Source: Vreelandella songnenensis
GTDB taxonomy: Bacteria > Pseudomonadota > Gammaproteobacteria > Pseudomonadales > Halomonadaceae
DNA: 64,000 nt
Assembly (NCBI RefSeq): GCF_003002925.1
Contig: NZ_PVTK01000001.1
Span: 62,001 to 126,000, forward strand
Reading direction: 5' to 3'
The notes under the pieces were generated by a model. That model saw only the letters and a program-made list of their open reading frames with translations. It was not told where the DNA came from and ran no database searches. A program made the position numbers and the translations under genes. Below are positions 1-64,000 of the stretch, in pieces. Position 1 is the stretch's first letter. Every line of letters begins with the position of its first letter.

Positions 1-480
1 TGGCGCTTCTTGCGCCTCGCCGTCTGTTTTGCTGACCAGCTGATCCGCCGAGACATGACAATCAGCCTCATCGTGATAGACCACCTGCGGCAGGCTAAGG
101 ATAAGTTCATCCTCGACGACCGTCAGCAGGTCCAGCTGTTCATTTTCCACCAGCACCGGCTCATGGCTGGCAGGCAGCTCGGCAGCCAAGGCTTCGTCAC
201 TGATCATTCCGAGCAGGAACTCACTGGACACGTCTTGGCTCAGCGGCACCAGGCAGCGACGACAGGCCAACGCCAGAGTCGCTTGCAAATGGCCACGAAT
301 TTCGCGACGACCTTGGGCATCTACACCAAATTCCAGTACGACATGACAGTCGCCGGTCTGGTCCCCTGCCTCTTCGGCAAGGCGTGGCAGCTTATCAAGC
401 GCCACTAGGCCTTCTAGTCGTTCGCGGCGGGCTGCAAGCTTATAAGGCTCAACCCGGCTGGGGAGTTGTGAGGTCAACAT
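1..480 (-). CDS. yceD: YceD/DUF177 family protein, 3' end beyond window
   Basis: Translating the minus strand from an ATG at 480 gives an open frame of 160 codons to the window edge, starting MLTSQLPSRVEPYK. It carries the DUF177 hallmark ACRRCL, followed by an acidic stretch. YceD proteins sit next to rpmF (L32) and plsX and are thought to act in 23S rRNA metabolism or L32 production; the biochemistry is not settled. The gene is divergent from maf, the arrangement found in E. coli (yceF versus yceD-rpmF) and Pseudomonas, so rpmF should follow just left of the window. The C-terminus is not visible. Confidence 0.9.
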   Translation of the reverse strand, partial: MLTSQLPSRVEPYKLAARRERLEGLVALDKLPRLAEEAGDQTGDCHVVLEFGVDAQGRREIRGHLQATLALACRRCLVPLSQDVSSEFLLGMISDEALAAELPASHEPVLVENEQLDLLTVVEDELILSLPQVVYHDEADCHVSADQLVSKTDGEAQEAP

Positions 481-627
481 AGGCGCGCAATGATAGGCAC
501 TCCCCCCGCTGGTGTCAAAGCCGTCGACATATTTCTTCATGGTTTCTCGCATAAAAGGTGTCGAATAGGCACAACTGCCGGCTTTCGCTACACTCGTTCT
601 GATTCCAAACCGCCAAGGAGACATCGC

Positions 628-1227
628 GTGCCGCTTACTCAAGACGCTTCGCTGGTACTCGCTTCAAGCTCTCGCTTTCGCCAAGCGCTGCTTGACCGCC
701 TGCAACTGCCCTATCAGTGCCACTCACCGGATATCGACGAAACCCCAAAAGCCGATGAAACGCCCGAAGCCCTGGTCCACAGGCTGGCGCTTGGCAAGGC
801 CAACGCCGTGGCCGAGCACTATCCGCAGCACTGCATCATCGGGTCAGATCAGATTGCGCTGTTTGAGGGCGACATTCTGGGCAAACCTCATACGCCCGAG
901 CGCGCCTGCGCCAATCTCGCACGGTTTTCCGGCAACCGCGTTACTTTCCTGACCGGCCTTGCGCTGCTCGATACGCGCACTCAGCGCCACTACACCCATA
1001 TCGAGCCCTTCGACGTGGTCTTTAGAACGCTGAGCCACCGGGAAATCGAGCGCTACGTAGCGCTCGAGCAGCCCCTGGACAGCGCCGGCAGTTTCCGCAT
1101 GGAGGGGCTAGGCATCACGCTGTTTGAAGCGCTTGAAGGGCGCGACCCCAACGCACTGATCGGCCTTCCCTTGATTGCCCTTTGCGACATGCTGCGTCAA
1201 GCAGGCATGGACCCGCTCGACGCTTAG
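628..1227 (+). CDS. yceF: Maf-like nucleotide pyrophosphatase, YceF (m7GTP) type
   Basis: A 199-residue Maf/HAM1-superfold protein. The N-terminal LASSSRFRQ loop and the GSDQ motif with the likely catalytic base Asp74 are intact. The subgroup-specific residues around GSDQIALFEGDILGKP resemble YceF, which hydrolyses 7-methyl-GTP, rather than the dTTP/UTP-specific YhdE. A longer frame opens at 490, but the preferred start is GTG at 628: an AAGGAG Shine-Dalgarno lies at 615-620 and the family begins here. It is expected to be a cytoplasmic house-cleaning enzyme that removes modified nucleotides. It is divergent from yceD and convergent with sppA, leaving only 10 bp between stops. Substrate assignment is by similarity only. 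Confidence 0.92.
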   Translation: MPLTQDASLVLASSSRFRQALLDRLQLPYQCHSPDIDETPKADETPEALVHRLALGKANAVAEHYPQHCIIGSDQIALFEGDILGKPHTPERACANLARFSGNRVTFLTGLALLDTRTQRHYTHIEPFDVVFRTLSHREIERYVALEQPLDSAGSFRMEGLGITLFEALEGRDPNALIGLPLIALCDMLRQAGMDPLDA

Positions 1228-1237
1228 CGGTGCAAGC

Positions 1238-2347
1238 TTACTCGGCCTGATAGCGCAGCGGCGAGCTTGCGGCACTCACGCCCAGCACGTCAGCGGCCAT
1301 CTGGGTAAAGCGCCGCGTCAACCGGTCAAACGGATCAAGACGCGGCGTATAGTCCTCCCAGCTCGCCTCTCCCACCTCTTCGCGGGCGATCTCCTCAAGA
1401 CTTGCCAGCCGATCCACCAGGCCAAGCTCTAGCCCCTGCTCGCCACTCCAGATAAGCCCCGAGAAAATCTCTGGCTGAGTGCTCAGCCGATCACCACGCC
1501 CGGCGCGCACATCGTCGATGAACTGCTGGTGGGTCTGAGTCAGAACGCCCTGCCAGAACGCCGCGGCGTCTTCGTCGAGCGGCTGGAAGGGATCCAGAAA
1601 TGCCTTGTTATCACCGGCCGTCATTACCCGACGCTCAACGCCAATCTGGCTGATGGCGTCCTGAAAGCCAAAGCCTGCGTAGATGACGCCAATCGAGCCG
1701 ACCAGGCTTGCCCGGGAGGCGATGATCTGGTCAGCGGCCGAGGCAATATAGTACGCCCCGCTGGCCCCGATATCCTCGATCACTGCCAGAATGGGCTTGT
1801 CGCTCTGCTCACGCAGCCGCATGATTTCCGCATAGATGCGCTGGGACTGGACGGGGCTGCCGCCGGGGCTATCGATGTGCAGCACGATGGCAGCGGCGCT
1901 GTCCGATGCCGAAGCACGCTCAAGCCCATTGATGATACGCTCGGCATTCGCCGGTGAATCGCTGGCAATCACCCCGTTGACTTCGATAACCGCCAGGTGA
2001 CGCTGCGCAGGCGGCGCGTCGGCAGGGTCAGACCAGTACAGGTTGTACACCACGCTCGCCACCAGCAGCAGCACGGCAAACAGCAGCAGCAAGCGGAAAA
2101 ACAGTTTCCAGCGGCGCGAGCGACGCTGCTCGGTAAGCACACCGCCTACCCAGCGATCCATCATCTCGATCTGCGCCAGCCGCTGGCGCTCCCGAAGCGT
2201 TTCAGCACTGTCACCCACCGCCCCGGATGCTGCAGAGTCATTCTGATGGGCGGCCACCTCCGGCCCCTGAGTCCAGCGATCCCGGGATTGGTCGCCGGTA
2301 TCGTTTAGGTGTGCATCCGTTTCATCACGGCGTGAATCATCGCTCAT
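1238..2347 (-). CDS. sppA: Signal peptide peptidase SppA, short (36K) type
   Basis: A 369-residue S49 serine protease. A roughly 80-residue hydrophilic cytoplasmic N-terminus precedes one membrane helix (about 81-104), then a single protease domain on the periplasmic side. The Ser/Lys dyad is visible: Ser196 in GASGAYY and Lys248 in GDNKAF. One protease domain rather than two marks the short form that works as an oligomer, unlike the 67-kDa E. coli SppA. It degrades cleaved signal peptides in the inner membrane. AAAGGATA precedes the ATG. It is co-directional with the HAD phosphatase and rluC upstream (52 bp and 27 bp gaps), suggesting an rluC-HAD-sppA operon as in Pseudomonas. Confidence 0.95.
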   Translation of the reverse strand: MSDDSRRDETDAHLNDTGDQSRDRWTQGPEVAAHQNDSAASGAVGDSAETLRERQRLAQIEMMDRWVGGVLTEQRRSRRWKLFFRLLLLFAVLLLVASVVYNLYWSDPADAPPAQRHLAVIEVNGVIASDSPANAERIINGLERASASDSAAAIVLHIDSPGGSPVQSQRIYAEIMRLREQSDKPILAVIEDIGASGAYYIASAADQIIASRASLVGSIGVIYAGFGFQDAISQIGVERRVMTAGDNKAFLDPFQPLDEDAAAFWQGVLTQTHQQFIDDVRAGRGDRLSTQPEIFSGLIWSGEQGLELGLVDRLASLEEIAREEVGEASWEDYTPRLDPFDRLTRRFTQMAADVLGVSAASSPLRYQAE

Positions 2348-2399
2348 GTCTTATCCTTTCCATGTGAGCCAGCGCGAATAGTCATGCCACTCGCACCGT

Positions 2400-3050
2400 T
2401 TAGCCATAAAGCCAGTCAAACAGGTCTGCTACGTTATGAGCCACCCATCGGGGCTGGCTGGCGGCAAGCCTTGCCGGCGCGTGCACGCCGTAGGTGACCG
2501 CAACACGGTCCATGCCAATGGCTCGCGCCATTTCCAGATCATACTCCGTATCCCCCACCATGACCGCTCGCTCGACCGGCACATCAAGCTCTTGAAGAAT
2601 CTCCTCGAGCATTTGCGGGTGCGGCTTGGAGCGCGTCTCGTCAGCGGTGCGGCTGGCGTGAAACCAGGCGCCGCTGCCCGTTTCGGCAAACACCCGATCA
2701 AGGCCCCGGCGGCTTTTACCGGTGGCGACCGCCAGGCGCTGATGCGGGCGCTCCCGCAGGCGCGCCACCTGTGCCTCGACGCCTGCAAAAAACGGCATGG
2801 GCGTCGTATTTCCAGAAACAAAATGGTGCGAGTAGCGCTCGCGCAGCCGCTCAGCCTGTGCCGGACCAATGCCAGGGCACAGTTTGGCAATCGCCTCGGG
2901 CAAACCCAGGCCGATGATATCTTCAACCGCCGCGGCCTCAAGCTCGCCCCACTCAGCCTCAAGGGCAGCCGCCTGCATGCAGGCAACAATCTTGGGCACC
3001 GAATTCATCAGAGTGCCGTCCCAATCAAAAATGATCAGCTCGTAGCGCAT
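2400..3050 (-). CDS. HAD-superfamily phosphatase (Gph/YigB-like)
   Basis: A 216-residue haloacid dehalogenase-like hydrolase, subfamily IA. Motif I is DWDGT with the nucleophile Asp9 and acid/base Asp11; motif II Thr is in VATGKSR; the motif III lysine is in SKPHPQ; motif IV is GDTEYDLEMA. The cap is the small helical type inserted after motif I. Members are often annotated as phosphoglycolate phosphatase-like, but the substrate cannot be read from sequence. A GAGGAGG Shine-Dalgarno precedes the ATG. It lies between rluC and sppA in the same order as in Pseudomonas, so it probably belongs to the same transcript; no functional link to rRNA modification is known. Confidence 0.93.
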   Translation of the reverse strand: MRYELIIFDWDGTLMNSVPKIVACMQAAALEAEWGELEAAAVEDIIGLGLPEAIAKLCPGIGPAQAERLRERYSHHFVSGNTTPMPFFAGVEAQVARLRERPHQRLAVATGKSRRGLDRVFAETGSGAWFHASRTADETRSKPHPQMLEEILQELDVPVERAVMVGDTEYDLEMARAIGMDRVAVTYGVHAPARLAASQPRWVAHNVADLFDWLYG

Positions 3051-3077
3051 GGTCGCCTCCTCTTCTGCCCGTTTGCG

Positions 3078-4019
3078 TTAGCCCCGCGCCCGCTTGAGTA
3101 TGTCTTCCAATACTTCCGGCAGCGGCGCCTTGACGGTTACCGGACGACCGTTGGTGGGCTCAGGGAACGTCAGTGAACGCGCATGCAGAAACAGACGGCT
3201 CACACCCAACTGCTGCGTCAGCTTGGCGCTCTCGCGGGTGGAGTACTTGTCATCGCCCAGCAGCGCATGACCGGCATGGGCGGCGTGAACGCGAATCTGA
3301 TGCGTGCGCCCGGTCACGGGCTCGGCTTCTACCAGGGTGGCCTTCTCGAAGGTTTCCACTACCGCAAAATGGGTGCGCGACACCTTGCCATTAGGGTCAA
3401 CGCGTACGCGGCGTTCGCCGTTACCTGCGTCGAAACGATCCAGTCGGGCACTTTCATAGGTCTTGCGCGCCGGCCAGCGACCGTTCACCAGCGCCAGATA
3501 GCGCTTATCCATGCCATGTTTCTTGAGCGACTCGTTGAGCGTCACCAGCGCCTCGCGGGATTTGGCCAGCAGCAGGCAGCCCGAGGTATCACGATCAAGG
3601 CGATGGACCAGTTCGAGAAAGCTCAAGTCGTCACGCACCTGGCGCAGGGCCTCGATCAGGCCGATCTTGACGCCGCTGCCGCCGTGCACTGCAAGTCCCG
3701 AGGGCTTGTTGAGCACCATCCAGTCAGGGCCTTCCATGATCACGCTGCCTACCAGCACATCGCGCAGGTTATCGCTGACTTCCTTCACCGCTTCGCGGGG
3801 CGCCAGGCGCAGCGGCGGCACGCGCACCAGGTCGCCGGCCTGCAAGCGGTAGTCGACCTTGACGCGCTTTTTGTTAACCCGGACTTCGCCTTTACGCACG
3901 ATGCGGTATATCAATGCTCGAGGAGCCCCCTTCAGGCGCGTCATCAGAAAATTGTCGATTCGCTGACCCGCCTGCTCCGGGGCGATATCCACCCACTGTA
4001 CTTCACGCCCTTCGGCCAT
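3078..4019 (-). CDS. rluC: 23S rRNA pseudouridine(955/2504/2580) synthase RluC
   Basis: A 313-residue RluA-family pseudouridine synthase. An N-terminal S4 RNA-binding domain (about 20-75, with KGEVRVNKKRV) is followed by the catalytic domain with HRLDRDTSG, where Asp144 is the predicted nucleophile. The chemistry is isomerisation of specific uridines in 23S rRNA. The position divergent from rne is diagnostic, since rluC and rne are neighbours in most gammaproteobacteria. AGGAG lies 9 bases before the ATG. A possible -10 (TAGAAT, minus strand) lies at 4054-4059, but I find no well-spaced -35. Confidence 0.95.
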   Translation of the reverse strand: MAEGREVQWVDIAPEQAGQRIDNFLMTRLKGAPRALIYRIVRKGEVRVNKKRVKVDYRLQAGDLVRVPPLRLAPREAVKEVSDNLRDVLVGSVIMEGPDWMVLNKPSGLAVHGGSGVKIGLIEALRQVRDDLSFLELVHRLDRDTSGCLLLAKSREALVTLNESLKKHGMDKRYLALVNGRWPARKTYESARLDRFDAGNGERRVRVDPNGKVSRTHFAVVETFEKATLVEAEPVTGRTHQIRVHAAHAGHALLGDDKYSTRESAKLTQQLGVSRLFLHARSLTFPEPTNGRPVTVKAPLPEVLEDILKRARG

Positions 4020-4283
4020 TACCGCGTACTCCTGCCATTACGCCAAAAAGCGCATTCTAGCGTAGACCAAAGGGCATTGCGTCAATTGCTGGTGGTTGTC
4101 TTTACTGTTATATTCCAGAGCGTTCACTTGCAAGACGCGGCAGCTTGTTACGTATCACTGTTTTTACAAGCGTCAATACCGCGTTTAGCCAAAGCGCCTG
4201 CCCGACCAACACGCAGGCCTGAACATGAGAAACGGTGCCAGTGTACGCATTGGCCGTTTCCGAACGTATTAAAATGCAGTCAC
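4020..4283. promoter_or_regulatory. Divergent rluC/rne promoter region
   Basis: This part of the 660-bp rluC-rne gap has no plausible gene; short frames crossing it lack ribosome binding sites. It should hold both promoters. For rne, TTGCTG with a 17-bp spacer and TATATT (about 4088-4116) is a fair sigma70 match. For rluC, a TAGAAT -10 lies at 4054-4059 on the minus strand. Neither is strong enough to fix a start site. Confidence 0.35.
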
Positions 4284-4574
4284 TCTGTCGCGGCATGACG
4301 ACGACAGATTTGCGAATGCCTCGCCGATACCGGCAGGCAAATGCTTAAAAAAACGCTACGCCCAGCGCAACCCCTTTCCTGTTGTCACAGGATACTGGCT
4401 TGCGCTGGGCGACTCAGTTCAACGCTGTGCCGGCGGCCAGCGTGGACGAATCGAAGAATGCTAGGTGTAGGCGGTGTCAGCAGGGCCGGATGGACGTGAC
4501 AGCCACCGAAACACGTCCTGCCTCCGCCACGTACTCAACCTGTCAGCCGGGTGGGCGATCACGCCCTCCCGGCT
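4284..4574 (+). promoter_or_regulatory. Structured rne 5' leader (three hairpins)
   Basis: Three stem-loops precede the rne start codon. The first has 7-bp arms at 4284-4290 and 4302-4308. The second has perfect 12-bp arms, CGCCCAGCGCAA at 4359-4370 and its complement at 4400-4411, enclosing a smaller CCTG/CAGG stem. The third has arms AGCCGGG 4545-4551 and 4568-4574, continuing through GGGCG/CGCCC around an ATCA loop. In E. coli the rne leader folds into hairpins hp1-hp3, and RNase E binds this leader to destabilise its own mRNA. Similar position, size and hairpin number suggest the same autoregulatory element. The match to the E. coli loop sequences is not shown here. Confidence 0.6.
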
Positions 4575-4679
4575 TGCCGTGTCAGCATAATCATGCGCCG
4601 AGCACAAGCACGCAGCACCCGCGATTCGTCTACGTTAACCTTAGACGGTTTGCCGGTACGCAACGCCATGCGAGACAAC

Positions 4680-7600
4680 ATGAAACGGATGCTTATCAAT
4701 GCGACCCAACCCGAAGAGCTTCGGGTCGCGCTGGTTGATGGACAACGCCTTTACGATCTGGATATCGAATCCGGAGCCCGCGAGCAGAAAAAAGCCAATA
4801 TCTATCGTGGCAAGATCACCCGCGTAGAACCCTCCCTTGAAGCGGCTTTTGTCGACTTTGGCGCCGAGCGCCACGGTTTTCTGCCGCTCAAGGAAATTGC
4901 CCGCGAATACTTCGTCAAGGACGTTTCCGGACGCCCTAATATCAAGGAAGTGCTCAAGGAAGGTCAGGAAGTCATCGTTCAGGTGGACAAAGAGGAGCGC
5001 GGCAACAAGGGTGCCGCACTCACCACCTTTATCAGCCTGGCGGGCCGCTTTCTGGTATTGATGCCCAACAATCCAAGAGCCGGCGGCATTTCACGGCGCA
5101 TCGAAGGCGAAGAGCGCAGCCAGCTCAAGGACGCCATGGGCCAGCTGACCGTGCCCGACAAGATGGGCCTGATCGTGCGCACCGCAGGTATCGGTCGCAA
5201 CCCTGAAGAGCTTCAGTGGGATCTCGACTACCTGGTTCAGGTGTGGGAATCGATCACCACCGAATCGGCCAAGCGCCCGGCGCCGTTTTTGATCTACCGC
5301 GAATCCAACGTCATCATTCGCGCCATGCGCGATTACCTGCGTCAGGATATCGGCGAAGTGCTGATCGACAGCCCCGAGATTCACGCCGAAGCGCTGGGCT
5401 TTATCCGTCAGGTAATGCCCTCCTATCAGCAGAAGATCAAGCTTTATACCGATGAAGTGCCGCTGTTTTCGCGCTTTCAGATCGAATCCCAGATCGAGAC
5501 CGCCTACCAGCGTGAAGTGAAGCTTCCCTCCGGCGGCTCGATCGTCATCGACCATACCGAAGCGCTGGTTTCCATCGACATCAACTCGGCCCGCGCTACC
5601 CGCGGCAGTGATATCGAGGAAACCGCTCTGCAGACCAACTCCGAGGCGGCGGACGAAATTGCCCGTCAGCTGCGTCTGCGCGATATCGGCGGCCTGGTGG
5701 TGATCGATTTTATCGACATGGGCCCGGCGCGCAATCAGCGCGAAGTGGAAAACCGCATGCGCGATGCGCTCAAGCTGGATCGCGCCCGCGTACAGATCGG
5801 CCGCATTTCACGCTTTGGCCTGATGGAAATGTCCCGCCAGCGTCTGCGGCCTTCGCTGGGCGAAACCAGCGGCGTGGTCTGCCCGCGCTGTAACGGCCAG
5901 GGCACCATCCGCGACGTGCGCTCGCTGTCGCTCTCCATCATGCGTCTTATCGAAGAAGAGGCGATGAAAGAGCGCAGCGCCCAGATCCGCGCGATCCTGC
6001 CGGTACCGGTAGCCACCTATCTGCTCAACGAAAAGCGCAGCGTGCTATCGGATATCGAGTCGCGCCAAGGCGTGCGCGTGGTGCTGCTGCCCAACCCGGA
6101 CATGGACACACCGCACTACGACGTTCAGCGCCTGCGCGATGACCATCTCGATGAAGATGACAGCCAGACGCTCTCAAGCTTCGAGCTGTCTACCGACACC
6201 GAAGTCGGCAAGGAGCCCGACCCAAGCTTTGCAGCGCCTGCACAGCGTGCCGAAGCCGCCGTTAAAAGCGTGGCTCACAATGCCCCGGCACCTGCTTCGC
6301 TGCAAACCGAAGAGCCTGCGCCCAAGGCCGCCGCACCGGCAGCCGCCCCAGCGGCACCCTCTGCCGAGCAGCCCAGCGTGATCGGCCGCTTCATCCGCGG
6401 GTTTGCCAAGCTGCTTGGCGGCGATGAGGCAAGCACAGCTCCTGCGCCCAGCGAGACCAAGCCCGCTGCGCCGCGCAAGCCCTCCGAGCGTAGCGGCCAG
6501 CGCGTTACCCAGCCGAATGGCGAAAAGCAGCGCCCCCCGCGTAGCGAGCGCAGTGATTCTACCAAGAATGACTCTGCCAAAAGCGACTCAGCCAAGGGCG
6601 AGCCGCGCGCCAGCCAGTCGCGCAGCGCTGCTACGAGTGACGACGCTAGCGACAAGCGCAGTGGCCCGACCCGGACACGCAACCGCCGCCGTAATCCGCA
6701 GCAGGATGACGCGAAAGCACCGGATACAGCGGCCAAGGGCAGCCGCCAGAAGGATGCGCCGACAGCCAAGGACGACAACCGCGACGCCCCGGCCAAAGCC
6801 CCCCAGAAGGAGTCGCGCCGCGATGCCAACCGGGATAACCAGCGCAACCAGGAAAAGCCGGCTGACGCCAAGCCAACCCGGGAAGCCGCAGCCAGCGAAG
6901 AACAGCCCGCTGCCAAAGACGACGGCAAGCCAAAGCGTACGCGCAACAACCCGCGTAACCGTTCGCGCAAACAGGCGGTCAACCCGCAGGCTGAAGCCGA
7001 GCAGCTGAAACTTCAGGCCGAAGCACCTGCCGAGGTGCAAGGCGCCGACGCAGCGCAGCAAGCGCAAGCGGCCGAGGCAAAAGCCGACCAGCGCGAAGCG
7101 CCGGCGCAGCCTGAAAACGTCGAAAAGGCGCATGCAGCGAACCAGCAGCACGCAGAAGAGCTGCCGGTGGCGCAAGCCAAGGCAGAAGCGCCCCAGGATA
7201 GCGACACCCAGGCCACCGATACCCAGCCGGACGAGTCGCCTATCGAGCGGGTGAAAACGCCGGAAGCTACACGCCCAGCCGACGACAGCAGCTCTGAGCA
7301 TGAGACGGTTTCTGAAGCTACGACAACGCCGGAACTCGAGCCTGCCAAAGCGGCTGACGAATCCGTCGCGGATCAAAAACCCGCAACGGAGATAAGCGAA
7401 GCGGCAGAAACGGTACCGACTCAGGAAGCCACAACTGACTCGGATAATGAGGCGTTACCGCCTCGCTCGGCCAAGGTCGAGACGCCAGAAACCGTGCAAG
7501 CATCAGCGCTTGAGGAAAGCGAGCAGCACCTCGGGGAGAAGTCCCCGGCCGAAGCCATTCCGGCTACGGGTGATGCCGACATCATGCCTCAGCAGATCAC

Positions 7601-8012
7601 GGAAGCGGACAGCGAGACGGATAAAGCGCTTGCGCCCTCGCCCACCGAGTTTGCAGAAAGCACTACTGCAAGCGAAGCGGCAACCGATGAAGCCACCGGC
7701 CGTGAAACCGCTCAGGCGCCGGAGGCTATCGCGCCAGCCGAGAAGGCATCCGCTGCTGAAACGGTGAACGAGTCGCTGCCTGCTGAAACTTCCCGCCGTG
7801 AAGACGCCTCTGCTGAGCCTGAAGCAAGCGCAGAACCTGCAGCCGTCGCGCAGGACGAGACGCTGCCGGAGGCGGTCAAGATAGAAGACTCAGCCGCAAA
7901 AGCCGATGAGCCCGTCGCAGAAGAGACACCGGCTGCCCGCCGCCGTCGCCGCCGCCGGGCGCATAACGACCCGCGCGAGCTGCGCAAACAGCAGGAAGCC
8001 GGCAAAGAGTAA
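4680..8012 (+). CDS. rne: Ribonuclease E
   Basis: A 1110-residue endoribonuclease E, the core of the RNA degradosome. The start is ATG at 4680 ([10 protein letters not shown], matching the E. coli N-terminus), not the upstream in-frame codons. The catalytic half has the S1 domain (about 35-125), 5'-sensor and DNase I-like domains with Asp-containing [11 protein letters not shown] and VVIDFIDM, and the Zn-link CPRC (Cys401, Cys404) that holds the dimer-of-dimers together. The amphipathic membrane-targeting helix, [17 protein letters not shown], begins near residue 565. The remaining 500+ residues are disordered: Arg-rich RNA-binding patches about 600-780, then a long Ala/Glu-rich stretch, ending in [14 protein letters not shown]. 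Transcribed alone; terminator follows at 8028. Confidence 0.97.
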
Positions 8013-8027
8013 TTGCTTTTCCGGCAC

Positions 8028-8057
8028 AAAAAAACCCCGCTTCGGCGGGGTTTTTTT
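8028..8057. terminator. Bidirectional terminator between rne and murB
   Basis: A 6-bp GC stem CCCCGC/GCGGGG (8035-8040, 8045-8050) with a TTCG loop is flanked by seven A's on the left and seven T's on the right. It can end both rne (plus) and murB (minus) transcripts, which converge here. Confidence 0.93.
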
Positions 8058-8080
8058 ATGGCTGCGTTTTTATGGTTACG

Positions 8081-9115
8081 CTAAGGCTGGATGATGCGCG
8101 GCTCAGGTTCAAGCACAACACCAAAGCGCTCGCGCACCTGCTCGACGATGCGCTCGGCAAAATGTAAAAGCCCTTCACGATTACCGCCGCCCTGATGCAC
8201 CAGCACCAGCGCCTGACGGTCGTGTACGCCAAACGCACCTTCTTGCACCCCTTTCAAGCCACACTGGTCAATCAGCCACCCCGCTGCCAGCTTGGTCTGC
8301 CCACTCCCTTGAGGAAAGTTCGGCATAGCTGGATAACGCGATAAAAGCGCATGTGCCTGCTGGTCGGGAACCAGGGGATTCTTGAAAAAGCTCCCGGCAT
8401 TGGCCAGCAGGTCAGGGTCCGGCAGTTTCTCCTGACGAATCGCCGAGACGGCGCGAGCAACGTCCATAGGGGTGGGCGTCTTGCTCAACCGCGCGGCAAG
8501 ATCTCCGTAATGGAGCTTGGGCGTCGGCTGTCTTGACAGACGCAGCACCAGCCGGGTGATGACAACGCGGCCGCTCAGCTCACGCTTGAAAACGCTGTCG
8601 CGATAGCCAAATGCACAGTCGGCCTGGTTCAGCCAGCGCACCTTGCCGGTATTGAGCTCCATGACCTGTACTGCGCAGAGGCTATCGGAGAGTTCGACCC
8701 CGTAGGCACCGATATTCTGTACCGGGGCCGCACCGCAGTCGCCCGGGATCAGCGCAAGGTTCTCGATGCCCCATAACCCCCGCGCCGCCACGTCCTGCAC
8801 CAGCGCATGCCAGTTGACCCCGGCACCCACATGGACCAGCACCTCATCGCCTTCACGGGTCAACCATAACTGGCGAAGCCTGGGGCGCAGGGCAAGCCCG
8901 TTAAGTGCAGGCGGCAGCAGAACGTTACTGCCGCCGCCCAGCAGGGTTATCGGCCACTGCTGGCGGCTTGCCTCGCCCAGTATTTGACGCAGGGCACCAA
9001 GCGTTGCGGGCTCGGCATAGCGCGCGGCGATACACGGCAAGCGCAGGGTATTGGCAGCAGACAGATCAGCGTGCGTCTTGATAAGCGGTGTGCCTTGGAA
9101 GTCAAAAGCTTTCAC
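8081..9115 (-). CDS. murB: UDP-N-acetylenolpyruvoylglucosamine reductase MurB
   Basis: A 344-residue FAD-dependent reductase that converts UDP-GlcNAc-enolpyruvate to UDP-MurNAc in the cytoplasm. The FAD-binding domain shows NTLRLPC, GGGSNVLLP and IPGDCGAAPVQNIGAYGVE. The C-terminal domain has GSFFKNP, with the proton-donor serine, and TKLAAGWLIDQCGLKG. Length and the split C-terminal domain fit the type I (E. coli-like) enzyme. The start is GTG at 9115; it overlaps the stop of the phosphatase remnant upstream (GTGA), which may once have coupled their translation. It is the last gene of the minus-strand envelope block kdsB-murB and ends at a shared terminator. Confidence 0.96.
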   Translation of the reverse strand: MKAFDFQGTPLIKTHADLSAANTLRLPCIAARYAEPATLGALRQILGEASRQQWPITLLGGGSNVLLPPALNGLALRPRLRQLWLTREGDEVLVHVGAGVNWHALVQDVAARGLWGIENLALIPGDCGAAPVQNIGAYGVELSDSLCAVQVMELNTGKVRWLNQADCAFGYRDSVFKRELSGRVVITRLVLRLSRQPTPKLHYGDLAARLSKTPTPMDVARAVSAIRQEKLPDPDLLANAGSFFKNPLVPDQQAHALLSRYPAMPNFPQGSGQTKLAAGWLIDQCGLKGVQEGAFGVHDRQALVLVHQGGGNREGLLHFAERIVEQVRERFGVVLEPEPRIIQP

Positions 9116-9195
9116 GCGCGGCCACTTTGCAGATGTTGAATCAGGCCGGGCGAGCGGCAGATATTGCCCATAAAGGCGAAAAGTACCCGCGTCAC
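9112..9195 (-). pseudogene. Deletion remnant of a low-molecular-weight protein tyrosine phosphatase
   Basis: A 27-codon frame starting GTG at 9195 reads TRVLFAFMGNICRSP after the start, an unmistakable N-terminus of low-molecular-weight protein tyrosine phosphatases (usual core VLFVCMGNICRSP), then GLIQHLQSGRA and a TGA. The second half resembles the C-terminal helix of the same family. Most simply, an in-frame deletion removed about 120-130 central residues. The nucleophilic first Cys of the CX5R loop is Phe here, and the catalytic Asp region is gone, so no activity is possible. Pseudomonas carries an intact copy (ptpA) at this place between kdsB and murB. The stop overlaps the murB start. 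It may persist only as a translated leader for murB. Confidence 0.75.
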
Positions 9196-9240
9196 AAAGG
9201 CTTCCTTGTTTATGGAAAGTGAGTAGTTAAAGGGATGCCG

Positions 9241-10011
9241 CTAACCGGCAGGCGCCAGCAGTGCGCGCACCCGGTCAAGATCTTCCTGGGTATCGACTCC
9301 GGCCGGGTTGACCTCGCACGCCAGCGCCACTTGAATGTGGTGGCCGTGCTGCAGGGCACGCAACTGTTCGAGCTGTTCGAGCTGCTCAAGCGTTGACGCC
9401 GGCCAGTCAAGATACGCGGCCAGAAAGCTCGCTCGATAAGCGTAGATACCGATGTGGCGCAGCCAGGCATCGGTTTCAAGCAACGCAGGCTTGGCCTTGA
9501 ACTGCTCGCGGTCCCAGGGAATAGGCGCGCGGGAAAAATATAGCGCCCGCCCCTGCAAGGAGCGCACTACCTTGACCACGTTGGGATTGAACAGCGTTTC
9601 CACGTCACTGATCGGTTCAGCGAGGGTGGCAATCGATGCGCCTTCGTCTTCGGCAAGGCGCAGCGCTACCTGGTCGATCAACGCCGGCGGGATCAGCGGC
9701 TCATCGCCCTGCACGTTGACCACCAGCTCATGGTCATCAAGCCCGAGGAGCTGGGCAACCTCGGCGAGCCTGTCGGTACCGGAGGGGTGCTCCGGGCGAG
9801 TCATGACGACCTCGGCCCCATAGGGCATGAGCGCATCGCGAATACGCGTATCGTCGGTGGCAACCACCACTCGACTTGCCTGGCTCTGACAGGCTTGGCG
9901 CCATACGTGTGCCACCATGGGCTCGCCGGCTATGTCCAGAAGTGGCTTGCCGGGCAGTCTTGAAGAGCCGAAGCGGGCCGGTACAATCGCAGTAAAGCCA
10001 GGAAATGCCAT
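9241..10011 (-). CDS. kdsB: 3-deoxy-manno-octulosonate cytidylyltransferase (CMP-Kdo synthetase)
   Basis: A 256-residue nucleotidyltransferase that activates Kdo with CTP to give CMP-Kdo for the lipopolysaccharide inner core. The N-terminal Rossmann-like domain has the nucleotide-binding [31 protein letters not shown] and [11 protein letters not shown] follow as in E. coli KdsB. A leucine-glutamate-glutamine triplet repeat (about 208-217) is written by near-identical 9-base units but fits the normal family length. The start ATG shares one base with the stop of ycaR (TAATG), so translation is probably coupled. Part of the lpxK-ycaR-kdsB set. Confidence 0.96.
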
Positions 10012-10220
10012 TAGATGCCCCCCGCGCGCCCCGGCGATGGCGGCAGCTTTTCATCGGCATCCATCACCCGCGCCTCGCCCGGCAGCATGACGGGAATCCC
10101 CTCCTGAATGGGGTAGGCCAGTCCATCGTAATGGCAGCGCAGCTCCTGCGCCTCGCGGTCATATTTGAGTTTACCGTTACACAACGGGCAGACCAGCATT
10201 GCCAGCAATTCCTTATCCAT
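10011..10220 (-). CDS. ycaR: Trm112/UPF0434 family protein YcaR
   Basis: A 69-residue protein with two zinc-knuckle-like features, CPLC near residue 11 and a later [11 protein letters not shown], typical of the UPF0434/Trm112-like family. Bacterial members sit between lpxK and kdsB, exactly as here; their role is unknown, although the eukaryotic relatives activate methyltransferases. An AGGGGA ribosome binding site precedes the ATG. It overlaps kdsB by one base and lies 13 bp after lpxK, so it is almost certainly in the same operon. Confidence 0.92.
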
Positions 10221-10233
10221 GCGTAGATCCCCT

Positions 10234-11241
10234 TCAGGATAAAGCCGACAGTTTGGCTGTCAGCCAGTGTTCAAAGTCTAGCGGAAGCACGGCTTCCACT
10301 TCCAATACCCAGCTATCCGGCGGGGCAATGTCCAGGCATTTGACCGCATCTTTGGCTGTCATTACCACGGGCCGCCCGTGGGCGGCGGTAAAGGTTTCGG
10401 CGCTGAAAGACTGATGGTCGGCCAGCGGCTGCATTTCGCCCTTCACCCCTAAATCGCTTAACGTGGCAAAAAAGCGTTGGGGATTTCCAATGCCGGCCAC
10501 GCCAAGGATCGGCAGGCTAAACGGCAATGGCGCAAGCGGGAAACGCTCGGCGTCACTTAACCGGCGCCAGCTCACGGGCTGAAGCCGCATGGGCGTAATG
10601 CTGACCGGCCGGTCAAGATCAAGGGTACGCTCAAGCGTGCCATTGGCAATCACCGCATCAACGCGCAGAAGCCGCTCGGGCGACTCGCGTAACGGTCCGG
10701 CCGGCAGGCAGCGCCGATTGCCAAGCCCGCGCTTGCCATCGATCACTACAAGCTCGATGTCGCGCCCCAGCGCCAGATGCTGTAGCCCGTCGTCACTTAA
10801 AATGATATCGCACCCGGCGTCTACCAGCGCCTTGACGCCGCGGGGGCGGTCAGGGTCGGCCACTACGGGCAGGCCGGTTTGCTGGGCCAGCATCACCGGC
10901 TCATCGCCGCTGTGCGCGGGGTCAGTGCGGGCTGTCACGTGCAGCGGGTAGCGCCCGCTCTCGCCGCCATAACCGCGAGTTACGATGCCCGGCGACCAGC
11001 CCTTATCCACCAGCCAGCGCCCAAGCCAGGCCACCAGCGGCGACTTGCCCGTACCGCCAAGGGTAATATTACCTACCACGATGACCGGCACCGGGGCCTG
11101 CCATGCCGATTTTGCACCACGCCGATACGCCGCTTCGCGCCGTGCCATGACCCGTTGGTAAAGCGCACCCAGCGGGCGCAGCGGCCAAAGCCAGCGGCTA
11201 TCCTGATAGGCCCCTTTCAGCCAGCGCTCGGCCAGCGTCAT
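10234..11241 (-). CDS. lpxK: Tetraacyldisaccharide 4'-kinase LpxK
   Basis: A 335-residue kinase that phosphorylates the 4' position of the lipid A disaccharide at the inner face of the cytoplasmic membrane. The Walker A loop GNITLGGTGKSP spans about 57-68, preceded by an amphipathic, Trp/Arg-rich N-terminal helix that associates with the membrane. Although the frame stays open further upstream, ATG at 11241 is chosen because it overlaps the msbA stop as ATGA and gives the family N-terminus. Acting after LpxB and before Kdo transfer, it fits its neighbours msbA (lipid A flipping) and kdsB (Kdo activation). Confidence 0.95.
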   Translation of the reverse strand: MTLAERWLKGAYQDSRWLWPLRPLGALYQRVMARREAAYRRGAKSAWQAPVPVIVVGNITLGGTGKSPLVAWLGRWLVDKGWSPGIVTRGYGGESGRYPLHVTARTDPAHSGDEPVMLAQQTGLPVVADPDRPRGVKALVDAGCDIILSDDGLQHLALGRDIELVVIDGKRGLGNRRCLPAGPLRESPERLLRVDAVIANGTLERTLDLDRPVSITPMRLQPVSWRRLSDAERFPLAPLPFSLPILGVAGIGNPQRFFATLSDLGVKGEMQPLADHQSFSAETFTAAHGRPVVMTAKDAVKCLDIAPPDSWVLEVEAVLPLDFEHWLTAKLSALS

Positions 11242-12974
11242 GGCGTTTCCTGAAACTGCAGTTGATGCAGCGCCGCGTAGGCACCCTTGGCTTCCAGCAA
11301 TGTCTGGTGCGTGCCCTGCTCGATAATCCGCCCCTGATCCATCACCAGAATCCGGTCGGCGCGCTCGATGGTCGATAGCCGATGGGCAATGACCAGCGTG
11401 GTGCGCCCTTCGCATACGCGCTCGAGCGCTTTTTGAATATAGCGCTCGGACTCGGTATCCAGGGCCGAGGTGGCCTCATCCAGAATCAGCACCGGGCTGT
11501 CCTTGAAGATCGCCCGGGCAATGGCCAGACGCTGACGTTGGCCACCGGAAAGCATGACCCCGTTTTCACCCACCACGGTCTCATAACCCTGGGGGAGCTT
11601 TTCGATAAACTCGCTGGCATAGGCCGCCTGAGCCGCAGCTTCAACAGCCTGACGGTCTGGATTGGCAGTGCCGTAGGCAATGTTGTCGGCAATGCTTGCG
11701 TTGAATAGCGTCACCTGCTGGGATACCAGGCCAATCTGCTGGCGCAGCGGCCCCAGCGCATACTCATCGATGCTTACGCCATCAATCAGAATGCGCCCTT
11801 CACTTGCCCGGTAGAAACGCGGCAGCAAACTGACCAGCGTGGACTTTCCGCTACCCGAGCGGCCCACGATGGCAATGAGCTCGCCCGGGGCAACCTTGAG
11901 GTCAATGCCATGCAGCACTTCGGGCTGGTCATCGGCGTAGCGAAAGCTGACGTTATCGATCACCAGCTCGCCGTGCAGACGTTGCGGCGCATGCGTGCCG
12001 GTATCCTGCTCGGGCGCTGTATCCATCAGGCCGAACAGCTCGGAAGCGGCGGCAATGCCTTTCTGGATATCGCTATTGATTTCAGTGAGCTGGCGCACCG
12101 GCTTGATCATCAGGGCGGCGGCGGTAATAAAGGCCACGAACTCGCCCGGCGTCATGTTGGCCATCAGCGAGGGGGCCATGGCCAGCCACACCAGTAGCGC
12201 CATGGAAATGGCCACCAGCATGAGAATGACCGGCGAGCTGATGGCCCGCGTCATGGCCTCTTTCATGCTCTGCTTGCGGTTCTCTTCGCTGACGCGCTCA
12301 AAGCGCCTTGACTCATACGCCTCGGCACCGTGGGTGCGCACTACCCGATACCCCGACAGCGCCTCGGATGCCACGTGGGTTACATCACCCATGGAGCTCT
12401 GAATACGCTTGGAAATACGCCGGAAGCGCTTGCTGACGTAGCTCACCACAGCGGCAATAATCGGCGTCACGCCCAGAAACAGCAGCGTCAGCATCCAGTT
12501 GGTCCAGAACAGATAGCCGATCAGCCCGACCACGAACAGCCCTTCACGCAAGATGACCGTAACCGCGTTGGTCGCAGCCCCGGCAACCTGCTCCACATGG
12601 TAGGTGACGCGCGAGACGAGATGCCCGCTTGAGTGGTGATCGAAAAAGCGCCCCGGCAGGTGCAGCAGATGGCCGAACACATCGCAGCGCAGGGTATGAA
12701 CCACATAGCGCCCCACGTAAGCCATGAAATAAGTGCTTAAAAAGGTGCCCAATCCGCGTGCGGCGAACATCAGCACGACGAACAAGGGCAAGAACAGGCG
12801 AAATGAGGCGTCCGGGTTCTGAATCCCGTCAATCAGGCGCTTCATCATTTCCGCAAGCGCCGTGCTGGAGGCGGCATACACCACAAAACCGGCAACCGCC
12901 ATGGCAAACGCCCGCCAGTGCGGCCTTACATAACCCAGCAATCTTTTATATAGAACCCAACCTGAATCAGTCAC
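11238..12974 (-). CDS. msbA: Lipid A export ABC transporter MsbA
   Basis: A 578-residue half-transporter with a six-helix membrane domain (about 20-310) and an ABC ATPase. Walker A is GRSGSGKSTLVSLL, the signature LSGGQRQRLAIARA and Walker B LILDEATSALD, followed by the H-loop AHRLS. Homodimers flip core lipid A across the inner membrane using ATP. A start at 12989 is possible, but GTG at 12974 is preferred because AGGAG lies five bases before it. The stop overlaps lpxK (ATGA), matching the E. coli msbA-lpxK pair. In Pseudomonas this slot between comEC and lpxK holds exbB/exbD-type genes instead. Confidence 0.95.
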   Translation of the reverse strand: MTDSGWVLYKRLLGYVRPHWRAFAMAVAGFVVYAASSTALAEMMKRLIDGIQNPDASFRLFLPLFVVLMFAARGLGTFLSTYFMAYVGRYVVHTLRCDVFGHLLHLPGRFFDHHSSGHLVSRVTYHVEQVAGAATNAVTVILREGLFVVGLIGYLFWTNWMLTLLFLGVTPIIAAVVSYVSKRFRRISKRIQSSMGDVTHVASEALSGYRVVRTHGAEAYESRRFERVSEENRKQSMKEAMTRAISSPVILMLVAISMALLVWLAMAPSLMANMTPGEFVAFITAAALMIKPVRQLTEINSDIQKGIAAASELFGLMDTAPEQDTGTHAPQRLHGELVIDNVSFRYADDQPEVLHGIDLKVAPGELIAIVGRSGSGKSTLVSLLPRFYRASEGRILIDGVSIDEYALGPLRQQIGLVSQQVTLFNASIADNIAYGTANPDRQAVEAAAQAAYASEFIEKLPQGYETVVGENGVMLSGGQRQRLAIARAIFKDSPVLILDEATSALDTESERYIQKALERVCEGRTTLVIAHRLSTIERADRILVMDQGRIIEQGTHQTLLEAKGAYAALHQLQFQETP

Positions 12975-13030
12975 ACGCGCTCCTGGCAATAGTGTGCAAT
13001 GCGCTGGATTCTACCTCAAGGCGAGGCGCT

Positions 13031-15295
13031 TCAACACCGCTTAGCGCTTACCGGTAGCTTCCGGGTCGGTTTGACGTGCAGCTGCCGGCCTTTCTGAAAC
13101 CAGAAACGCAGCGCGCCGTCGTGCCCGGTACTCCACAGGCAGCTCTGCTGACGACTGAAGCGGCGCACCACGCTATCCACCGGATGCTGGAAGGCGTTAT
13201 TACGCCCGGCGCTGAATATCACGTGGCGTGGCGAGACATGCTGGACAAACTGAGCGCCGGAACTGGTCAGGCTGCCGTGGTGGCCGGCCACCAGTACGCT
13301 CGCAGGCGAGTCAATATCCTGAAGAAAGCGTCGCTCGATATCCCGGCTCACATCGCCGGTAATCAGCAGGCGATGCGCGCCCTGGCTCACCTCCAGCACG
13401 CAGGAGCGATCATTGGCGGAGTAGTTCGTTGGCCCGGCCGGCGGCCACAAGAAACGGTAGGTAATGCCATCTTGCTGCCAGGTTTGCCCACGCTGACAGG
13501 GCGTGGCGTTCACCGGCAGCGCTTCCCCCAGCGGGGCATACCAGCGCTCGACATGATGATCTTCCAAAAGCGCACCAATACCGCCGGCATGATCACTATC
13601 GGCATGACTGACAATCACCTCATCGAACCGCTGACCCGGCGCCCAGAGCGTTTGCAAAGGCATGAAGCCCGACTGAAAGCGCGGCCCGGTATCATAGAGC
13701 AGGCGATAGTGTGCGCTACGCAGCTCGATCAGTTGCCCCTGCCCTACATCGTGAACCGTAACGCGCAGCGCGCCTTCAGGCGCAGTGCCTGGCAGCCACC
13801 AGGGTAAAAGCGCCAGCAGCAGCGCAGCACCCGCTCTTATCCAGAGATAAATCCCCGGGAGCCCCCAGCTAAGCGCCAGAAGCAACAGTGCAGCGCTCAG
13901 CGGATAGACCAGCGAACGATCCGGCTCCCAGAGCGGCCATAGATCAACCGCAAGCGCCAGCAGGGTGTAGAAGATGGCCAGCGCCTGCTCAAACAGCCAC
14001 CACACCCCCGTACCTAAAAAAGGGATGGGGGTGAATAGCCACCCCAGCAGCGCCAGCGGCACCATGATGGAGCTGACCCAGGGTACCGCCACGAGATTGA
14101 TAAGAGGCGCAGCCGGAGCAATCCGCCCGAAGGCCATCAGCACAGCGGCAGCCATCAAGGGCGCCAATAAAAGCTGCGAACGCACCAGAGCATGGAGCCA
14201 GCCTTGGATGCCTTGCGGGCGCGCGCGCCCCTGCCAGATGATGATCAACCAGGCAACGGCGATAAACGATAGCCAAGAGCCCGGGCGCCACAATGAAAGC
14301 GGGTCTGCCAGCACCACCAGCCCAAGCGCCAGCCACCAGGCCTGCCAGGCGCTCGGCGCGTGCCGCCCGCTAAGCACCCAAAGCCCAACGAGCGTCATGA
14401 CCATGGCGCGCAGCGCTGGCGGCGCCAGCCCGGCAAGCCACGCGTAGCCAACCGCTGCCGCAGCGGCCACCCACCAGGGCCATGTCCTCATTCGCCAGTT
14501 CAAGGGAGTTAAAACCCGCGCCGCAGTGCGCGCAAGCAGCAGCGCAAAGCCGGCGACCAGGCCGACGTGCAAACCTGAAATCACGACCAGGTGGGTAGTC
14601 CCGGTGGCATTGAGGAGCGTCCAGTCCTCCTGGGTCAGCCGGTCGCCCTCGCCCAGCGTCAAGGCGGAAAGCCAGCGCCGGGTCCGCTCTTCAAGCGGTG
14701 AAGCCTCCAGTACCTCAAGCGCTTTGCGACGCAGCGAAAAGCCGGCAGGCGCTATTCGCTCGGGTGCGGGCTCACTGCGCACATACCCCGTGGCGTGAAT
14801 GCCTTCGCGCCACAGCCACTGTTCAAAGTCGAAGCTTTCAGGATTGGCAAAACCGCCCGGGGGCCGCAGGCGCAATGTCATGCGCCACCGCTCGCCCGCC
14901 TGATAGTCACCGCCAGCGTAAGCAGTGACCCGCACTTTGTTGAGCATTCGGCACTTGGGCCGCTGCTCGGGAGATTCACACTGGTCAATACTCAAAAGCA
15001 GGCGTTTTGAACCGGCCAGGGGGGTGACGCCAAGAAGTACCGCTTCAACGATAACGTCTTCACCGTTCAGCCCATCCGGCAACTGGCTGGCCCACTGCTG
15101 GTGAATGCCTGCAAATACCCAGCTGGCGACTATCAGCCAGAGTGCCGCGCCGGGGCGACGGATCACGACCAGTAGCGCGGCTATAACGCCAACACTCAGA
15201 AACGCATTCAACGCACCGACACTACCGCTCCAACCGGCCGCTACAGCGCCTGCAAGCGTTGCCAGCGCCGCCGGTATCGCAACGCCCAACGGCAT
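13031..15295 (-). CDS. comEC: DNA internalisation-related competence protein ComEC/Rec2
   Basis: A 754-residue polytopic membrane protein. The N-terminal region has membrane helices and an OB-like DUF4131 part; the central competence domain has VVISGLHVGL, typical of the family, followed by many helices. The C-terminal third is a metallo-beta-lactamase-like domain with HADSDHAGG and GHHGS, predicted to sit in the periplasm as a nuclease. In naturally competent bacteria it forms the inner-membrane channel for single-stranded DNA. An AAGGAG site precedes ATG 15295. It is 56 bp upstream of msbA. Whether this organism takes up DNA cannot be told from this locus. Confidence 0.93.
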   Translation of the reverse strand: MPLGVAIPAALATLAGAVAAGWSGSVGALNAFLSVGVIAALLVVIRRPGAALWLIVASWVFAGIHQQWASQLPDGLNGEDVIVEAVLLGVTPLAGSKRLLLSIDQCESPEQRPKCRMLNKVRVTAYAGGDYQAGERWRMTLRLRPPGGFANPESFDFEQWLWREGIHATGYVRSEPAPERIAPAGFSLRRKALEVLEASPLEERTRRWLSALTLGEGDRLTQEDWTLLNATGTTHLVVISGLHVGLVAGFALLLARTAARVLTPLNWRMRTWPWWVAAAAAVGYAWLAGLAPPALRAMVMTLVGLWVLSGRHAPSAWQAWWLALGLVVLADPLSLWRPGSWLSFIAVAWLIIIWQGRARPQGIQGWLHALVRSQLLLAPLMAAAVLMAFGRIAPAAPLINLVAVPWVSSIMVPLALLGWLFTPIPFLGTGVWWLFEQALAIFYTLLALAVDLWPLWEPDRSLVYPLSAALLLLALSWGLPGIYLWIRAGAALLLALLPWWLPGTAPEGALRVTVHDVGQGQLIELRSAHYRLLYDTGPRFQSGFMPLQTLWAPGQRFDEVIVSHADSDHAGGIGALLEDHHVERWYAPLGEALPVNATPCQRGQTWQQDGITYRFLWPPAGPTNYSANDRSCVLEVSQGAHRLLITGDVSRDIERRFLQDIDSPASVLVAGHHGSLTSSGAQFVQHVSPRHVIFSAGRNNAFQHPVDSVVRRFSRQQSCLWSTGHDGALRFWFQKGRQLHVKPTRKLPVSAKRC

Positions 15296-15392
15296 ACGAC
15301 TCTCCTTGGCATGAGAACTTCACCTACTCGGCATAGCCGAAGCGCTGCGCTATATGGATAATAGGCGGCACTTATGGTCAAGAGTACCTGAC

Positions 15393-15944
15393 ATGCCGCG
15401 CCGTTTCCTGCAGCGCTACATGCCTAAACCCGACACGTTAAGGCGGCAGCGGTCCCTGCGCTTCATGGCGCCGCTGATTGCCGACCCCGGGTTGTGGCTT
15501 TTAACTCGTCGAAGCGTTGCCAATGCGTTTAGCGTCGGGCTGTTCTGCGCCATGCTGCCGATTCCCTTTCAGATGGTGGTTGCCGCAGTAGGTGCACGGC
15601 TGAGCAGATGCAATCTGGCGCTATCGGTCAGCCTTGTCTGGATCACCAACCCGCTGACCATGCCGCTGATTTTTTACGGCAACTACCGCCTGGGTACTTT
15701 CCTGATGGGCGCGCCGGTGCGCGAGGCGCCCTCGCGTATTTCAACCCGCTGGATCGCCGAGCAGATGCACGACATGCTGCCACCGCTGCTGGTGGGTTCA
15801 CTGGTCACCGCGATTATGCTCGCGCTGGTCGCCAATATCGCCATTCGCCTGATCTGGCGCTGGCACGTCTCCTATAACTGGAAACGCCGCCGCCTTAACA
15901 GGCGACGGCGTCGGGCACGCATCGAATCTGAATTCGACGATTAA
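15393..15944 (+). CDS. DUF2062 domain-containing membrane protein
   Basis: A 183-residue protein of the DUF2062 family. The conserved N-terminus (MPRRFLQRYMP, then SLRF and DPGLWLLTRRSVANAFSVGLF) leads into three or four hydrophobic helices and a very basic tail (KRRRLNRRRRRAR). The frame extends to 15354, but ATG 15393 matches the family start. The function is unknown; the family occurs beside comEC and lol genes in Pseudomonas as well. It is divergent from comEC and its stop overlaps the lolD stop region by four bases (convergent). Confidence 0.88.
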   Translation: MPRRFLQRYMPKPDTLRRQRSLRFMAPLIADPGLWLLTRRSVANAFSVGLFCAMLPIPFQMVVAAVGARLSRCNLALSVSLVWITNPLTMPLIFYGNYRLGTFLMGAPVREAPSRISTRWIAEQMHDMLPPLLVGSLVTAIMLALVANIAIRLIWRWHVSYNWKRRRLNRRRRRARIESEFDD

Positions 15945-16687
15945 ACGGCGGGGAGTTGCTCTACCAGTTTGCCCGCATCCAGCTTCAATACGCGGTCCTG
16001 ATGCGCGGCCAAGCCGACGTCGTGGGTCACGATGACAAAGGCACAGGCGCTCTCCTTGGCCAGCTCGTCCATCAGCGCAAGGATCGTGGCCGCCGTGGTC
16101 TGGTCAAGGTTACCGGTAGGCTCATCCATCAGCACCAGGCTCGGGTCGGTGACCAGCGCACGGGCAATCGCCACACGCTGACGCTCGCCGCCGGAAAGCT
16201 CGCCGGGCTTGTGATCTGCCCGCGCCTTCATACCTACCCGCTCAAGGATCTGCATGGCCCGCTTTTCGGCCGTCTTTTTCGACTGCCCGCGAATGATCAG
16301 CGGGAGTGCCGCGTTCTCGACCGCGGTAAACTCCGCCAGCAGATGGTGGAACTGGTAGACAAAGCCGATGTAGCGATTGCGGAACTTGCCCAGTGCAGCT
16401 TCATTGAGGGTGGAAAGCGGCTCACCCGCGATGACCACCCGGCCATCGCTTGGCCGGTCCAGCCCGCCCAGCAGATTGAGCAGCGTGGTCTTGCCCGAAC
16501 CGGAGCTGCCCACGATGGCGACCCGCTCACCAGCGCGCACCGAAAGGTCGAGCTTGTCGAGCACGGTCAGGTCCTGAGGCCCTTCGCTATACACTCGAGT
16601 AAGCCCCTGACAGTCGAGCATGACAGGACGCTGCGGCGCACTTGATGACGTACTTGTAGACGCACTTGAAGACGTACTGTAAGACAT
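15941..16687 (-). CDS. lolD: Lipoprotein-releasing ABC transporter ATPase LolD
   Basis: A 248-residue ABC ATPase energising release of outer-membrane lipoproteins to LolA. Walker A GSSGSGKTTLLN, signature LSGGERQRVAIARAL and Walker B LVLMDEPTG are intact. ATG 16687 is preferred because AAGGA lies seven bases before it; two further in-frame ATGs lie upstream inside lolC. Unusually, the first 20 residues are almost all Ser, Thr and Ala and are written by a 12-base tandem repeat (16637-16678), an N-terminal extension absent from typical LolD. It lies 10 bp after lolC in one operon. Confidence 0.95.
   Translation of the reverse strand: MSYSTSSSASTSTSSSAPQRPVMLDCQGLTRVYSEGPQDLTVLDKLDLSVRAGERVAIVGSSGSGKTTLLNLLGGLDRPSDGRVVIAGEPLSTLNEAALGKFRNRYIGFVYQFHHLLAEFTAVENAALPLIIRGQSKKTAEKRAMQILERVGMKARADHKPGELSGGERQRVAIARALVTDPSLVLMDEPTGNLDQTTAATILALMDELAKESACAFVIVTHDVGLAAHQDRVLKLDAGKLVEQLPAV
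16637..16678 (-). repeat. 12-bp tandem repeat inside lolD 5' end
   Basis: On the minus strand the units AGTACGTCTTCA, AGTGCGTCTACA, AGTACGTCATCA and a partial AGTGCG follow head to tail. They keep the reading frame and encode Ser-(Thr/Ala)-Ser-(Ser/Thr). In-frame length variation between strains would be expected if the repeat slips. Confidence 0.85.
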
Positions 16688-16697
16688 AGATGAATCC

Positions 16698-17939
16698 TTA
16701 TTCATAGCGCAAGACATCCGCTGGCTGAACGCGTGCGGCACGCCAGGCTGGGTACAGCGTCGACAAAAACGTCAGGCCAAAGGCTGCCAGAACGATGTTG
16801 CGCACGTCATCCCACTGCAACTGAGACGGCAGATCGCTGATGAAGTAGACGCCCGCATCCAGGAACTGGATACCAAAGGTCGCCTCGAACCAGCCGATCA
16901 GATCGGACACGGTCAGCGCCAGCAGGATACCTACCGCCACGCCAATCGCGATGCCAATCAGACCGATGGCCAGCCCCTGAACGATAAAGATTCCCATGAT
17001 CGAGCGCGGCGTTGCGCCAATGGTGCGCAGAATGGCGATATCGGCGCGCTTGTCGGTCACGACCATGACCAGCGTCGACACGATATTGAACGCCGCTACG
17101 GCGATGATCACGGTCAGCAGTAGCGCGATCATGCGCTTTTCCATCTGAATGGCCTGGAACAGGTTGCCGTGGGAGGACGTCCAGTCCGTTCCCCGGTAAC
17201 CGGGGCCCAGTTCATTGACGATATCCTGGGTCTCGCTGCCCGCGATAAACAAGTCGCTTAGCTCAAGGCGCAGACCGCCTACCGCTTCGCCCAGACGCGC
17301 CAGGGTCTGCATGTCTTCGATATTGGCGTAGGCCAGATTGGCATCAAGGTCAGCACCAACGCTAAAGATACCGCTGACGGTAAAACGTTTCAGGCGCGGA
17401 AAGACACCGGCCGGTGTAATCGATGCCTCAGGCACCAAGAGCGTCACGTAATCGCCTACACCCACGCCGAGTTGGCGTGCCAGCATGGAGCCCAGCACCA
17501 CGTTCCACCCGCCCGGCACCAGGTCATCCAGGCTGCCTTGGCGCATATGCTTCCCAATAATCGATACCTGGTCTTCCCAATCAGGGTTGATGCCGTTGAC
17601 CATCGCGCCCTGATTACGCCCGGCCGCCGAGAACATACCCTGCTGCTCGACATAGGGTGCGGCGCCAATCACGCGTTCACGCTGGATCAGGCGGTCCGCC
17701 AGCGCTTCCCACTCGACAAGCCCTTCGGTGGATTCAATCTTGGTATGCGGCACCATTCCCAGAATGCGCGTGCGCAGCTCGTGGTCGAAGCCGTTCATCA
17801 CGGAGAGCACCAGGATCAGTACCGCGACACCCAGCATCAGCCCGAGCATGGAGGTCAACGAGATAAACGAGATAAAGTGGTTTCGGCGTTTGGCGCGCAC
17901 GTAGCGCAGCCCCACCAGAAAAGGCAAACGATCAAGCAT
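16698..17939 (-). CDS. lolC: Lipoprotein-releasing ABC transporter permease, LolC/LolE family
   Basis: A 413-residue MacB-like permease: one N-terminal membrane helix (about 25-48, after LRYVRAKRRNHFISFISL), a large periplasmic domain to about residue 270, then three helices ending in PADVLRYE. With LolD it extracts mature lipoproteins from the inner membrane. ATG 17939 is chosen for its AAGGA site and family N-terminus. Only one permease gene is present before lolD, whereas E. coli has lolC and lolE flanking lolD. A homodimeric (LolF-type) arrangement, or a second permease elsewhere, is therefore possible. Confidence 0.93.
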   Translation of the reverse strand: MLDRLPFLVGLRYVRAKRRNHFISFISLTSMLGLMLGVAVLILVLSVMNGFDHELRTRILGMVPHTKIESTEGLVEWEALADRLIQRERVIGAAPYVEQQGMFSAAGRNQGAMVNGINPDWEDQVSIIGKHMRQGSLDDLVPGGWNVVLGSMLARQLGVGVGDYVTLLVPEASITPAGVFPRLKRFTVSGIFSVGADLDANLAYANIEDMQTLARLGEAVGGLRLELSDLFIAGSETQDIVNELGPGYRGTDWTSSHGNLFQAIQMEKRMIALLLTVIIAVAAFNIVSTLVMVVTDKRADIAILRTIGATPRSIMGIFIVQGLAIGLIGIAIGVAVGILLALTVSDLIGWFEATFGIQFLDAGVYFISDLPSQLQWDDVRNIVLAAFGLTFLSTLYPAWRAARVQPADVLRYE

Positions 17940-17984
17940 GGCGTCATTCCTTAGTAATAAGCCGCTCATGGTACGGTTTTTTTC

Positions 17985-18013
17985 AGCATACTGCATGCAA
18001 AACGGCCAGTGAA
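17985..18013 (-). promoter_or_regulatory. Candidate lolCD promoter
   Basis: On the minus strand TTCACT (18008-18013) and TATGCT (17985-17990) are separated by 17 bp, a moderate sigma70 match 46 bases before the lolC start. It shares the intergenic region with the divergent aguAB promoter. Confidence 0.4.
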
Positions 18014-18065
18014 ACGGAGCATTGTCGGCGCTTTGCCAAGCCATGTAAGGCTTGCAAGTTACCCC

Positions 18066-18094
18066 TTGACGCCCTACATTGCGCCCATTTATGT
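18066..18094 (+). promoter_or_regulatory. Candidate aguAB promoter
   Basis: TTGACG at 18066-18071, a 17-bp spacer and TTATGT at 18089-18094 form a good sigma70 promoter. Transcription would begin near 18101, giving a leader of about 70 bases before aguA. Confidence 0.6.
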
Positions 18095-18172
18095 CGCTTG
18101 CCCCGGCAAGCGCCATTTTCCTGCTTCATTTTTCCATTTTCACTACCAGGAGACGTTGCGACGTTGGCTAAC

Positions 18173-19222
18173 ATGACTTATCGCCTGCTGCCCGAGTGGC
18201 ACCCCCAGGATGGCCTCCAGCTGACCTGGCCACGCCCGGACGGCGACTGGGAAGCGCTGCTTGCGCGTATCGAAGCCGTGCTTGAGCGCATCGTGCTGGC
18301 AACCGTCGATTATCAGCAGGTGGTCATTGGCGTGCCCGATGACGCCACCTGCGCCCGCGTGAAGGCAACGTTTGAGGCGTATGGCGTACCCGCCGAAAAA
18401 CTCACTCTGGTGGTTGCCCCCACCGACGATACCTGGGCGCGCGACCACGGCCCGATCACCGTACTGGATGAGGATGGAAAGCCGCTGCTGCTGGACTACA
18501 CCTTTACCGGCTGGGGCGGCAAGTTTCCCGCCGAGCACGACAACCGCTTGACTCAGGCACTGGCCGATGCTGGCGTCTGGGCGTGCCCGATCTCCTCACG
18601 CAAGATGGTGCTGGAAGGCGGTGCGATCGAAACCGACGGCGAAGGCACGCTGCTGACCACAGAAGCCTGCCTGCTCAACCCCAATCGCAACCCGGATCTT
18701 TCCCGGGCGGACGTGGAGGCCCAGCTGGCCGAAGATTTTGGCGTTGACCGCGTACTGTGGCTAGCCAATGGGCACCTGGAAGGCGACGACACCGATAGCC
18801 ACGTCGATACGCTGGCGCGCTTTTGCGACCCCGAGACCATCGCCTATATCCGCTGCGATGATCCAGCTGACCCGCATTACCCGGCGCTGAGCGCCATGGA
18901 GCAGGAACTCAAGGCGTTTCGCCAGCGCAGCGGTGAAGCCTATCGCCTGATACCCCTGCCCTGGCCCAAGGCGTGCCATGACCCGGAAGATGGTCACCGG
19001 CTACCGGCCACCTACGCCAACTTCCTGATCATCAACCAGGCGGTGCTGGTCCCCACCTATGGCGACCCGGCGGATATGGCCGCGCTGAACGCGCTGGCCG
19101 AGGCCTTTCCCGCTCATACACTGATCCCTATCGAATGCTCAAGCGTCATTCGCCAGCACGGCAGCCTGCACTGTCTGACCATGCAGTTGCCCTGCGGCAC
19201 GCTTGCGGCCTCTCGACGCTAA
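18173..19222 (+). CDS. aguA: Agmatine deiminase
   Basis: A 349-residue guanidino-group-modifying enzyme (pentein fold) converting agmatine to N-carbamoylputrescine and ammonia. Family blocks WPRPDGDWE, DDTWARDHGPI, LEGGAIETDGEGT and NGHLEGDDTDSHVDT supply the catalytic Asp/His residues, and the nucleophile is Cys334 in GSLHC near the C-terminus. ATG 18173 gives the family N-terminus MTYRLLPEWHPQ, but the only good Shine-Dalgarno (AGGAG, 18148-18152) is 20 bases away; TTG at 18164 is better spaced and may be the real start. It is followed after 9 bp by aguB, which uses its product. Confidence 0.95.
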   Translation: MTYRLLPEWHPQDGLQLTWPRPDGDWEALLARIEAVLERIVLATVDYQQVVIGVPDDATCARVKATFEAYGVPAEKLTLVVAPTDDTWARDHGPITVLDEDGKPLLLDYTFTGWGGKFPAEHDNRLTQALADAGVWACPISSRKMVLEGGAIETDGEGTLLTTEACLLNPNRNPDLSRADVEAQLAEDFGVDRVLWLANGHLEGDDTDSHVDTLARFCDPETIAYIRCDDPADPHYPALSAMEQELKAFRQRSGEAYRLIPLPWPKACHDPEDGHRLPATYANFLIINQAVLVPTYGDPADMAALNALAEAFPAHTLIPIECSSVIRQHGSLHCLTMQLPCGTLAASRR

Positions 19223-19231
19223 GGAGCCACC

Positions 19232-20146
19232 ATGTCTACGTCCTTGAAAACTGATCTTACGGTTGGCGTTGTCCAGCAGCCCGCATGGCCCGACAAGGCC
19301 CAGAGCCTGGCGGCCAGCGAAGCAGGCATTCGCGAGGCGGTCAGCCGCGGCGCCCAACTGGTCATGCTCCAAGAGCTGCACGCCACCCATTACTTCTGTC
19401 AGTTTGAAGACCCGGCCCTGTTTGATCTGGCCGAGCCGCTGGATGGGCCAACCGGTCAGCGCCTGGAGGCACTGGCCCGCGAGCTTGATATTGTGCTGGT
19501 GGGGTCACTGTTTGAGCGGCGCGCACCCGGGCTTTATCACAACACGGCGGTGGTGTACGACCGTGACAAGGGCCGCGTAGGCCAGTATCGCAAGATGCAT
19601 ATTCCGGACGACCCGGCGTTCTACGAGAAATTCTACTTCACTCCGGGCGACCACGATGCGGCACGTAACGAAGGCTTCACGCCGATTGATACGTCGCTTG
19701 GCCGGCTGGGCGTGCTGGTCTGCTGGGATCAGTGGTACCCGGAAGCCGCACGCCTGATGGCGCTGGCCGGTGCCGATCTGCTGCTCTACCCCACGGCCAT
19801 CGGCTGGGACCCAAGCGACGATGATGCCGAAAAGACCCGTCAGAAAGAGGCCTGGACGCTGATTCAGCGCGCCCACGGCGTGGCCAACGGCCTGCCGGTC
19901 ATCGTAGCCAACCGGGTAGGCTTCGAGGCCGACCACTCCGGCGTAGGCGACGGCATTCAATTCTGGGGCGGAAGCTTTGTGTGTGGCCCTCAAGGGGAGC
20001 TGCTGGCCCACGGCGGTGAAACGGCCGAACAGCTGGTGGTCACCATCGACATGGCGCGCAGCGAAAACACCCGCCGGATCTGGCCCTACCTGCGCGACCG
20101 CCGCGTGGATGCCTACGGCGACCTTACCCGGCGCTTTCGCGACTAG
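19232..20146 (+). CDS. aguB: N-carbamoylputrescine amidase
   Basis: A 304-residue nitrilase-superfamily amidase that hydrolyses N-carbamoylputrescine to putrescine, CO2 and ammonia. The Glu-Lys-Cys triad is present: Glu48 in LQELH, Lys121 in YRKMHIPDD and Cys164 in VCWDQWYPE. AAGGAG precedes the ATG. With aguA it forms a complete two-step route from agmatine to putrescine, usable for polyamine synthesis or for nitrogen from arginine via agmatine. The operon ends at the terminator at 20201. Confidence 0.96.
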   Translation: MSTSLKTDLTVGVVQQPAWPDKAQSLAASEAGIREAVSRGAQLVMLQELHATHYFCQFEDPALFDLAEPLDGPTGQRLEALARELDIVLVGSLFERRAPGLYHNTAVVYDRDKGRVGQYRKMHIPDDPAFYEKFYFTPGDHDAARNEGFTPIDTSLGRLGVLVCWDQWYPEAARLMALAGADLLLYPTAIGWDPSDDDAEKTRQKEAWTLIQRAHGVANGLPVIVANRVGFEADHSGVGDGIQFWGGSFVCGPQGELLAHGGETAEQLVVTIDMARSENTRRIWPYLRDRRVDAYGDLTRRFRD

Positions 20147-20200
20147 GCCCTGTCTGAAAAAATACCTGGCCGCCGCGCTCGGTAGCGCCTGACGGCGCAC

Positions 20201-20244
20201 AAAAAAGCCTGCCGGGCGCACTTTTGCGTTCCGGCAGGCGTTTT
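20201..20244. terminator. Bidirectional terminator between aguB and the Nudix gene
   Basis: A 9-bp stem GCCTGCCGG/CCGGCAGGC (20207-20215 and 20231-20239) is preceded by six A's and followed by TTTT. The two flanking genes converge, so it can serve both, more strongly on the minus strand. Confidence 0.85.
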
Positions 20245-20276
20245 CTTACCGCTTTCAGTGCTTTTCCGAGCGTACT

Positions 20277-21233
20277 TTACTTCCAGAAATCGCGAATCGA
20301 CGCGATGCCCTGAGCACCCACGGCGCGGGCATGGTTGGCATCAAAGCGCGTCATGCCGCCAAGCGCAAATACCGGCATGCCGGCGCGCTCGACCAGCTGC
20401 TGGAAATCGTGCCAGCCGATGGGCGCGACTTCCGGATGCGAAGGCGTGGTACGTAGCGGTGAAAGCGTCACGAAATCACAGCCCAGCACGGTCGCCTGAG
20501 AGAGCTGGGTCTGATCGTGCGTAGAGGCGGACAGCCACTTGTTTTCGGCGATCGGGCGTCGATCAAGCTGCATCAAGCGCTCGCTGGTCAGGTGAATGCC
20601 GTCGGCATCTATCTGATCCAGAAGCGAAGGCTCGCCATTGAGCAGCAGGCTGGCACCGTACTGACGGCAAAGTGCCAGGGCGCGCTCGGCGCGAGCCAGG
20701 TAGCTCGCCTCATCAAGCTCCTTGGCGCGCAGCTGTACCAGTCGAATATTGTCTTCCTTGAGCGCCCGCTCCAGAAACGCATCGAAGCGCGCCTCATCAG
20801 GCTCTTCCATGGTAATCAGGTATTCGGTGGGCAGCATGACCGCACGCAGAATAGGCAGATTGGCCGCCGGGAAGGGATAGTTGACCAGCTCTTCCATGGG
20901 CACCCAGCGCACCGCCTGACCTTCACGACCAAAGGGCTCCCCGGCAAACTCATGCACCTGCCATACGTCCAGCAGGATATGCTTGTCCGGATATTCGTGA
21001 TGCACCCGGATCAAGGGCTGAGCGCGAATGATCTCGACACCCAGTTCCTCATGCAGCTCACGCTTGAGGCCTTCAAGCCCGGTTTCATAAGGTGCCAGCT
21101 TGCCGCCCGGAAATTCCCAAAGGCCGCCCTGGTCCACATTTGAAGGCCGACGTGCGATAAAAACCTTCTTTTTATCCGCACTCACCATGGCCGCTGCTGC
21201 AACATGAACCCGTCGTTTTACCATTACATTCAT
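20277..21233 (-). CDS. Nudix hydrolase fused to a thiamine-phosphate synthase-like domain
   Basis: A 318-residue two-domain protein. The N-terminal half (1-135) is a MutT-like Nudix hydrolase with the Nudix box starting at GGKLAPYETGLEGLKRELHEE, expected to hydrolyse 8-oxo-dGTP or related nucleotides. The C-terminal half (about 145-318) is a ThiE/TenI-type barrel with LRAKEL, DGIHLTSERL, SASTHDQ and PVFALGGM. This fusion downstream of argJ and secA is standard in Pseudomonas-like bacteria. The ThiE-like part may lack thiamine synthesis activity; sequence alone does not decide. The start is the first of two close ATGs, with a weak GGAAAAG site. Confidence 0.9.
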   Translation of the reverse strand: MNVMVKRRVHVAAAAMVSADKKKVFIARRPSNVDQGGLWEFPGGKLAPYETGLEGLKRELHEELGVEIIRAQPLIRVHHEYPDKHILLDVWQVHEFAGEPFGREGQAVRWVPMEELVNYPFPAANLPILRAVMLPTEYLITMEEPDEARFDAFLERALKEDNIRLVQLRAKELDEASYLARAERALALCRQYGASLLLNGEPSLLDQIDADGIHLTSERLMQLDRRPIAENKWLSASTHDQTQLSQATVLGCDFVTLSPLRTTPSHPEVAPIGWHDFQQLVERAGMPVFALGGMTRFDANHARAVGAQGIASIRDFWK

Positions 21234-21254
21234 TACGTCTTTTCCACTGTGTGC

Positions 21255-21333
21255 GCACCGGCTGCTCGACGCCGGTGCTAACTTGCTGCGTGAGCTCGTT
21301 TAATGGCCGCTGATAAACGGCGGGTTTATCAGC
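21255..21333. promoter_or_regulatory. Two perfect hairpins between argJ and the Nudix gene
   Basis: One hairpin has 8-bp arms GCACCGGC/GCCGGTGC (21255-21262, 21271-21278). The other has 10-bp arms GCTGATAAAC/GTTTATCAGC (21309-21318, 21324-21333) and reaches the last base of the argJ stop codon. Neither is followed by a T-run on either strand, so neither is a classical terminator; RNA stability or attenuation is possible. Confidence 0.5.
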
Positions 21334-22562
21334 TAGCTTCGATAGTCCGCGTTGATCGTCACATAGTCATGGGAGAGATCCGAGGTCCAGACCGTCGCAC
21401 TGTGCTCGCCACGCCCCAGGTCAATCCTGACAGTAATCTCTTCCTGCGCCATGACCGCGCTGCCCGCAGCTTCAGTATAGCCGCTGGCACGTCCGCCATC
21501 TTCCACAAGCCGCACGTCGCCCAGATCAATCACTACCCGGTTGACGTCGAAATTCTCGACAGGTGCTCGGCCTACAGCGGCCAGAATGCGGCCCCAGTTG
21601 GCATCCGAGGCGTACAGCGCGGTTTTCACCAGCGGTGAATGGGCCACGGTAAAGGCAACGTCCAGCGCTTCCTGGCGGCTCTGAGCGCCATCCACCTGCA
21701 GTGTGACAAACTTGGTGGCACCTTCGCCATCGCGAATGATCGCCTGGGCCAACGCCGTCATGACCTGCTGCAGCGCTTCACGAAAAGTGGCGATATCGGC
21801 GTCACTTTCTACCACCGCCCCGACGCCCGTCGCGGCGAGCATGCAGGCGTCGTTGGTCGAGGTATCGCTATCCACGGTAATGCAGTTGAAGGAGGCATCA
21901 ACGGTCTCGCGCAGCAGGCGGTCTAATAGCGCCTGCTCGACGGTTGCATCGGTCACCACGAAGCCCAGCATGGTCGCCATGTTGGGCTTGATCATGCCCG
22001 AGCCTTTGGTAATACCGTTGATGGTGACGGTTCCACCGCTGAGCGCCACACTCACGGTGGCGCCCTTGGCGCGGGTGTCAGTGGTCAGAATGCCTTCACC
22101 GGCGTACTGCCAGGCCTGGCTTTCGTCAGACAGCGTCTTGCAGGCAGGCGCAAGACCTGCCAGCAGACGCTCCATGGGTAGCGGCTCGCCAATAACACCG
22201 GTGGAGAAAGGCAGCACCTGGTGCTCCTCGACTCCAGCCTCTTCAGCCAGCGCCTTGCAGCTGGCGTATGCATCATCCAGGCCACGCTTGCCGGTACCCG
22301 CATTGGCATTGCCGGTGTTGATCAACCAGTAGCGCGGCGCCGAGTGCACCTCGCGGCAGCGCTCGATATGCGCCTTGGCCACGGCTACCGGCGCCGCGCA
22401 GAACGCATTTTGCGTAAATACGCCGGCCACTGTGGCCGACTCGGGCAGCGCGATCACCACCATGTCACGACGACCCGGCTTCTTGATACCCGCCATTGCA
22501 CTTCCCAGGCGCACCCCCGCGAGAGGGGGCATCACTGGAAAAGGACTGTTTCCCACCGCCAT
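21333..22562 (-). CDS. argJ: Bifunctional glutamate N-acetyltransferase/amino-acid N-acetyltransferase ArgJ
   Basis: A 409-residue Ntn-type enzyme that transfers acetyl from N-acetylornithine to glutamate, recycling acetyl groups in arginine synthesis. The autoproteolysis site is in GMIKPNMATMLGF: cleavage before the Thr yields alpha and beta chains and the Thr becomes the nucleophile. The KGSGMI block and C-terminal INADYRS tail fit. Whether it also uses acetyl-CoA (bifunctional) cannot be told from sequence. It starts 34 bp after the secA stop, with GGAGA upstream, so it may share the secA transcript. Confidence 0.96.
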   Translation of the reverse strand: MAVGNSPFPVMPPLAGVRLGSAMAGIKKPGRRDMVVIALPESATVAGVFTQNAFCAAPVAVAKAHIERCREVHSAPRYWLINTGNANAGTGKRGLDDAYASCKALAEEAGVEEHQVLPFSTGVIGEPLPMERLLAGLAPACKTLSDESQAWQYAGEGILTTDTRAKGATVSVALSGGTVTINGITKGSGMIKPNMATMLGFVVTDATVEQALLDRLLRETVDASFNCITVDSDTSTNDACMLAATGVGAVVESDADIATFREALQQVMTALAQAIIRDGEGATKFVTLQVDGAQSRQEALDVAFTVAHSPLVKTALYASDANWGRILAAVGRAPVENFDVNRVVIDLGDVRLVEDGGRASGYTEAAGSAVMAQEEITVRIDLGRGEHSATVWTSDLSHDYVTINADYRS

Positions 22563-22596
22563 GATCGTCTCCTTTACCTGCAGGTTGCAGGGCTGA

Positions 22597-25335
<2,739 letters not shown>

Positions 25336-25406
25336 GAAATTTCCACATCATCACGAGCGACCCGAAGGGTTTCGCCCTGTTCCGTATTAGGCAAAAGAGG
25401 GAGGTA
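25336..25406 (-). promoter_or_regulatory. secA leader with hairpin
   Basis: The 71 bases between the SecM-like stop and secA contain a stem-loop (25357-25375; CCC/GGG stem extended by GCG/CGC with a small bulge), a pyrimidine CCTCCCTC tract just after the upstream stop, and a weak secA Shine-Dalgarno. In E. coli the secM-secA junction folds to hide the secA ribosome binding site. The hairpin here lies just upstream of, rather than clearly over, the secA site, so similarity of mechanism is only inferred. Confidence 0.4.
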
Positions 25407-25769
25407 TCAGAAAATCGGATAGGTACTGGGCGGCCCACGCTGGGTCAGCACATCCCGGGCGGCTACCCGGCGATGGGCAACCCGGGATTCAGGCAGATCA
25501 AGGCGTAATGCCGCGATGCGCTTGATGCGACGGGACCAGCGCTTAAGCGCGCGCTTGCGCCTGGCGATCCAGAGTGACTTGGCGCGCAGGATGGCGGGTA
25601 CCCAGAAACAGACACAGGCGCCGCGCTCGGCACCGCGAAAGGCATCGGAAGGAACTAAACTGCTGGGTAGCAGGCAGCTCACCAGAAGCCCGGCCAGCCA
25701 CCAACGCGCTAGGCCATGACGACGCTGACGCCGCGGCATGGCTGAAAATTCATTAAGCGTTGATGACAT
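25407..25769 (-). CDS. Unrecognised exported-type small protein upstream of secA; SecM-like candidate
   Basis: A 120-residue protein of no family I recognise. An Arg-rich n-region is followed by a hydrophobic segment (about 22-40) typical of a signal peptide; LVSC (29-32) could be a lipobox. The mature part is short and highly basic (about 62-105), ending in RGPP at residues 111-114, only six residues before the stop. An AAGGAG site lies 12 bases before the ATG and third-position GC is high, supporting a real gene. Position directly upstream of secA, an export signal and a C-terminal Arg-Gly-Pro-Pro recall SecM, whose arrest sequence ends RAGP close to its C-terminus. The function is inferred, not shown; an ordinary small secreted protein is the alternative. 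Confidence 0.65.
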   Translation of the reverse strand: MSSTLNEFSAMPRRQRRHGLARWWLAGLLVSCLLPSSLVPSDAFRGAERGACVCFWVPAILRAKSLWIARRKRALKRWSRRIKRIAALRLDLPESRVAHRRVAARDVLTQRGPPSTYPIF

Positions 25770-25876
25770 ACTGTGGGTTGGCTCCTTGGCATGTTAGGCT
25801 CTGCATCCAGTAACGCGATCCGATGTATATGGTTACTGATCAAGAAATTAAAAGGGTTATCTTAGGAATCAAGCGT

Positions 25877-26335
25877 ATGAGTATAAAGGTTAAGCGTTCT
25901 CACGCACAGCCCATCTCCCGACTGCTCAACAAGTCCGGGGATATCGGCAATCTTATGCGCCAATCCCGCTTGATCGATCAGGCCCAGTCTCACTTGAGGG
26001 CCCATCTGCCCGAAGAAATGCGCAGCTACATCTTTGTGGGCGGCTTCAAGGAGGGTCGGCTGACGCTGATCAGCGGCCAGGCAAGCTGGCTGACCTGGCT
26101 GCGCTTCGAACAGCGCCGACTCTTGACACTGCTTCATCAACTGCCTGGCTTTGAGTCAGTCAGCGGGTTTAGCTTCAAGGTACGCCCGGTGCGCCCGGTT
26201 CAAGTGCCGCTGCGCAATACGCGCAGCCTTTCAGCCGATGCCGGAAAGACCCTGGCAGAATGCGCCAGCGACACTCAAAACCCGTCATTACGCAAGGCCC
26301 TGGAGCGGCTCGCTTCCCACGCGCCTAGCCAATAA
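25877..26335 (+). CDS. dciA: DciA-like (DUF721) protein
   Basis: A 152-residue DUF721 protein. The N-terminal domain shows SHLRAHLPEEMRSYIFVGGFKEGRLTLIS and WLTWLRFEQRRLL, typical of DciA, the ancestral DnaB helicase loader used by bacteria without DnaC. The C-terminal third is low-complexity. The start at 25877 has an AGGA site; the frame opens at 25823 but lacks one. DUF721 genes sit between lpxC and secA in Pseudomonas also. It is divergent from the SecM-like gene across 107 bp and convergent with lpxC. Confidence 0.85.
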   Translation: MSIKVKRSHAQPISRLLNKSGDIGNLMRQSRLIDQAQSHLRAHLPEEMRSYIFVGGFKEGRLTLISGQASWLTWLRFEQRRLLTLLHQLPGFESVSGFSFKVRPVRPVQVPLRNTRSLSADAGKTLAECASDTQNPSLRKALERLASHAPSQ

Positions 26336-26357
26336 GCCAATTGGCTGCCCTAAACGC

Positions 26358-26386
26358 AAAAAGCACCGCTAAGCGGTGCTTTTTTT
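26358..26386. terminator. Bidirectional terminator between dciA and lpxC
   Basis: An 8-bp stem AGCACCGC/GCGGTGCT (26362-26369, 26373-26380) with a TAA loop has an A-run on its left and six further T's on its right. dciA and lpxC converge here. Confidence 0.93.
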
Positions 26387-26414
26387 ATTCAGGACAGGCA
26401 AGTCAAACCATCCG

Positions 26415-27326
26415 TTACGCCATTGCTGATGCCGCGTAAGAGATCGGAGCAACCGCTTTTTCGCCCTCGAAGGTAACGATTTCATAAGCATCCGGCTGCG
26501 CCATCAGCTCACGGCACAGCTGATTGTTGAGCGCATGACCAGATTTTATGCCATGAAACTCGCCAATCAAGCTGTGACCCAGCTGATATAGATCGCCGAT
26601 CGCATCCAGCACCTTGTGCTTGACGAATTCATCTTCGTAACGCAGGCCACCTTCGTTGACGATACGGTAATCATCCACCACGACGGCGTTGTCCAGGCTA
26701 CCCCCCAGCGCCAGATTATTGGAGCGCAAGAATTCCAGGTCCTTCATGAATCCGAAGGTCCGCGCTCGGGAGACTTCCTTGACGAACGAAGTGGTCGAAA
26801 AATCGATCTGCGCCGTCTGCTTCTGCTGCTCGAATACCGGGTGATCGAAATCAATGGCAAACGAGACTTTAAAGCCCTGGTGAGGCAGAAAGACCGCCTC
26901 TTTATCGCCATCCGTTACCGATACGCGCCGCTTGATACGAATGAACTTCTTCGGCGCATCCTGCTCGAGAATACCCGCGGACTGAATCAAGAAGACAAAC
27001 GGGCTGGCGCTGCCATCCATGATGGGTACTTCAGGTGCGCTCAGATCAACGTAGGCATTATCGATGCCAAGGCCTGCAAAGGCGGACATCAGATGCTCAA
27101 CGGTCGCTACCTTAACACCTTCATAGGAGAGCGCTGTGCAAAGCTTGGTGTCTTCAACGAGTTCAGCACGGGCGGGTACGTGAACCACAGGATCCAGATC
27201 GGTTCTTACAAACACAATCCCGGTGTTTGCCGGCGCCGGGCGCAAAGCCAGATGGACTTTTTTGCCGGAGTGCAGACCCACTCCAGTGGCGCGGATAACA
27301 TTTTGTAGGGTGCGTTGTCTGATCAT
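26415..27326 (-). CDS. lpxC: UDP-3-O-acyl-N-acetylglucosamine deacetylase LpxC
   Basis: A 303-residue zinc amidase for the committed step of lipid A synthesis. The zinc ligands are in [13 protein letters not shown] and in the later block [28 protein letters not shown], cut across two motifs (His and Asp). The start [24 protein letters not shown] is cleanly aligned with the family, although the Shine-Dalgarno is weak. It closes the dcw cluster after ftsZ, 137 bp away with a large hairpin between. In E. coli LpxC is degraded by FtsH through its C-terminus; this one ends in ISYAASAMA, an Ala-rich tail compatible with proteolysis. Confidence 0.97.
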
Positions 27327-27399
27327 GGGCAGTGGTCGAACTCTAATAACGGAAGTACCGCAAGGAAGAAAAGAAGTTATCGAACAGCGTTCACTTTAA

Positions 27400-27440
27400 C
27401 AGCAAACGAGCGTTTTAATCAATAAAACACTCGTTTGCTG
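27400..27440. repeat. Long inverted repeat between ftsZ and lpxC
   Basis: Two 18-base arms (27400-27417 and 27423-27440) pair at 17 of 18 positions around a 5-base loop. The left arm begins CAGCAAACGAG. On the minus strand it follows ftsZ by 23 bp, but what comes next is TTAAAG rather than a T-run, so it looks more like an RNA-protecting or processing hairpin, or an imperfect terminator, ahead of lpxC. Confidence 0.8.
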
Positions 27441-27463
27441 GCCGCGTGAACCCGCTGGATGCT

Positions 27464-28639
27464 TCAATCCGCCTGACGGCGCAAGAATGCAGGAATGTCC
27501 AGATAATCGTCGGCGTCAGCCGCGCGACTCTTCTCTTGACGCGGTTTGGGCGCATGCTCCGGCGCTTCAGCACGGGCGGTGGCCTGTTGGCGCATTACGG
27601 TAGGCTGCTGCAGCTTTCGGTAATCCGATGACTCGGCGGCTGAACGGCGCGCCGGCTCGCGAGCAGCCACTTTGGCCTTATTACCGTCAAGACCAGCGGC
27701 GACGACAGTAACACGCAGCTCATCGGACATTTCCATATCGATGGAAGTTCCGACAACGATGGTCGCTTCCTGAGAAGCAAATTCCTGAACCGTGGCGCCT
27801 ACGTCGTTGAATTCGCCAATCGACAGATCAGGGCCAGCGGTGATGTTGACCAGAATGCCGCGCGCGCCATGCAGATCGATATCTTCGAGCAGCGGGCTGC
27901 GAATAGCCTTCTCAGCGGCTTCCCGAGCGCGGTTCTCGCCGGTGGCGCCGCCGGTACCCATCATGGCCATACCCATTTCAGACATGACGGTGCGTACATC
28001 GGCAAAGTCGACGTTGATGATACCGGGGCTCGTGATCAGCTCGGCAATACCCTGAACCGCGCCCAGAAGCACATCGTTGGCAGCGCTGAAAGCGGTAAGC
28101 AGAGTGGCGTTTTTACCCAGCACGGATAAAAGCTTCTCGTTGGGAATGGTGATCAACGAGTCAACGTGCTGGGAGAGTTCTTTCATGCCCTCTTCAGCGG
28201 CGCGCATACGCTTGGGGCCTTCAAACGGGAAGGGACGTGTCACGACCGCCACCGTCAGAATCCCCAGCTCCTTGGCTACCTGCGCGACAACCGGCGCACC
28301 GCCTGTACCGGTACCACCGCCCATACCGGCGGTAATGAAGACCATATCGGCGCCTTCCAGCAGCTCGGCGATCCGGTCGCGATCTTCCATGGCGGCCTGG
28401 CGCCCCACTTCGGGGTTGGCACCAGCGCCCAGCCCTTTGGTGATTTCACCACCCAGCTGTAGAACCGTTTTTGCGGATACGCGCTTGAGCGCCTGGGCAT
28501 CGGTGTTGGCGCAGATGAACTCGACGCCTTCGATGTTGCTTTCCACCATGTGGTTGACCGCATTACCGCCGCCGCCACCAACCCCGACTACTTTTATGAC
28601 CGCACTACTCGAGGGTGCGTTATCTACTAATTCGAACAT
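27464..28639 (-). CDS. ftsZ: Cell division GTPase FtsZ
   Basis: A 391-residue tubulin-like GTPase forming the division ring. The G-box GGGTGTG lies at 107-113 after AGM; T7-loop residues are in the [13 protein letters not shown] region. A variable linker with Ala/Arg/Glu-rich sequence leads to the conserved C-terminal peptide [14 protein letters not shown], which binds FtsA and ZipA. ATG 28639 is chosen over the upstream open frame because AGGAG is well spaced and MFELVDN is the family start. It is 34 bp after ftsA. Confidence 0.98.
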
Positions 28640-28673
28640 AAGCCCCGTCTCCTGAACCGCATTTGCGGCCCTG

Positions 28674-29963
28674 TCAGAAATTTCCTTTGAACCAGCCTTT
28701 GATTCTCGCCAGCGCCGAATGGCCTTCCTTGATATCACGCCGGGCAAGCTCGTTGCGCCCTTTATGAGCGGCAACCACTCCCCCGTGGCTTTCTAGACCT
28801 TGCCCATGCCGCACTTCTTGCAACGCATAATGCAATAAGCCGACACCTGTCGCATAGATGGGGTTACGCACTACGTCCGCCAAACCTCTAACGTTTTGCG
28901 GACAGGCAATACGAACGGGCATGTGGAAAATCTCCTCTGCCAACTCGCTTACACCCTCCATACGTGAGGTGCCGCCGGTGAGCACCACACCCGCGGCAAC
29001 CATGTCTTCATAACCACTACGGCGTAATTCGTCTCTTACCAGTGTGAACAGTTCTTCATAGCGTGGCTCGACCACCTCAGCCAGCGCTTGACGCGAAAGA
29101 TCGCGCGCCGGACGATCGCCCACACTGGGAACCTTGATCATTTCATCGCTTGCAGCCAACTGGGTCAGCGCGCAGGCGTACTTGACCTTGATTTCTTCAG
29201 CGTGCTGGGTCGGTGTACGCAGCGCCATGGCGATATCATTGGTGACTTGATCACCGGCAATCGGGATGACTGCCGTATGGCGAATCGCGCCTTCGGTGAA
29301 GATTGCCATATCCGTCGTGCCGCCACCGATATCTACCATGCAGACGCCGAGTTCGCGCTCGTCTTCTGTCAACACGGCCATGCTGGACGCCAGTTGCTCC
29401 AGAATGATGGCATCGACATCCAGCCCGCAGCGCCGCACACATTTTTCTATGTTCTGCACGGCATTGAGTGCCGCCGTTACCAGGTGAACCTGAGCTTCCA
29501 GACGCACCCCGGACATGCCCAAGGGTTCGCGAATGCCGCCCTGAGCGTCGATCGAGAATTCCTGCGGCAGTACGTGCAGCACGCGCTGGCCTTCGGAAAT
29601 GGCCCGCGCTCTGGCGGAATCGATCACGCGGTCTATGTCGGAGGGGGTCACTTCGCGCTCTTTGATGGCGACTACACCATCGGAGTTCATCGAACTGATA
29701 TGACTACCGGCCACACCTACATAGACCGAGTGAATATCACAGCCGGCCATCAGCTCGGCCTCTTCGACGGCCCGCTGAATGGACTGAACCGTTGACTCAA
29801 TATTGATCACCACACCACGTTTCATGCCACGTGAAGGGTGCGAGCCGATACCGGCAATCTCTATGCCGCCATCGTCAGTAGGTTGCCCGACAATTGCGAC
29901 GACCTTGGACGTTCCGATGTCCAGCCCGACCACCATATTAGATGCATTGGGTGAGCCTGCCAT
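28674..29963 (-). CDS. ftsA: Cell division protein FtsA
   Basis: A 429-residue actin-like ATPase that tethers FtsZ to the membrane and signals to FtsQLB/FtsN. The phosphate-binding loops are [14 protein letters not shown] near the N-terminus and [16 protein letters not shown] in the middle; the 1C subdomain lies between. The C-terminal amphipathic membrane helix is [18 protein letters not shown] lies about 12 bases before the ATG. A 310-bp AT-rich gap separates it from ftsQ, so ftsA-ftsZ probably have their own promoter. Confidence 0.97.
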
Positions 29964-30273
29964 GAGTCGGGAATTCTCCTTGTAATCTTCTTAATAATTA
30001 AATAAACAGGGGTATATAAACGTAAACTAACCCATCACTCGGGATACAACTTAGCAGCCAATTAGCGTTAACGGCTAACTATCATTAAACACCGCTGAAA
30101 AAGTTTAAATCCAGGGCAAATCTTCAAACGCCCATAGTATAGAAACAATCGCTCGAATACGACTAGTTCAAGCCCACAATAATGGGCTTAGCGAGTAATT
30201 TAAACCCCGGATACGGGTTTTTCAGCGTTGGCGACTACTCACATCGACAAAAAGAGAGCGGCCAGACCGCCCC
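29964..30273 (-). promoter_or_regulatory. AT-rich intergenic region between ftsQ and ftsA
   Basis: No gene is visible. Just after ftsQ (minus strand) a GCGG/CCGC stem (30258-30261, 30267-30270) followed by TTTTTG at about 30248-30253 could be a weak terminator. Further on are an AAACCC/GGGTTT hairpin near 30205-30225, a perfect 7-bp hairpin AAGCCCA/TGGGCTT (30170-30176, 30183-30189) and a TTAGC/GCTAA hairpin (30062-30066, 30074-30078). A TATACT -10-like box is at 30136-30141 and several other AT-rich boxes precede ftsA. The region is much more AT-rich than its neighbours and likely carries ftsAZ promoter(s). Confidence 0.5.
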
Positions 30274-30987
30274 TTACTCTTCGGGCGTTTCGAAATCGCT
30301 CTCTCCATGCCAGGCAACCGCAACGCCGTTGGGGTAACGCAAGTCAATATAGCGAATATGTTCGCCAAACCGCGCCAGTTCGCGCTGCCAGGAAGCCGAT
30401 AAGCGCGCTAAGCGAACTTCATGCTCACGCCTTCCCAGCATTACCCAAGTGCCGTTATTCAACTGCAAGCGCCACGCGCCGCGTGGCTCCAGGCGAAGCT
30501 GCGAAAGCCCCAGTGCCAGACTTTCAAAATGTGGCGTCAACCGGTAATAGTAGGCCAGCACCTCTTCGCTGCTCCCTTCGGGGCCGGCAAGGTCCGGTAG
30601 CCCAGTGGGCACGTCGAGCGGAGCGAAAGGAAACGGCTCGCCTTCAGGGTTAAGTAGAAAGTCGTCGTTCCAGCGGGCTACCGGCTCTTGCTCTACCAGC
30701 TCAAACACTAAAGCGTTCGGCCACTCGCGCGAGATACGCACTTCGTGCAGCCAGCCTATCTGCATGGCCCGGTTACGCAACACGCCCAGATCCGCCGACA
30801 GCCAGGTTGCCCCCTGTACCAGCGGTGCAAGCTGGGTACGCAGGTAATCGGCACTCACGTACTCCCACTCACCACGAATGGAGACACGTTCGATGGGCCG
30901 ATCAAGCCAGAGCCAGAGTGCGCGCCCTCCGGCACCTACCAGCAGCACCAGTAAAATGATGCCGAACCAGGCATTACGCTTTTTCAT
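30274..30987 (-). CDS. ftsQ: Cell division protein FtsQ
   Basis: A 237-residue bitopic inner-membrane protein: a short basic N-terminus, one helix (about 7-27), then a periplasmic POTRA domain beginning IERVSIRGEWEYVSADYLRTQL split over its first strands, followed by the beta domain (LRLEPRGAWRLQLNNGTWVMLGR). It links FtsA/FtsK to FtsL, FtsB and FtsI in the divisome. Nine bp separate it from ddl upstream. Unlike most relatives, ftsA does not follow directly. Confidence 0.95.
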   Translation of the reverse strand: MKKRNAWFGIILLVLLVGAGGRALWLWLDRPIERVSIRGEWEYVSADYLRTQLAPLVQGATWLSADLGVLRNRAMQIGWLHEVRISREWPNALVFELVEQEPVARWNDDFLLNPEGEPFPFAPLDVPTGLPDLAGPEGSSEEVLAYYYRLTPHFESLALGLSQLRLEPRGAWRLQLNNGTWVMLGRREHEVRLARLSASWQRELARFGEHIRYIDLRYPNGVAVAWHGESDFETPEE

Positions 30988-30996
30988 ACGGCCTCG

Positions 30997-31929
30997 TCAT
31001 GACACGCCCTGCTTTCCAGCCGTCTCAAGTATCTGCACTACCAGTTCATCAAACGTAATGCCCGCATGGGCAGCCGCCTGGGGAACGAGACTATGGTCGG
31101 TCATGCCCGGCACCGTATTGACTTCAATCAGCCAGAACTGGCCATTTGCATCGCGCATGACGTCTACCCGCCCCCAGCCCTCACAGCCGATCGCCGCAAA
31201 CGCTTCACGGCAGAGCTTGGCAAGCTCGGCTTCATCCAATGCTGAAAGCCCGCAGGGCAAGTGGTACTGGGTCGTGTTGGAGATATATTTGGCTTCATAA
31301 TCGTAAAAGCCACCGGGCACCTCCACACGAATGGCCGGCAGCACCTGTCCATTGAGCAATGCCACCGTGTACTCATCGCCAACCACAAACCGCTCGGCCA
31401 TGACCCGGGCATCAAACTGGGCAGCTTCGTGGTAAGCGGCTTTTAGCGCCTCACGAGTTTTGACAATACTGATACCGAGGGTGGAGCCTTCGTGCACTGG
31501 CTTGACCATCATCGGCAGACCAAGCGTTGCCACGACACCGTCCCAATCTGCATCATCATCGAGCATGATGCTTTGCGGCGTAGGCAGTCCAGAGGCCTGC
31601 CACACCTGCTTGGTGCGCTGCTTGTCCATGCCCAGCGCCGAGGCAAGCACACCGCTGCCGGTGTAGGGTATGTTCAAAAGCTCGAGCGCACCTTGCAGCG
31701 TGCCATCTTCACCGCCCCGGCCATGCAGGGCGATGAACACTGCTGACGGCGCCAGCGCCTCAAGCCCGGCCAACCCCTTGTCGCGCAGATCGTAGCCCTG
31801 GGCATCGACGCCTTGACGCTTGAGCGCCTCGAGAACCGCCGCACCGCTTTTCAACGACACCTCACGCTCGGCGGATGAGCCACCGTACACCACGACCACG
31901 TGACCTTTAGAGGCGTAATCGGTGCTCAT
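30997..31929 (-). CDS. ddl: D-alanine--D-alanine ligase
   Basis: A 310-residue ATP-grasp ligase producing D-Ala-D-Ala for the peptidoglycan stem. N-terminal [18 protein letters not shown] binds the first D-Ala; [12 protein letters not shown], then [11 protein letters not shown] (ATP-grasp lysine and serine loop) and the Mg site [15 protein letters not shown] are present. Tyr-for-specificity residues fit a D-Ala-D-Ala rather than D-lactate enzyme. The start overlaps the murC stop (ATGA), and the short DdlB-type length fits its dcw location. Confidence 0.96.
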
Positions 31930-33395
31930 AGCGCCACCTCGCTCAATGCCAGTTTTGCCTGCGCGAGGGAAAGGGATATACCGCCGATATCGCCTGCGCC
32001 CTGGGTAATCAGAATATCGTCGGGCCTAAGGACATTGGCCAGCAGCGCAGGGAGCTCCTGCTTGTGCTCGACAAATAACGGGTCGACCTCGCCGCGCTGG
32101 CGGATCGAGCCTGCCAGCGCCCGGCCATCTGCACCGGGAATCAGCGCTTCGCCGGCACTGTACACATCCAGCAGCACCAGCGTATCAACCTGGGACAGCA
32201 CCCGGACAAAGTCTTCATACAGATCGCGGGTGCGGCTATAGCGGTGAGGCTGATAAAGCATGACCAGCCGACGCTCCGGCCAGCCAGCACGCACCGCACG
32301 AATCACCATGTCCACTTCCCGCGGGTGGTGGCCATAGTCATCCACCAGCATGATCTCACCGGGGGCCTTGGGTGCCGGAAAATGGCCATGCACCTGAAAG
32401 CGCCGCCCGACCCCGGCAAAGCTTGCAAGCCCTCGAAGGATAGCGTCATCGCTGACGCCAGCATCGGTTGCCACCACGATCGCCGCCATGGCATTCAAGG
32501 CGTTGTGACGCCCCGGCATGGCCAGGCGAACGTCAAGGGGTGCCGCACCGGCCGGACGCAGAGCGGTAAAGCTCACTTCGCCGCCCTGCTGGGTAAAGTC
32601 GACGATACGGTAGTCGGCATCGGCATCAAATCCGTAGGTCACGAACTGGCGCTTGACCTGTTCGCACAGCACGCGTACGTGGGGGTCGTCGATACACAGC
32701 ACGGCCAGTCCGTAGAACGGCAGGTTGTGCAGAAACTCGATGAAAGTGCTTTTCAGTCGTTCGAAGTCGCCGCCGTAAGTCGCCATATGATCAGCGTCGA
32801 TATTGGTGACGATCGACACCATGGGCTGAAGATGCAAGAACGAGGCGTCAGACTCATCGGCTTCGGCCACCAGGTAGTCGCCCTCGCCCAGGCGGGCGTT
32901 GGCACCGGCACTGGTCAAGCGACCGCCAATCACGAAGGTCGGGTCCAGGCCGCCTTCGGCCAGAAGCGTTGCGGTCAGGCTGGTGGTCGTGGTCTTGCCG
33001 TGCGTACCGGCTACGGCGATACCGTGGCGAAAACGCATCAGCTCGGCAAGCATTTCTGCACGCCGTACCACCGGTACGCGGTGCTCGTGCGCCCAGCGAA
33101 TTTCCGGATTGGTCTCATCCACGGCGCTTGAAACCACCACCACATCAGAGCCTGTAACGTTTGACTCGGCATGGCCGATCTCCACTCGAATACCGCACTG
33201 GCGTAACCGCTCAACGACGGATGAAGCCTTCATGTCGCTCCCGCTGACGCTGTAACCCTGATTTGCCAGCACTTCGGCAATACCGCACATACCCGCGCCG
33301 CCAATCCCCACGAAATGAATACGTTGAATACGACGCATACCCGGGCCGCTCGGGCTCAGGCGCGGCGCTCGGGGTTGGGTTACTGAGTCGGTCAC
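31926..33395 (-). CDS. murC: UDP-N-acetylmuramate--L-alanine ligase MurC
   Basis: A 489-residue Mur ligase adding L-Ala to UDP-MurNAc. [17 protein letters not shown] marks the N-terminal Rossmann domain, [10 protein letters not shown] the ATP site, and DDYGHHP the C-terminal domain. The start is GTG at 33395, overlapping the murG stop as GTGA, and the end overlaps ddl. The chain of four-base overlaps from murG to ddl indicates tight translational coupling. Confidence 0.97.
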
Positions 33396-34489
33396 ACTGC
33401 TTCTCCTTTATTGAGTATCGCCAGGCATCCTTCGGCTAGTCGCTCCGTGGCATCCAGATGGGCCGCTTGGCGCGCCCTGGAAGCCATCAGCGCAAGCGTT
33501 GCGGGCTCTAGTAGATCGCTTAAATAGTGGGTCAACCGCTCAGGGGTAAGCGCCGACTGGACAACACAAAGTGCCGCCCCCGCCTTGACCAGCACATCGG
33601 CGTTGACCCGCTGATGATCATCAACGGCAAACGGAAAAGGCACCAAAAGGGATGGTTTTGCCGCAGCGGCAAGCTCGGCGACCGTCAAGGCCCCTGCCCG
33701 GCAAACCACCAGATCCGCCCAGGCGTAGGCGGCCGCCATGTCATCAATAAACGGGGTCACCTCTGCAGGCACCCCGTACCGGCTATAGCCTTCAAGCGTC
33801 TGCGTCTCGCGCGATTTTCCCGCCTGATGGCGTATTTCCGGGCGTTTTTCCAACGGCAACGCAGCCACCGCCTGGGGCAGGCGCTCATTAAGCGCCACCG
33901 CCCCGAGCGAGCCACCCACCACCAGCAGACGCAGCGGACGCCCTGCCAGCTCTTCGGCACAGCGTGGTGCATCCCCGATCGCAGCGATCTCTTCGCGCAC
34001 CGGATTGCCGATCACCTCCGCTCGCTCGCCAAAGGCCTCGACAAACGCGGCGTAGCTGCGGGTTGCAAGCCGAGACAGCACGCGGTTGGTCAGTCCGGCC
34101 ACCGCGTTTTGCTCGTGAACGACCAGCGGGATTCGCGAAAGCCAGGCGGCAAGCCCGCCCGGGCCGCTGGCGAAGCCGCCAAGACCCACCACCAGCTGCG
34201 GCTTGAAGCGCTTGATGACGCGCCGCGCCTGGAGCACGGCGCGGCTCAGATTTACCGGCGCTTTCAGCCAGCCGGCCGCACCGTTGCCGCGCAGCCCGCT
34301 TACCGCAATCGTGTGCAGCTTGATGCCCGCCTCGGGCACCAGGCGGTTTTCAATGCCGCGGGGGCTACCCAGCCATTCCACTTCAACGCCTTGGGCGTTC
34401 AGCGCGCGCGCCAGTGAAAGCGCGGGAATCACGTGTCCCCCGGTTCCGCCCGCCATGATTAAAACGCGTTGAGGTGCGATCGTGGTCAC
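33392..34489 (-). CDS. murG: Lipid II synthase MurG (GlcNAc transferase)
   Basis: A 365-residue GT28 glycosyltransferase that adds GlcNAc to lipid I at the inner membrane. The two G-loops are [17 protein letters not shown] and [17 protein letters not shown]; a third glycine loop is VVGGSLGA. A long frame continues upstream into ftsW, but GTG 34489 is the start: AAGGAG precedes it and the N-terminus fits. The gap to ftsW is 17 bp. Confidence 0.97.
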
Positions 34490-34506
34490 ACACGACTCCT
34501 TATGCT

Positions 34507-35688
34507 TTACGATAATCGCGGTTCGCGACGTGACTTGTAGGGGGTCGGCGCGCGGCGCGGACGATGCCGCGTCTCTGCATCGACGCGCAGCAAGAGCCCG
34601 ATCATCATGCCGATGACCAGCAGGCTCGATCCACCATAGCTGATCAGCGGCAGAGTCAGCCCCTTGGTGGGCAAAAGCCCCGAGCTTACCGCCATGTTGA
34701 TAAACGCCTGCGAGGCGATAACAAAGCCGATGCCGTAGCTTACGTAGGCGCCGAACAGGTGGCCGGCAAGCTCGGCCTTGCGCCCGATCCACATGGCTCG
34801 GCCGATCAACAGCGTAAACATCAAAATGACGGCGATGGCGCCGATCATGCCAAGCTCTTCGGCAATGACCGCAAAGATGAAATCGGTGTGCGCTTCGGGC
34901 AGGTAGTGAAGCTTCTGCACGCTGTTGCCAAGCCCTGTGCCGGTCACATGGCCGCGGCCAAAGGCAATCAACGCCTGGGTCAGCTGATAGCCGGTCGCAA
35001 ACTGATCGGCCCAGGGGTCGAGAAAGCTGGTCCAACGCGCCAGGCGGTAAGGCTCCAGCACCACCAGCATGACAGCACCCGAGGCAAGCAGCCCGCCGCT
35101 GCCGATCAGTAGCACCAGTGACGCCCCGCTCATCATCAGCATGCCGATCACGCAGGTGGTATACACCACCATGCCGCCAAAATCCGGTGCCAGAAACAGA
35201 AGCCCTGCAGGCACCGCAAGCACCGCAATCGGCCGCCATAGTGTAAAGGCGCGCTGACGTAACTCGTAGGCAAAACGCGACATGAACATGGCCATGTACA
35301 AAATCAGCCCGACCTTGCCAAGCTCGGAGACCTGGAGGCTGGGTAACGGACCAGGGAGCCTGATCCAGCGCTTACTGCCGTTGATCTCCTGCCCAAACAA
35401 CAGTACCGCAACCAGCAGCACGATACTGATCAAAAGGATAAGCGCCGCATTCTGCCGCCATACTTCCAGCGGCACGCTCATCATGAAAATACAGCCTACA
35501 AAGGAGAGCAGCAGAAATATGCCGTGTTGGCGAAAGTAGTAAAAGCTGTTGTCCAGAAGGCCAACGGAGGCCGAGCTGACCATGACCCAGCCAAGCCCGG
35601 CAAGGGATACGGCCGCAACGATCAGCCAGATATCGCAGGGAAAATTACGCGTGGTAACAGCCTGGTGAAAACGCTGTAGACGGCTCAT
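34507..35688 (-). CDS. ftsW: Septal peptidoglycan glycosyltransferase FtsW
   Basis: A 393-residue SEDS protein with ten predicted membrane helices. It polymerises lipid II at the septum together with FtsI. Characteristic segments are LDPWADQFATGYQLTQALIAFG, split here as DPWAD and GYQLTQALIAFGRG, then TDFIFAVIAEELG and the C-terminal PTKGLTLPLISYGGSS. The basic tail (RPRRAPTPYKSRREPRL) is cytoplasmic. Its start overlaps the murD stop (ATGA). Confidence 0.96.
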   Translation of the reverse strand: MSRLQRFHQAVTTRNFPCDIWLIVAAVSLAGLGWVMVSSASVGLLDNSFYYFRQHGIFLLLSFVGCIFMMSVPLEVWRQNAALILLISIVLLVAVLLFGQEINGSKRWIRLPGPLPSLQVSELGKVGLILYMAMFMSRFAYELRQRAFTLWRPIAVLAVPAGLLFLAPDFGGMVVYTTCVIGMLMMSGASLVLLIGSGGLLASGAVMLVVLEPYRLARWTSFLDPWADQFATGYQLTQALIAFGRGHVTGTGLGNSVQKLHYLPEAHTDFIFAVIAEELGMIGAIAVILMFTLLIGRAMWIGRKAELAGHLFGAYVSYGIGFVIASQAFINMAVSSGLLPTKGLTLPLISYGGSSLLVIGMMIGLLLRVDAETRHRPRRAPTPYKSRREPRLS

Positions 35689-37091
35689 GGCGATGCCTCC
35701 GCTGCCTTATGCTCAACCCAGTGACGAAACGCCTCACCGCGGGCCTGATAGCCAGAAAACTGATCAAAACTCGCACACGCCGGCGACAGCAGCACGCAGT
35801 CACCGGGCTTGGCAATTGCAAACGCTGCCTCCATTGCCTGGACAAGATTCTCCACCTCACGCACCGTCACCTTCGGCGAAAGTGCCTTGACAATCCGCCC
35901 ACGATCCTCTCCGAACAGCAGCGCCAGGCGAGCGCACCTGGCTAAAGGTTCGGCAAGCGGTGTGAAATCCGCCCCCTTGCCTACCCCGCCTGCCAGCCAG
36001 ATCAGTCGCCCTTCAAGAGTGGCGCCCAGACCGCTGATCGCGGCAAGCGTTGCCCCGACGTTGGTACCCTTCGAGTCGTTGACCCAGGTAACACCGCCAA
36101 GGGTTGCAATGGTTTCACTACGATGGGCAAGGCCGGTAAATGCCTTGAGCGCCTCGACCATGGCAGAGGCCGGAAGCCCCAGCGCCTGCCCCAGGGCAAG
36201 CGCGGCCAAGGCGTTGGCGTAGTTGTGCTGCCCGGCAAGCTGTAGCTCGCTGGCCGCTACCCAGCGGGTCTGCCCCTGCATCAACAATAGTTCGGTACCC
36301 TGCCATACCAGGCCCCACTCGTGTTCACCCGGCGGAGTCACCGAAAAGTAAACGACCTTCGGCCCGTCTTGAACGGGCCAGGTCAGCGGATCATCACGAT
36401 TGACGATGGCGTATTGCGCCTGACTGAAAATGCGCTGCTTGGCCAGGCGATAATCCTGCATGTCGCCATGCCGATCCAGGTGATCATCGCTCAGGTTCAA
36501 AAATGCCGCCGCGGTTGCGCCTAGAGTCGGCGTGGTTTCCAGCTGAAAGCTTGAAAGCTCCAGCACGTATAGCTCGGCATCCGGCTCATCGGCCAGCAGA
36601 TCGAGTGCGGGCGTGCCCAGATTTCCGCCCACCGCAACGCTCACGCCAGCGGCTTTCGCCATCTCGCCAAGCAGCGTGGTTACCGTGGATTTGGCATTCG
36701 AACCCGTTATGGCGGCAATCGGTGCGGCATTGCCCCCGGCGCGCTTGGCGCGCACAAACAGCGCGGTTTCGCCCACAAGCCGGGGCTCGCCGGTTTCTGG
36801 GTTCAGCGTATCGATCAAGCCTTCAAGGCCGGGCGAGCGAGGATCGACGCCCGGGCTTACCACTACTTCAAAGGCACGAGTGAAGTCCAGCGCGTGAAGC
36901 GGGCCGCAGTGCACGTCAACACCGGGGTAGGCGTGATAAAACGCATCAAGGCCCGGCGGAACGGCGCGGGTATCCGCCACCATGAACGGCCGCCCGATAC
37001 GCGTCAGATGGCGGCAGATGGCAAGCCCGGAAACGCCCAGACCGACAACCACGGTCACGCCGCTAGGTACTTGAATAGGCACTTGCCCCAT
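35685..37091 (-). CDS. murD: UDP-N-acetylmuramoyl-L-alanine--D-glutamate ligase MurD
   Basis: A 468-residue Mur ligase adding D-Glu. The N-terminal VVGLGVSGLAICRHL binds the uridine part; the ATP loop reads GSNAKSTVTTL, a variant of the usual GTNGKSTV with Ser and Ala substitutions that keep the Lys; NLSDDHLDRHG and WVNDSKGTN complete the family motifs. It lies 57 bp after mraY and overlaps ftsW. Confidence 0.96.
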   Translation of the reverse strand: MGQVPIQVPSGVTVVVGLGVSGLAICRHLTRIGRPFMVADTRAVPPGLDAFYHAYPGVDVHCGPLHALDFTRAFEVVVSPGVDPRSPGLEGLIDTLNPETGEPRLVGETALFVRAKRAGGNAAPIAAITGSNAKSTVTTLLGEMAKAAGVSVAVGGNLGTPALDLLADEPDAELYVLELSSFQLETTPTLGATAAAFLNLSDDHLDRHGDMQDYRLAKQRIFSQAQYAIVNRDDPLTWPVQDGPKVVYFSVTPPGEHEWGLVWQGTELLLMQGQTRWVAASELQLAGQHNYANALAALALGQALGLPASAMVEALKAFTGLAHRSETIATLGGVTWVNDSKGTNVGATLAAISGLGATLEGRLIWLAGGVGKGADFTPLAEPLARCARLALLFGEDRGRIVKALSPKVTVREVENLVQAMEAAFAIAKPGDCVLLSPACASFDQFSGYQARGEAFRHWVEHKAAEASP

Positions 37092-37148
37092 GTCTGGCTC
37101 CTTTGCGTTCTACGCTCAAGGCTGCAACGGCCATCGTCACTGCGCCGG

Positions 37149-38231
37149 TTAACGAACCTTGAGTGTCGCAAGCCCCAGCAACACCAAGACAACGGTAATG
37201 ATCCAGAAGCGCACGATCACGCGCGGCTCGGGCCAGCCCTTCAATTCAAAATGGTGATGCAGCGGCGCCATGCGAAAGATGCGCCGCCCGGTCAACTTGT
37301 ACGAACCGACCTGCAGGATGACCGACACGGTTTCGAGCACGAAGATGCCGCCCATGATGAACAGCACGATTTCCTGGCGCACGATTACCGCTACCACGCC
37401 AAGCGCTGCGCCCAGGGCAAGCGCCCCCACATCGCCCATGAATACTTGAGCGGGGTAAGTGTTGAACCACAGAAAGCCAAGCCCCGCACCGGCGATGGTA
37501 GCGCAGAAGATGGCAAGCTCGCCGGTACCATGGATGAACGGAATATGCAGATAGTTGGCAAATACGGCATTGCCGCTTGCGTAGGCAAATACCGAAAGCC
37601 CCATGGCGACCAGTACCGTAGGCATGATGGCCAGACCATCCAAGCCATCGGTCAGGTTGACCGCGTTCGAGCTGCCCACGATCACGAAGTAGGTCAGCAC
37701 GATGTAGAACACCCCAAGCGGCAGCGCGATATCCTTGAACAGCGGCACCAGCAGACTGGTTTCCGCAGGCGTCGCTGCCGTGAAGTAGAGCACCAGCGCC
37801 GCGCCAAGCCCGACAACGGACTGCCAGAAGTACTTCCAGCGGGCGGGCAGGCCTCGGGGATTCTTCTCGACCACCTTGCGATAGTCATCCACCCAACCAA
37901 TGGCACCAAACCCTAACGTGACGGCCAGCACTACCCAGACGTAATGATTGGAAAGATCACCCCAGATGAAGGTACTGATGGCGATGGCCAGCAGAATCAT
38001 CACGCCCCCCATGGTGGGGGTACCCGCCTTGGAAAGATGCGACTGTGGGCCGTCGTCGCGCACGGCCTGACCGATCTGGCCGTCTACCAGGCGGCGGATG
38101 ACCCACGGCCCCAGCCACAGGCAGAGCATCAATGAGGTAAGCGCAGCCAGAATGACGCGCAGGGTCAGATAGTTGAAGACCTGAAAGCCCGTTTGGTACT
38201 GGGCCAGGAAGTTCGCCAAGTAAAGTAACAT
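37149..38231 (-). CDS. mraY: Phospho-MurNAc-pentapeptide transferase MraY
   Basis: A 360-residue integral membrane enzyme with ten helices. It transfers phospho-MurNAc-pentapeptide to undecaprenyl phosphate, making lipid I. Family signatures are [29 protein letters not shown] with the catalytic Asp pair, [11 protein letters not shown] and [13 protein letters not shown]. The length equals that of E. coli MraY. It sits 9 bp after murF. Confidence 0.97.
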
Positions 38232-38240
38232 GAACGGCGT

Positions 38241-39599
38241 TTACCTTATTTCATCCGAGCGTAGCGCGGCAATGACGTTCTCCATGCCGGCGCTGCGCGA
38301 CCCTTTCACCAATAGCGTGGTGCCGGGCGGCAAAGTATTAATGATATGACGCGCGAGCGTCTCGTGGTTGTCAAAGTGCTGCCCGCAACCAAAGGCATCA
38401 CCGGCGGGCCGCGCTGCATCACCCAGTGTGAGCAGCTGGTCGATGCCAAGCTCGGCCGCGTGGCGGCCCACTTCGGCGTGCAGGGCGTGCGAGTCAGCGC
38501 CAAGCTCCCCCATCGCGCCCAGCGCGCACCAGCGCGGTGCTGGAAACTGCATCAGCGTCTCAAGGGCCGCTTTCACCGCCCCAGGGTTGGCGTTGTACGT
38601 ATCGTCCAGCAGCGTGGCACCGTTCAATCCAGGCACCACGCTTAGCCGTCCCTTGAGCGCCGCCATAGTTTGCAAGCCGTTGACCACAGCATCAGGAGCA
38701 ACGCCCGCGGCAAGCGCGGCAGCCGCTGCGGCAAGCGCGTTGCTGACGTTATGCTTGCCAAGCATGGCAAGCTGCACGCGTCCCAGCGCCCGGCCATTTT
38801 CGACAAGCGTGAAAGCATACCGCCCCTGGGAGTCGCAGGAAAGTGCCGCGGCGTGGACATCCGCTCGGCTATCAAATCCGAAGCTGATCACGCGACGCGG
38901 CGCGGCACAGGCGGCCCATAGCGAATAGTAACGGTCGTCGCGGTTGAGTACCGCCATACCGTCAGCACCAAGCCCTTCAAGCAGCTCGCTCTTGGCCTGG
39001 GCTATGTGGCCCATACCGCCGAACTCGCCAACGTGAGCGCCGGTGACGTTGGTGATGACCGCTACATCCGGCCGTGTCAGCCGGGCTGACCAGGCAATTT
39101 CACCCAGGTGGTTGGCCCCTACCTCGATAACCCCAGCCTGATGCTCGGGCGTGAGGCGTAAAAGGGTGAGCGGCACGCCAATATCGTTGTTCAGATTGCC
39201 GGTCGTGGCCAGCACGCTGCCCAGCGGCGCCAGCAACGCCGCGGTCATCTCCTTGACCGTAGTCTTGCCGCTATTGCCGGTGACGGCCACCAGCGGCAGC
39301 TGGTGCTTTTGACGCCAGACACCGGCAAGAAGCCCGAGTCCCAGGCGGGTATCCGGGCACACCAGCTGTGGCAGCACGCTCTCGACGGGGCGCTCGACCA
39401 GGGCGGCAACGGCGCCCTCGCGCCGCGCCTGTTCGACAAAATCATGGCCATCGAATCGCGGCCCCTTGAGCGCCACGAACAGACAGCCAGGAACGATATT
39501 GCGCGTGTCGGTGACCACCGCACTCAGTTCAAGAGCGGCGTTTGTTTCAGGCACTTCGATAGTCAGCGCGCATGCCGCCTCTGCAAGTGTCCAGGTCAT
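38241..39599 (-). CDS. murF: UDP-N-acetylmuramoyl-tripeptide--D-alanyl-D-alanine ligase MurF
   Basis: A 452-residue Mur ligase that adds the D-Ala-D-Ala dipeptide made by Ddl. The ATP loop is VTGNSGKTTVKEM, followed by GNLNNDIGVPLTLL, which is typical of MurF, and DDTYNANPGAVKAAL in the C-terminal domain. The start overlaps the murE stop (ATGA), a frequent arrangement that couples the two ligases. Confidence 0.97.
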   Translation of the reverse strand: MTWTLAEAACALTIEVPETNAALELSAVVTDTRNIVPGCLFVALKGPRFDGHDFVEQARREGAVAALVERPVESVLPQLVCPDTRLGLGLLAGVWRQKHQLPLVAVTGNSGKTTVKEMTAALLAPLGSVLATTGNLNNDIGVPLTLLRLTPEHQAGVIEVGANHLGEIAWSARLTRPDVAVITNVTGAHVGEFGGMGHIAQAKSELLEGLGADGMAVLNRDDRYYSLWAACAAPRRVISFGFDSRADVHAAALSCDSQGRYAFTLVENGRALGRVQLAMLGKHNVSNALAAAAAALAAGVAPDAVVNGLQTMAALKGRLSVVPGLNGATLLDDTYNANPGAVKAALETLMQFPAPRWCALGAMGELGADSHALHAEVGRHAAELGIDQLLTLGDAARPAGDAFGCGQHFDNHETLARHIINTLPPGTTLLVKGSRSAGMENVIAALRSDEIR

Positions 39600-41089
39600 T
39601 GGCCGCTTCTCCGCACGGCAAACGCCTTGAGAACTTCATCTTCATCGTTATAGGCATGGCGCACGCCGCTGATTTCCTGGTAGGCCTCGTGACCCTTGCC
39701 GGCAATCAGCACAATATCGCTCTCGCTGGCCTGACGGATGACATGATCGATTGCGCGGCGGCGATCGCCGATATCCAGCGGCGCGGCGTCGGCAGACAGC
39801 CCTTCAATGATCTGCTGGCGAATCAGCTCGGCAGACTCGCTGCGCGGGTTGTCATCAGTCACTACCACGACGTCCGCCCACTGCTCGGCGGCCTTGGCCA
39901 TCTCGGGCCGCTTGCCGGTATCCCGATCGCCGCCGCAGCCAAACACGCACCACAGCTTTCCGGCGTCGCTTACATGGGCGCGCAGCGCTTCAAGCGCGTT
40001 ATTGAGCGCATCCGGAGTGTGCGCGTAGTCGATGACAACGCTGGGGGCGGCAGGCGAATGATAAAGCGCCATGCGTCCCGGCACGGGATCAAGCGCGGCG
40101 GCGGCCTCGAACAGGGCATCCAGGGATTCTCCCAATCCGTACAGCACGGCCATGGCCAGCAGCACGTTGTCGAGGTTGAAACGCCCTACCAGGCCAAGCG
40201 TGAGCATCCGCTCGCCGTCCGGCGTGGCAATCATCGCCTGCTGCCCCGTCTCGCTCGACTGAACATCCATCACGCGCAGCGTGACCGCCTCATCCTGGCC
40301 GGACGCCAGTACGCGCACACGGGCATCAATACCTGCCAGCATCAGTCGTGCCAGCGGGTCGTCGGCATTGACGACCGCAAGCTCAAGCTCTCCACGCCTG
40401 AAAAGCTTGGCCTTGGACGCCGCGTAGGCGGCCATGCTGCCGTGGTAATCCAGATGGTCGCGGGTAAGATTGGTAAATACGCCGGTCGTGATATTCACGG
40501 CGTTCAGACGTTGCTGATCCAGCGCATGAGAAGAGGCCTCGAGCGCCACGCGTCGAATGCCCTGGGCCGCAAGCTCGCCAAGCGCCGCCTGTAGCGCCAG
40601 CGGCCCGGGGGTGGTCAGGCCAGTATCCGTAAGCTGGCCGGGGCGCCCCACACCCAGCGTCCCTACGATGCCAGCGGCCGTTCCCAGCGCCTCGCTCAGC
40701 GCCGCGATATAATGAGTCACCGAACTCTTTCCGTTGGTGCCCGTAACGCCGATAACGTCCAGATCATCCGGCACGTCATAAAGCCGTTTACCCAGCTCGC
40801 CCAGGCGCATGCCCAGGTGAGGCAGGTAAAGCACCCGCTCTTTCAAGGCGGCGTCGCTGTCGCGTGCCTGCGCCAGTACCAGTGAGGCGCCCTGTTCAAG
40901 CGCGGTCTTGATAAATTCGCCGCCATCGCGCTGGCTACCGGGAACGGCCACGAAAACATCGCCAGTCTTCAACGTGCGCGAGTCGCTCACCAAGCGCAGC
41001 GAGTCGGGCAACGCCGGCATCTGATCAAGGGAAGTGCTCGGCCATACCTTGCCAAGCGCGTCCCACAATTGGGTGGGCGTCAACGTCAT
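39596..41089 (-). CDS. murE: UDP-N-acetylmuramoyl-tripeptide synthetase MurE (meso-DAP adding)
   Basis: A 497-residue Mur ligase that adds the third stem residue. ATP loop GVTGTNGKSSVTHYI. The DNPRSE motif in the C-terminal domain predicts meso-diaminopimelate rather than lysine as substrate, normal for gram-negatives. YHGSMAAYAASKAKLF and the carbamylated lysine region fit. It lies 18 bp after ftsI. Confidence 0.97.
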   Translation of the reverse strand: MTLTPTQLWDALGKVWPSTSLDQMPALPDSLRLVSDSRTLKTGDVFVAVPGSQRDGGEFIKTALEQGASLVLAQARDSDAALKERVLYLPHLGMRLGELGKRLYDVPDDLDVIGVTGTNGKSSVTHYIAALSEALGTAAGIVGTLGVGRPGQLTDTGLTTPGPLALQAALGELAAQGIRRVALEASSHALDQQRLNAVNITTGVFTNLTRDHLDYHGSMAAYAASKAKLFRRGELELAVVNADDPLARLMLAGIDARVRVLASGQDEAVTLRVMDVQSSETGQQAMIATPDGERMLTLGLVGRFNLDNVLLAMAVLYGLGESLDALFEAAAALDPVPGRMALYHSPAAPSVVIDYAHTPDALNNALEALRAHVSDAGKLWCVFGCGGDRDTGKRPEMAKAAEQWADVVVVTDDNPRSESAELIRQQIIEGLSADAAPLDIGDRRRAIDHVIRQASESDIVLIAGKGHEAYQEISGVRHAYNDEDEVLKAFAVRRSGQ

Positions 41090-41107
41090 GCCATCTCCTT
41101 AGTCATG

Positions 41108-42820
41108 CTATTCGTCGTCGACCTCATGGTCTGGCGGCACATCAAGCAAGCGCAAGGCGTTGCCCGTGACGCTTGAAAACACCGGGGCGGCAACGGCGCC
41201 ACCGTAGAACTGGCCTGCCTTGGGATGATCGATCATCACCACGGTCACGATACGCGGGTCCGAGATGGGCGCAATCCCGGCAAACACACTGCGATAGGCG
41301 TCCGTGGCATAGCCGCCCTGGCCTGATTTACGCACCGTACCGGTTTTGCCGCCCACGCGGTAGCCTTCCACGCGCGCACGCCTGCCGCCGGAGGTTGGCC
41401 CGACCGACGTTTCCAGAATGTCCAACAGGTCATTGGCCACGCTTGGCGAAATGGCGGGAATACCCGCTGGCGCTTGAGGCAGGCGCAGCAATGAGGGCGG
41501 CAACCGCTCGCCGTTGTTGGCAAGTGCTGTGTAGGCGCTTGCCAGTTGAATCGCCGACACCGATAGCCCGTAGCCATAGGAGAGCGCGGCGCGTTCACTG
41601 CGCGACCAGCGCACGGGAGCCGGCAGGCTGCCGGTCGACTCTCCAGGAAAGCCCGTACCCGGTGACTGACCAAAGCCCAGCTGGTTATACTTTTCCCAGA
41701 TCGCCGTGTCGCTCAGTTGAAGCGCCAGGCGCGACATACCGATGTTCGAGGATTTTTCAAGGATGCCCGGCAGGTCGAGCTGACCATAGTTGCGGATATC
41801 ACGAATGGTGAACTGATCGATGCGCATCCAACCCGGCGAGGTATCCACCACAGCATCACGGTTCACGATGCCGCTTTCCAGGATCGCCGCCATGGCCAAT
41901 GGCTTCATGACCGAGCCCGGTTCGAACACATCTACCAGTGCCTGGTTACGCAGGCCGCGGGGATCAAGTCCGGTGCGGTTGTTGGGGTTATAGGAGGGTA
42001 GATTGGCCATGGCGAGCACCTCACCGGTGCGTGCATCCATCATGACCAGCACGCCGCCATCGGCTTCGTTTTCCGCTACGGCCGCCCGCAGCTCGCGGTA
42101 CGCCATGTACTGAATGCGCTGATCGATCGACAGCACCAGATCGCCGCCGGGCTGAGCATCGCGCATGATGCCAAGTTCGCGCACCAGCCGCCCACGGCGG
42201 TCCTTGATGACCCGACGCTGACCCGGGTGGCCTGCCAGATAAGGCTGGTAGGAGAGTTCGAGTCCTTCCTGCCCGACGTCATCGACGTTGGTCACGCCCA
42301 ACAGCTGAGCGGCCACTTCGCCGGCCGGATAGTAGCGTTTGTACTCACGCTGGGGATAAACGCCCGGCGTGCGCAGATCAAGAATGCGCTGAGCGGCTTC
42401 CGGAGTCATCTGGCGACGTAGATACATGAACTCGCGCCCGCTGTAGCGTTCGATACGCGCAGCGAAGTCGTCTGGCGTCATGCCCAGCGCCTGGGCCAGC
42501 ATGAAAAGCTGAATGCCGTCGGTGGGTAGTTCCTGCGGGTTGGCCCATAGGGTAACGACTGGCGTCGAGATCGCCAGCGGCTCGCCGTTGCGGTCGGTAA
42601 TCATGCCACGGTGGGCAGGAATGGCCTCGTGACGCAGGGTGCGCGCGTCGCCCTGACTTTGCAGAAACGGACGATCAATCACCTGGAGCAGGGTGATTCG
42701 CCCCATCAAGGTAATTGAGGCAAGGCCCACTATAATCAGAATGAACAGAAAGCGGCCGCCACCCAGCGGTGGCGCCACGGGTGCCTGACGGGACATCCCT
42801 CCCCGACGCTCGCTTCTCAT
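41108..42820 (-). CDS. ftsI: Septal peptidoglycan transpeptidase FtsI (PBP3)
   Basis: A 570-residue class B penicillin-binding protein. Cytoplasmic N-terminus, membrane helix about 23-45, pedestal domain, then the transpeptidase domain with SVMK (Ser303, Lys306), SSN (357-359) and KTG (492-494). It cross-links septal peptidoglycan with FtsW. The start at 42820 overlaps the ftsL stop (ATGA); a second ATG eight codons later is also possible. Confidence 0.97.
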   Translation of the reverse strand: MRSERRGGMSRQAPVAPPLGGGRFLFILIIVGLASITLMGRITLLQVIDRPFLQSQGDARTLRHEAIPAHRGMITDRNGEPLAISTPVVTLWANPQELPTDGIQLFMLAQALGMTPDDFAARIERYSGREFMYLRRQMTPEAAQRILDLRTPGVYPQREYKRYYPAGEVAAQLLGVTNVDDVGQEGLELSYQPYLAGHPGQRRVIKDRRGRLVRELGIMRDAQPGGDLVLSIDQRIQYMAYRELRAAVAENEADGGVLVMMDARTGEVLAMANLPSYNPNNRTGLDPRGLRNQALVDVFEPGSVMKPLAMAAILESGIVNRDAVVDTSPGWMRIDQFTIRDIRNYGQLDLPGILEKSSNIGMSRLALQLSDTAIWEKYNQLGFGQSPGTGFPGESTGSLPAPVRWSRSERAALSYGYGLSVSAIQLASAYTALANNGERLPPSLLRLPQAPAGIPAISPSVANDLLDILETSVGPTSGGRRARVEGYRVGGKTGTVRKSGQGGYATDAYRSVFAGIAPISDPRIVTVVMIDHPKAGQFYGGAVAAPVFSSVTGNALRLLDVPPDHEVDDE

Positions 42821-43152
42821 GGCCGGATTACCTCGACATCATGAACATCGGGAATACGCATATCCAGGCGTTCAGTGGAAATCTGTTCGATACGGGCCGG
42901 AGTCGACCAGGCGCCCTCTTCCAAAAGCAGCTGCCCCCATTCGGTTTGCAGCTGGTTTTTTTCCTGCTCGAGCTGCTGGAGCTGGGCATACTGGACTCGT
43001 GTCGTGTGCGTAATGATGACGATCGCCAGACCGCTTGCAATACAGGCCAGAAACAGCAGGCAAATAGCGATAGGCCACGCCCGCAGGCGCAGCTTGAAAG
43101 GCCATTCGGCGCGTAACGTTGAAGCCCAACGTTCAATCCGATCCATGCTCAT
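42817..43152 (-). CDS. ftsL: Cell division protein FtsL
   Basis: A 111-residue bitopic protein: about 27 cytoplasmic residues, one membrane helix (about 28-48) and a periplasmic leucine-zipper-like coiled coil (VQYAQLQQLEQEKNQLQTEW). It forms the FtsQLB complex that activates FtsWI. It is wedged between rsmH (2 bp) and ftsI (4-bp overlap), the universal dcw order. Confidence 0.95.
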   Translation of the reverse strand: MSMDRIERWASTLRAEWPFKLRLRAWPIAICLLFLACIASGLAIVIITHTTRVQYAQLQQLEQEKNQLQTEWGQLLLEEGAWSTPARIEQISTERLDMRIPDVHDVEVIRP

Positions 43153-43154
43153 GG

Positions 43155-44111
43155 TTATACCCGTTTACGGGCAGCTCGCATAACGGCGCTCCGCGCCCGC
43201 GGGTTGCCAGCCACCTCTTCATCACTTGGACGTACGCCTTTGCCCAGGGCCTCAAGACGACGGTTTAACTGATCATCACGAATGGGCACACCGCGGGGAA
43301 GATGGGTATCGCCGCGCACGTGGTGACGAATAAAGCGTTTTACGCGCCGGTCTTCCAGGGAGTGAAAGCTGATGATCACCAGATGACCGCCGGGCGCCAG
43401 CGCCTCAAGCGCTGCGTCTAAGGCAGCGTCAAGCTGATCAAGTTCGCCGTTGAGGTAAATTCGTAGTCCCTGGAACGCCTTGGTTGCCGGATGACGGCCT
43501 TTTTCCCAGGCGGGGTGCGCGGCTTTCAACACCTCGGCCAGGTCCACCGTATGGGTAAATGGTGTTTCTGCGCGCCGCTCGACCACTGCACGCGCCAGGC
43601 GTTTGGCATAGCGCTCTTCACCGTAGGCCTTGAAGACGTGAGCAATATCGGCCTCTTTGGCACGGGCCAGAAATTCCGCCGCGCTTTCGCCCTGCGTCGG
43701 GTCCATGCGCATATCCAGCGGGCCGTTGCGCATGAAGCTGAAACCGCGCTCGGGATCATCCAACTGCGGAGAGGAGACGCCGACATCCAGCAGCACGCCG
43801 GAAAGCTTGCCGTAGACACCCTGCTCGCGGGCGTAGTCTGCCAGATGGGCAAATTCACGCTGGGTAATCTGAAAACGGGCGTCGTCGATGCCAGCCGAGG
43901 CTGCAATCGCCTGAGGGTCACGGTCCATGGCCATCAACTGGCCTTGCTCATCCAGGCGGGAAAGAATCAGCCGCGAATGACCGCCCCGGCCAAAGGTGCC
44001 GTCCAGGTAGATGCCGCTTTTGTCGTGTACAAGGGTATCGACAGCCCCTTCCAGTAATACGCTGGTGTGGTGAAACGGGGAAACGACCTGGTCAGCGTCA
44101 GGAGAAGGCAT
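43155..44111 (-). CDS. rsmH: 16S rRNA (cytosine(1402)-N4)-methyltransferase RsmH (MraW)
   Basis: A 318-residue SAM-dependent methyltransferase acting on C1402 of 16S rRNA, the same nucleotide that RsmI modifies on its ribose. Blocks [22 protein letters not shown] and [22 protein letters not shown] are typical; ISFHSLEDR and FIRHHVRG follow. ATG 44111 is used because the longer frame would need a TTG. It is the first gene of the dcw cluster here, since mraZ is missing; a terminator for rnpB lies only 12 bp upstream of the start codon. Confidence 0.96.
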
Positions 44112-44123
44112 GGTACTCTCACA

Positions 44124-44157
44124 CAAAAATTAGAGGGGCGCGCTGATGCGAGCCCCT
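44124..44157 (-). terminator. rnpB terminator
   Basis: Read on the minus strand, a GGGGC/GCCCC stem (44152-44156, 44135-44139), extendable by inner GC pairs, is followed by CTCTAATTTTTG. It lies just beyond the rnpB 3' end and directly ahead of rsmH, so dcw transcription must read through or start very close by. Confidence 0.75.
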
Positions 44158-44169
44158 TCATGGAAATGG

Positions 44170-44538
<369 letters not shown>

Positions 44539-44545
44539 GGCGGCA

Positions 44546-44574
44546 AGCATACCAGCGCCCTTGCTTTGCCTCAA
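44546..44574 (-). promoter_or_regulatory. rnpB promoter
   Basis: On the minus strand TTGAGG (44569-44574), a 17-bp spacer and TATGCT (44546-44551) lie 7 bases before the rnpB 5' end. The -35 overlaps the last codons of rsmI. Confidence 0.8.
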
Positions 44575-45428
44575 TGCTCGGTTTTAATTGCTTGCAGCCG
44601 CGCGTACCACTCCTGCTTGCGCCCACCCAGCATTCGGGCCACTATCGCCGCGCCCTGCTTGACACCCACCCCTTCATCCAGCAGCGTTTTCATCAGCTCA
44701 TCGGCACTTATATCCTGATGCTCGCGCTCGGTGACCGGCGGCGCGCCAGCGACCATGACCACGAATTCCCCGCGCGCCTGGTTGGGATCTTCCGTCAGCT
44801 GGGTGATAAGCGCCTCGGGCGTGCCCTGTAAAAATGTTTCAAAGGTCTTGGTGAGCTCCCGGGCCAGCACCACCGCGCGCTCGGGGAAACTCTCTTTCAG
44901 GGCGTCAAGGGTATGCATGATGCGGTGCGGAGATTCGTAGAACACCAGCGTCTCTTCCCGCGTGCTCCAGTCTTCCAGCACCTGGCGCCGCGCGCCGGGC
45001 TTGGCCGGCAGAAAGCCGCCAAAGACGAACCGATCAGTGGGAAGCCCCGCACCCGAGAGCGCCGCGATCAGCGCACAGGCGCCGGGGATCGGTACGATAT
45101 GGCGCCCGCGCGCGCGAAGCTCGCGCACCAGCACGAAGCCCGGGTCGCTGATCAGCGGCGTGCCGGCATCGCTGATCAGTGCGATACTCTCGCCTGCGGC
45201 CAGGTAGCCATCCAGAGTATCCACACGGCGTGCCTCGTTATGCTCATGCAGCGAAAGCATCGGCGTACTGACCCCTAGATGGGCCAGAAGACGCCCGCTA
45301 TGGCGCGTATCTTCGGCGGCAATGCGCGATACTTCGGCTAATACCCGGGCTGCACGCGGCGTGAGATCGTCCAAATTCCCAATTGGGGTGGCAACCACGT
45401 ACAATGTGCCCGGATTATGGTGTGTCAT
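44571..45428 (-). CDS. rsmI: 16S rRNA (cytidine(1402)-2'-O)-methyltransferase RsmI
   Basis: A 285-residue tetrapyrrole-methylase-fold enzyme that methylates the ribose of C1402. The N-terminal VVATPIGNLDDLTPRA, EDTRHSGRLL, SDAGTPLISDPG and FGGFLP motifs are all present. ATG 45428 has GGGAG five bases before it and matches the family start. It is divergent from lpoA and shares its target nucleotide with RsmH, encoded 460 bp downstream past rnpB. Confidence 0.96.
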   Translation of the reverse strand: MTHHNPGTLYVVATPIGNLDDLTPRAARVLAEVSRIAAEDTRHSGRLLAHLGVSTPMLSLHEHNEARRVDTLDGYLAAGESIALISDAGTPLISDPGFVLVRELRARGRHIVPIPGACALIAALSGAGLPTDRFVFGGFLPAKPGARRQVLEDWSTREETLVFYESPHRIMHTLDALKESFPERAVVLARELTKTFETFLQGTPEALITQLTEDPNQARGEFVVMVAGAPPVTEREHQDISADELMKTLLDEGVGVKQGAAIVARMLGGRKQEWYARLQAIKTEH

Positions 45429-45538
45429 CGTGACTCCCGATTTGTTAATGGCTTGCTCTGACGGTGCGCTATGCTTGTGCCAGGACAACGAAACGCTGAC
45501 CAGCGGCGACAGCGCAAATGAAAACTAAGGAAGGATAC

Positions 45539-47044
45539 ATGAAACACTCTCTGCGTGGCGTATTCGCCACTGCCCTCACAGCACTTCTGATAACCGGCTG
45601 TGCGATGCAGTCGCCCAGCGTGGTCGACCGCGCCGATGACCGCGATGCCGGCCGCCTGCTGAGCCAGGCAGAGCAGCAGGCCCCGGATCAAGCCGCCAAG
45701 ACACGCCTGGAAGCTGCCAGCATCCTGGCCCAGCAAGGCCAGCGGGATAACGCTTTCGAAGCGGCAGGCAATATCGACGTTGCGCTTCTCTCCGAAGCCG
45801 ACCGCGTTCGCTGGGCGCTGTTGTTCTCGGAGCTTGCACGCGCCATGGACGACCCTCGCGCCGTGCTGCGAGCAACCCAGGTGTTGAACGATGACCTGCC
45901 CATGCAGGACGACCAGCGCGAAACGCTGGAAGAGCGCCAGCGCTGGGCGCGTAATGCCTTGAACGAAGGCGACCCGGAGCTTCTGGCGCTGCCAAGCCTG
46001 GAAGGCCAGGAAATACGCCGCATCGTCGTTGCCCTGCCGGAATCCGGCCCGCTCAGCAGCGTGGCCAACACACTGGCCACCGCCATGCGCCGCCACCATG
46101 AAGTCAGCGGCGATAACGTGGAGCTAAGCTTCCTGGACGCCTCTCAGTACTCCATGGATGAGCTTTACCAGCGCGCCGAGCAGATGAATGCCCAGTTGAT
46201 CATTGGCCCGCTGGCCAAGGACCAGGTAACCCAGCTCGAGCAGCGCGACAGCGTACCGCTGCCCACGCTTGCGCTCAATTACGGCAGCAGTGAGCAGAAC
46301 AACGCCGCACGTCTGTTCCAGTACGGCCTCTCTGCAGAAGATGAAGCCCGCCAGGCCGCACGCCGCGCCTATCAGGACGGCCATCGCCAGATGTCGATGA
46401 TGGTACCTGACAACGACTGGGGTCGCCGTGTAGGCGAAGCGTTCTGGAACGAGTGGCACCGTCAGGGCGGCGAGATTACCAACGCCGTACGCTACAACCC
46501 CGAAAGCTCGGTTTCCAACGCCGTCAAGACGGCCCTGAACGTGAGTGGCGAGCGTGCACAGCTAGGCAATATCGATGCGCTCTTCCTGCTGGCCCTGCCT
46601 GACTACGCGCGTCAGGTACCGCCCACCATGGATTACTACTACGCGCCCAACCTGCCGATCTACGCGACCTCGCATCTGCATGAAGGCCGACTGCAGACCC
46701 GTCGCGACCAGGACCTCAACGATGTCATGTTCGTAGATATTCCCTGGCAGATCCCGGATGCCGCCGTGGGTGGTGAAGAGGTATTGCCGTTCTACCCCAC
46801 TTACCAGCGCCTGCGCGAAGAGTCCGACGCCTCCATGTTCCGCCTCATGGCCATGGGCGTAGATGCCTACGAAATCGCCACGCACCTGTCCGACATTGCC
46901 TCGCTTGACGGCATGCGCGGCAGCACCGGGACGCTCTACCTGACCGGCGATGGTCGCATCTACCGCGAACTGCCCTGGGCCAAATTCCAGAACGGTACGC
47001 CGACCCCCATTCTGATCCCCGGCCAGAGTGACAGTGACGAATAA
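45539..47044 (+). CDS. lpoA: Penicillin-binding protein activator LpoA
   Basis: A 501-residue outer-membrane lipoprotein. The signal peptide ends at lipobox LITGC (Cys21). A TPR-like helical N-terminal domain (about 35-165) precedes a periplasmic-binding-protein-like domain (about 170-495; VVALPESGPLSSVA, QLIIGPLAKDQV, ALNYG). LpoA reaches through the peptidoglycan to stimulate PBP1A. AAGGAAGGA precedes the ATG. It is divergent from rsmI and followed by yraN, diaA and dolP, as in E. coli and Pseudomonas. Confidence 0.95.
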   Translation: MKHSLRGVFATALTALLITGCAMQSPSVVDRADDRDAGRLLSQAEQQAPDQAAKTRLEAASILAQQGQRDNAFEAAGNIDVALLSEADRVRWALLFSELARAMDDPRAVLRATQVLNDDLPMQDDQRETLEERQRWARNALNEGDPELLALPSLEGQEIRRIVVALPESGPLSSVANTLATAMRRHHEVSGDNVELSFLDASQYSMDELYQRAEQMNAQLIIGPLAKDQVTQLEQRDSVPLPTLALNYGSSEQNNAARLFQYGLSAEDEARQAARRAYQDGHRQMSMMVPDNDWGRRVGEAFWNEWHRQGGEITNAVRYNPESSVSNAVKTALNVSGERAQLGNIDALFLLALPDYARQVPPTMDYYYAPNLPIYATSHLHEGRLQTRRDQDLNDVMFVDIPWQIPDAAVGGEEVLPFYPTYQRLREESDASMFRLMAMGVDAYEIATHLSDIASLDGMRGSTGTLYLTGDGRIYRELPWAKFQNGTPTPILIPGQSDSDE

Positions 47045-47405
47045 CGCCCAGACAGCACGCAAGCGCGGCGCAGCCATCGAGCAGCTAGCTGCAAGGTGGC
47101 TGCAAGCGCAAGGATTGATGCTCGTCACCCAGAACCACCACGTAAAAGGTGGCGAGCTTGACCTGGTAATGCGTGACGGGGCAACGCTGGTGTTTGTCGA
47201 AGTCAAACACCGCGTGACCACCCAGTACGGCCACCCGCTGGAAACCGTCACACCTACGAAGCGAAAGCGCCTGGTGCGAGCCGCCACGCTGTATATTGGA
47301 AGATACGGCCTTACATCTCCCTGCCGCTTTGATATTCTTGCCATTACCGGCACGCCGCCTGATCTCGTCTTCCAGTGGGAGAAAGCGGCTTTTGACGCCT
47401 ATTGA
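47028..47405 (+). CDS. yraN: YraN (UPF0102) endonuclease-like protein
   Basis: A 125-residue UPF0102 protein with a restriction-endonuclease-like fold; the likely metal/catalytic set is the Glu in GGELDLVMRD and the FVEVKHR motif (E-x-K). Members resemble Holliday-junction resolvases, but function is unproven. It starts at GTG 47028 or 47034, overlapping the lpoA 3' end by 11-17 bases, so translation is probably coupled. Confidence 0.9.
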   Translation: MTVTNNAQTARKRGAAIEQLAARWLQAQGLMLVTQNHHVKGGELDLVMRDGATLVFVEVKHRVTTQYGHPLETVTPTKRKRLVRAATLYIGRYGLTSPCRFDILAITGTPPDLVFQWEKAAFDAY

Positions 47406-48020
<615 letters not shown>

Positions 48021-48067
48021 TCAAGCAGACGCGTCTTTACTTTTTACCGGATAAGGAGTCATTCACC

Positions 48068-48640
48068 ATGGCCCTGCGCTTTTCTTCTCGCAAGCTTGTG
48101 GCGGCTACGCTGTTTACCGCTGCGCTAATCAGCGGCTGTGCAACCAACACCGCCTCCAACCCTTCCAATTACGGCCAGCGCAGCGACGATGTTCAGGCAG
48201 TGGATGCCACCATCGAGCGTGAAGCCGAGCGCGCCCTTGATCGCGCTGACGCCCGCCTGGGTGATGCCCGCATTCGCGCCCACAGCTACAATGGCGCGCT
48301 ACTGCTGGTTGGCCAGGTGCCGAGTGAAGAGCTGCGCACCAAGGCAGGCGATGTGGCCCGCAACCTGCGCGGCGTCAATCAGGTGCATAACGAGCTGACC
48401 ATTGCCGCTCGACTCCCGGCCAGCCAGCGCCTGACCGATACCTGGCTCACCACCAACGTGGTCAGCACACTTGCCACCAATGACCGCATCGATTCATCGA
48501 AGCTCAAGGTCACCACTGAAAACGCCAGCGTTTACCTGATGGGCATGGTCACTCACGAAGAAGCCGACCGCATCGTCAATGCCGCCTCTTCGGTAGGCGG
48601 CATTCAGCGCATCGTAAAGGTGTTTGAATATATCGATTGA
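48068..48640 (+). CDS. dolP: Dual-BON-domain outer-membrane lipoprotein DolP (YraP)
   Basis: A 190-residue lipoprotein with signal peptide and lipobox ISGC (Cys24). Two BON domains follow (about 55-115 and 125-190; GALLLVGQVPSEELR, then ASVYLMGMVTHEEAD). DolP binds anionic phospholipid in the outer membrane and supports envelope integrity and BAM function. An AAGGAG site lies 9 bases before the ATG. It is the last gene of the lpoA operon and ends at a strong terminator. Confidence 0.94.
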   Translation: MALRFSSRKLVAATLFTAALISGCATNTASNPSNYGQRSDDVQAVDATIEREAERALDRADARLGDARIRAHSYNGALLLVGQVPSEELRTKAGDVARNLRGVNQVHNELTIAARLPASQRLTDTWLTTNVVSTLATNDRIDSSKLKVTTENASVYLMGMVTHEEADRIVNAASSVGGIQRIVKVFEYID

Positions 48641-48655
48641 TCGATCAATCGCCGT

Positions 48656-48691
48656 AAAAAAAACCTCGCACGTTACCGTGCGAGGTTTTTT
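48656..48691. terminator. Bidirectional terminator between dolP and sspB
   Basis: A 9-bp stem CCTCGCACG/CGTGCGAGG (48664-48672, 48677-48685) with a TTAC loop is bordered by eight A's and six T's. It serves the convergent dolP and sspB transcripts. Confidence 0.95.
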
Positions 48692-48716
48692 AATGCGCGC
48701 CGTGCTGGCCACCGAG

Positions 48717-49202
48717 TTACTTGACGACGCGGAGCGTAGGCTTTTTCTTCGATTTCGATGCGGTCTTGGGTGCCTTGGCCTCATCACCCAACTCCTCGTC
48801 AGGCACCGGCTCGGTCACCGAGAGCTCGGGCTTTGAAGGTGTATCACTCACCTCTTCAAAGAGCTCCTCGTCATCGCCTTCTTCACTGAGTTCCGGCTCG
48901 TGACCAAATACCATCCCCACGCCATTTTCGCGAGCGTAGATGGCAATCAAGGCCGGTATTGGCACCATCACCTGCATGGGCTGACCACCAAAGCGCGCGT
49001 TGAAACCAATCGCCTGGTTTTCCATGAACAGATCGCGCACGGCCGTCGGCGCCACGTTCAGCACAATCTGACCGTTCTGAACAAACTGGCGCGGTACTTC
49101 TACTCCCGGCTGAGTCGCATCCACGACCAGATAGGGCGTCAATTCGTTATCCAGCAACCACTCGTAGAGCGCTCGGGCGAGATAGGGGCGACTCGATTTC
49201 AT
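48717..49202 (-). CDS. sspB: ClpXP adaptor SspB
   Basis: A 161-residue adaptor that delivers ssrA-tagged proteins to ClpXP. The folded SspB domain (1-105) includes RPYLARALYEWLLDN, FNARFGG and the PIPALIAIYARENG helix. A long acidic linker follows and ends in PTLRVVK, the conserved ClpX-binding tail. ATG 49202 is preceded by GGAGGAGGGAG, a strong site; the frame upstream overlaps the sspA stop and is not used. It forms the sspA-sspB operon. Confidence 0.96.
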   Translation of the reverse strand: MKSSRPYLARALYEWLLDNELTPYLVVDATQPGVEVPRQFVQNGQIVLNVAPTAVRDLFMENQAIGFNARFGGQPMQVMVPIPALIAIYARENGVGMVFGHEPELSEEGDDEELFEEVSDTPSKPELSVTEPVPDEELGDEAKAPKTASKSKKKPTLRVVK

Positions 49203-49258
49203 AAGACTCCCTCCTCCTGACAAGTTAGACCCCGCCACCAGGGCAGGGTCAGGTAAAT

Positions 49259-49885
49259 TCAAGCACGCATCTCTTTTTCACGCTCGTTCAGGGACGCCTT
49301 GAACGCTTCGCGCTCAAATACCCGCGACATGTAGCTCAAAAGCGGCTTGACCTGCTTTTCGGGCAGCTCGATATTAAGCTCCGGCAAGCGCCAGAGGATA
49401 GGCGCAAGACAGCAGTCCACGAGCGTAAACTCTTCGCTCATGAAGAAAGGCATATCTTCAAAGATGGGCGAGATACCGATCAGGCTTTCACGCAGCTCTT
49501 TTCGCGCCTTCTCTGCCTCTTTCTTCCCACCGCTGCGAATCAGATCCACCATGGGGCACCACTCACGCTCGATCCGGTGCATCCACAGACGACTCTGCGC
49601 CCGGGCGACCGGGTAAACGGGCAGCAACGGCGGATGCGGGAAACGCTCATCCAGGTACTCCATCATGACCTTGGATTCATACAGCACCAGATCACGATCC
49701 AGCAGCGTCGGTACGCTGTTATACGGGTTGAGGTCTGCCAGATCTTCCGGCGGCTGCTCCTCGTTCACATCAACGATATCAACAGCGACCCCCTTCTCAG
49801 CCAGAACAATGCGCACACGATGACTGAAATGATCATCACTACCAGAGTAAAAAATCATCGACGACCGCTTGGCCACAACACCCAT
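49259..49885 (-). CDS. sspA: Stringent starvation protein A
   Basis: A 208-residue GST-fold protein that binds RNA polymerase and modulates stationary-phase and phage-type transcription. The thioredoxin-like domain (about 10-85; [20 protein letters not shown], split around SGSDD) has [17 protein letters not shown], and an all-helical domain follows. Catalytic GST residues are absent, as usual. GAGGAT lies seven bases before the ATG. Gap to petC is 104 bp. Confidence 0.95.
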
Positions 49886-49931
49886 GAAAGCATCCTCGCA
49901 TCAAAACAATTATGGATAATAACACGCCAAA

Positions 49932-49952
49932 GCTACCTTATGGTAAGGCAGC
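49932..49952 (-). terminator. Possible petC terminator
   Basis: A 9-bp stem with one G-T pair (49932-49940 with 49944-49952, loop TGG) lies between petC and sspA. On the minus strand it is followed by TTTGG only, so termination would be weak. Confidence 0.4.
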
Positions 49953-49989
49953 CTGTTTTAGGGTTACCGCTTGTTTCATCACCACCGGA

Positions 49990-50721
49990 CTAACGCACAT
50001 CCCGCCAGTATTCACGTTTAAGCAGATACGCCATCACGCCAAAGACAAACACAAATATCATCACCCCAGGCGCCACACCCTGCGCCTTCAGCCTGGAGGG
50101 CTCGCTGACATAGGCTAGAAAATTGGTAATATCGAAGACTGCCTGCTCAAACTCGGCGGGTGACAGCAAGCCTGGGCGCGCCAATGCAAGTTCACGGCAC
50201 TCCTCGGGCCTGCTCAGCACCCGAGAGGCACCCTGCGGGCAGCCCATCACCTGAACACCCTGAAGAGGCTCGAGCACATTGGGCATGGCCACCGACTCGA
50301 CAAGGATATTGTTGACCCCAAGCGGCCGGCTTGGGTCTTCATAAAACCCCAGCAGATAGGCGTAAACCCAATCAACGCCGCGATGCTTGGTGGCAAGCGT
50401 CAAGTCCGGCGGGCGGACGCCCCACCACTGCTGCGCCTCCTCCTCCTTCAGCGCATTGACCATAGGGTCATCGAACGCCTGCGCCGAAGAGAACACGAGG
50501 TGCTCTTCCATAAGCGCTTGAGGAATATCCAGATCTGCCGCTGTGCGCGAATATCGCTGGTACTCAAGCGTGTGGCAGCCAAGGCAGTAATTCACATAAA
50601 ATTTAAGCCCACGCTGAAGCGACGCCTTATCGTTCAGGTCCGGCGATACCGAGCGCGCATCGCTCCCCAGCGCCACCAAAGGCATCAACAAAAGCCAGAG
50701 CACCAGCATCCAACGCTTCAT
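49990..50721 (-). CDS. petC: Ubiquinol-cytochrome c reductase, cytochrome c1
   Basis: A 243-residue cytochrome c1. A signal peptide (about 1-20) exports it; haem attaches at CLGCH (Cys46, Cys49, His50); WGVRPPDLTLA and the sixth-ligand Met region (SVAMPNVL) follow; a C-terminal helix (about 213-232) anchors it in the inner membrane. It passes electrons from the Rieske protein to soluble cytochromes. The start overlaps the petB stop (ATGA). Confidence 0.96.
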   Translation of the reverse strand: MKRWMLVLWLLLMPLVALGSDARSVSPDLNDKASLQRGLKFYVNYCLGCHTLEYQRYSRTAADLDIPQALMEEHLVFSSAQAFDDPMVNALKEEEAQQWWGVRPPDLTLATKHRGVDWVYAYLLGFYEDPSRPLGVNNILVESVAMPNVLEPLQGVQVMGCPQGASRVLSRPEECRELALARPGLLSPAEFEQAVFDITNFLAYVSEPSRLKAQGVAPGVMIFVFVFGVMAYLLKREYWRDVR

Positions 50722-51968
50722 CGGCCAACCACCCTTTCAGGCACGGGCCTGGTCTTCTCCCAGCGGGTATAAAATGGCATCAGCAGGAAATAGGCAAAGT
50801 AGGTCGCGGTAAACAGCTGCGCCAAATGCGTGCGAACAGGCGTCGATGGCAGTATACCCAACACACCCAGCGCCACGAAACTTACAACGAAAAGCCCGAG
50901 CATGGCTTTTGACGCCCAACCCTTGTAGCGCATGGAGCGGGCCGGGCTACGATCAAGCCAGGGCAAGACAAACAGTACGGCAATGGCACCCGCCATGAAC
51001 ACAACGCCCAGAAAGCGCGCATCCAGCCCCAGAAGAGAAAAGTTGACGGCGCGCAAGATGGCGTAAAAAGGCGTGAAGTACCACACCGGCGCGATATGCT
51101 CGGGCGTGGTGAACGGGTCGGCCGGCGCGTAATTCGGCGCTTCGATGAAGAAGCCGCCCCCTTCAGGAAAATAGAAGACTACGCCGCAGAACACGAACAG
51201 AAAGACTGCCACACCCACTAAATCCTTGAGCGTATAGTAAGGGTGAAACGCAATACCATCCAACGGCCTGCCTTCGGCATCGGTATGCTCGCGGATCTCG
51301 ATACCTTCTGGATTGTTCGACCCCACCTCATGCAGCGCCACGATATGCAGCACCACCAGCAGCAGAATCACCAGCGGCAGCGCGATGACATGCAGGGCAA
51401 AAAAGCGGTTCAAGGTGACGCCAGATACCAGGTAGTCACCGCGCACCCACTCGGCAAGGCCAGGGCCGATACCGGGAATAGCCGAAAACAGCGAGGTAAT
51501 GACCTGCGCGCCCCAGTAGGACATCTGCCCCCAGGGAAGCAGATATCCCATGAAGGCTTCCGCCATCAACACCAGATAAAGCGCCATGCCGAATATCCAC
51601 ACAAGCTCCCGAGGCGCCTTGTAGGAGCCGTAGAGAAGCCCGCGAAACATGTGCAGGTACATGACGATAAATAGCGCCGATGCGCCTGTGGTATGCAGGT
51701 GGCGAATCAACCACCCCCACTCTACGTCACGCATGATGTACTGAATGGAAGCAAATGCTCCCTCGGCCGAAGGGTCGTAACTCATGGTGAGCCAGATCCC
51801 GGTGAGCACCTGATTGACCAGCATCAATAACGCCAGAGAGCCAAACAGGTACCAGACATTCAGATTTTTGGGCACATAGTAATTGGCCAGATGATCTTGC
51901 CATAGCCTGCGTGCCGGAAAGCGCCTATCCATCCAGCCCTGGTTTTCTTCCCGCTTCGGCGCTGCCAT
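50718..51968 (-). CDS. petB: Ubiquinol-cytochrome c reductase, cytochrome b
   Basis: A 416-residue membrane protein with eight helices carrying both b haems. Haem-ligand histidines lie in WLIRHLHTTGAS and FFALHVIALPLVILLLVVLH; the Qo-site PDWY equivalent appears as PVWYFTPFYAILRA, a PVWY variant. The start shares a base with the petA stop (TGATG). The complex oxidises ubiquinol and pumps charge by the Q cycle. Confidence 0.96.
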   Translation of the reverse strand: MAAPKREENQGWMDRRFPARRLWQDHLANYYVPKNLNVWYLFGSLALLMLVNQVLTGIWLTMSYDPSAEGAFASIQYIMRDVEWGWLIRHLHTTGASALFIVMYLHMFRGLLYGSYKAPRELVWIFGMALYLVLMAEAFMGYLLPWGQMSYWGAQVITSLFSAIPGIGPGLAEWVRGDYLVSGVTLNRFFALHVIALPLVILLLVVLHIVALHEVGSNNPEGIEIREHTDAEGRPLDGIAFHPYYTLKDLVGVAVFLFVFCGVVFYFPEGGGFFIEAPNYAPADPFTTPEHIAPVWYFTPFYAILRAVNFSLLGLDARFLGVVFMAGAIAVLFVLPWLDRSPARSMRYKGWASKAMLGLFVVSFVALGVLGILPSTPVRTHLAQLFTATYFAYFLLMPFYTRWEKTRPVPERVVGR

Positions 51969-52567
51969 CAGCCAAGCTCCCCGTCTTCACCTACTTCGAT
52001 AATCGCATCGCTCAGAAAACGATACGGCGGCACCTCGAGGTTGGTCGGCGCCGGCATATTGGTATACACGCGCCCTGCAAGATCAAAGCGCGAACTGTGA
52101 CACGGGCAATAAAAACCGCCGGGCCAGTCATCGCCCTTGGGCTCGGCGGCATCGGGTTCCGGCCGATATAAAGGCGAACAGCCAAAGTGGGTACACAGGC
52201 CAACCAGGACACCAATATCGGGCCTGCGCGAACGAAGCTTGCCCTGAGCGTAGGCTGGCTGCTGCGGCTGACGGGAATCGGGGTCGGCCAGCGCGGCGGG
52301 GGAAAGCGCCTGGATACGCGCAATCATTTCCGGCGTTCGACGGATGATCCATACGGGCCTGCCCCGCCACTCAACCGTCATCCGCTGACCCGGGCGTAGC
52401 TTGGATATATCGGCCTGAACCGGCGCACCGGCAGCGCGCGCCCGCGCACTTGGCTTCCCTGCGGCGACAAAAGGCACGGCCGCTCCCACTACGCCTACCG
52501 CACCAATGACGGAAGTAGCCCCAACAAGGAAGCGGCGCCGAGCCTTGTTAATGCCGTGATCAGCCAT
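51968..52567 (-). CDS. petA: Ubiquinol-cytochrome c reductase, Rieske iron-sulfur subunit
   Basis: A 199-residue Rieske protein. Twin-arginine-like RRRFLVGATS (about 10-20) leads the membrane anchor. Cluster ligands are Cys125 and His127 in CTHFGC, and Cys154 and His157 in CPCH; the disulfide Cys130-Cys156 is present. ATG 52567 fits the family; longer frames upstream lack support. First gene of petABC, which is preceded by two related palindromes. Confidence 0.95.
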   Translation of the reverse strand: MADHGINKARRRFLVGATSVIGAVGVVGAAVPFVAAGKPSARARAAGAPVQADISKLRPGQRMTVEWRGRPVWIIRRTPEMIARIQALSPAALADPDSRQPQQPAYAQGKLRSRRPDIGVLVGLCTHFGCSPLYRPEPDAAEPKGDDWPGGFYCPCHSSRFDLAGRVYTNMPAPTNLEVPPYRFLSDAIIEVGEDGELG

Positions 52568-52657
52568 GCAGAACCTCTCCCATCCAAGAAAACGCCGCAT
52601 CCATGATAGCATCCGGTCATAGGTTTGCTGATGCGCTATATCAAGTGAACCGCCGTT

Positions 52658-52724
52658 TTCAAAGCACTTTGAACAGCACGTCAGCTCGCCCTGCCCGCTT
52701 ACTGCTATTCAAAATACTTTGGAA
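52658..52724. promoter_or_regulatory. Paired palindromes upstream of petABC
   Basis: TTCAAAG-CA-CTTTGAA (52658-52673) has 7-bp arms; a related imperfect copy, TTCAAAATACTTTGGAA, lies at 52708-52724. The first overlaps a possible -35 (TTGAAA on the minus strand) about 95 bp before petA; TTGATA/TATGAC with 17-bp spacing is another promoter option. A dimeric regulator could bind here, but no known operator is recognised. Confidence 0.4.
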
Positions 52725-52732
52725 AGTACAAT

Positions 52733-52762
52733 AAAAAAACGCCCAGGCCGGTGGCCTGGGCG
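52733..52762 (-). terminator. rplM-rpsI terminator
   Basis: A 10-bp stem CGCCCAGGCC/GGCCTGGGCG (52740-52749, 52753-52762) with a GGT loop is followed on the minus strand by seven T's (52733-52739). It lies 23 bp after the rpsI stop. Confidence 0.95.
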
Positions 52763-52785
52763 TTTTGCCGCATCGCGTTGAAAAA

Positions 52786-53175
52786 TTAACGCTTGGAGAA
52801 CTGCGGACGACGACGTGCTTTGCGCAGGCCGACTTTCTTACGCTCAACTTGACGCGCATCACGCGTTACGTAGCCAGCGGCACGCAGCGTGGGACGCAGG
52901 TCTTCGTTGTAGTTCATCAGGGCACGAGTGATGCCGTGACGAATGGCGCCAGCCTGTGAAGAACCGCCGCCACCAGCGACAGTAACAAAGATGTCGAACT
53001 GGCTCAGGGTTTCAGTCAGCTCTAGCGGCTGACGAACCACCATACGACCGGTCACACGACCGAAGTACAGGTCGAGGTCCTTGTCGTTGACAGTAATTTT
53101 GCCAGAGCCCGGCTTCATAAACACGCGAGCGGTGGAAGTCTTGCGGCGCCCGGTACCGTAATACTGCTGTGTCAT
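52786..53175 (-). CDS. rpsI: 30S ribosomal protein S9
   Basis: A 129-residue S9. [21 protein letters not shown], the N-terminal signature (cut here as two halves around RRKTSTARV), is followed by [19 protein letters not shown]-type residues and the basic tail [16 protein letters not shown], whose last residues reach the P-site tRNA. It lies 13 bp after rplM in the universal L13-S9 operon. Confidence 0.98.
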
Positions 53176-53188
53176 GGCGAAGATTTCC

Positions 53189-53617
53189 TCAGATGTTCAG
53201 TTCAAGCGGCTGTTGAGCAGCATGCGGATGCTCGGCACCGGCGTACACTTTTAACTTGGAGTACATGGCGCGACCCAACGGACCTTTCGGCAACATGCCC
53301 TTAACGGCGAACTCGATGATGCGCTCGGGCGCATGATCAAGCATCTTGTCGAATGTCATGGAGCGCAGGCCGCCCGGGTAACCGGTGTGGCGATAGTAGG
53401 TCTTAGCCTTCGCCTTGTTGCCAGTCACTTGGACTTTTTCAGCGTTGATGACAACGATGTAGTCGCCGGTATCAACGTGAGGAGTAAATTCGGGCTTATG
53501 CTTGCCACGCAGGCGGCGAGCAATCTCGGTTGCCAGACGACCGAGCGTTTTGTCCGTAGCGTCGACAACATACCAGTCGCGCTGGACGGACTGCGGCTTA
53601 GCACTGAACGTCTTCAT
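53189..53617 (-). CDS. rplM: 50S ribosomal protein L13
   Basis: A 142-residue L13, the same length as in E. coli. [33 protein letters not shown] and [10 protein letters not shown] are conserved. The start is ATG 53617 (MKTFSAKP); an upstream in-frame extension to 53650 is not used. A structured leader of about 105 nt precedes it. Confidence 0.98.
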
Positions 53618-53654
53618 GGATGAAATCACCAGATTAAGTGTGTTGGGCAACTCA

Positions 53655-53707
53655 CACCGCCAGGCGGTGAAGCGCCGTCCCTATTTTTTTTGGTTGCCGG
53701 ACCAACC
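53655..53707 (-). promoter_or_regulatory. Structured rplM leader
   Basis: Two hairpins lie in the rplM 5' UTR: GGTTG/CAACC around CCGGAC (53692-53707), followed on the minus strand by eight A's, and a near-perfect CACCGCCAGGCGGTG palindrome (53655-53669). Leaders of ribosomal operons often bind their own product; that role here is an inference. Confidence 0.5.
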
Positions 53708-53729
53708 CGACAACATGTAGCGAGGCGGC

Positions 53730-53758
53730 ATTCTACAGCAAGCCCTCGAACAAGTTAA
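53730..53758 (-). promoter_or_regulatory. Candidate rplM-rpsI promoter
   Basis: On the minus strand TTAACT (53753-53758), a 17-bp spacer and TAGAAT (53730-53735) fit sigma70. Transcription would start near 53723, giving a leader of about 105 nt. Confidence 0.55.
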
Positions 53759-53799
53759 GCCCTTTGACGCTTTTTCTTATCCTGGGCTGACGGGCCTGC

Positions 53800-54981
53800 T
53801 CAGGGCTTGTGCGGCAAGGCCAGATACTCCCGGGACTGCATCTCCTGAAGGCGCGACAGCGTACGCTGAAATTCGAACGTGAGCTTGCCGTCACTGTAAA
53901 GCTCCTCTACCGGCACTTCGGCAGACATGAGAAGCTTCACCCCGCGGTCGTAGAACTCATCGACCATATTGATGAAGCGGCGCGCCTGGTCGTCCTGCAG
54001 CCCTCGCATGCGTTTGACATTGGAGACCAGCACGGTGTTGAAGCCTCGCGCAAGCTCGATATAGTCATTCTGGCTGCGCGGCCCGTCGCATAGCTCAAGA
54101 AACTCGAACCAGGCAACGTTCTCATGCAGACGGCGCGTCTTCAGCACACGATGATTGATTTCAAGCGGCGCGTCGGTTTCGCCCTCGTTACCGGCAATCT
54201 CGCGAAAGCTGCGCGAAAGCTCCTGCTCGGCTGATTCATCCAGCGGCGAGTGGAATATCTCTGCACGCTCGAGCGCACGCAGCCGGTAGTCGACGCCGGA
54301 ATCGACGTTGACCACCTCGCAGTGGCGCTTGACCAGATCGATGGCGGGAAGAAAGCGTGCCCGCTGCAGGCCATCCTTGTATAGATCATCTGGCACGATA
54401 TTCGAGGTAGCCACCAACACCACCCCCCGCTCGAACAGCGCCTCAAACAGAGTGGCCAGAATCATGGCATCGGTAATGTCCTTGACGAAAAATTCGTCAA
54501 AGCAGATCACCCGGGCTTCAGAGGCAAACTTGCCGGCAATCAGGGTAAGCGGGTTCTTCTCACCTTTATAGTGAGTCAGCTCGTTATGCACCCGCTGCAT
54601 GAAACGGTGAAAGTGAGTACGCATCTTTTCAGGAAACGGCAGCGACTCAAAAAAGGTGTCCACCAGATAAGTCTTGCCGCGCCCCACCCCGCCCCAGAAA
54701 TAGAGCCCCTGCACCTGAGGCAGCGCAGGCTCGCCTTGCGAGGAGGATTTACCAAACAGCCCGGCCATTCTGGCCTTGAACCCACCGCTGGCAATGACCG
54801 CCTTGGGTACGGTAGTCGGCGTCTTGATCAAATCATCATAAAGACGCTGCAGGTGCTTGACCGCCGTTTCTTGAGCCGCATCGTGCTGAAAATCTTCCCG
54901 TGCGAGGTCGGCACGGTAGCGCTCCATGGGGGTTGGCCGCGATGTCTGACTCACCTTTTGGCCTGCAGAAGTAGCTGACAT
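53800..54981 (-). CDS. zapE: Cell division protein ZapE (AFG1-like ATPase)
   Basis: A 393-residue AAA-type ATPase. Walker A is GGVGRGKTYLVD, Walker B VICFDEFFVKDITDAMIL, then ATSNIVPDDLYKDGLQRARFLPAI with sensor residues. ZapE associates with the Z ring and affects its stability under stress in E. coli. ATG 54981 has GGAG seven bases upstream; the longer frame starts at 55026. It is divergent from zapG, another division-linked gene, as in other gammaproteobacteria. Confidence 0.94.
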   Translation of the reverse strand: MSATSAGQKVSQTSRPTPMERYRADLAREDFQHDAAQETAVKHLQRLYDDLIKTPTTVPKAVIASGGFKARMAGLFGKSSSQGEPALPQVQGLYFWGGVGRGKTYLVDTFFESLPFPEKMRTHFHRFMQRVHNELTHYKGEKNPLTLIAGKFASEARVICFDEFFVKDITDAMILATLFEALFERGVVLVATSNIVPDDLYKDGLQRARFLPAIDLVKRHCEVVNVDSGVDYRLRALERAEIFHSPLDESAEQELSRSFREIAGNEGETDAPLEINHRVLKTRRLHENVAWFEFLELCDGPRSQNDYIELARGFNTVLVSNVKRMRGLQDDQARRFINMVDEFYDRGVKLLMSAEVPVEELYSDGKLTFEFQRTLSRLQEMQSREYLALPHKP

Positions 54982-55082
54982 TTGCTTGCTCCAAAGCGTA
55001 TTGCGCGGCGTTGACGAGGCGGCCAAGCGCCTTTCAAAAAAAGAAGATTATACGCTTCGCACACGCTAAGCGCATGGTTGGA

Positions 55083-55113
55083 TTGACCTAACCAACTAAT
55101 CGACGCCTATAAT
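55083..55113 (+). promoter_or_regulatory. Candidate zapG promoter
   Basis: TTGACC (55083-55088) and a perfect TATAAT (55108-55113) are 19 bp apart, slightly long. A TGGTT/AACCA inverted repeat brackets the -35 and could be an operator. Confidence 0.5.
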
Positions 55114-55182
55114 GAAGCTTGTTTCGTTCGCAAACCGTTAACTCAAGGGTAACGGGGCGCACCAAGTGTCAGGGAGAAAACT

Positions 55183-55644
55183 GTGGAAGCAAGCTCGCCT
55201 TATACCTTTGCCATTATTGGCATACTTATCGGCTTCGTCATCGGTTTGGGATGCTATCGTTTGTTTAGTAAAGGAGAGCGTCACAACGCCTCCCTACGCC
55301 AAACGCTTTTGGAACGAGAACACCAGATTGCTGAACTGAAGAAAGGCATGGGCGGTCATCTGACCGGCGTTTTCGAGCGCCTGGACAGCATCCGTGCCGA
55401 AGCCGACCAGCTAGAGAAGCAGATTACCGAGGAGGTGCAGGAGTGGCACCTGGGCAGCAACACTCCAGCGGCTCTGAAGGAGCGCCAGATGCCAGCCCAG
55501 CCCGCTACATCAGGTGCATCCTTGCCGGAAAACGAGAGCGCCCCGGCAACCCCTCGTGACTACGCTGACGGGAAGAACGGCACGCTGTCGGAAAATTTCG
55601 GCTTGAAAGAGAGCACCACCGCCCCACAGCCGCCCCGCTACTAG
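55183..55644 (+). CDS. zapG: DUF1043 protein ZapG (YhcB)
   Basis: A 153-residue protein with one N-terminal membrane helix (about 8-28, GILIGFVIGLGCYRLF), then a coiled coil (about 35-90; LLEREHQIAELKKGMGGHLTGVFERL, shortened here to LLEREHQIAELKKG) and a disordered Pro/Ala-rich tail. YhcB coordinates cell-wall and phospholipid synthesis with division in E. coli. The start is GTG with AGGGAG upstream. Confidence 0.9.
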   Translation: MEASSPYTFAIIGILIGFVIGLGCYRLFSKGERHNASLRQTLLEREHQIAELKKGMGGHLTGVFERLDSIRAEADQLEKQITEEVQEWHLGSNTPAALKERQMPAQPATSGASLPENESAPATPRDYADGKNGTLSENFGLKESTTAPQPPRY

Positions 55645-55671
55645 GCACTAGATTTAGCGTAAGCGGCGTTG

Positions 55672-55701
55672 AACCCCGCCGCCTTCAGGTCAGGCGGGGT
55701 T
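55672..55701. terminator. Hairpin between zapG and the Nif3-like gene
   Basis: A 9-bp stem AACCCCGCC/GGCGGGGTT (55672-55680, 55693-55701) lies at the convergence of the two genes and overlaps the last codons of the Nif3-like gene. There is no T-run, so termination strength is unclear. Confidence 0.55.
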
Positions 55702-56451
55702 ATCTATATCTACAAAGCGATGCTCGATCGCGTACTCATCGGCCAGCCATTCGCCCAGCGCCTGAACGCCATAGCGCTCTGTAGCGTGATGTCCAGCGGC
55801 GATGTAGTGAATTCCCAGCTCACGGGCCAGATGCGTGGTGCGCTCGGAGATCTCACCGGAAACAAATGCCTGCGCCCCCGCCTCAAAGGCTTGAGTAATC
55901 ATGTCCTGCGCCCCGCCAGTACACCAGGCAATCCGCTCGATATCGCCAACGCCCGGGGCTTCAATCAACAGCGGCGCCCGCTGCAAGGTGCTGCCGATCT
56001 GTTCGCCGAGGGCGGCCAGGCTTTGCACTTGAGGCAGACGCCCAGACCAGAGCAAGCCCTCGCCCAGCTCACCGTCCAGGCAACCCTCTACCTTCCAGCC
56101 CAAGCGGCGAGCGAGTTCGGCGTTATTGCCCATTTCGCTGTGCGCATCCAGCGGCAGGTGGTACGCCAGCAGGTTGATATCGTGATTGATCAGCGTCTTG
56201 ATACGCCGATGTTTCATCCCGGTGATGGCAACCGGCTCGTTTTTCCAGAAGTAACCGTGATGAACCAGCACCAGATCGGCTTGCCAGGCCACCGCCTCAT
56301 CAAGCAGTGCCTGGTTCGCCGTCACGCCGCTCAGTACGCGCTTTACCTGCTCGCGGCCTTCCACCTGCAAGCCGTTGACGGTGTAATCCTTGAAAGTGGC
56401 TGATCGCAGCTGGTGATCGCAGGCGGCAACTATCTGATCGCGATGGGTCAC
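55690..56451 (-). CDS. Nif3-like dinuclear metal centre protein (YbgI family)
   Basis: A 253-residue NIF3/GTP cyclohydrolase I type 2-like protein. Family motifs are NGLQVEG, VLVHHGYFWK (metal-binding His pair), AYHLPLDAH, WCTGGAQDMI and SGEISERTTHLARELGIHYIAAGHHATER, given here only as SGEISERT and GHHATER. GTG 56451 is chosen because AAAGGAG precedes it; the frame extends to 56595 but without a site. It is divergent from the algW-type gene. The physiological role of bacterial NIF3 proteins is not established. Confidence 0.91.
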   Translation of the reverse strand: MTHRDQIVAACDHQLRSATFKDYTVNGLQVEGREQVKRVLSGVTANQALLDEAVAWQADLVLVHHGYFWKNEPVAITGMKHRRIKTLINHDINLLAYHLPLDAHSEMGNNAELARRLGWKVEGCLDGELGEGLLWSGRLPQVQSLAALGEQIGSTLQRAPLLIEAPGVGDIERIAWCTGGAQDMITQAFEAGAQAFVSGEISERTTHLARELGIHYIAAGHHATERYGVQALGEWLADEYAIEHRFVDIDNPA

Positions 56452-56589
56452 AAAGACTCCTTTAATGATTCGCCGGGGGTCGTGAGGAACAAGGCTATAA
56501 AGTGTTACCATAATGCCATAGTAAAACTCGTTTCGTGTTATCGCGAACCTCACGTTTCCCAAGATTGCCACCCGCTGAGGAACACTTGC

Positions 56590-57834
<1,245 letters not shown>

Positions 57835-57849
57835 CGCCCGCCTGAGCGT

Positions 57850-59196
57850 TTACTTTTCGATACGGTACTCGGCTGACCGCGCGTGGGCGGTCAGCGACTC
57901 GCCGCGGGCCAGTACAGAGGCGACCTTGCCAAGCGTTGACGCGCCTTCACGCGAGCAGTTGATGATCGAGGAGCGCTTCTGAAAGTCGTACACCCCCAGC
58001 GGGGACGAGAAGCGCGCCGTGCCCGACGTCGGCAGGACGTGATTGGGTCCCGCGCAGTAATCCCCCAGCGCCTCGGCAGTGTAGCGGCCCATGAAGATAG
58101 CCCCGGCATGACGCACGTCATCCAGCCAGCTTTCCGGGGCATCCACCGAGAGTTCAAGATGCTCCGGGGCAATCCGATTGATCAGGCTGATCGCGTCTAC
58201 CTTGTCTTCACAAAGAATCAGCGCACCGCGCTGACCAAGCGATTCGCGCACGATCGCTTCACGCTCGAGGGTCGGCAACAGGCGCTCGATGGCCTCCTGC
58301 ACCGCGTTCAGATGCTCAATATCCCAGCTCACGAGAATGGCCTGGGCATCTTCGTCATGCTCTGCCTGGGAGAAAAGATCCATGGCGAGCCAGTCAGGAT
58401 CCGTGCGGCCATCGGAGACCACCAGAATCTCGGAAGGCCCGGCGATCATGTCGATCCCCACCTGACCAAACACGGCCCGCTTGGCGGTGGCCACATAGAT
58501 ATTGCCAGGCCCCACGATCTTGTCCACCCGCGGCACCGTCTGCGTGCCGTAGGCCATGGCGGCAATTGCCTGAGCGCCGCCGATGGTGAACACATGATCC
58601 ACCCCTGCCAGGTGCGCGGCCGCCAGCACCAGCTCGTTGACCACGCCATCCGGGGTGGGCACCACCATGACGATTTCGCGCACACCCGCCACGTGCGCCG
58701 GAATGGCATTCATCAGTACGGAGGAAGGATAGGCCGCCTTGCCGCCGGGCACGTAGATACCCGCGCGATCAAGTGGCGTCACCTTCTGTCCCAGCACCGT
58801 ACCGTCGGCTTCTTCGTACTGCCAGGAGCCGGGCTTCTGACGCTCGTGGTAAAGCCTGATACGCTCTGCTGCACTGGCAAGCGCCTCGCGCTGCTCGCCG
58901 GGCAGATTCTCAAACGCTTGCTTGAGGCGCTCAGGGGTCAGGCACAGCGCCTGCATGGAATCAACCGAAAGACGGTCAAAGCGGTTGGTCGCATCGATCA
59001 CCGCGGCGTCGCCACGCTGTTTGACGTCGGCCAGAATTTCATCGACCCGTGTCTGCACGGCGTTATCCGAAACGCCCTCCCAGTCCAGCAACGCGTTCAG
59101 GCGCTGCTCGAAAGTGGCATCACGCGTCGAGAGACGGGCAATCGTGGGCAAAGCCTTTTTTGACGAAGCCCCCGTTGAAGAAGACATGGTGCTCAT
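57850..59196 (-). CDS. hisD: Histidinol dehydrogenase HisD
   Basis: A 448-residue zinc-dependent NAD enzyme catalysing the last two oxidations of histidine synthesis. Characteristic are [28 protein letters not shown] and [16 protein letters not shown], with zinc-binding Gln/His, and the C-terminal [21 protein letters not shown] lies before ATG 59196. It follows hisG by 13 bp. In Pseudomonas hisC follows; here the next gene is the convergent protease, so hisC is elsewhere. Confidence 0.97.
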
Positions 59197-59209
59197 AAAG
59201 ACTCCCGCA

Positions 59210-59863
59210 TCATTGCGTAAGCAGTGCTTGGCGTTTTTTCACTGCGCTGTCCAGACGGGCCAAAAGCGGCTTGATACGCTCGTGCTTCATGGTCATGGCC
59301 GCCTTGTTGACGACCAGACGAGTGCTGATATGAGCAATCAATTCGCGCGGCTCCATACCGTTGGCCCGCAGCGTATTGCCGGTATCCACAATATCGACAA
59401 TCTCGTCGGCCAGGTTCATCAAGGGCGCAAGCTCCATGGCCCCGTAAAGCTTGATGACTTCAGCCTGAATGCCCTGCTCGGCGTAGTAGCGCCTGGCAAT
59501 ATTGACGAACTTGGTGGCTACACGGCGGCGGGCCAGCGCTGGCTGCTGGCCGGTTACCCCGGCGGTCATCAGCTTGCAGCGGGCAATGTCGAGATCCAGG
59601 GGCTCGTAAAGCCCCTCGGCACCGTGTTCGAGCAGTACGTCCTTGCCGGCAATTCCCAGGTCAGCGGCGCCTAGCTGAACATAGGTCGGCACGTCGGTTG
59701 CACGAATGACCACCAGCTTCACATCCGCCAGATTGGTGTCGAACAGAAGCTTGCGGCTCTTGCCTAGATCCTCCGCCGGCGTAATACCGGCGTCCGCGAG
59801 CAGCGGCAGCGTTTCGTCCAGAATACGCCCCTTGGAGAGGGCGAGAATCAGTTGCTTACTCAT
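59210..59863 (-). CDS. hisG: ATP phosphoribosyltransferase HisG, short form
   Basis: A 217-residue HisG for the first step of histidine synthesis (ATP + PRPP). [15 protein letters not shown] and the PRPP-loop [26 protein letters not shown] (given as [12 protein letters not shown]) are present. The length lacks the C-terminal ACT-like regulatory domain, so it is the HisG-S form, which needs the HisZ subunit for activity and histidine feedback; hisZ is not in this window. ATG 59863 is chosen over a TTG four codons upstream. Confidence 0.96.
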
Positions 59864-59891
59864 TGTATTGGCCAACGGTTAATAGTATGGC

Positions 59892-61416
<1,525 letters not shown>

Positions 61417-61512
61417 GAGACAGGAAACTCCTTCGACGTCGTGGTAAATGATAACAATGAGGCAACATGATAAAGAAAAGCGGCACGCTTGGCGATGCCA
61501 AGGGCGCCGACC

Positions 61513-61845
61513 CTACTCGGTGAGGGCCGGCGAATGGATCAGGGCATCAAGCTCGGAGAGAGCAGCCAGACGCTCAAGCGGAGCAGAGAGAGTGATAGCG
61601 CTCACCTCGATGTGGTGGCGCTTGCAGGTACGCAGCCATTCAAAGAGTACGCTCATGACAGCGCTGCTGGCCTTTTCGACGCCGCTGAAATCGAACCCGA
61701 CGGCCTTTTCACCGCCGGTTTCAAGCCACTTCGCACCGGCGGCGGCCAGTTCGGCCGCCGCGGTCATGCCTACATCGCCAGTCACACGCAGCGTGCTCTG
61801 CTCGACATCAAGCGTGGCTAGAGGCTGTGACAGTAGGCGTGTCAC
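61513..61845 (-). CDS. mlaB: STAS-domain protein MlaB
   Basis: A 110-residue STAS-domain protein, the cytoplasmic partner of the ABC ATPase MlaF in the MlaFEDB phospholipid transporter. DFSGVEKASSAVMSVLFEWLR contains the conserved Ser/Thr loop (shown as KASSAVMSVLFEW). The GTG start overlaps the mlaC stop (GTGA). A 96-bp gap separates it from ibaG, in which I see no clear signal. Confidence 0.93.
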   Translation of the reverse strand: MTRLLSQPLATLDVEQSTLRVTGDVGMTAAAELAAAGAKWLETGGEKAVGFDFSGVEKASSAVMSVLFEWLRTCKRHHIEVSAITLSAPLERLAALSELDALIHSPALTE

Positions 61846-62498
61846 GCATCGCCCCCCTGCTCCAGCTCTTCAACGCCAATTTCCGGCGCCCAGCCACGAA
61901 TGACGGCATCGTAATCGCGGTTGTTTTGACGCATGGCCTGGTCAAACTGGTTGCGGAAGGTAAGGCCCAGGTTGATGCCGTTGACGATCACGTTGACAAC
62001 GCGCCACTGGTTATCCGCAAGACGCAGGCTGTAGCTTACCGGGTATACCTGGCCGTTGCTGGCCACCACTTCCATATCCACGCTTGCCTGATCGTCATAG
62101 CGCTGGCTGCGCTGGGTATCCAGCACGCGCAGATCCTGATAGTCGAAGGTAACCAGGCCGCGGGTATAGGTATCAATCAAGGTCTGGCGGAATACATCGG
62201 CAAAGCGGCTACGCTGCTCGGGGGTTGCATTACGGAAGTAGCTGCCCATGACGCTTGCGCCGATGTAACGAAAGTCCGCCACGTCATCCAGGCTTTCGTT
62301 GACCAGCGCTTCCAGCTCATCAATGTTGCTGGAGTAATAGTCGCGCTTGCCTTCAATTTCGCCCATGAGGGAGTCGACGTTCTCACGGATCATCGCTTCA
62401 GGACTCTGGGATTGCGCCTGGGCCTGTAAAGGGAGAGCCATTGCCAGCGCCAGCAGAGCCACCAGCCAGGGGAATTTCAAAGCGGTCATCTTACGCAT
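61842..62498 (-). CDS. mlaC: Periplasmic phospholipid carrier MlaC
   Basis: A 218-residue soluble periplasmic protein with a signal peptide (cleavage after about residue 28, LPLQAQAQ). The Tol_Tol_Ttg2 fold includes VADFRYIGASVMGSYFR (shown as DFRYIGASVMG) and NVIVNGINLGLTFRNQF. It ferries lipids between MlaA at the outer membrane and MlaD at the inner membrane. GAGGT lies before the ATG. Confidence 0.95.
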   Translation of the reverse strand: MRKMTALKFPWLVALLALAMALPLQAQAQSQSPEAMIRENVDSLMGEIEGKRDYYSSNIDELEALVNESLDDVADFRYIGASVMGSYFRNATPEQRSRFADVFRQTLIDTYTRGLVTFDYQDLRVLDTQRSQRYDDQASVDMEVVASNGQVYPVSYSLRLADNQWRVVNVIVNGINLGLTFRNQFDQAMRQNNRDYDAVIRGWAPEIGVEELEQGGDA

Positions 62499-62534
62499 CG
62501 TGCTTACCTCGAAAAAGCGGTTAGTGGTTAGTGA

Positions 62535-62999
62535 TTAGTTGGTTGCCATGTTGGACACAAATTGCTGGATAAGTTCTTCCAGCACCAGCGCCGACTGCGT
62601 ATCACGAATGGTATCGCCATCACCCAGCACTTCAGGGTCACCGCCGATACTCAGACCGATATACTGCTCACCGAGCAGGCCGGCAGTCAGGATGGCGGCG
62701 GTAGTATCTCTTGAAAGCTGGCCCTCCAGATCATTATCCAAGCGTAGCGTGACTTTGGCGTCATACCACTCGGTATCCAGATCGATGGACTCCACGCGCC
62801 CGACCGTCACCCCGGCCATGGTGACGCGGGCACGAGGCCTCAAGCCGCCGATGTTGGCAAAATTGGCATCAAGGCGGAACGTTTCAGAAGGGGCGCTCAG
62901 ACTCATGCCGCTCACACGAAGCCCTAGGAACACAAGACCAATGATACCCGCCAGCATGAACAGGCCCACGCCAAACTCCACGGTTTTACTGCGCTTCAT
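62535..62999 (-). CDS. mlaD: MCE-domain lipid-binding protein MlaD
   Basis: A 154-residue protein: membrane anchor (about 8-27) then one MCE domain (about 39-117; LDANFANIGGLRPRARVTMAGV, trimmed to NIGGLRPRARVTMAGV) and a hydrophobic C-terminal helix. Hexameric MlaD forms the periplasmic lipid channel on MlaFE. GGAGTG precedes the ATG. Confidence 0.95.
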   Translation of the reverse strand: MKRSKTVEFGVGLFMLAGIIGLVFLGLRVSGMSLSAPSETFRLDANFANIGGLRPRARVTMAGVTVGRVESIDLDTEWYDAKVTLRLDNDLEGQLSRDTTAAILTAGLLGEQYIGLSIGGDPEVLGDGDTIRDTQSALVLEELIQQFVSNMATN

Positions 63000-63014
63000 G
63001 AAATCACTCCACCC

Positions 63015-63818
63015 TTAAAGACCACCGAACATCACGGCGGTTAGTACAAAATCAAGCCCCAGTACCGCAAGCGACGAATACACGACTGTGCGCGTGGTAG
63101 CGCGCGAAATGCCTTCTGACGTAGGCACCAGATCATAGCCCTGGAAAACCGCGATCCAGGTCACGACGATCGCAAAGACCAGGCTCTTGATCATGCCGTT
63201 ACCCACATCGTTCATGAAGGAGACGCTGGCCTGCATGTTGCTCCAGTAAGAGCCCTCAAAGACGCCTAGCCATTGAACACCCACCAGATATCCCCCCCAG
63301 ATACCTACCACGCTAAAGCCCACGGTCAGTATCGGCAGGGCGACGAAGCCGGCCCATAGCCTGGGCGCGATCACCCGGCGCAGCGGGTCAACGCCAATCA
63401 TTTCCATGCTGGTCAATTGCTCGGTGGCCTTCATCAGGCCAATTTCTGCCGTCAGCGCAGAGCCCGCCCGTCCTGCAAACAGAAGAGCCGCCACTACCGG
63501 CGCCAGTTCGCGTAAAAGCGACAGCGCCACCATCTGCCCAAGCGCCTGCTCAGCGCCAAAATCGACCAGAATCGTATAACCCTGCAGCGCCAGCACCATG
63601 CCGATGAATAGCCCCGACACAATCACGATGGCAAGCGACAGCACCCCGACAAAGTGCATCTGACGTAGCCACAGGTACCACCCTTCACGGGAAGGCACAC
63701 CTACCACCGATTGGCCCAGAAAAAGCCCGGCCCGGCCCAGGGCTTCCATGACATCACACCCTTTGCGCCCAAGCCTCACGATACGGCCGACAACGCCTTG
63801 TTCAAATTTCGACTGCAT
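63015..63818 (-). CDS. mlaE: Phospholipid ABC transporter permease MlaE
   Basis: A 267-residue permease with five or six helices; [21 protein letters not shown] and the [21 protein letters not shown] coupling helix (shown as [13 protein letters not shown]) are diagnostic. The start shares a base with the mlaF stop (TAATG). Confidence 0.96.
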
Positions 63819-64000
63819 TACCTGGCCCTTGTCGCGGTAGCGCCAAGAATATCGCTGTATAGCGTCTCGGCGGGATAGTGAAACGGCACCGGCCCATCGG
63901 GCTCACCGTGTACAAACTGGCTTACCCGCGGGTCCTGGTTGGCATTCAGCGTGTCCGGCGTGCCCTCCGCCACCACCTGACCATCGGCCAGTAGATAAAG
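63818..64000 (-). CDS. mlaF: Phospholipid ABC transporter ATPase MlaF, C-terminal part
   Basis: Sixty codons to the window edge, ending at TAA 63818-63820. The fragment contains [34 protein letters not shown] (given in parts: [15 protein letters not shown]) and a short tail, the typical MlaF C-terminus beyond the ABC core; the ATP-binding motifs lie outside the window. It begins the mlaFEDCB operon read leftward. Confidence 0.9.

Follow-up and report, generated by a model that had tools for sequence, protein, structure and literature searches.

The window analyzed here, a 64,000-nt stretch of the Vreelandella songnenensis genome, carries a small gene directly ahead of secA, which raises the question of whether this upstream ORF (uORF) encodes a ribosome arrest peptide that monitors protein export. 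A sequence-only reading had proposed that its product does the job of Escherichia coli SecM with an unrelated sequence. We consider it highly probable that the uORF encodes an RGPP-type ribosome arrest peptide acting as a Sec secretion monitor for secA. Conservation of the motif, the preserved reading frame, and linkage to secA favor the SecM-like part of that proposal; by analogy with known peptides and from conservation, the peptide very likely stalls ribosomes, and we infer that the stall is likely to feed back on secA expression. The locus comprises the following features:

25407..25769, minus strand: the uORF, a predicted arrest peptide of 120 amino acids (stop codon at 25407-25409, ATG start at 25769)
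25782..25787, minus strand: Shine-Dalgarno (SD) sequence AAGGAG of the uORF, identified from the sequence, 12 nt ahead of the ATG
22597..25335, minus strand: secA, the presumed target gene (Pfam SecA_DEAD, 7.5e-131)

The gene layout given by the sequence-only reading was confirmed: 120 codons, an AAGGAG, an export signal, RGPP at residues 111-114 followed by six residues and the stop, and a gap of 71 nt to the secA ATG at 25335 on the same strand, which is the minus strand. The gene order is ftsZ, lpxC, dciA (divergent), uORF, and secA, with ftsZ assigned by eye and the SecA, LpxC, and DciA neighbors confirmed by Pfam. The helicase loader gene dciA occupies 25823-26335 of the window, divergent from the uORF and between it and lpxC. 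The uORF is present in a single copy in the V. songnenensis genome. Its protein had no Pfam family above the cutoff and no NCBIfam or PHROGs match, no Pfam family common to 38 aligned relatives was found, and a search of solved structures returned no relative (best E = 3.1). The RGPP-type DNA pattern occurred at 57 forward and 66 reverse sites in a six-frame count of the genome; a reversed-pattern control gave 322 and 301 but differs in composition, so that nothing is inferred from the comparison. The start codons of 87 uORF orthologues were picked by a script with the SD score as part of the choice, and 75 of them had a GGAG no more than 20 nt away; the starts of L082, L091, and L099 are probably too far downstream, and C-terminal counts are unaffected by this.

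Selection acts on the peptide R-G-P-P and on the nine residues before it. The relevant features are as follows:

25428..25466, minus strand: conserved C-terminal block VAARDVLTQRGPP, residues 102-114, delimited by column information
25428..25439, minus strand: RGPP, the predicted arrest core, residues 111-114, assigned from conservation and from the toeprints of other RQH peptides

Across 87 distinct orthologues, in rows that had been selected for R[AGS]PP, the Arg and both Pro residues were invariant and the Gly was present in 86, the sole replacement being Ala (RAPP, in L080). The columns of the C-terminal block carried 2.2-4.3 bits, except for 1.49 at the position of R105, and the nine residues ahead of RGPP were kept bar one (V-A-A-x-D-V-L-[TS]-[RQ]). 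At the residue directly after RGPP, information fell to 0.99 bits, and the tail that follows varied from 1 to 21 residues; such an end of conservation and a variable tail are what a stall ahead of the tail would predict. Conservation in the protein peaks at RGPP, whereas the spacer and tail evolve fast with the frame kept.

Because the first rows had been chosen for R[AGS]PP, a second set was assembled by searching named genomes for the signal pattern A[GS]LLV[GS]CLLP; these candidates were confirmed and ranked by tblastn with the full-length window protein. This set, the best 80 of 166 by tblastn rank, is neither fully blind nor fully independent: 46 of its 80 loci have a uORF tail already present in the first set, the other 34 being new. 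It spans records of Vreelandella, Halomonas, Chromohalobacter, Billgrantia, Litchfieldella, and Halovibrio, and its nearest listed member is Vreelandella aquamarina MB598, with 84% protein identity. RGPP was present with secA 38-138 nt downstream in 79 of these best 80 of 166. The exception, L142 (AP019416.1), is a complete genome in which the uORF is frameshifted, with DVLTQRGPP readable in a different frame. The sequence-only reading would have been overturned by loss of RGPP among orthologues or by a broken frame in close relatives; the motif proved conserved, and this one locus was the only broken frame among the best 80 of 166.

To delimit the family, we surveyed Halomonadaceae, which we take to lie within the GTDB order Pseudomonadales. 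Matches to the uORF protein were found in 231 of 250 genomes and 19 of 24 genera. We then read the region upstream of secA at 100 loci, a non-random set made up of the 30 best matches, 40 picked by hand among the matches listed, and 30 genomes chosen singly (16 of the 19 without a protein match and 14 with one; G076, G086, and G094, all of genus g3 and without a match, lie outside the set). A uORF ending in R[GA]PP was present at 87 of the 100 loci, and secA followed directly in all 70 loci fetched by a uORF match. Genus g8, missed by the protein search, had a uORF with RGPP in three genomes (L098-L100). The uORF was absent from the other 13 loci (genera g3, g5, g22, and g24), and at 12 of these its site was taken by an M23-peptidase-like gene (L078, L083-L087, L089, and L092-L096; two called by Pfam at E ~7e-33, the rest by sequence or tail). 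The remaining locus, L090, had no M23-peptidase-like gene at the site before secA.

A profile search across the order matched 19 of 390 genomes, 18 of them Halomonadaceae; the other match was marginal and partial (E = 5e-4), in a 406-codon frame. The region before secA was readable in 73 genomes, representing 44 of the 46 other families seen in the order (f12 and f23 lie outside), and none of them had a genuine R-x-P-P uORF on scanning ORFs of at least 30 codons in ∼800-900 nt before secA with slightly differing regular expressions. These genomes, a few per family, were taken from those with coordinates and from one fill-in search; 58 of 60 were readable at first, to which 14 more and one rescued genome were added, and in G271 no secA was found. 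Two regex matches to RGPP were rejected: that in L255 is an out-of-frame reading through an apparent ABC-transporter gene (by eye), and that in L244 is antisense to a dciA-like frame. An M23-type pattern preceded secA in 50 of the 73 genomes (37 + 13, by regular expression). This distribution suggests that, of the uORF and the M23-peptidase-like gene, one replaced the other at the site upstream of secA.

RAPP/RGPP arrest peptides encoded upstream of secA were described in 2024, with a Pseudomonadales representative among those tested (Fujiwara 2024, PMC10987492); the window protein is thus not the first of its kind. The tested member of uA_RQH_Pseudomonadales, with R109GPP, is reported to arrest both E. 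coli and Bacillus subtilis ribosomes with fAP > 0.9 (PMC10987492). That group shares with the window uORF its place ahead of secA, a localization signal (putative in the window protein, judged by eye), a spacer of more than 30 residues (a criterion of the RQH family), and a C-terminal RGPP. The motif Arg of its tested member is residue 109, as in some Halomonadaceae orthologues, and residue 111 in the window. By its sequence features, with the signal judged by eye, the uORF fits the published RQH class. GTDB places Halomonadaceae in Pseudomonadales (PMC7498684), and the published group, matched by its description, is probably the Halomonadaceae uORF family, since none of the 73 genomes read elsewhere in the order had such a uORF. 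We found the name uA_RQH_Pseudomonadales solely in PMC10987492, and our literature search found no published work linking Halomonas with an arrest peptide or secretion monitor. RAPP-like families are described as having no overall similarity to each other beyond the motif (PMC10987492). ApdA and ApdP are RAPP peptides encoded upstream of secDF2 in other lineages, whereas the uORF precedes secA. The RGPP peptide uDF_RQH_Enterobacterales of Alteromonas naphthalenivorans, for which induction of the downstream gene by stalling has been demonstrated, acts on secDF2 by way of a stem–loop masking the SD, and no such stem is clear between the uORF and secA.

Toeprints of RAPP/RGPP peptides of the RQH class put the third motif residue in the P site (PMC10987492), and the cause of stalling is that the A-site prolyl group is held by the nascent R-A-P in a geometry unable to attack (PMC10951233). 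By analogy, a ribosome translating the window peptide would stop with Pro113 in its P site and Pro114-tRNA in its A site. Among cores swapped into SecM and ApcA, RGPP left the least reporter activity; it was generally the strongest core in other arrest peptides and belongs to the tetrapeptides that bacterial proteomes avoid most; a RAPP core also gives strong arrest in the peptides tested (all as reported in PMC12992588). The motif alone is no proof of stalling, because RAPP-like motifs are reported not to cause stalling in most of the E. coli and B. subtilis proteins that carry them (PMC10987492).

The uORF N terminus consists of a basic segment, MSSTLNEFSAMPRRQRRHGLAR, followed by a hydrophobic one, WWLAGLLVSCLLPSSLV, which we judged by eye to be an export signal. 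Three features describe this part of the protein:

25653..25703, minus strand: hydrophobic core of the putative export signal, residues 23-39, from the 38-sequence alignment
25674..25685, minus strand: lipobox-like L-V-S-C with invariant Cys32, residues 29-32, from the alignment
25467..25640, minus strand: basic spacer spanning residues 44-101, with weak conservation of its second half in orthologue alignments

In the 38-sequence alignment, L29, C32, L33, and P35 were invariant, and W23, W24, L25, A26, L28, V30, L34, and L38 were conserved at ≥90%. The pattern L-[VFLI]-[GST]-C was present in 85 of 87 orthologues with script-chosen starts; the other two (L091 and L099) had been given an internal start by the script and show LFGC in the longer frame, which brings the pattern to 87 of 87. 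An LLP after the Cys is unusual for a lipobox, and inspection by eye shows an A-x-A-like site in some orthologues as well. The distance from Cys to the motif Arg was 75-82 residues in the 85 orthologues measured. The mature part is basic, as had been noted, with 19 K/R vs. 4 D/E in the 66 residues from 45 to 110. With ∼80 residues between the signal core and RGPP, the signal should already be outside the ribosome at the stall. Engagement of the signal by the Sec machinery would then exert a pull that frees the nascent chain; when export is slow, the ribosome would remain parked on the uORF, and the longer stall may raise secA through a change in leader RNA or through shielding of the mRNA, the most tentative of these steps. 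If the peptide is such a monitor, trouble in export would be sensed and more SecA made.

We examined how a parked ribosome might act on secA from the leader, where two elements lie in the gap:

25355..25377, minus strand: small hairpin in the uORF–secA gap, with modest within-genus covariation and no T-run
25342..25345, minus strand: TGGA, a weak SD-like sequence of secA, identified from the sequence

In an alignment of 24 of the 35 leaders considered, the most alike ones, 92.2% of hairpin cells were paired (0 of 500 shuffles as high), the covariation score was 0.287 vs. 0.209 (0 of 500 as high), and 11 cells showed a double change vs. 6.1 (3 of 500 as high). The pairs with a double change (two; 275 of 500) and the further pair types (10; 434 of 500) showed no excess over shuffles in the same 24 leaders. 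The edge of a ribosome lies 15 nt beyond the first base of the P-site codon, and from an edge set there the hairpin begins ∼40 nt past a ribosome parked at RGPP. Placing a virtual ribosome at RGPP in 87 leaders raised the mean accessibility of the secA start from 0.427 to 0.476, with a change of more than 0.1 upward in 19 loci and downward in one. The gain had no peak at the stall position: blocks from ∼20 nt upstream to 60 nt downstream did equally well, and in the window leader the rise from 0.27 to 0.40 was already reached by a block 90 nt further upstream. Stall-specific unmasking of the secA start was not seen in the folds of these 87 leaders with many ribosome positions, the effect being unspecific. 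The gap itself ranges from 15 to 207 nt among orthologous loci. Rfam gave no match at gathering level at the uORF or leader (best chance match E = 0.11), and a scan of 25300-25950 found no promoter and three terminator-like matches, all inside the uORF and none in the uORF–secA gap. Because the folds are unspecific, the hairpin lies beyond the ribosome’s reach, and the gap is variable, coupling to secA may be other than the unmasking of an SD sequence in the manner of SecM.

These observations can be joined into a more specific but rather unlikely scenario, in which the uORF is Halomonadaceae’s own SecA monitor, its lipoprotein-type signal senses lipoprotein or early-signal engagement instead of secretion in general, and secA rises without SD unmasking; the sensor would have arisen in the family at the site that an M23 peptidase gene occupies in much of the order, and protection of the leader mRNA would perhaps raise secA. 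The leader data also bear on whether there is feedback at all. The peptide might stall to pace its own targeting, or to keep translation and transcription coupled through the leader and so prevent early termination of the secA transcript, with no feedback on secA; the weak unmasking signal fits this, and a gap of such variable length is hard to fit to one SD-sequestering stem. We regard the absence of feedback as unlikely, given the invariable linkage to secA in the 70 loci fetched by the uORF and the precedent of the related RGPP peptide that induces secDF2.

A secretion monitor for secA could alternatively descend from SecM itself, diverged until only its position and an R-[AG]-[GP]-P ending are recognizable. 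The uORF resembles E. coli SecM in its putative export, in lying at the same site between lpxC and secA, in having R-x-x-P near its end (RGPP in place of RAGP), and in its presumed job. However, SecM stalls at Gly-Pro with a different arrest sequence, whereas the uORF has Pro-Pro, and the SecM arrest sequence FxxxxWIxxxxGIRAGP, including its F, WI, and GI residues, was not found in the uORF or the 87 orthologues. PF06558 (SecM) had no match in the uORF, the 38 aligned relatives, or this genome; BLASTP against E. coli SecM gave only an off-register 9-residue match (E = 0.12), and hhalign gave a probability of 0.1%. There was likewise no PF06558 match in 274 sampled genomes of the class, although the E. 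coli control matched; as this sample held no recognizable SecM, it says little about intermediates. With an M23-type gene at the site in 50 of the 73 order-survey genomes (by regular expression), deriving the uORF from an ancestral SecM would not be a parsimonious account. By these sequence comparisons, the uORF peptide is not SecM, and it is very unlikely to be a true SecM orthologue that has strongly diverged.

The conservation pattern also separates the arrest peptide from an ordinary small secreted protein that keeps RGPP for a function after export. Conservation also extends to the signal region and, in the 38-sequence alignment, to parts of residues 44-70, as such a protein might require. 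Nevertheless, the stretch before the C-terminal block and the tail are weakly conserved next to a nearly invariant RGPP, the only swap seen is G to A, the tetrapeptide is among those most avoided (PMC12992588), and the gene adjoins secA, all of which make this highly improbable. A spurious ORF conserved merely through a DNA or RNA element is extremely improbable despite several overlapping ORFs in the region, as synonymous codons vary at the motif in the 87 orthologues (five for Arg, CGC/CGT/CGA/AGA/CGG, and all four for Gly and for each Pro) and the locus lacks an Rfam match at gathering level.

For an RGPP arrest peptide monitoring SecA, the family boundaries in Halomonadaceae, the lipobox-like invariant Cys, and the M23-peptidase gene at the site elsewhere are new here. 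Together, the orthologues form a natural set of candidate RGPP monitors across Halomonadaceae, with a nearly fixed distance from signal to motif and a diverged spacer. This set is suited to asking which residues beyond RGPP are required, what releases the arrest, and by what means secA is coupled without an obvious SD-masking stem. Relatives in Halomonas serve in biotechnology, where control of SecA matters for secretion. Elsewhere in the window, at 20277-21233, a Nudix (MutT) domain is apparently fused to a thiamine-phosphate-synthase-like domain, as judged by eye.
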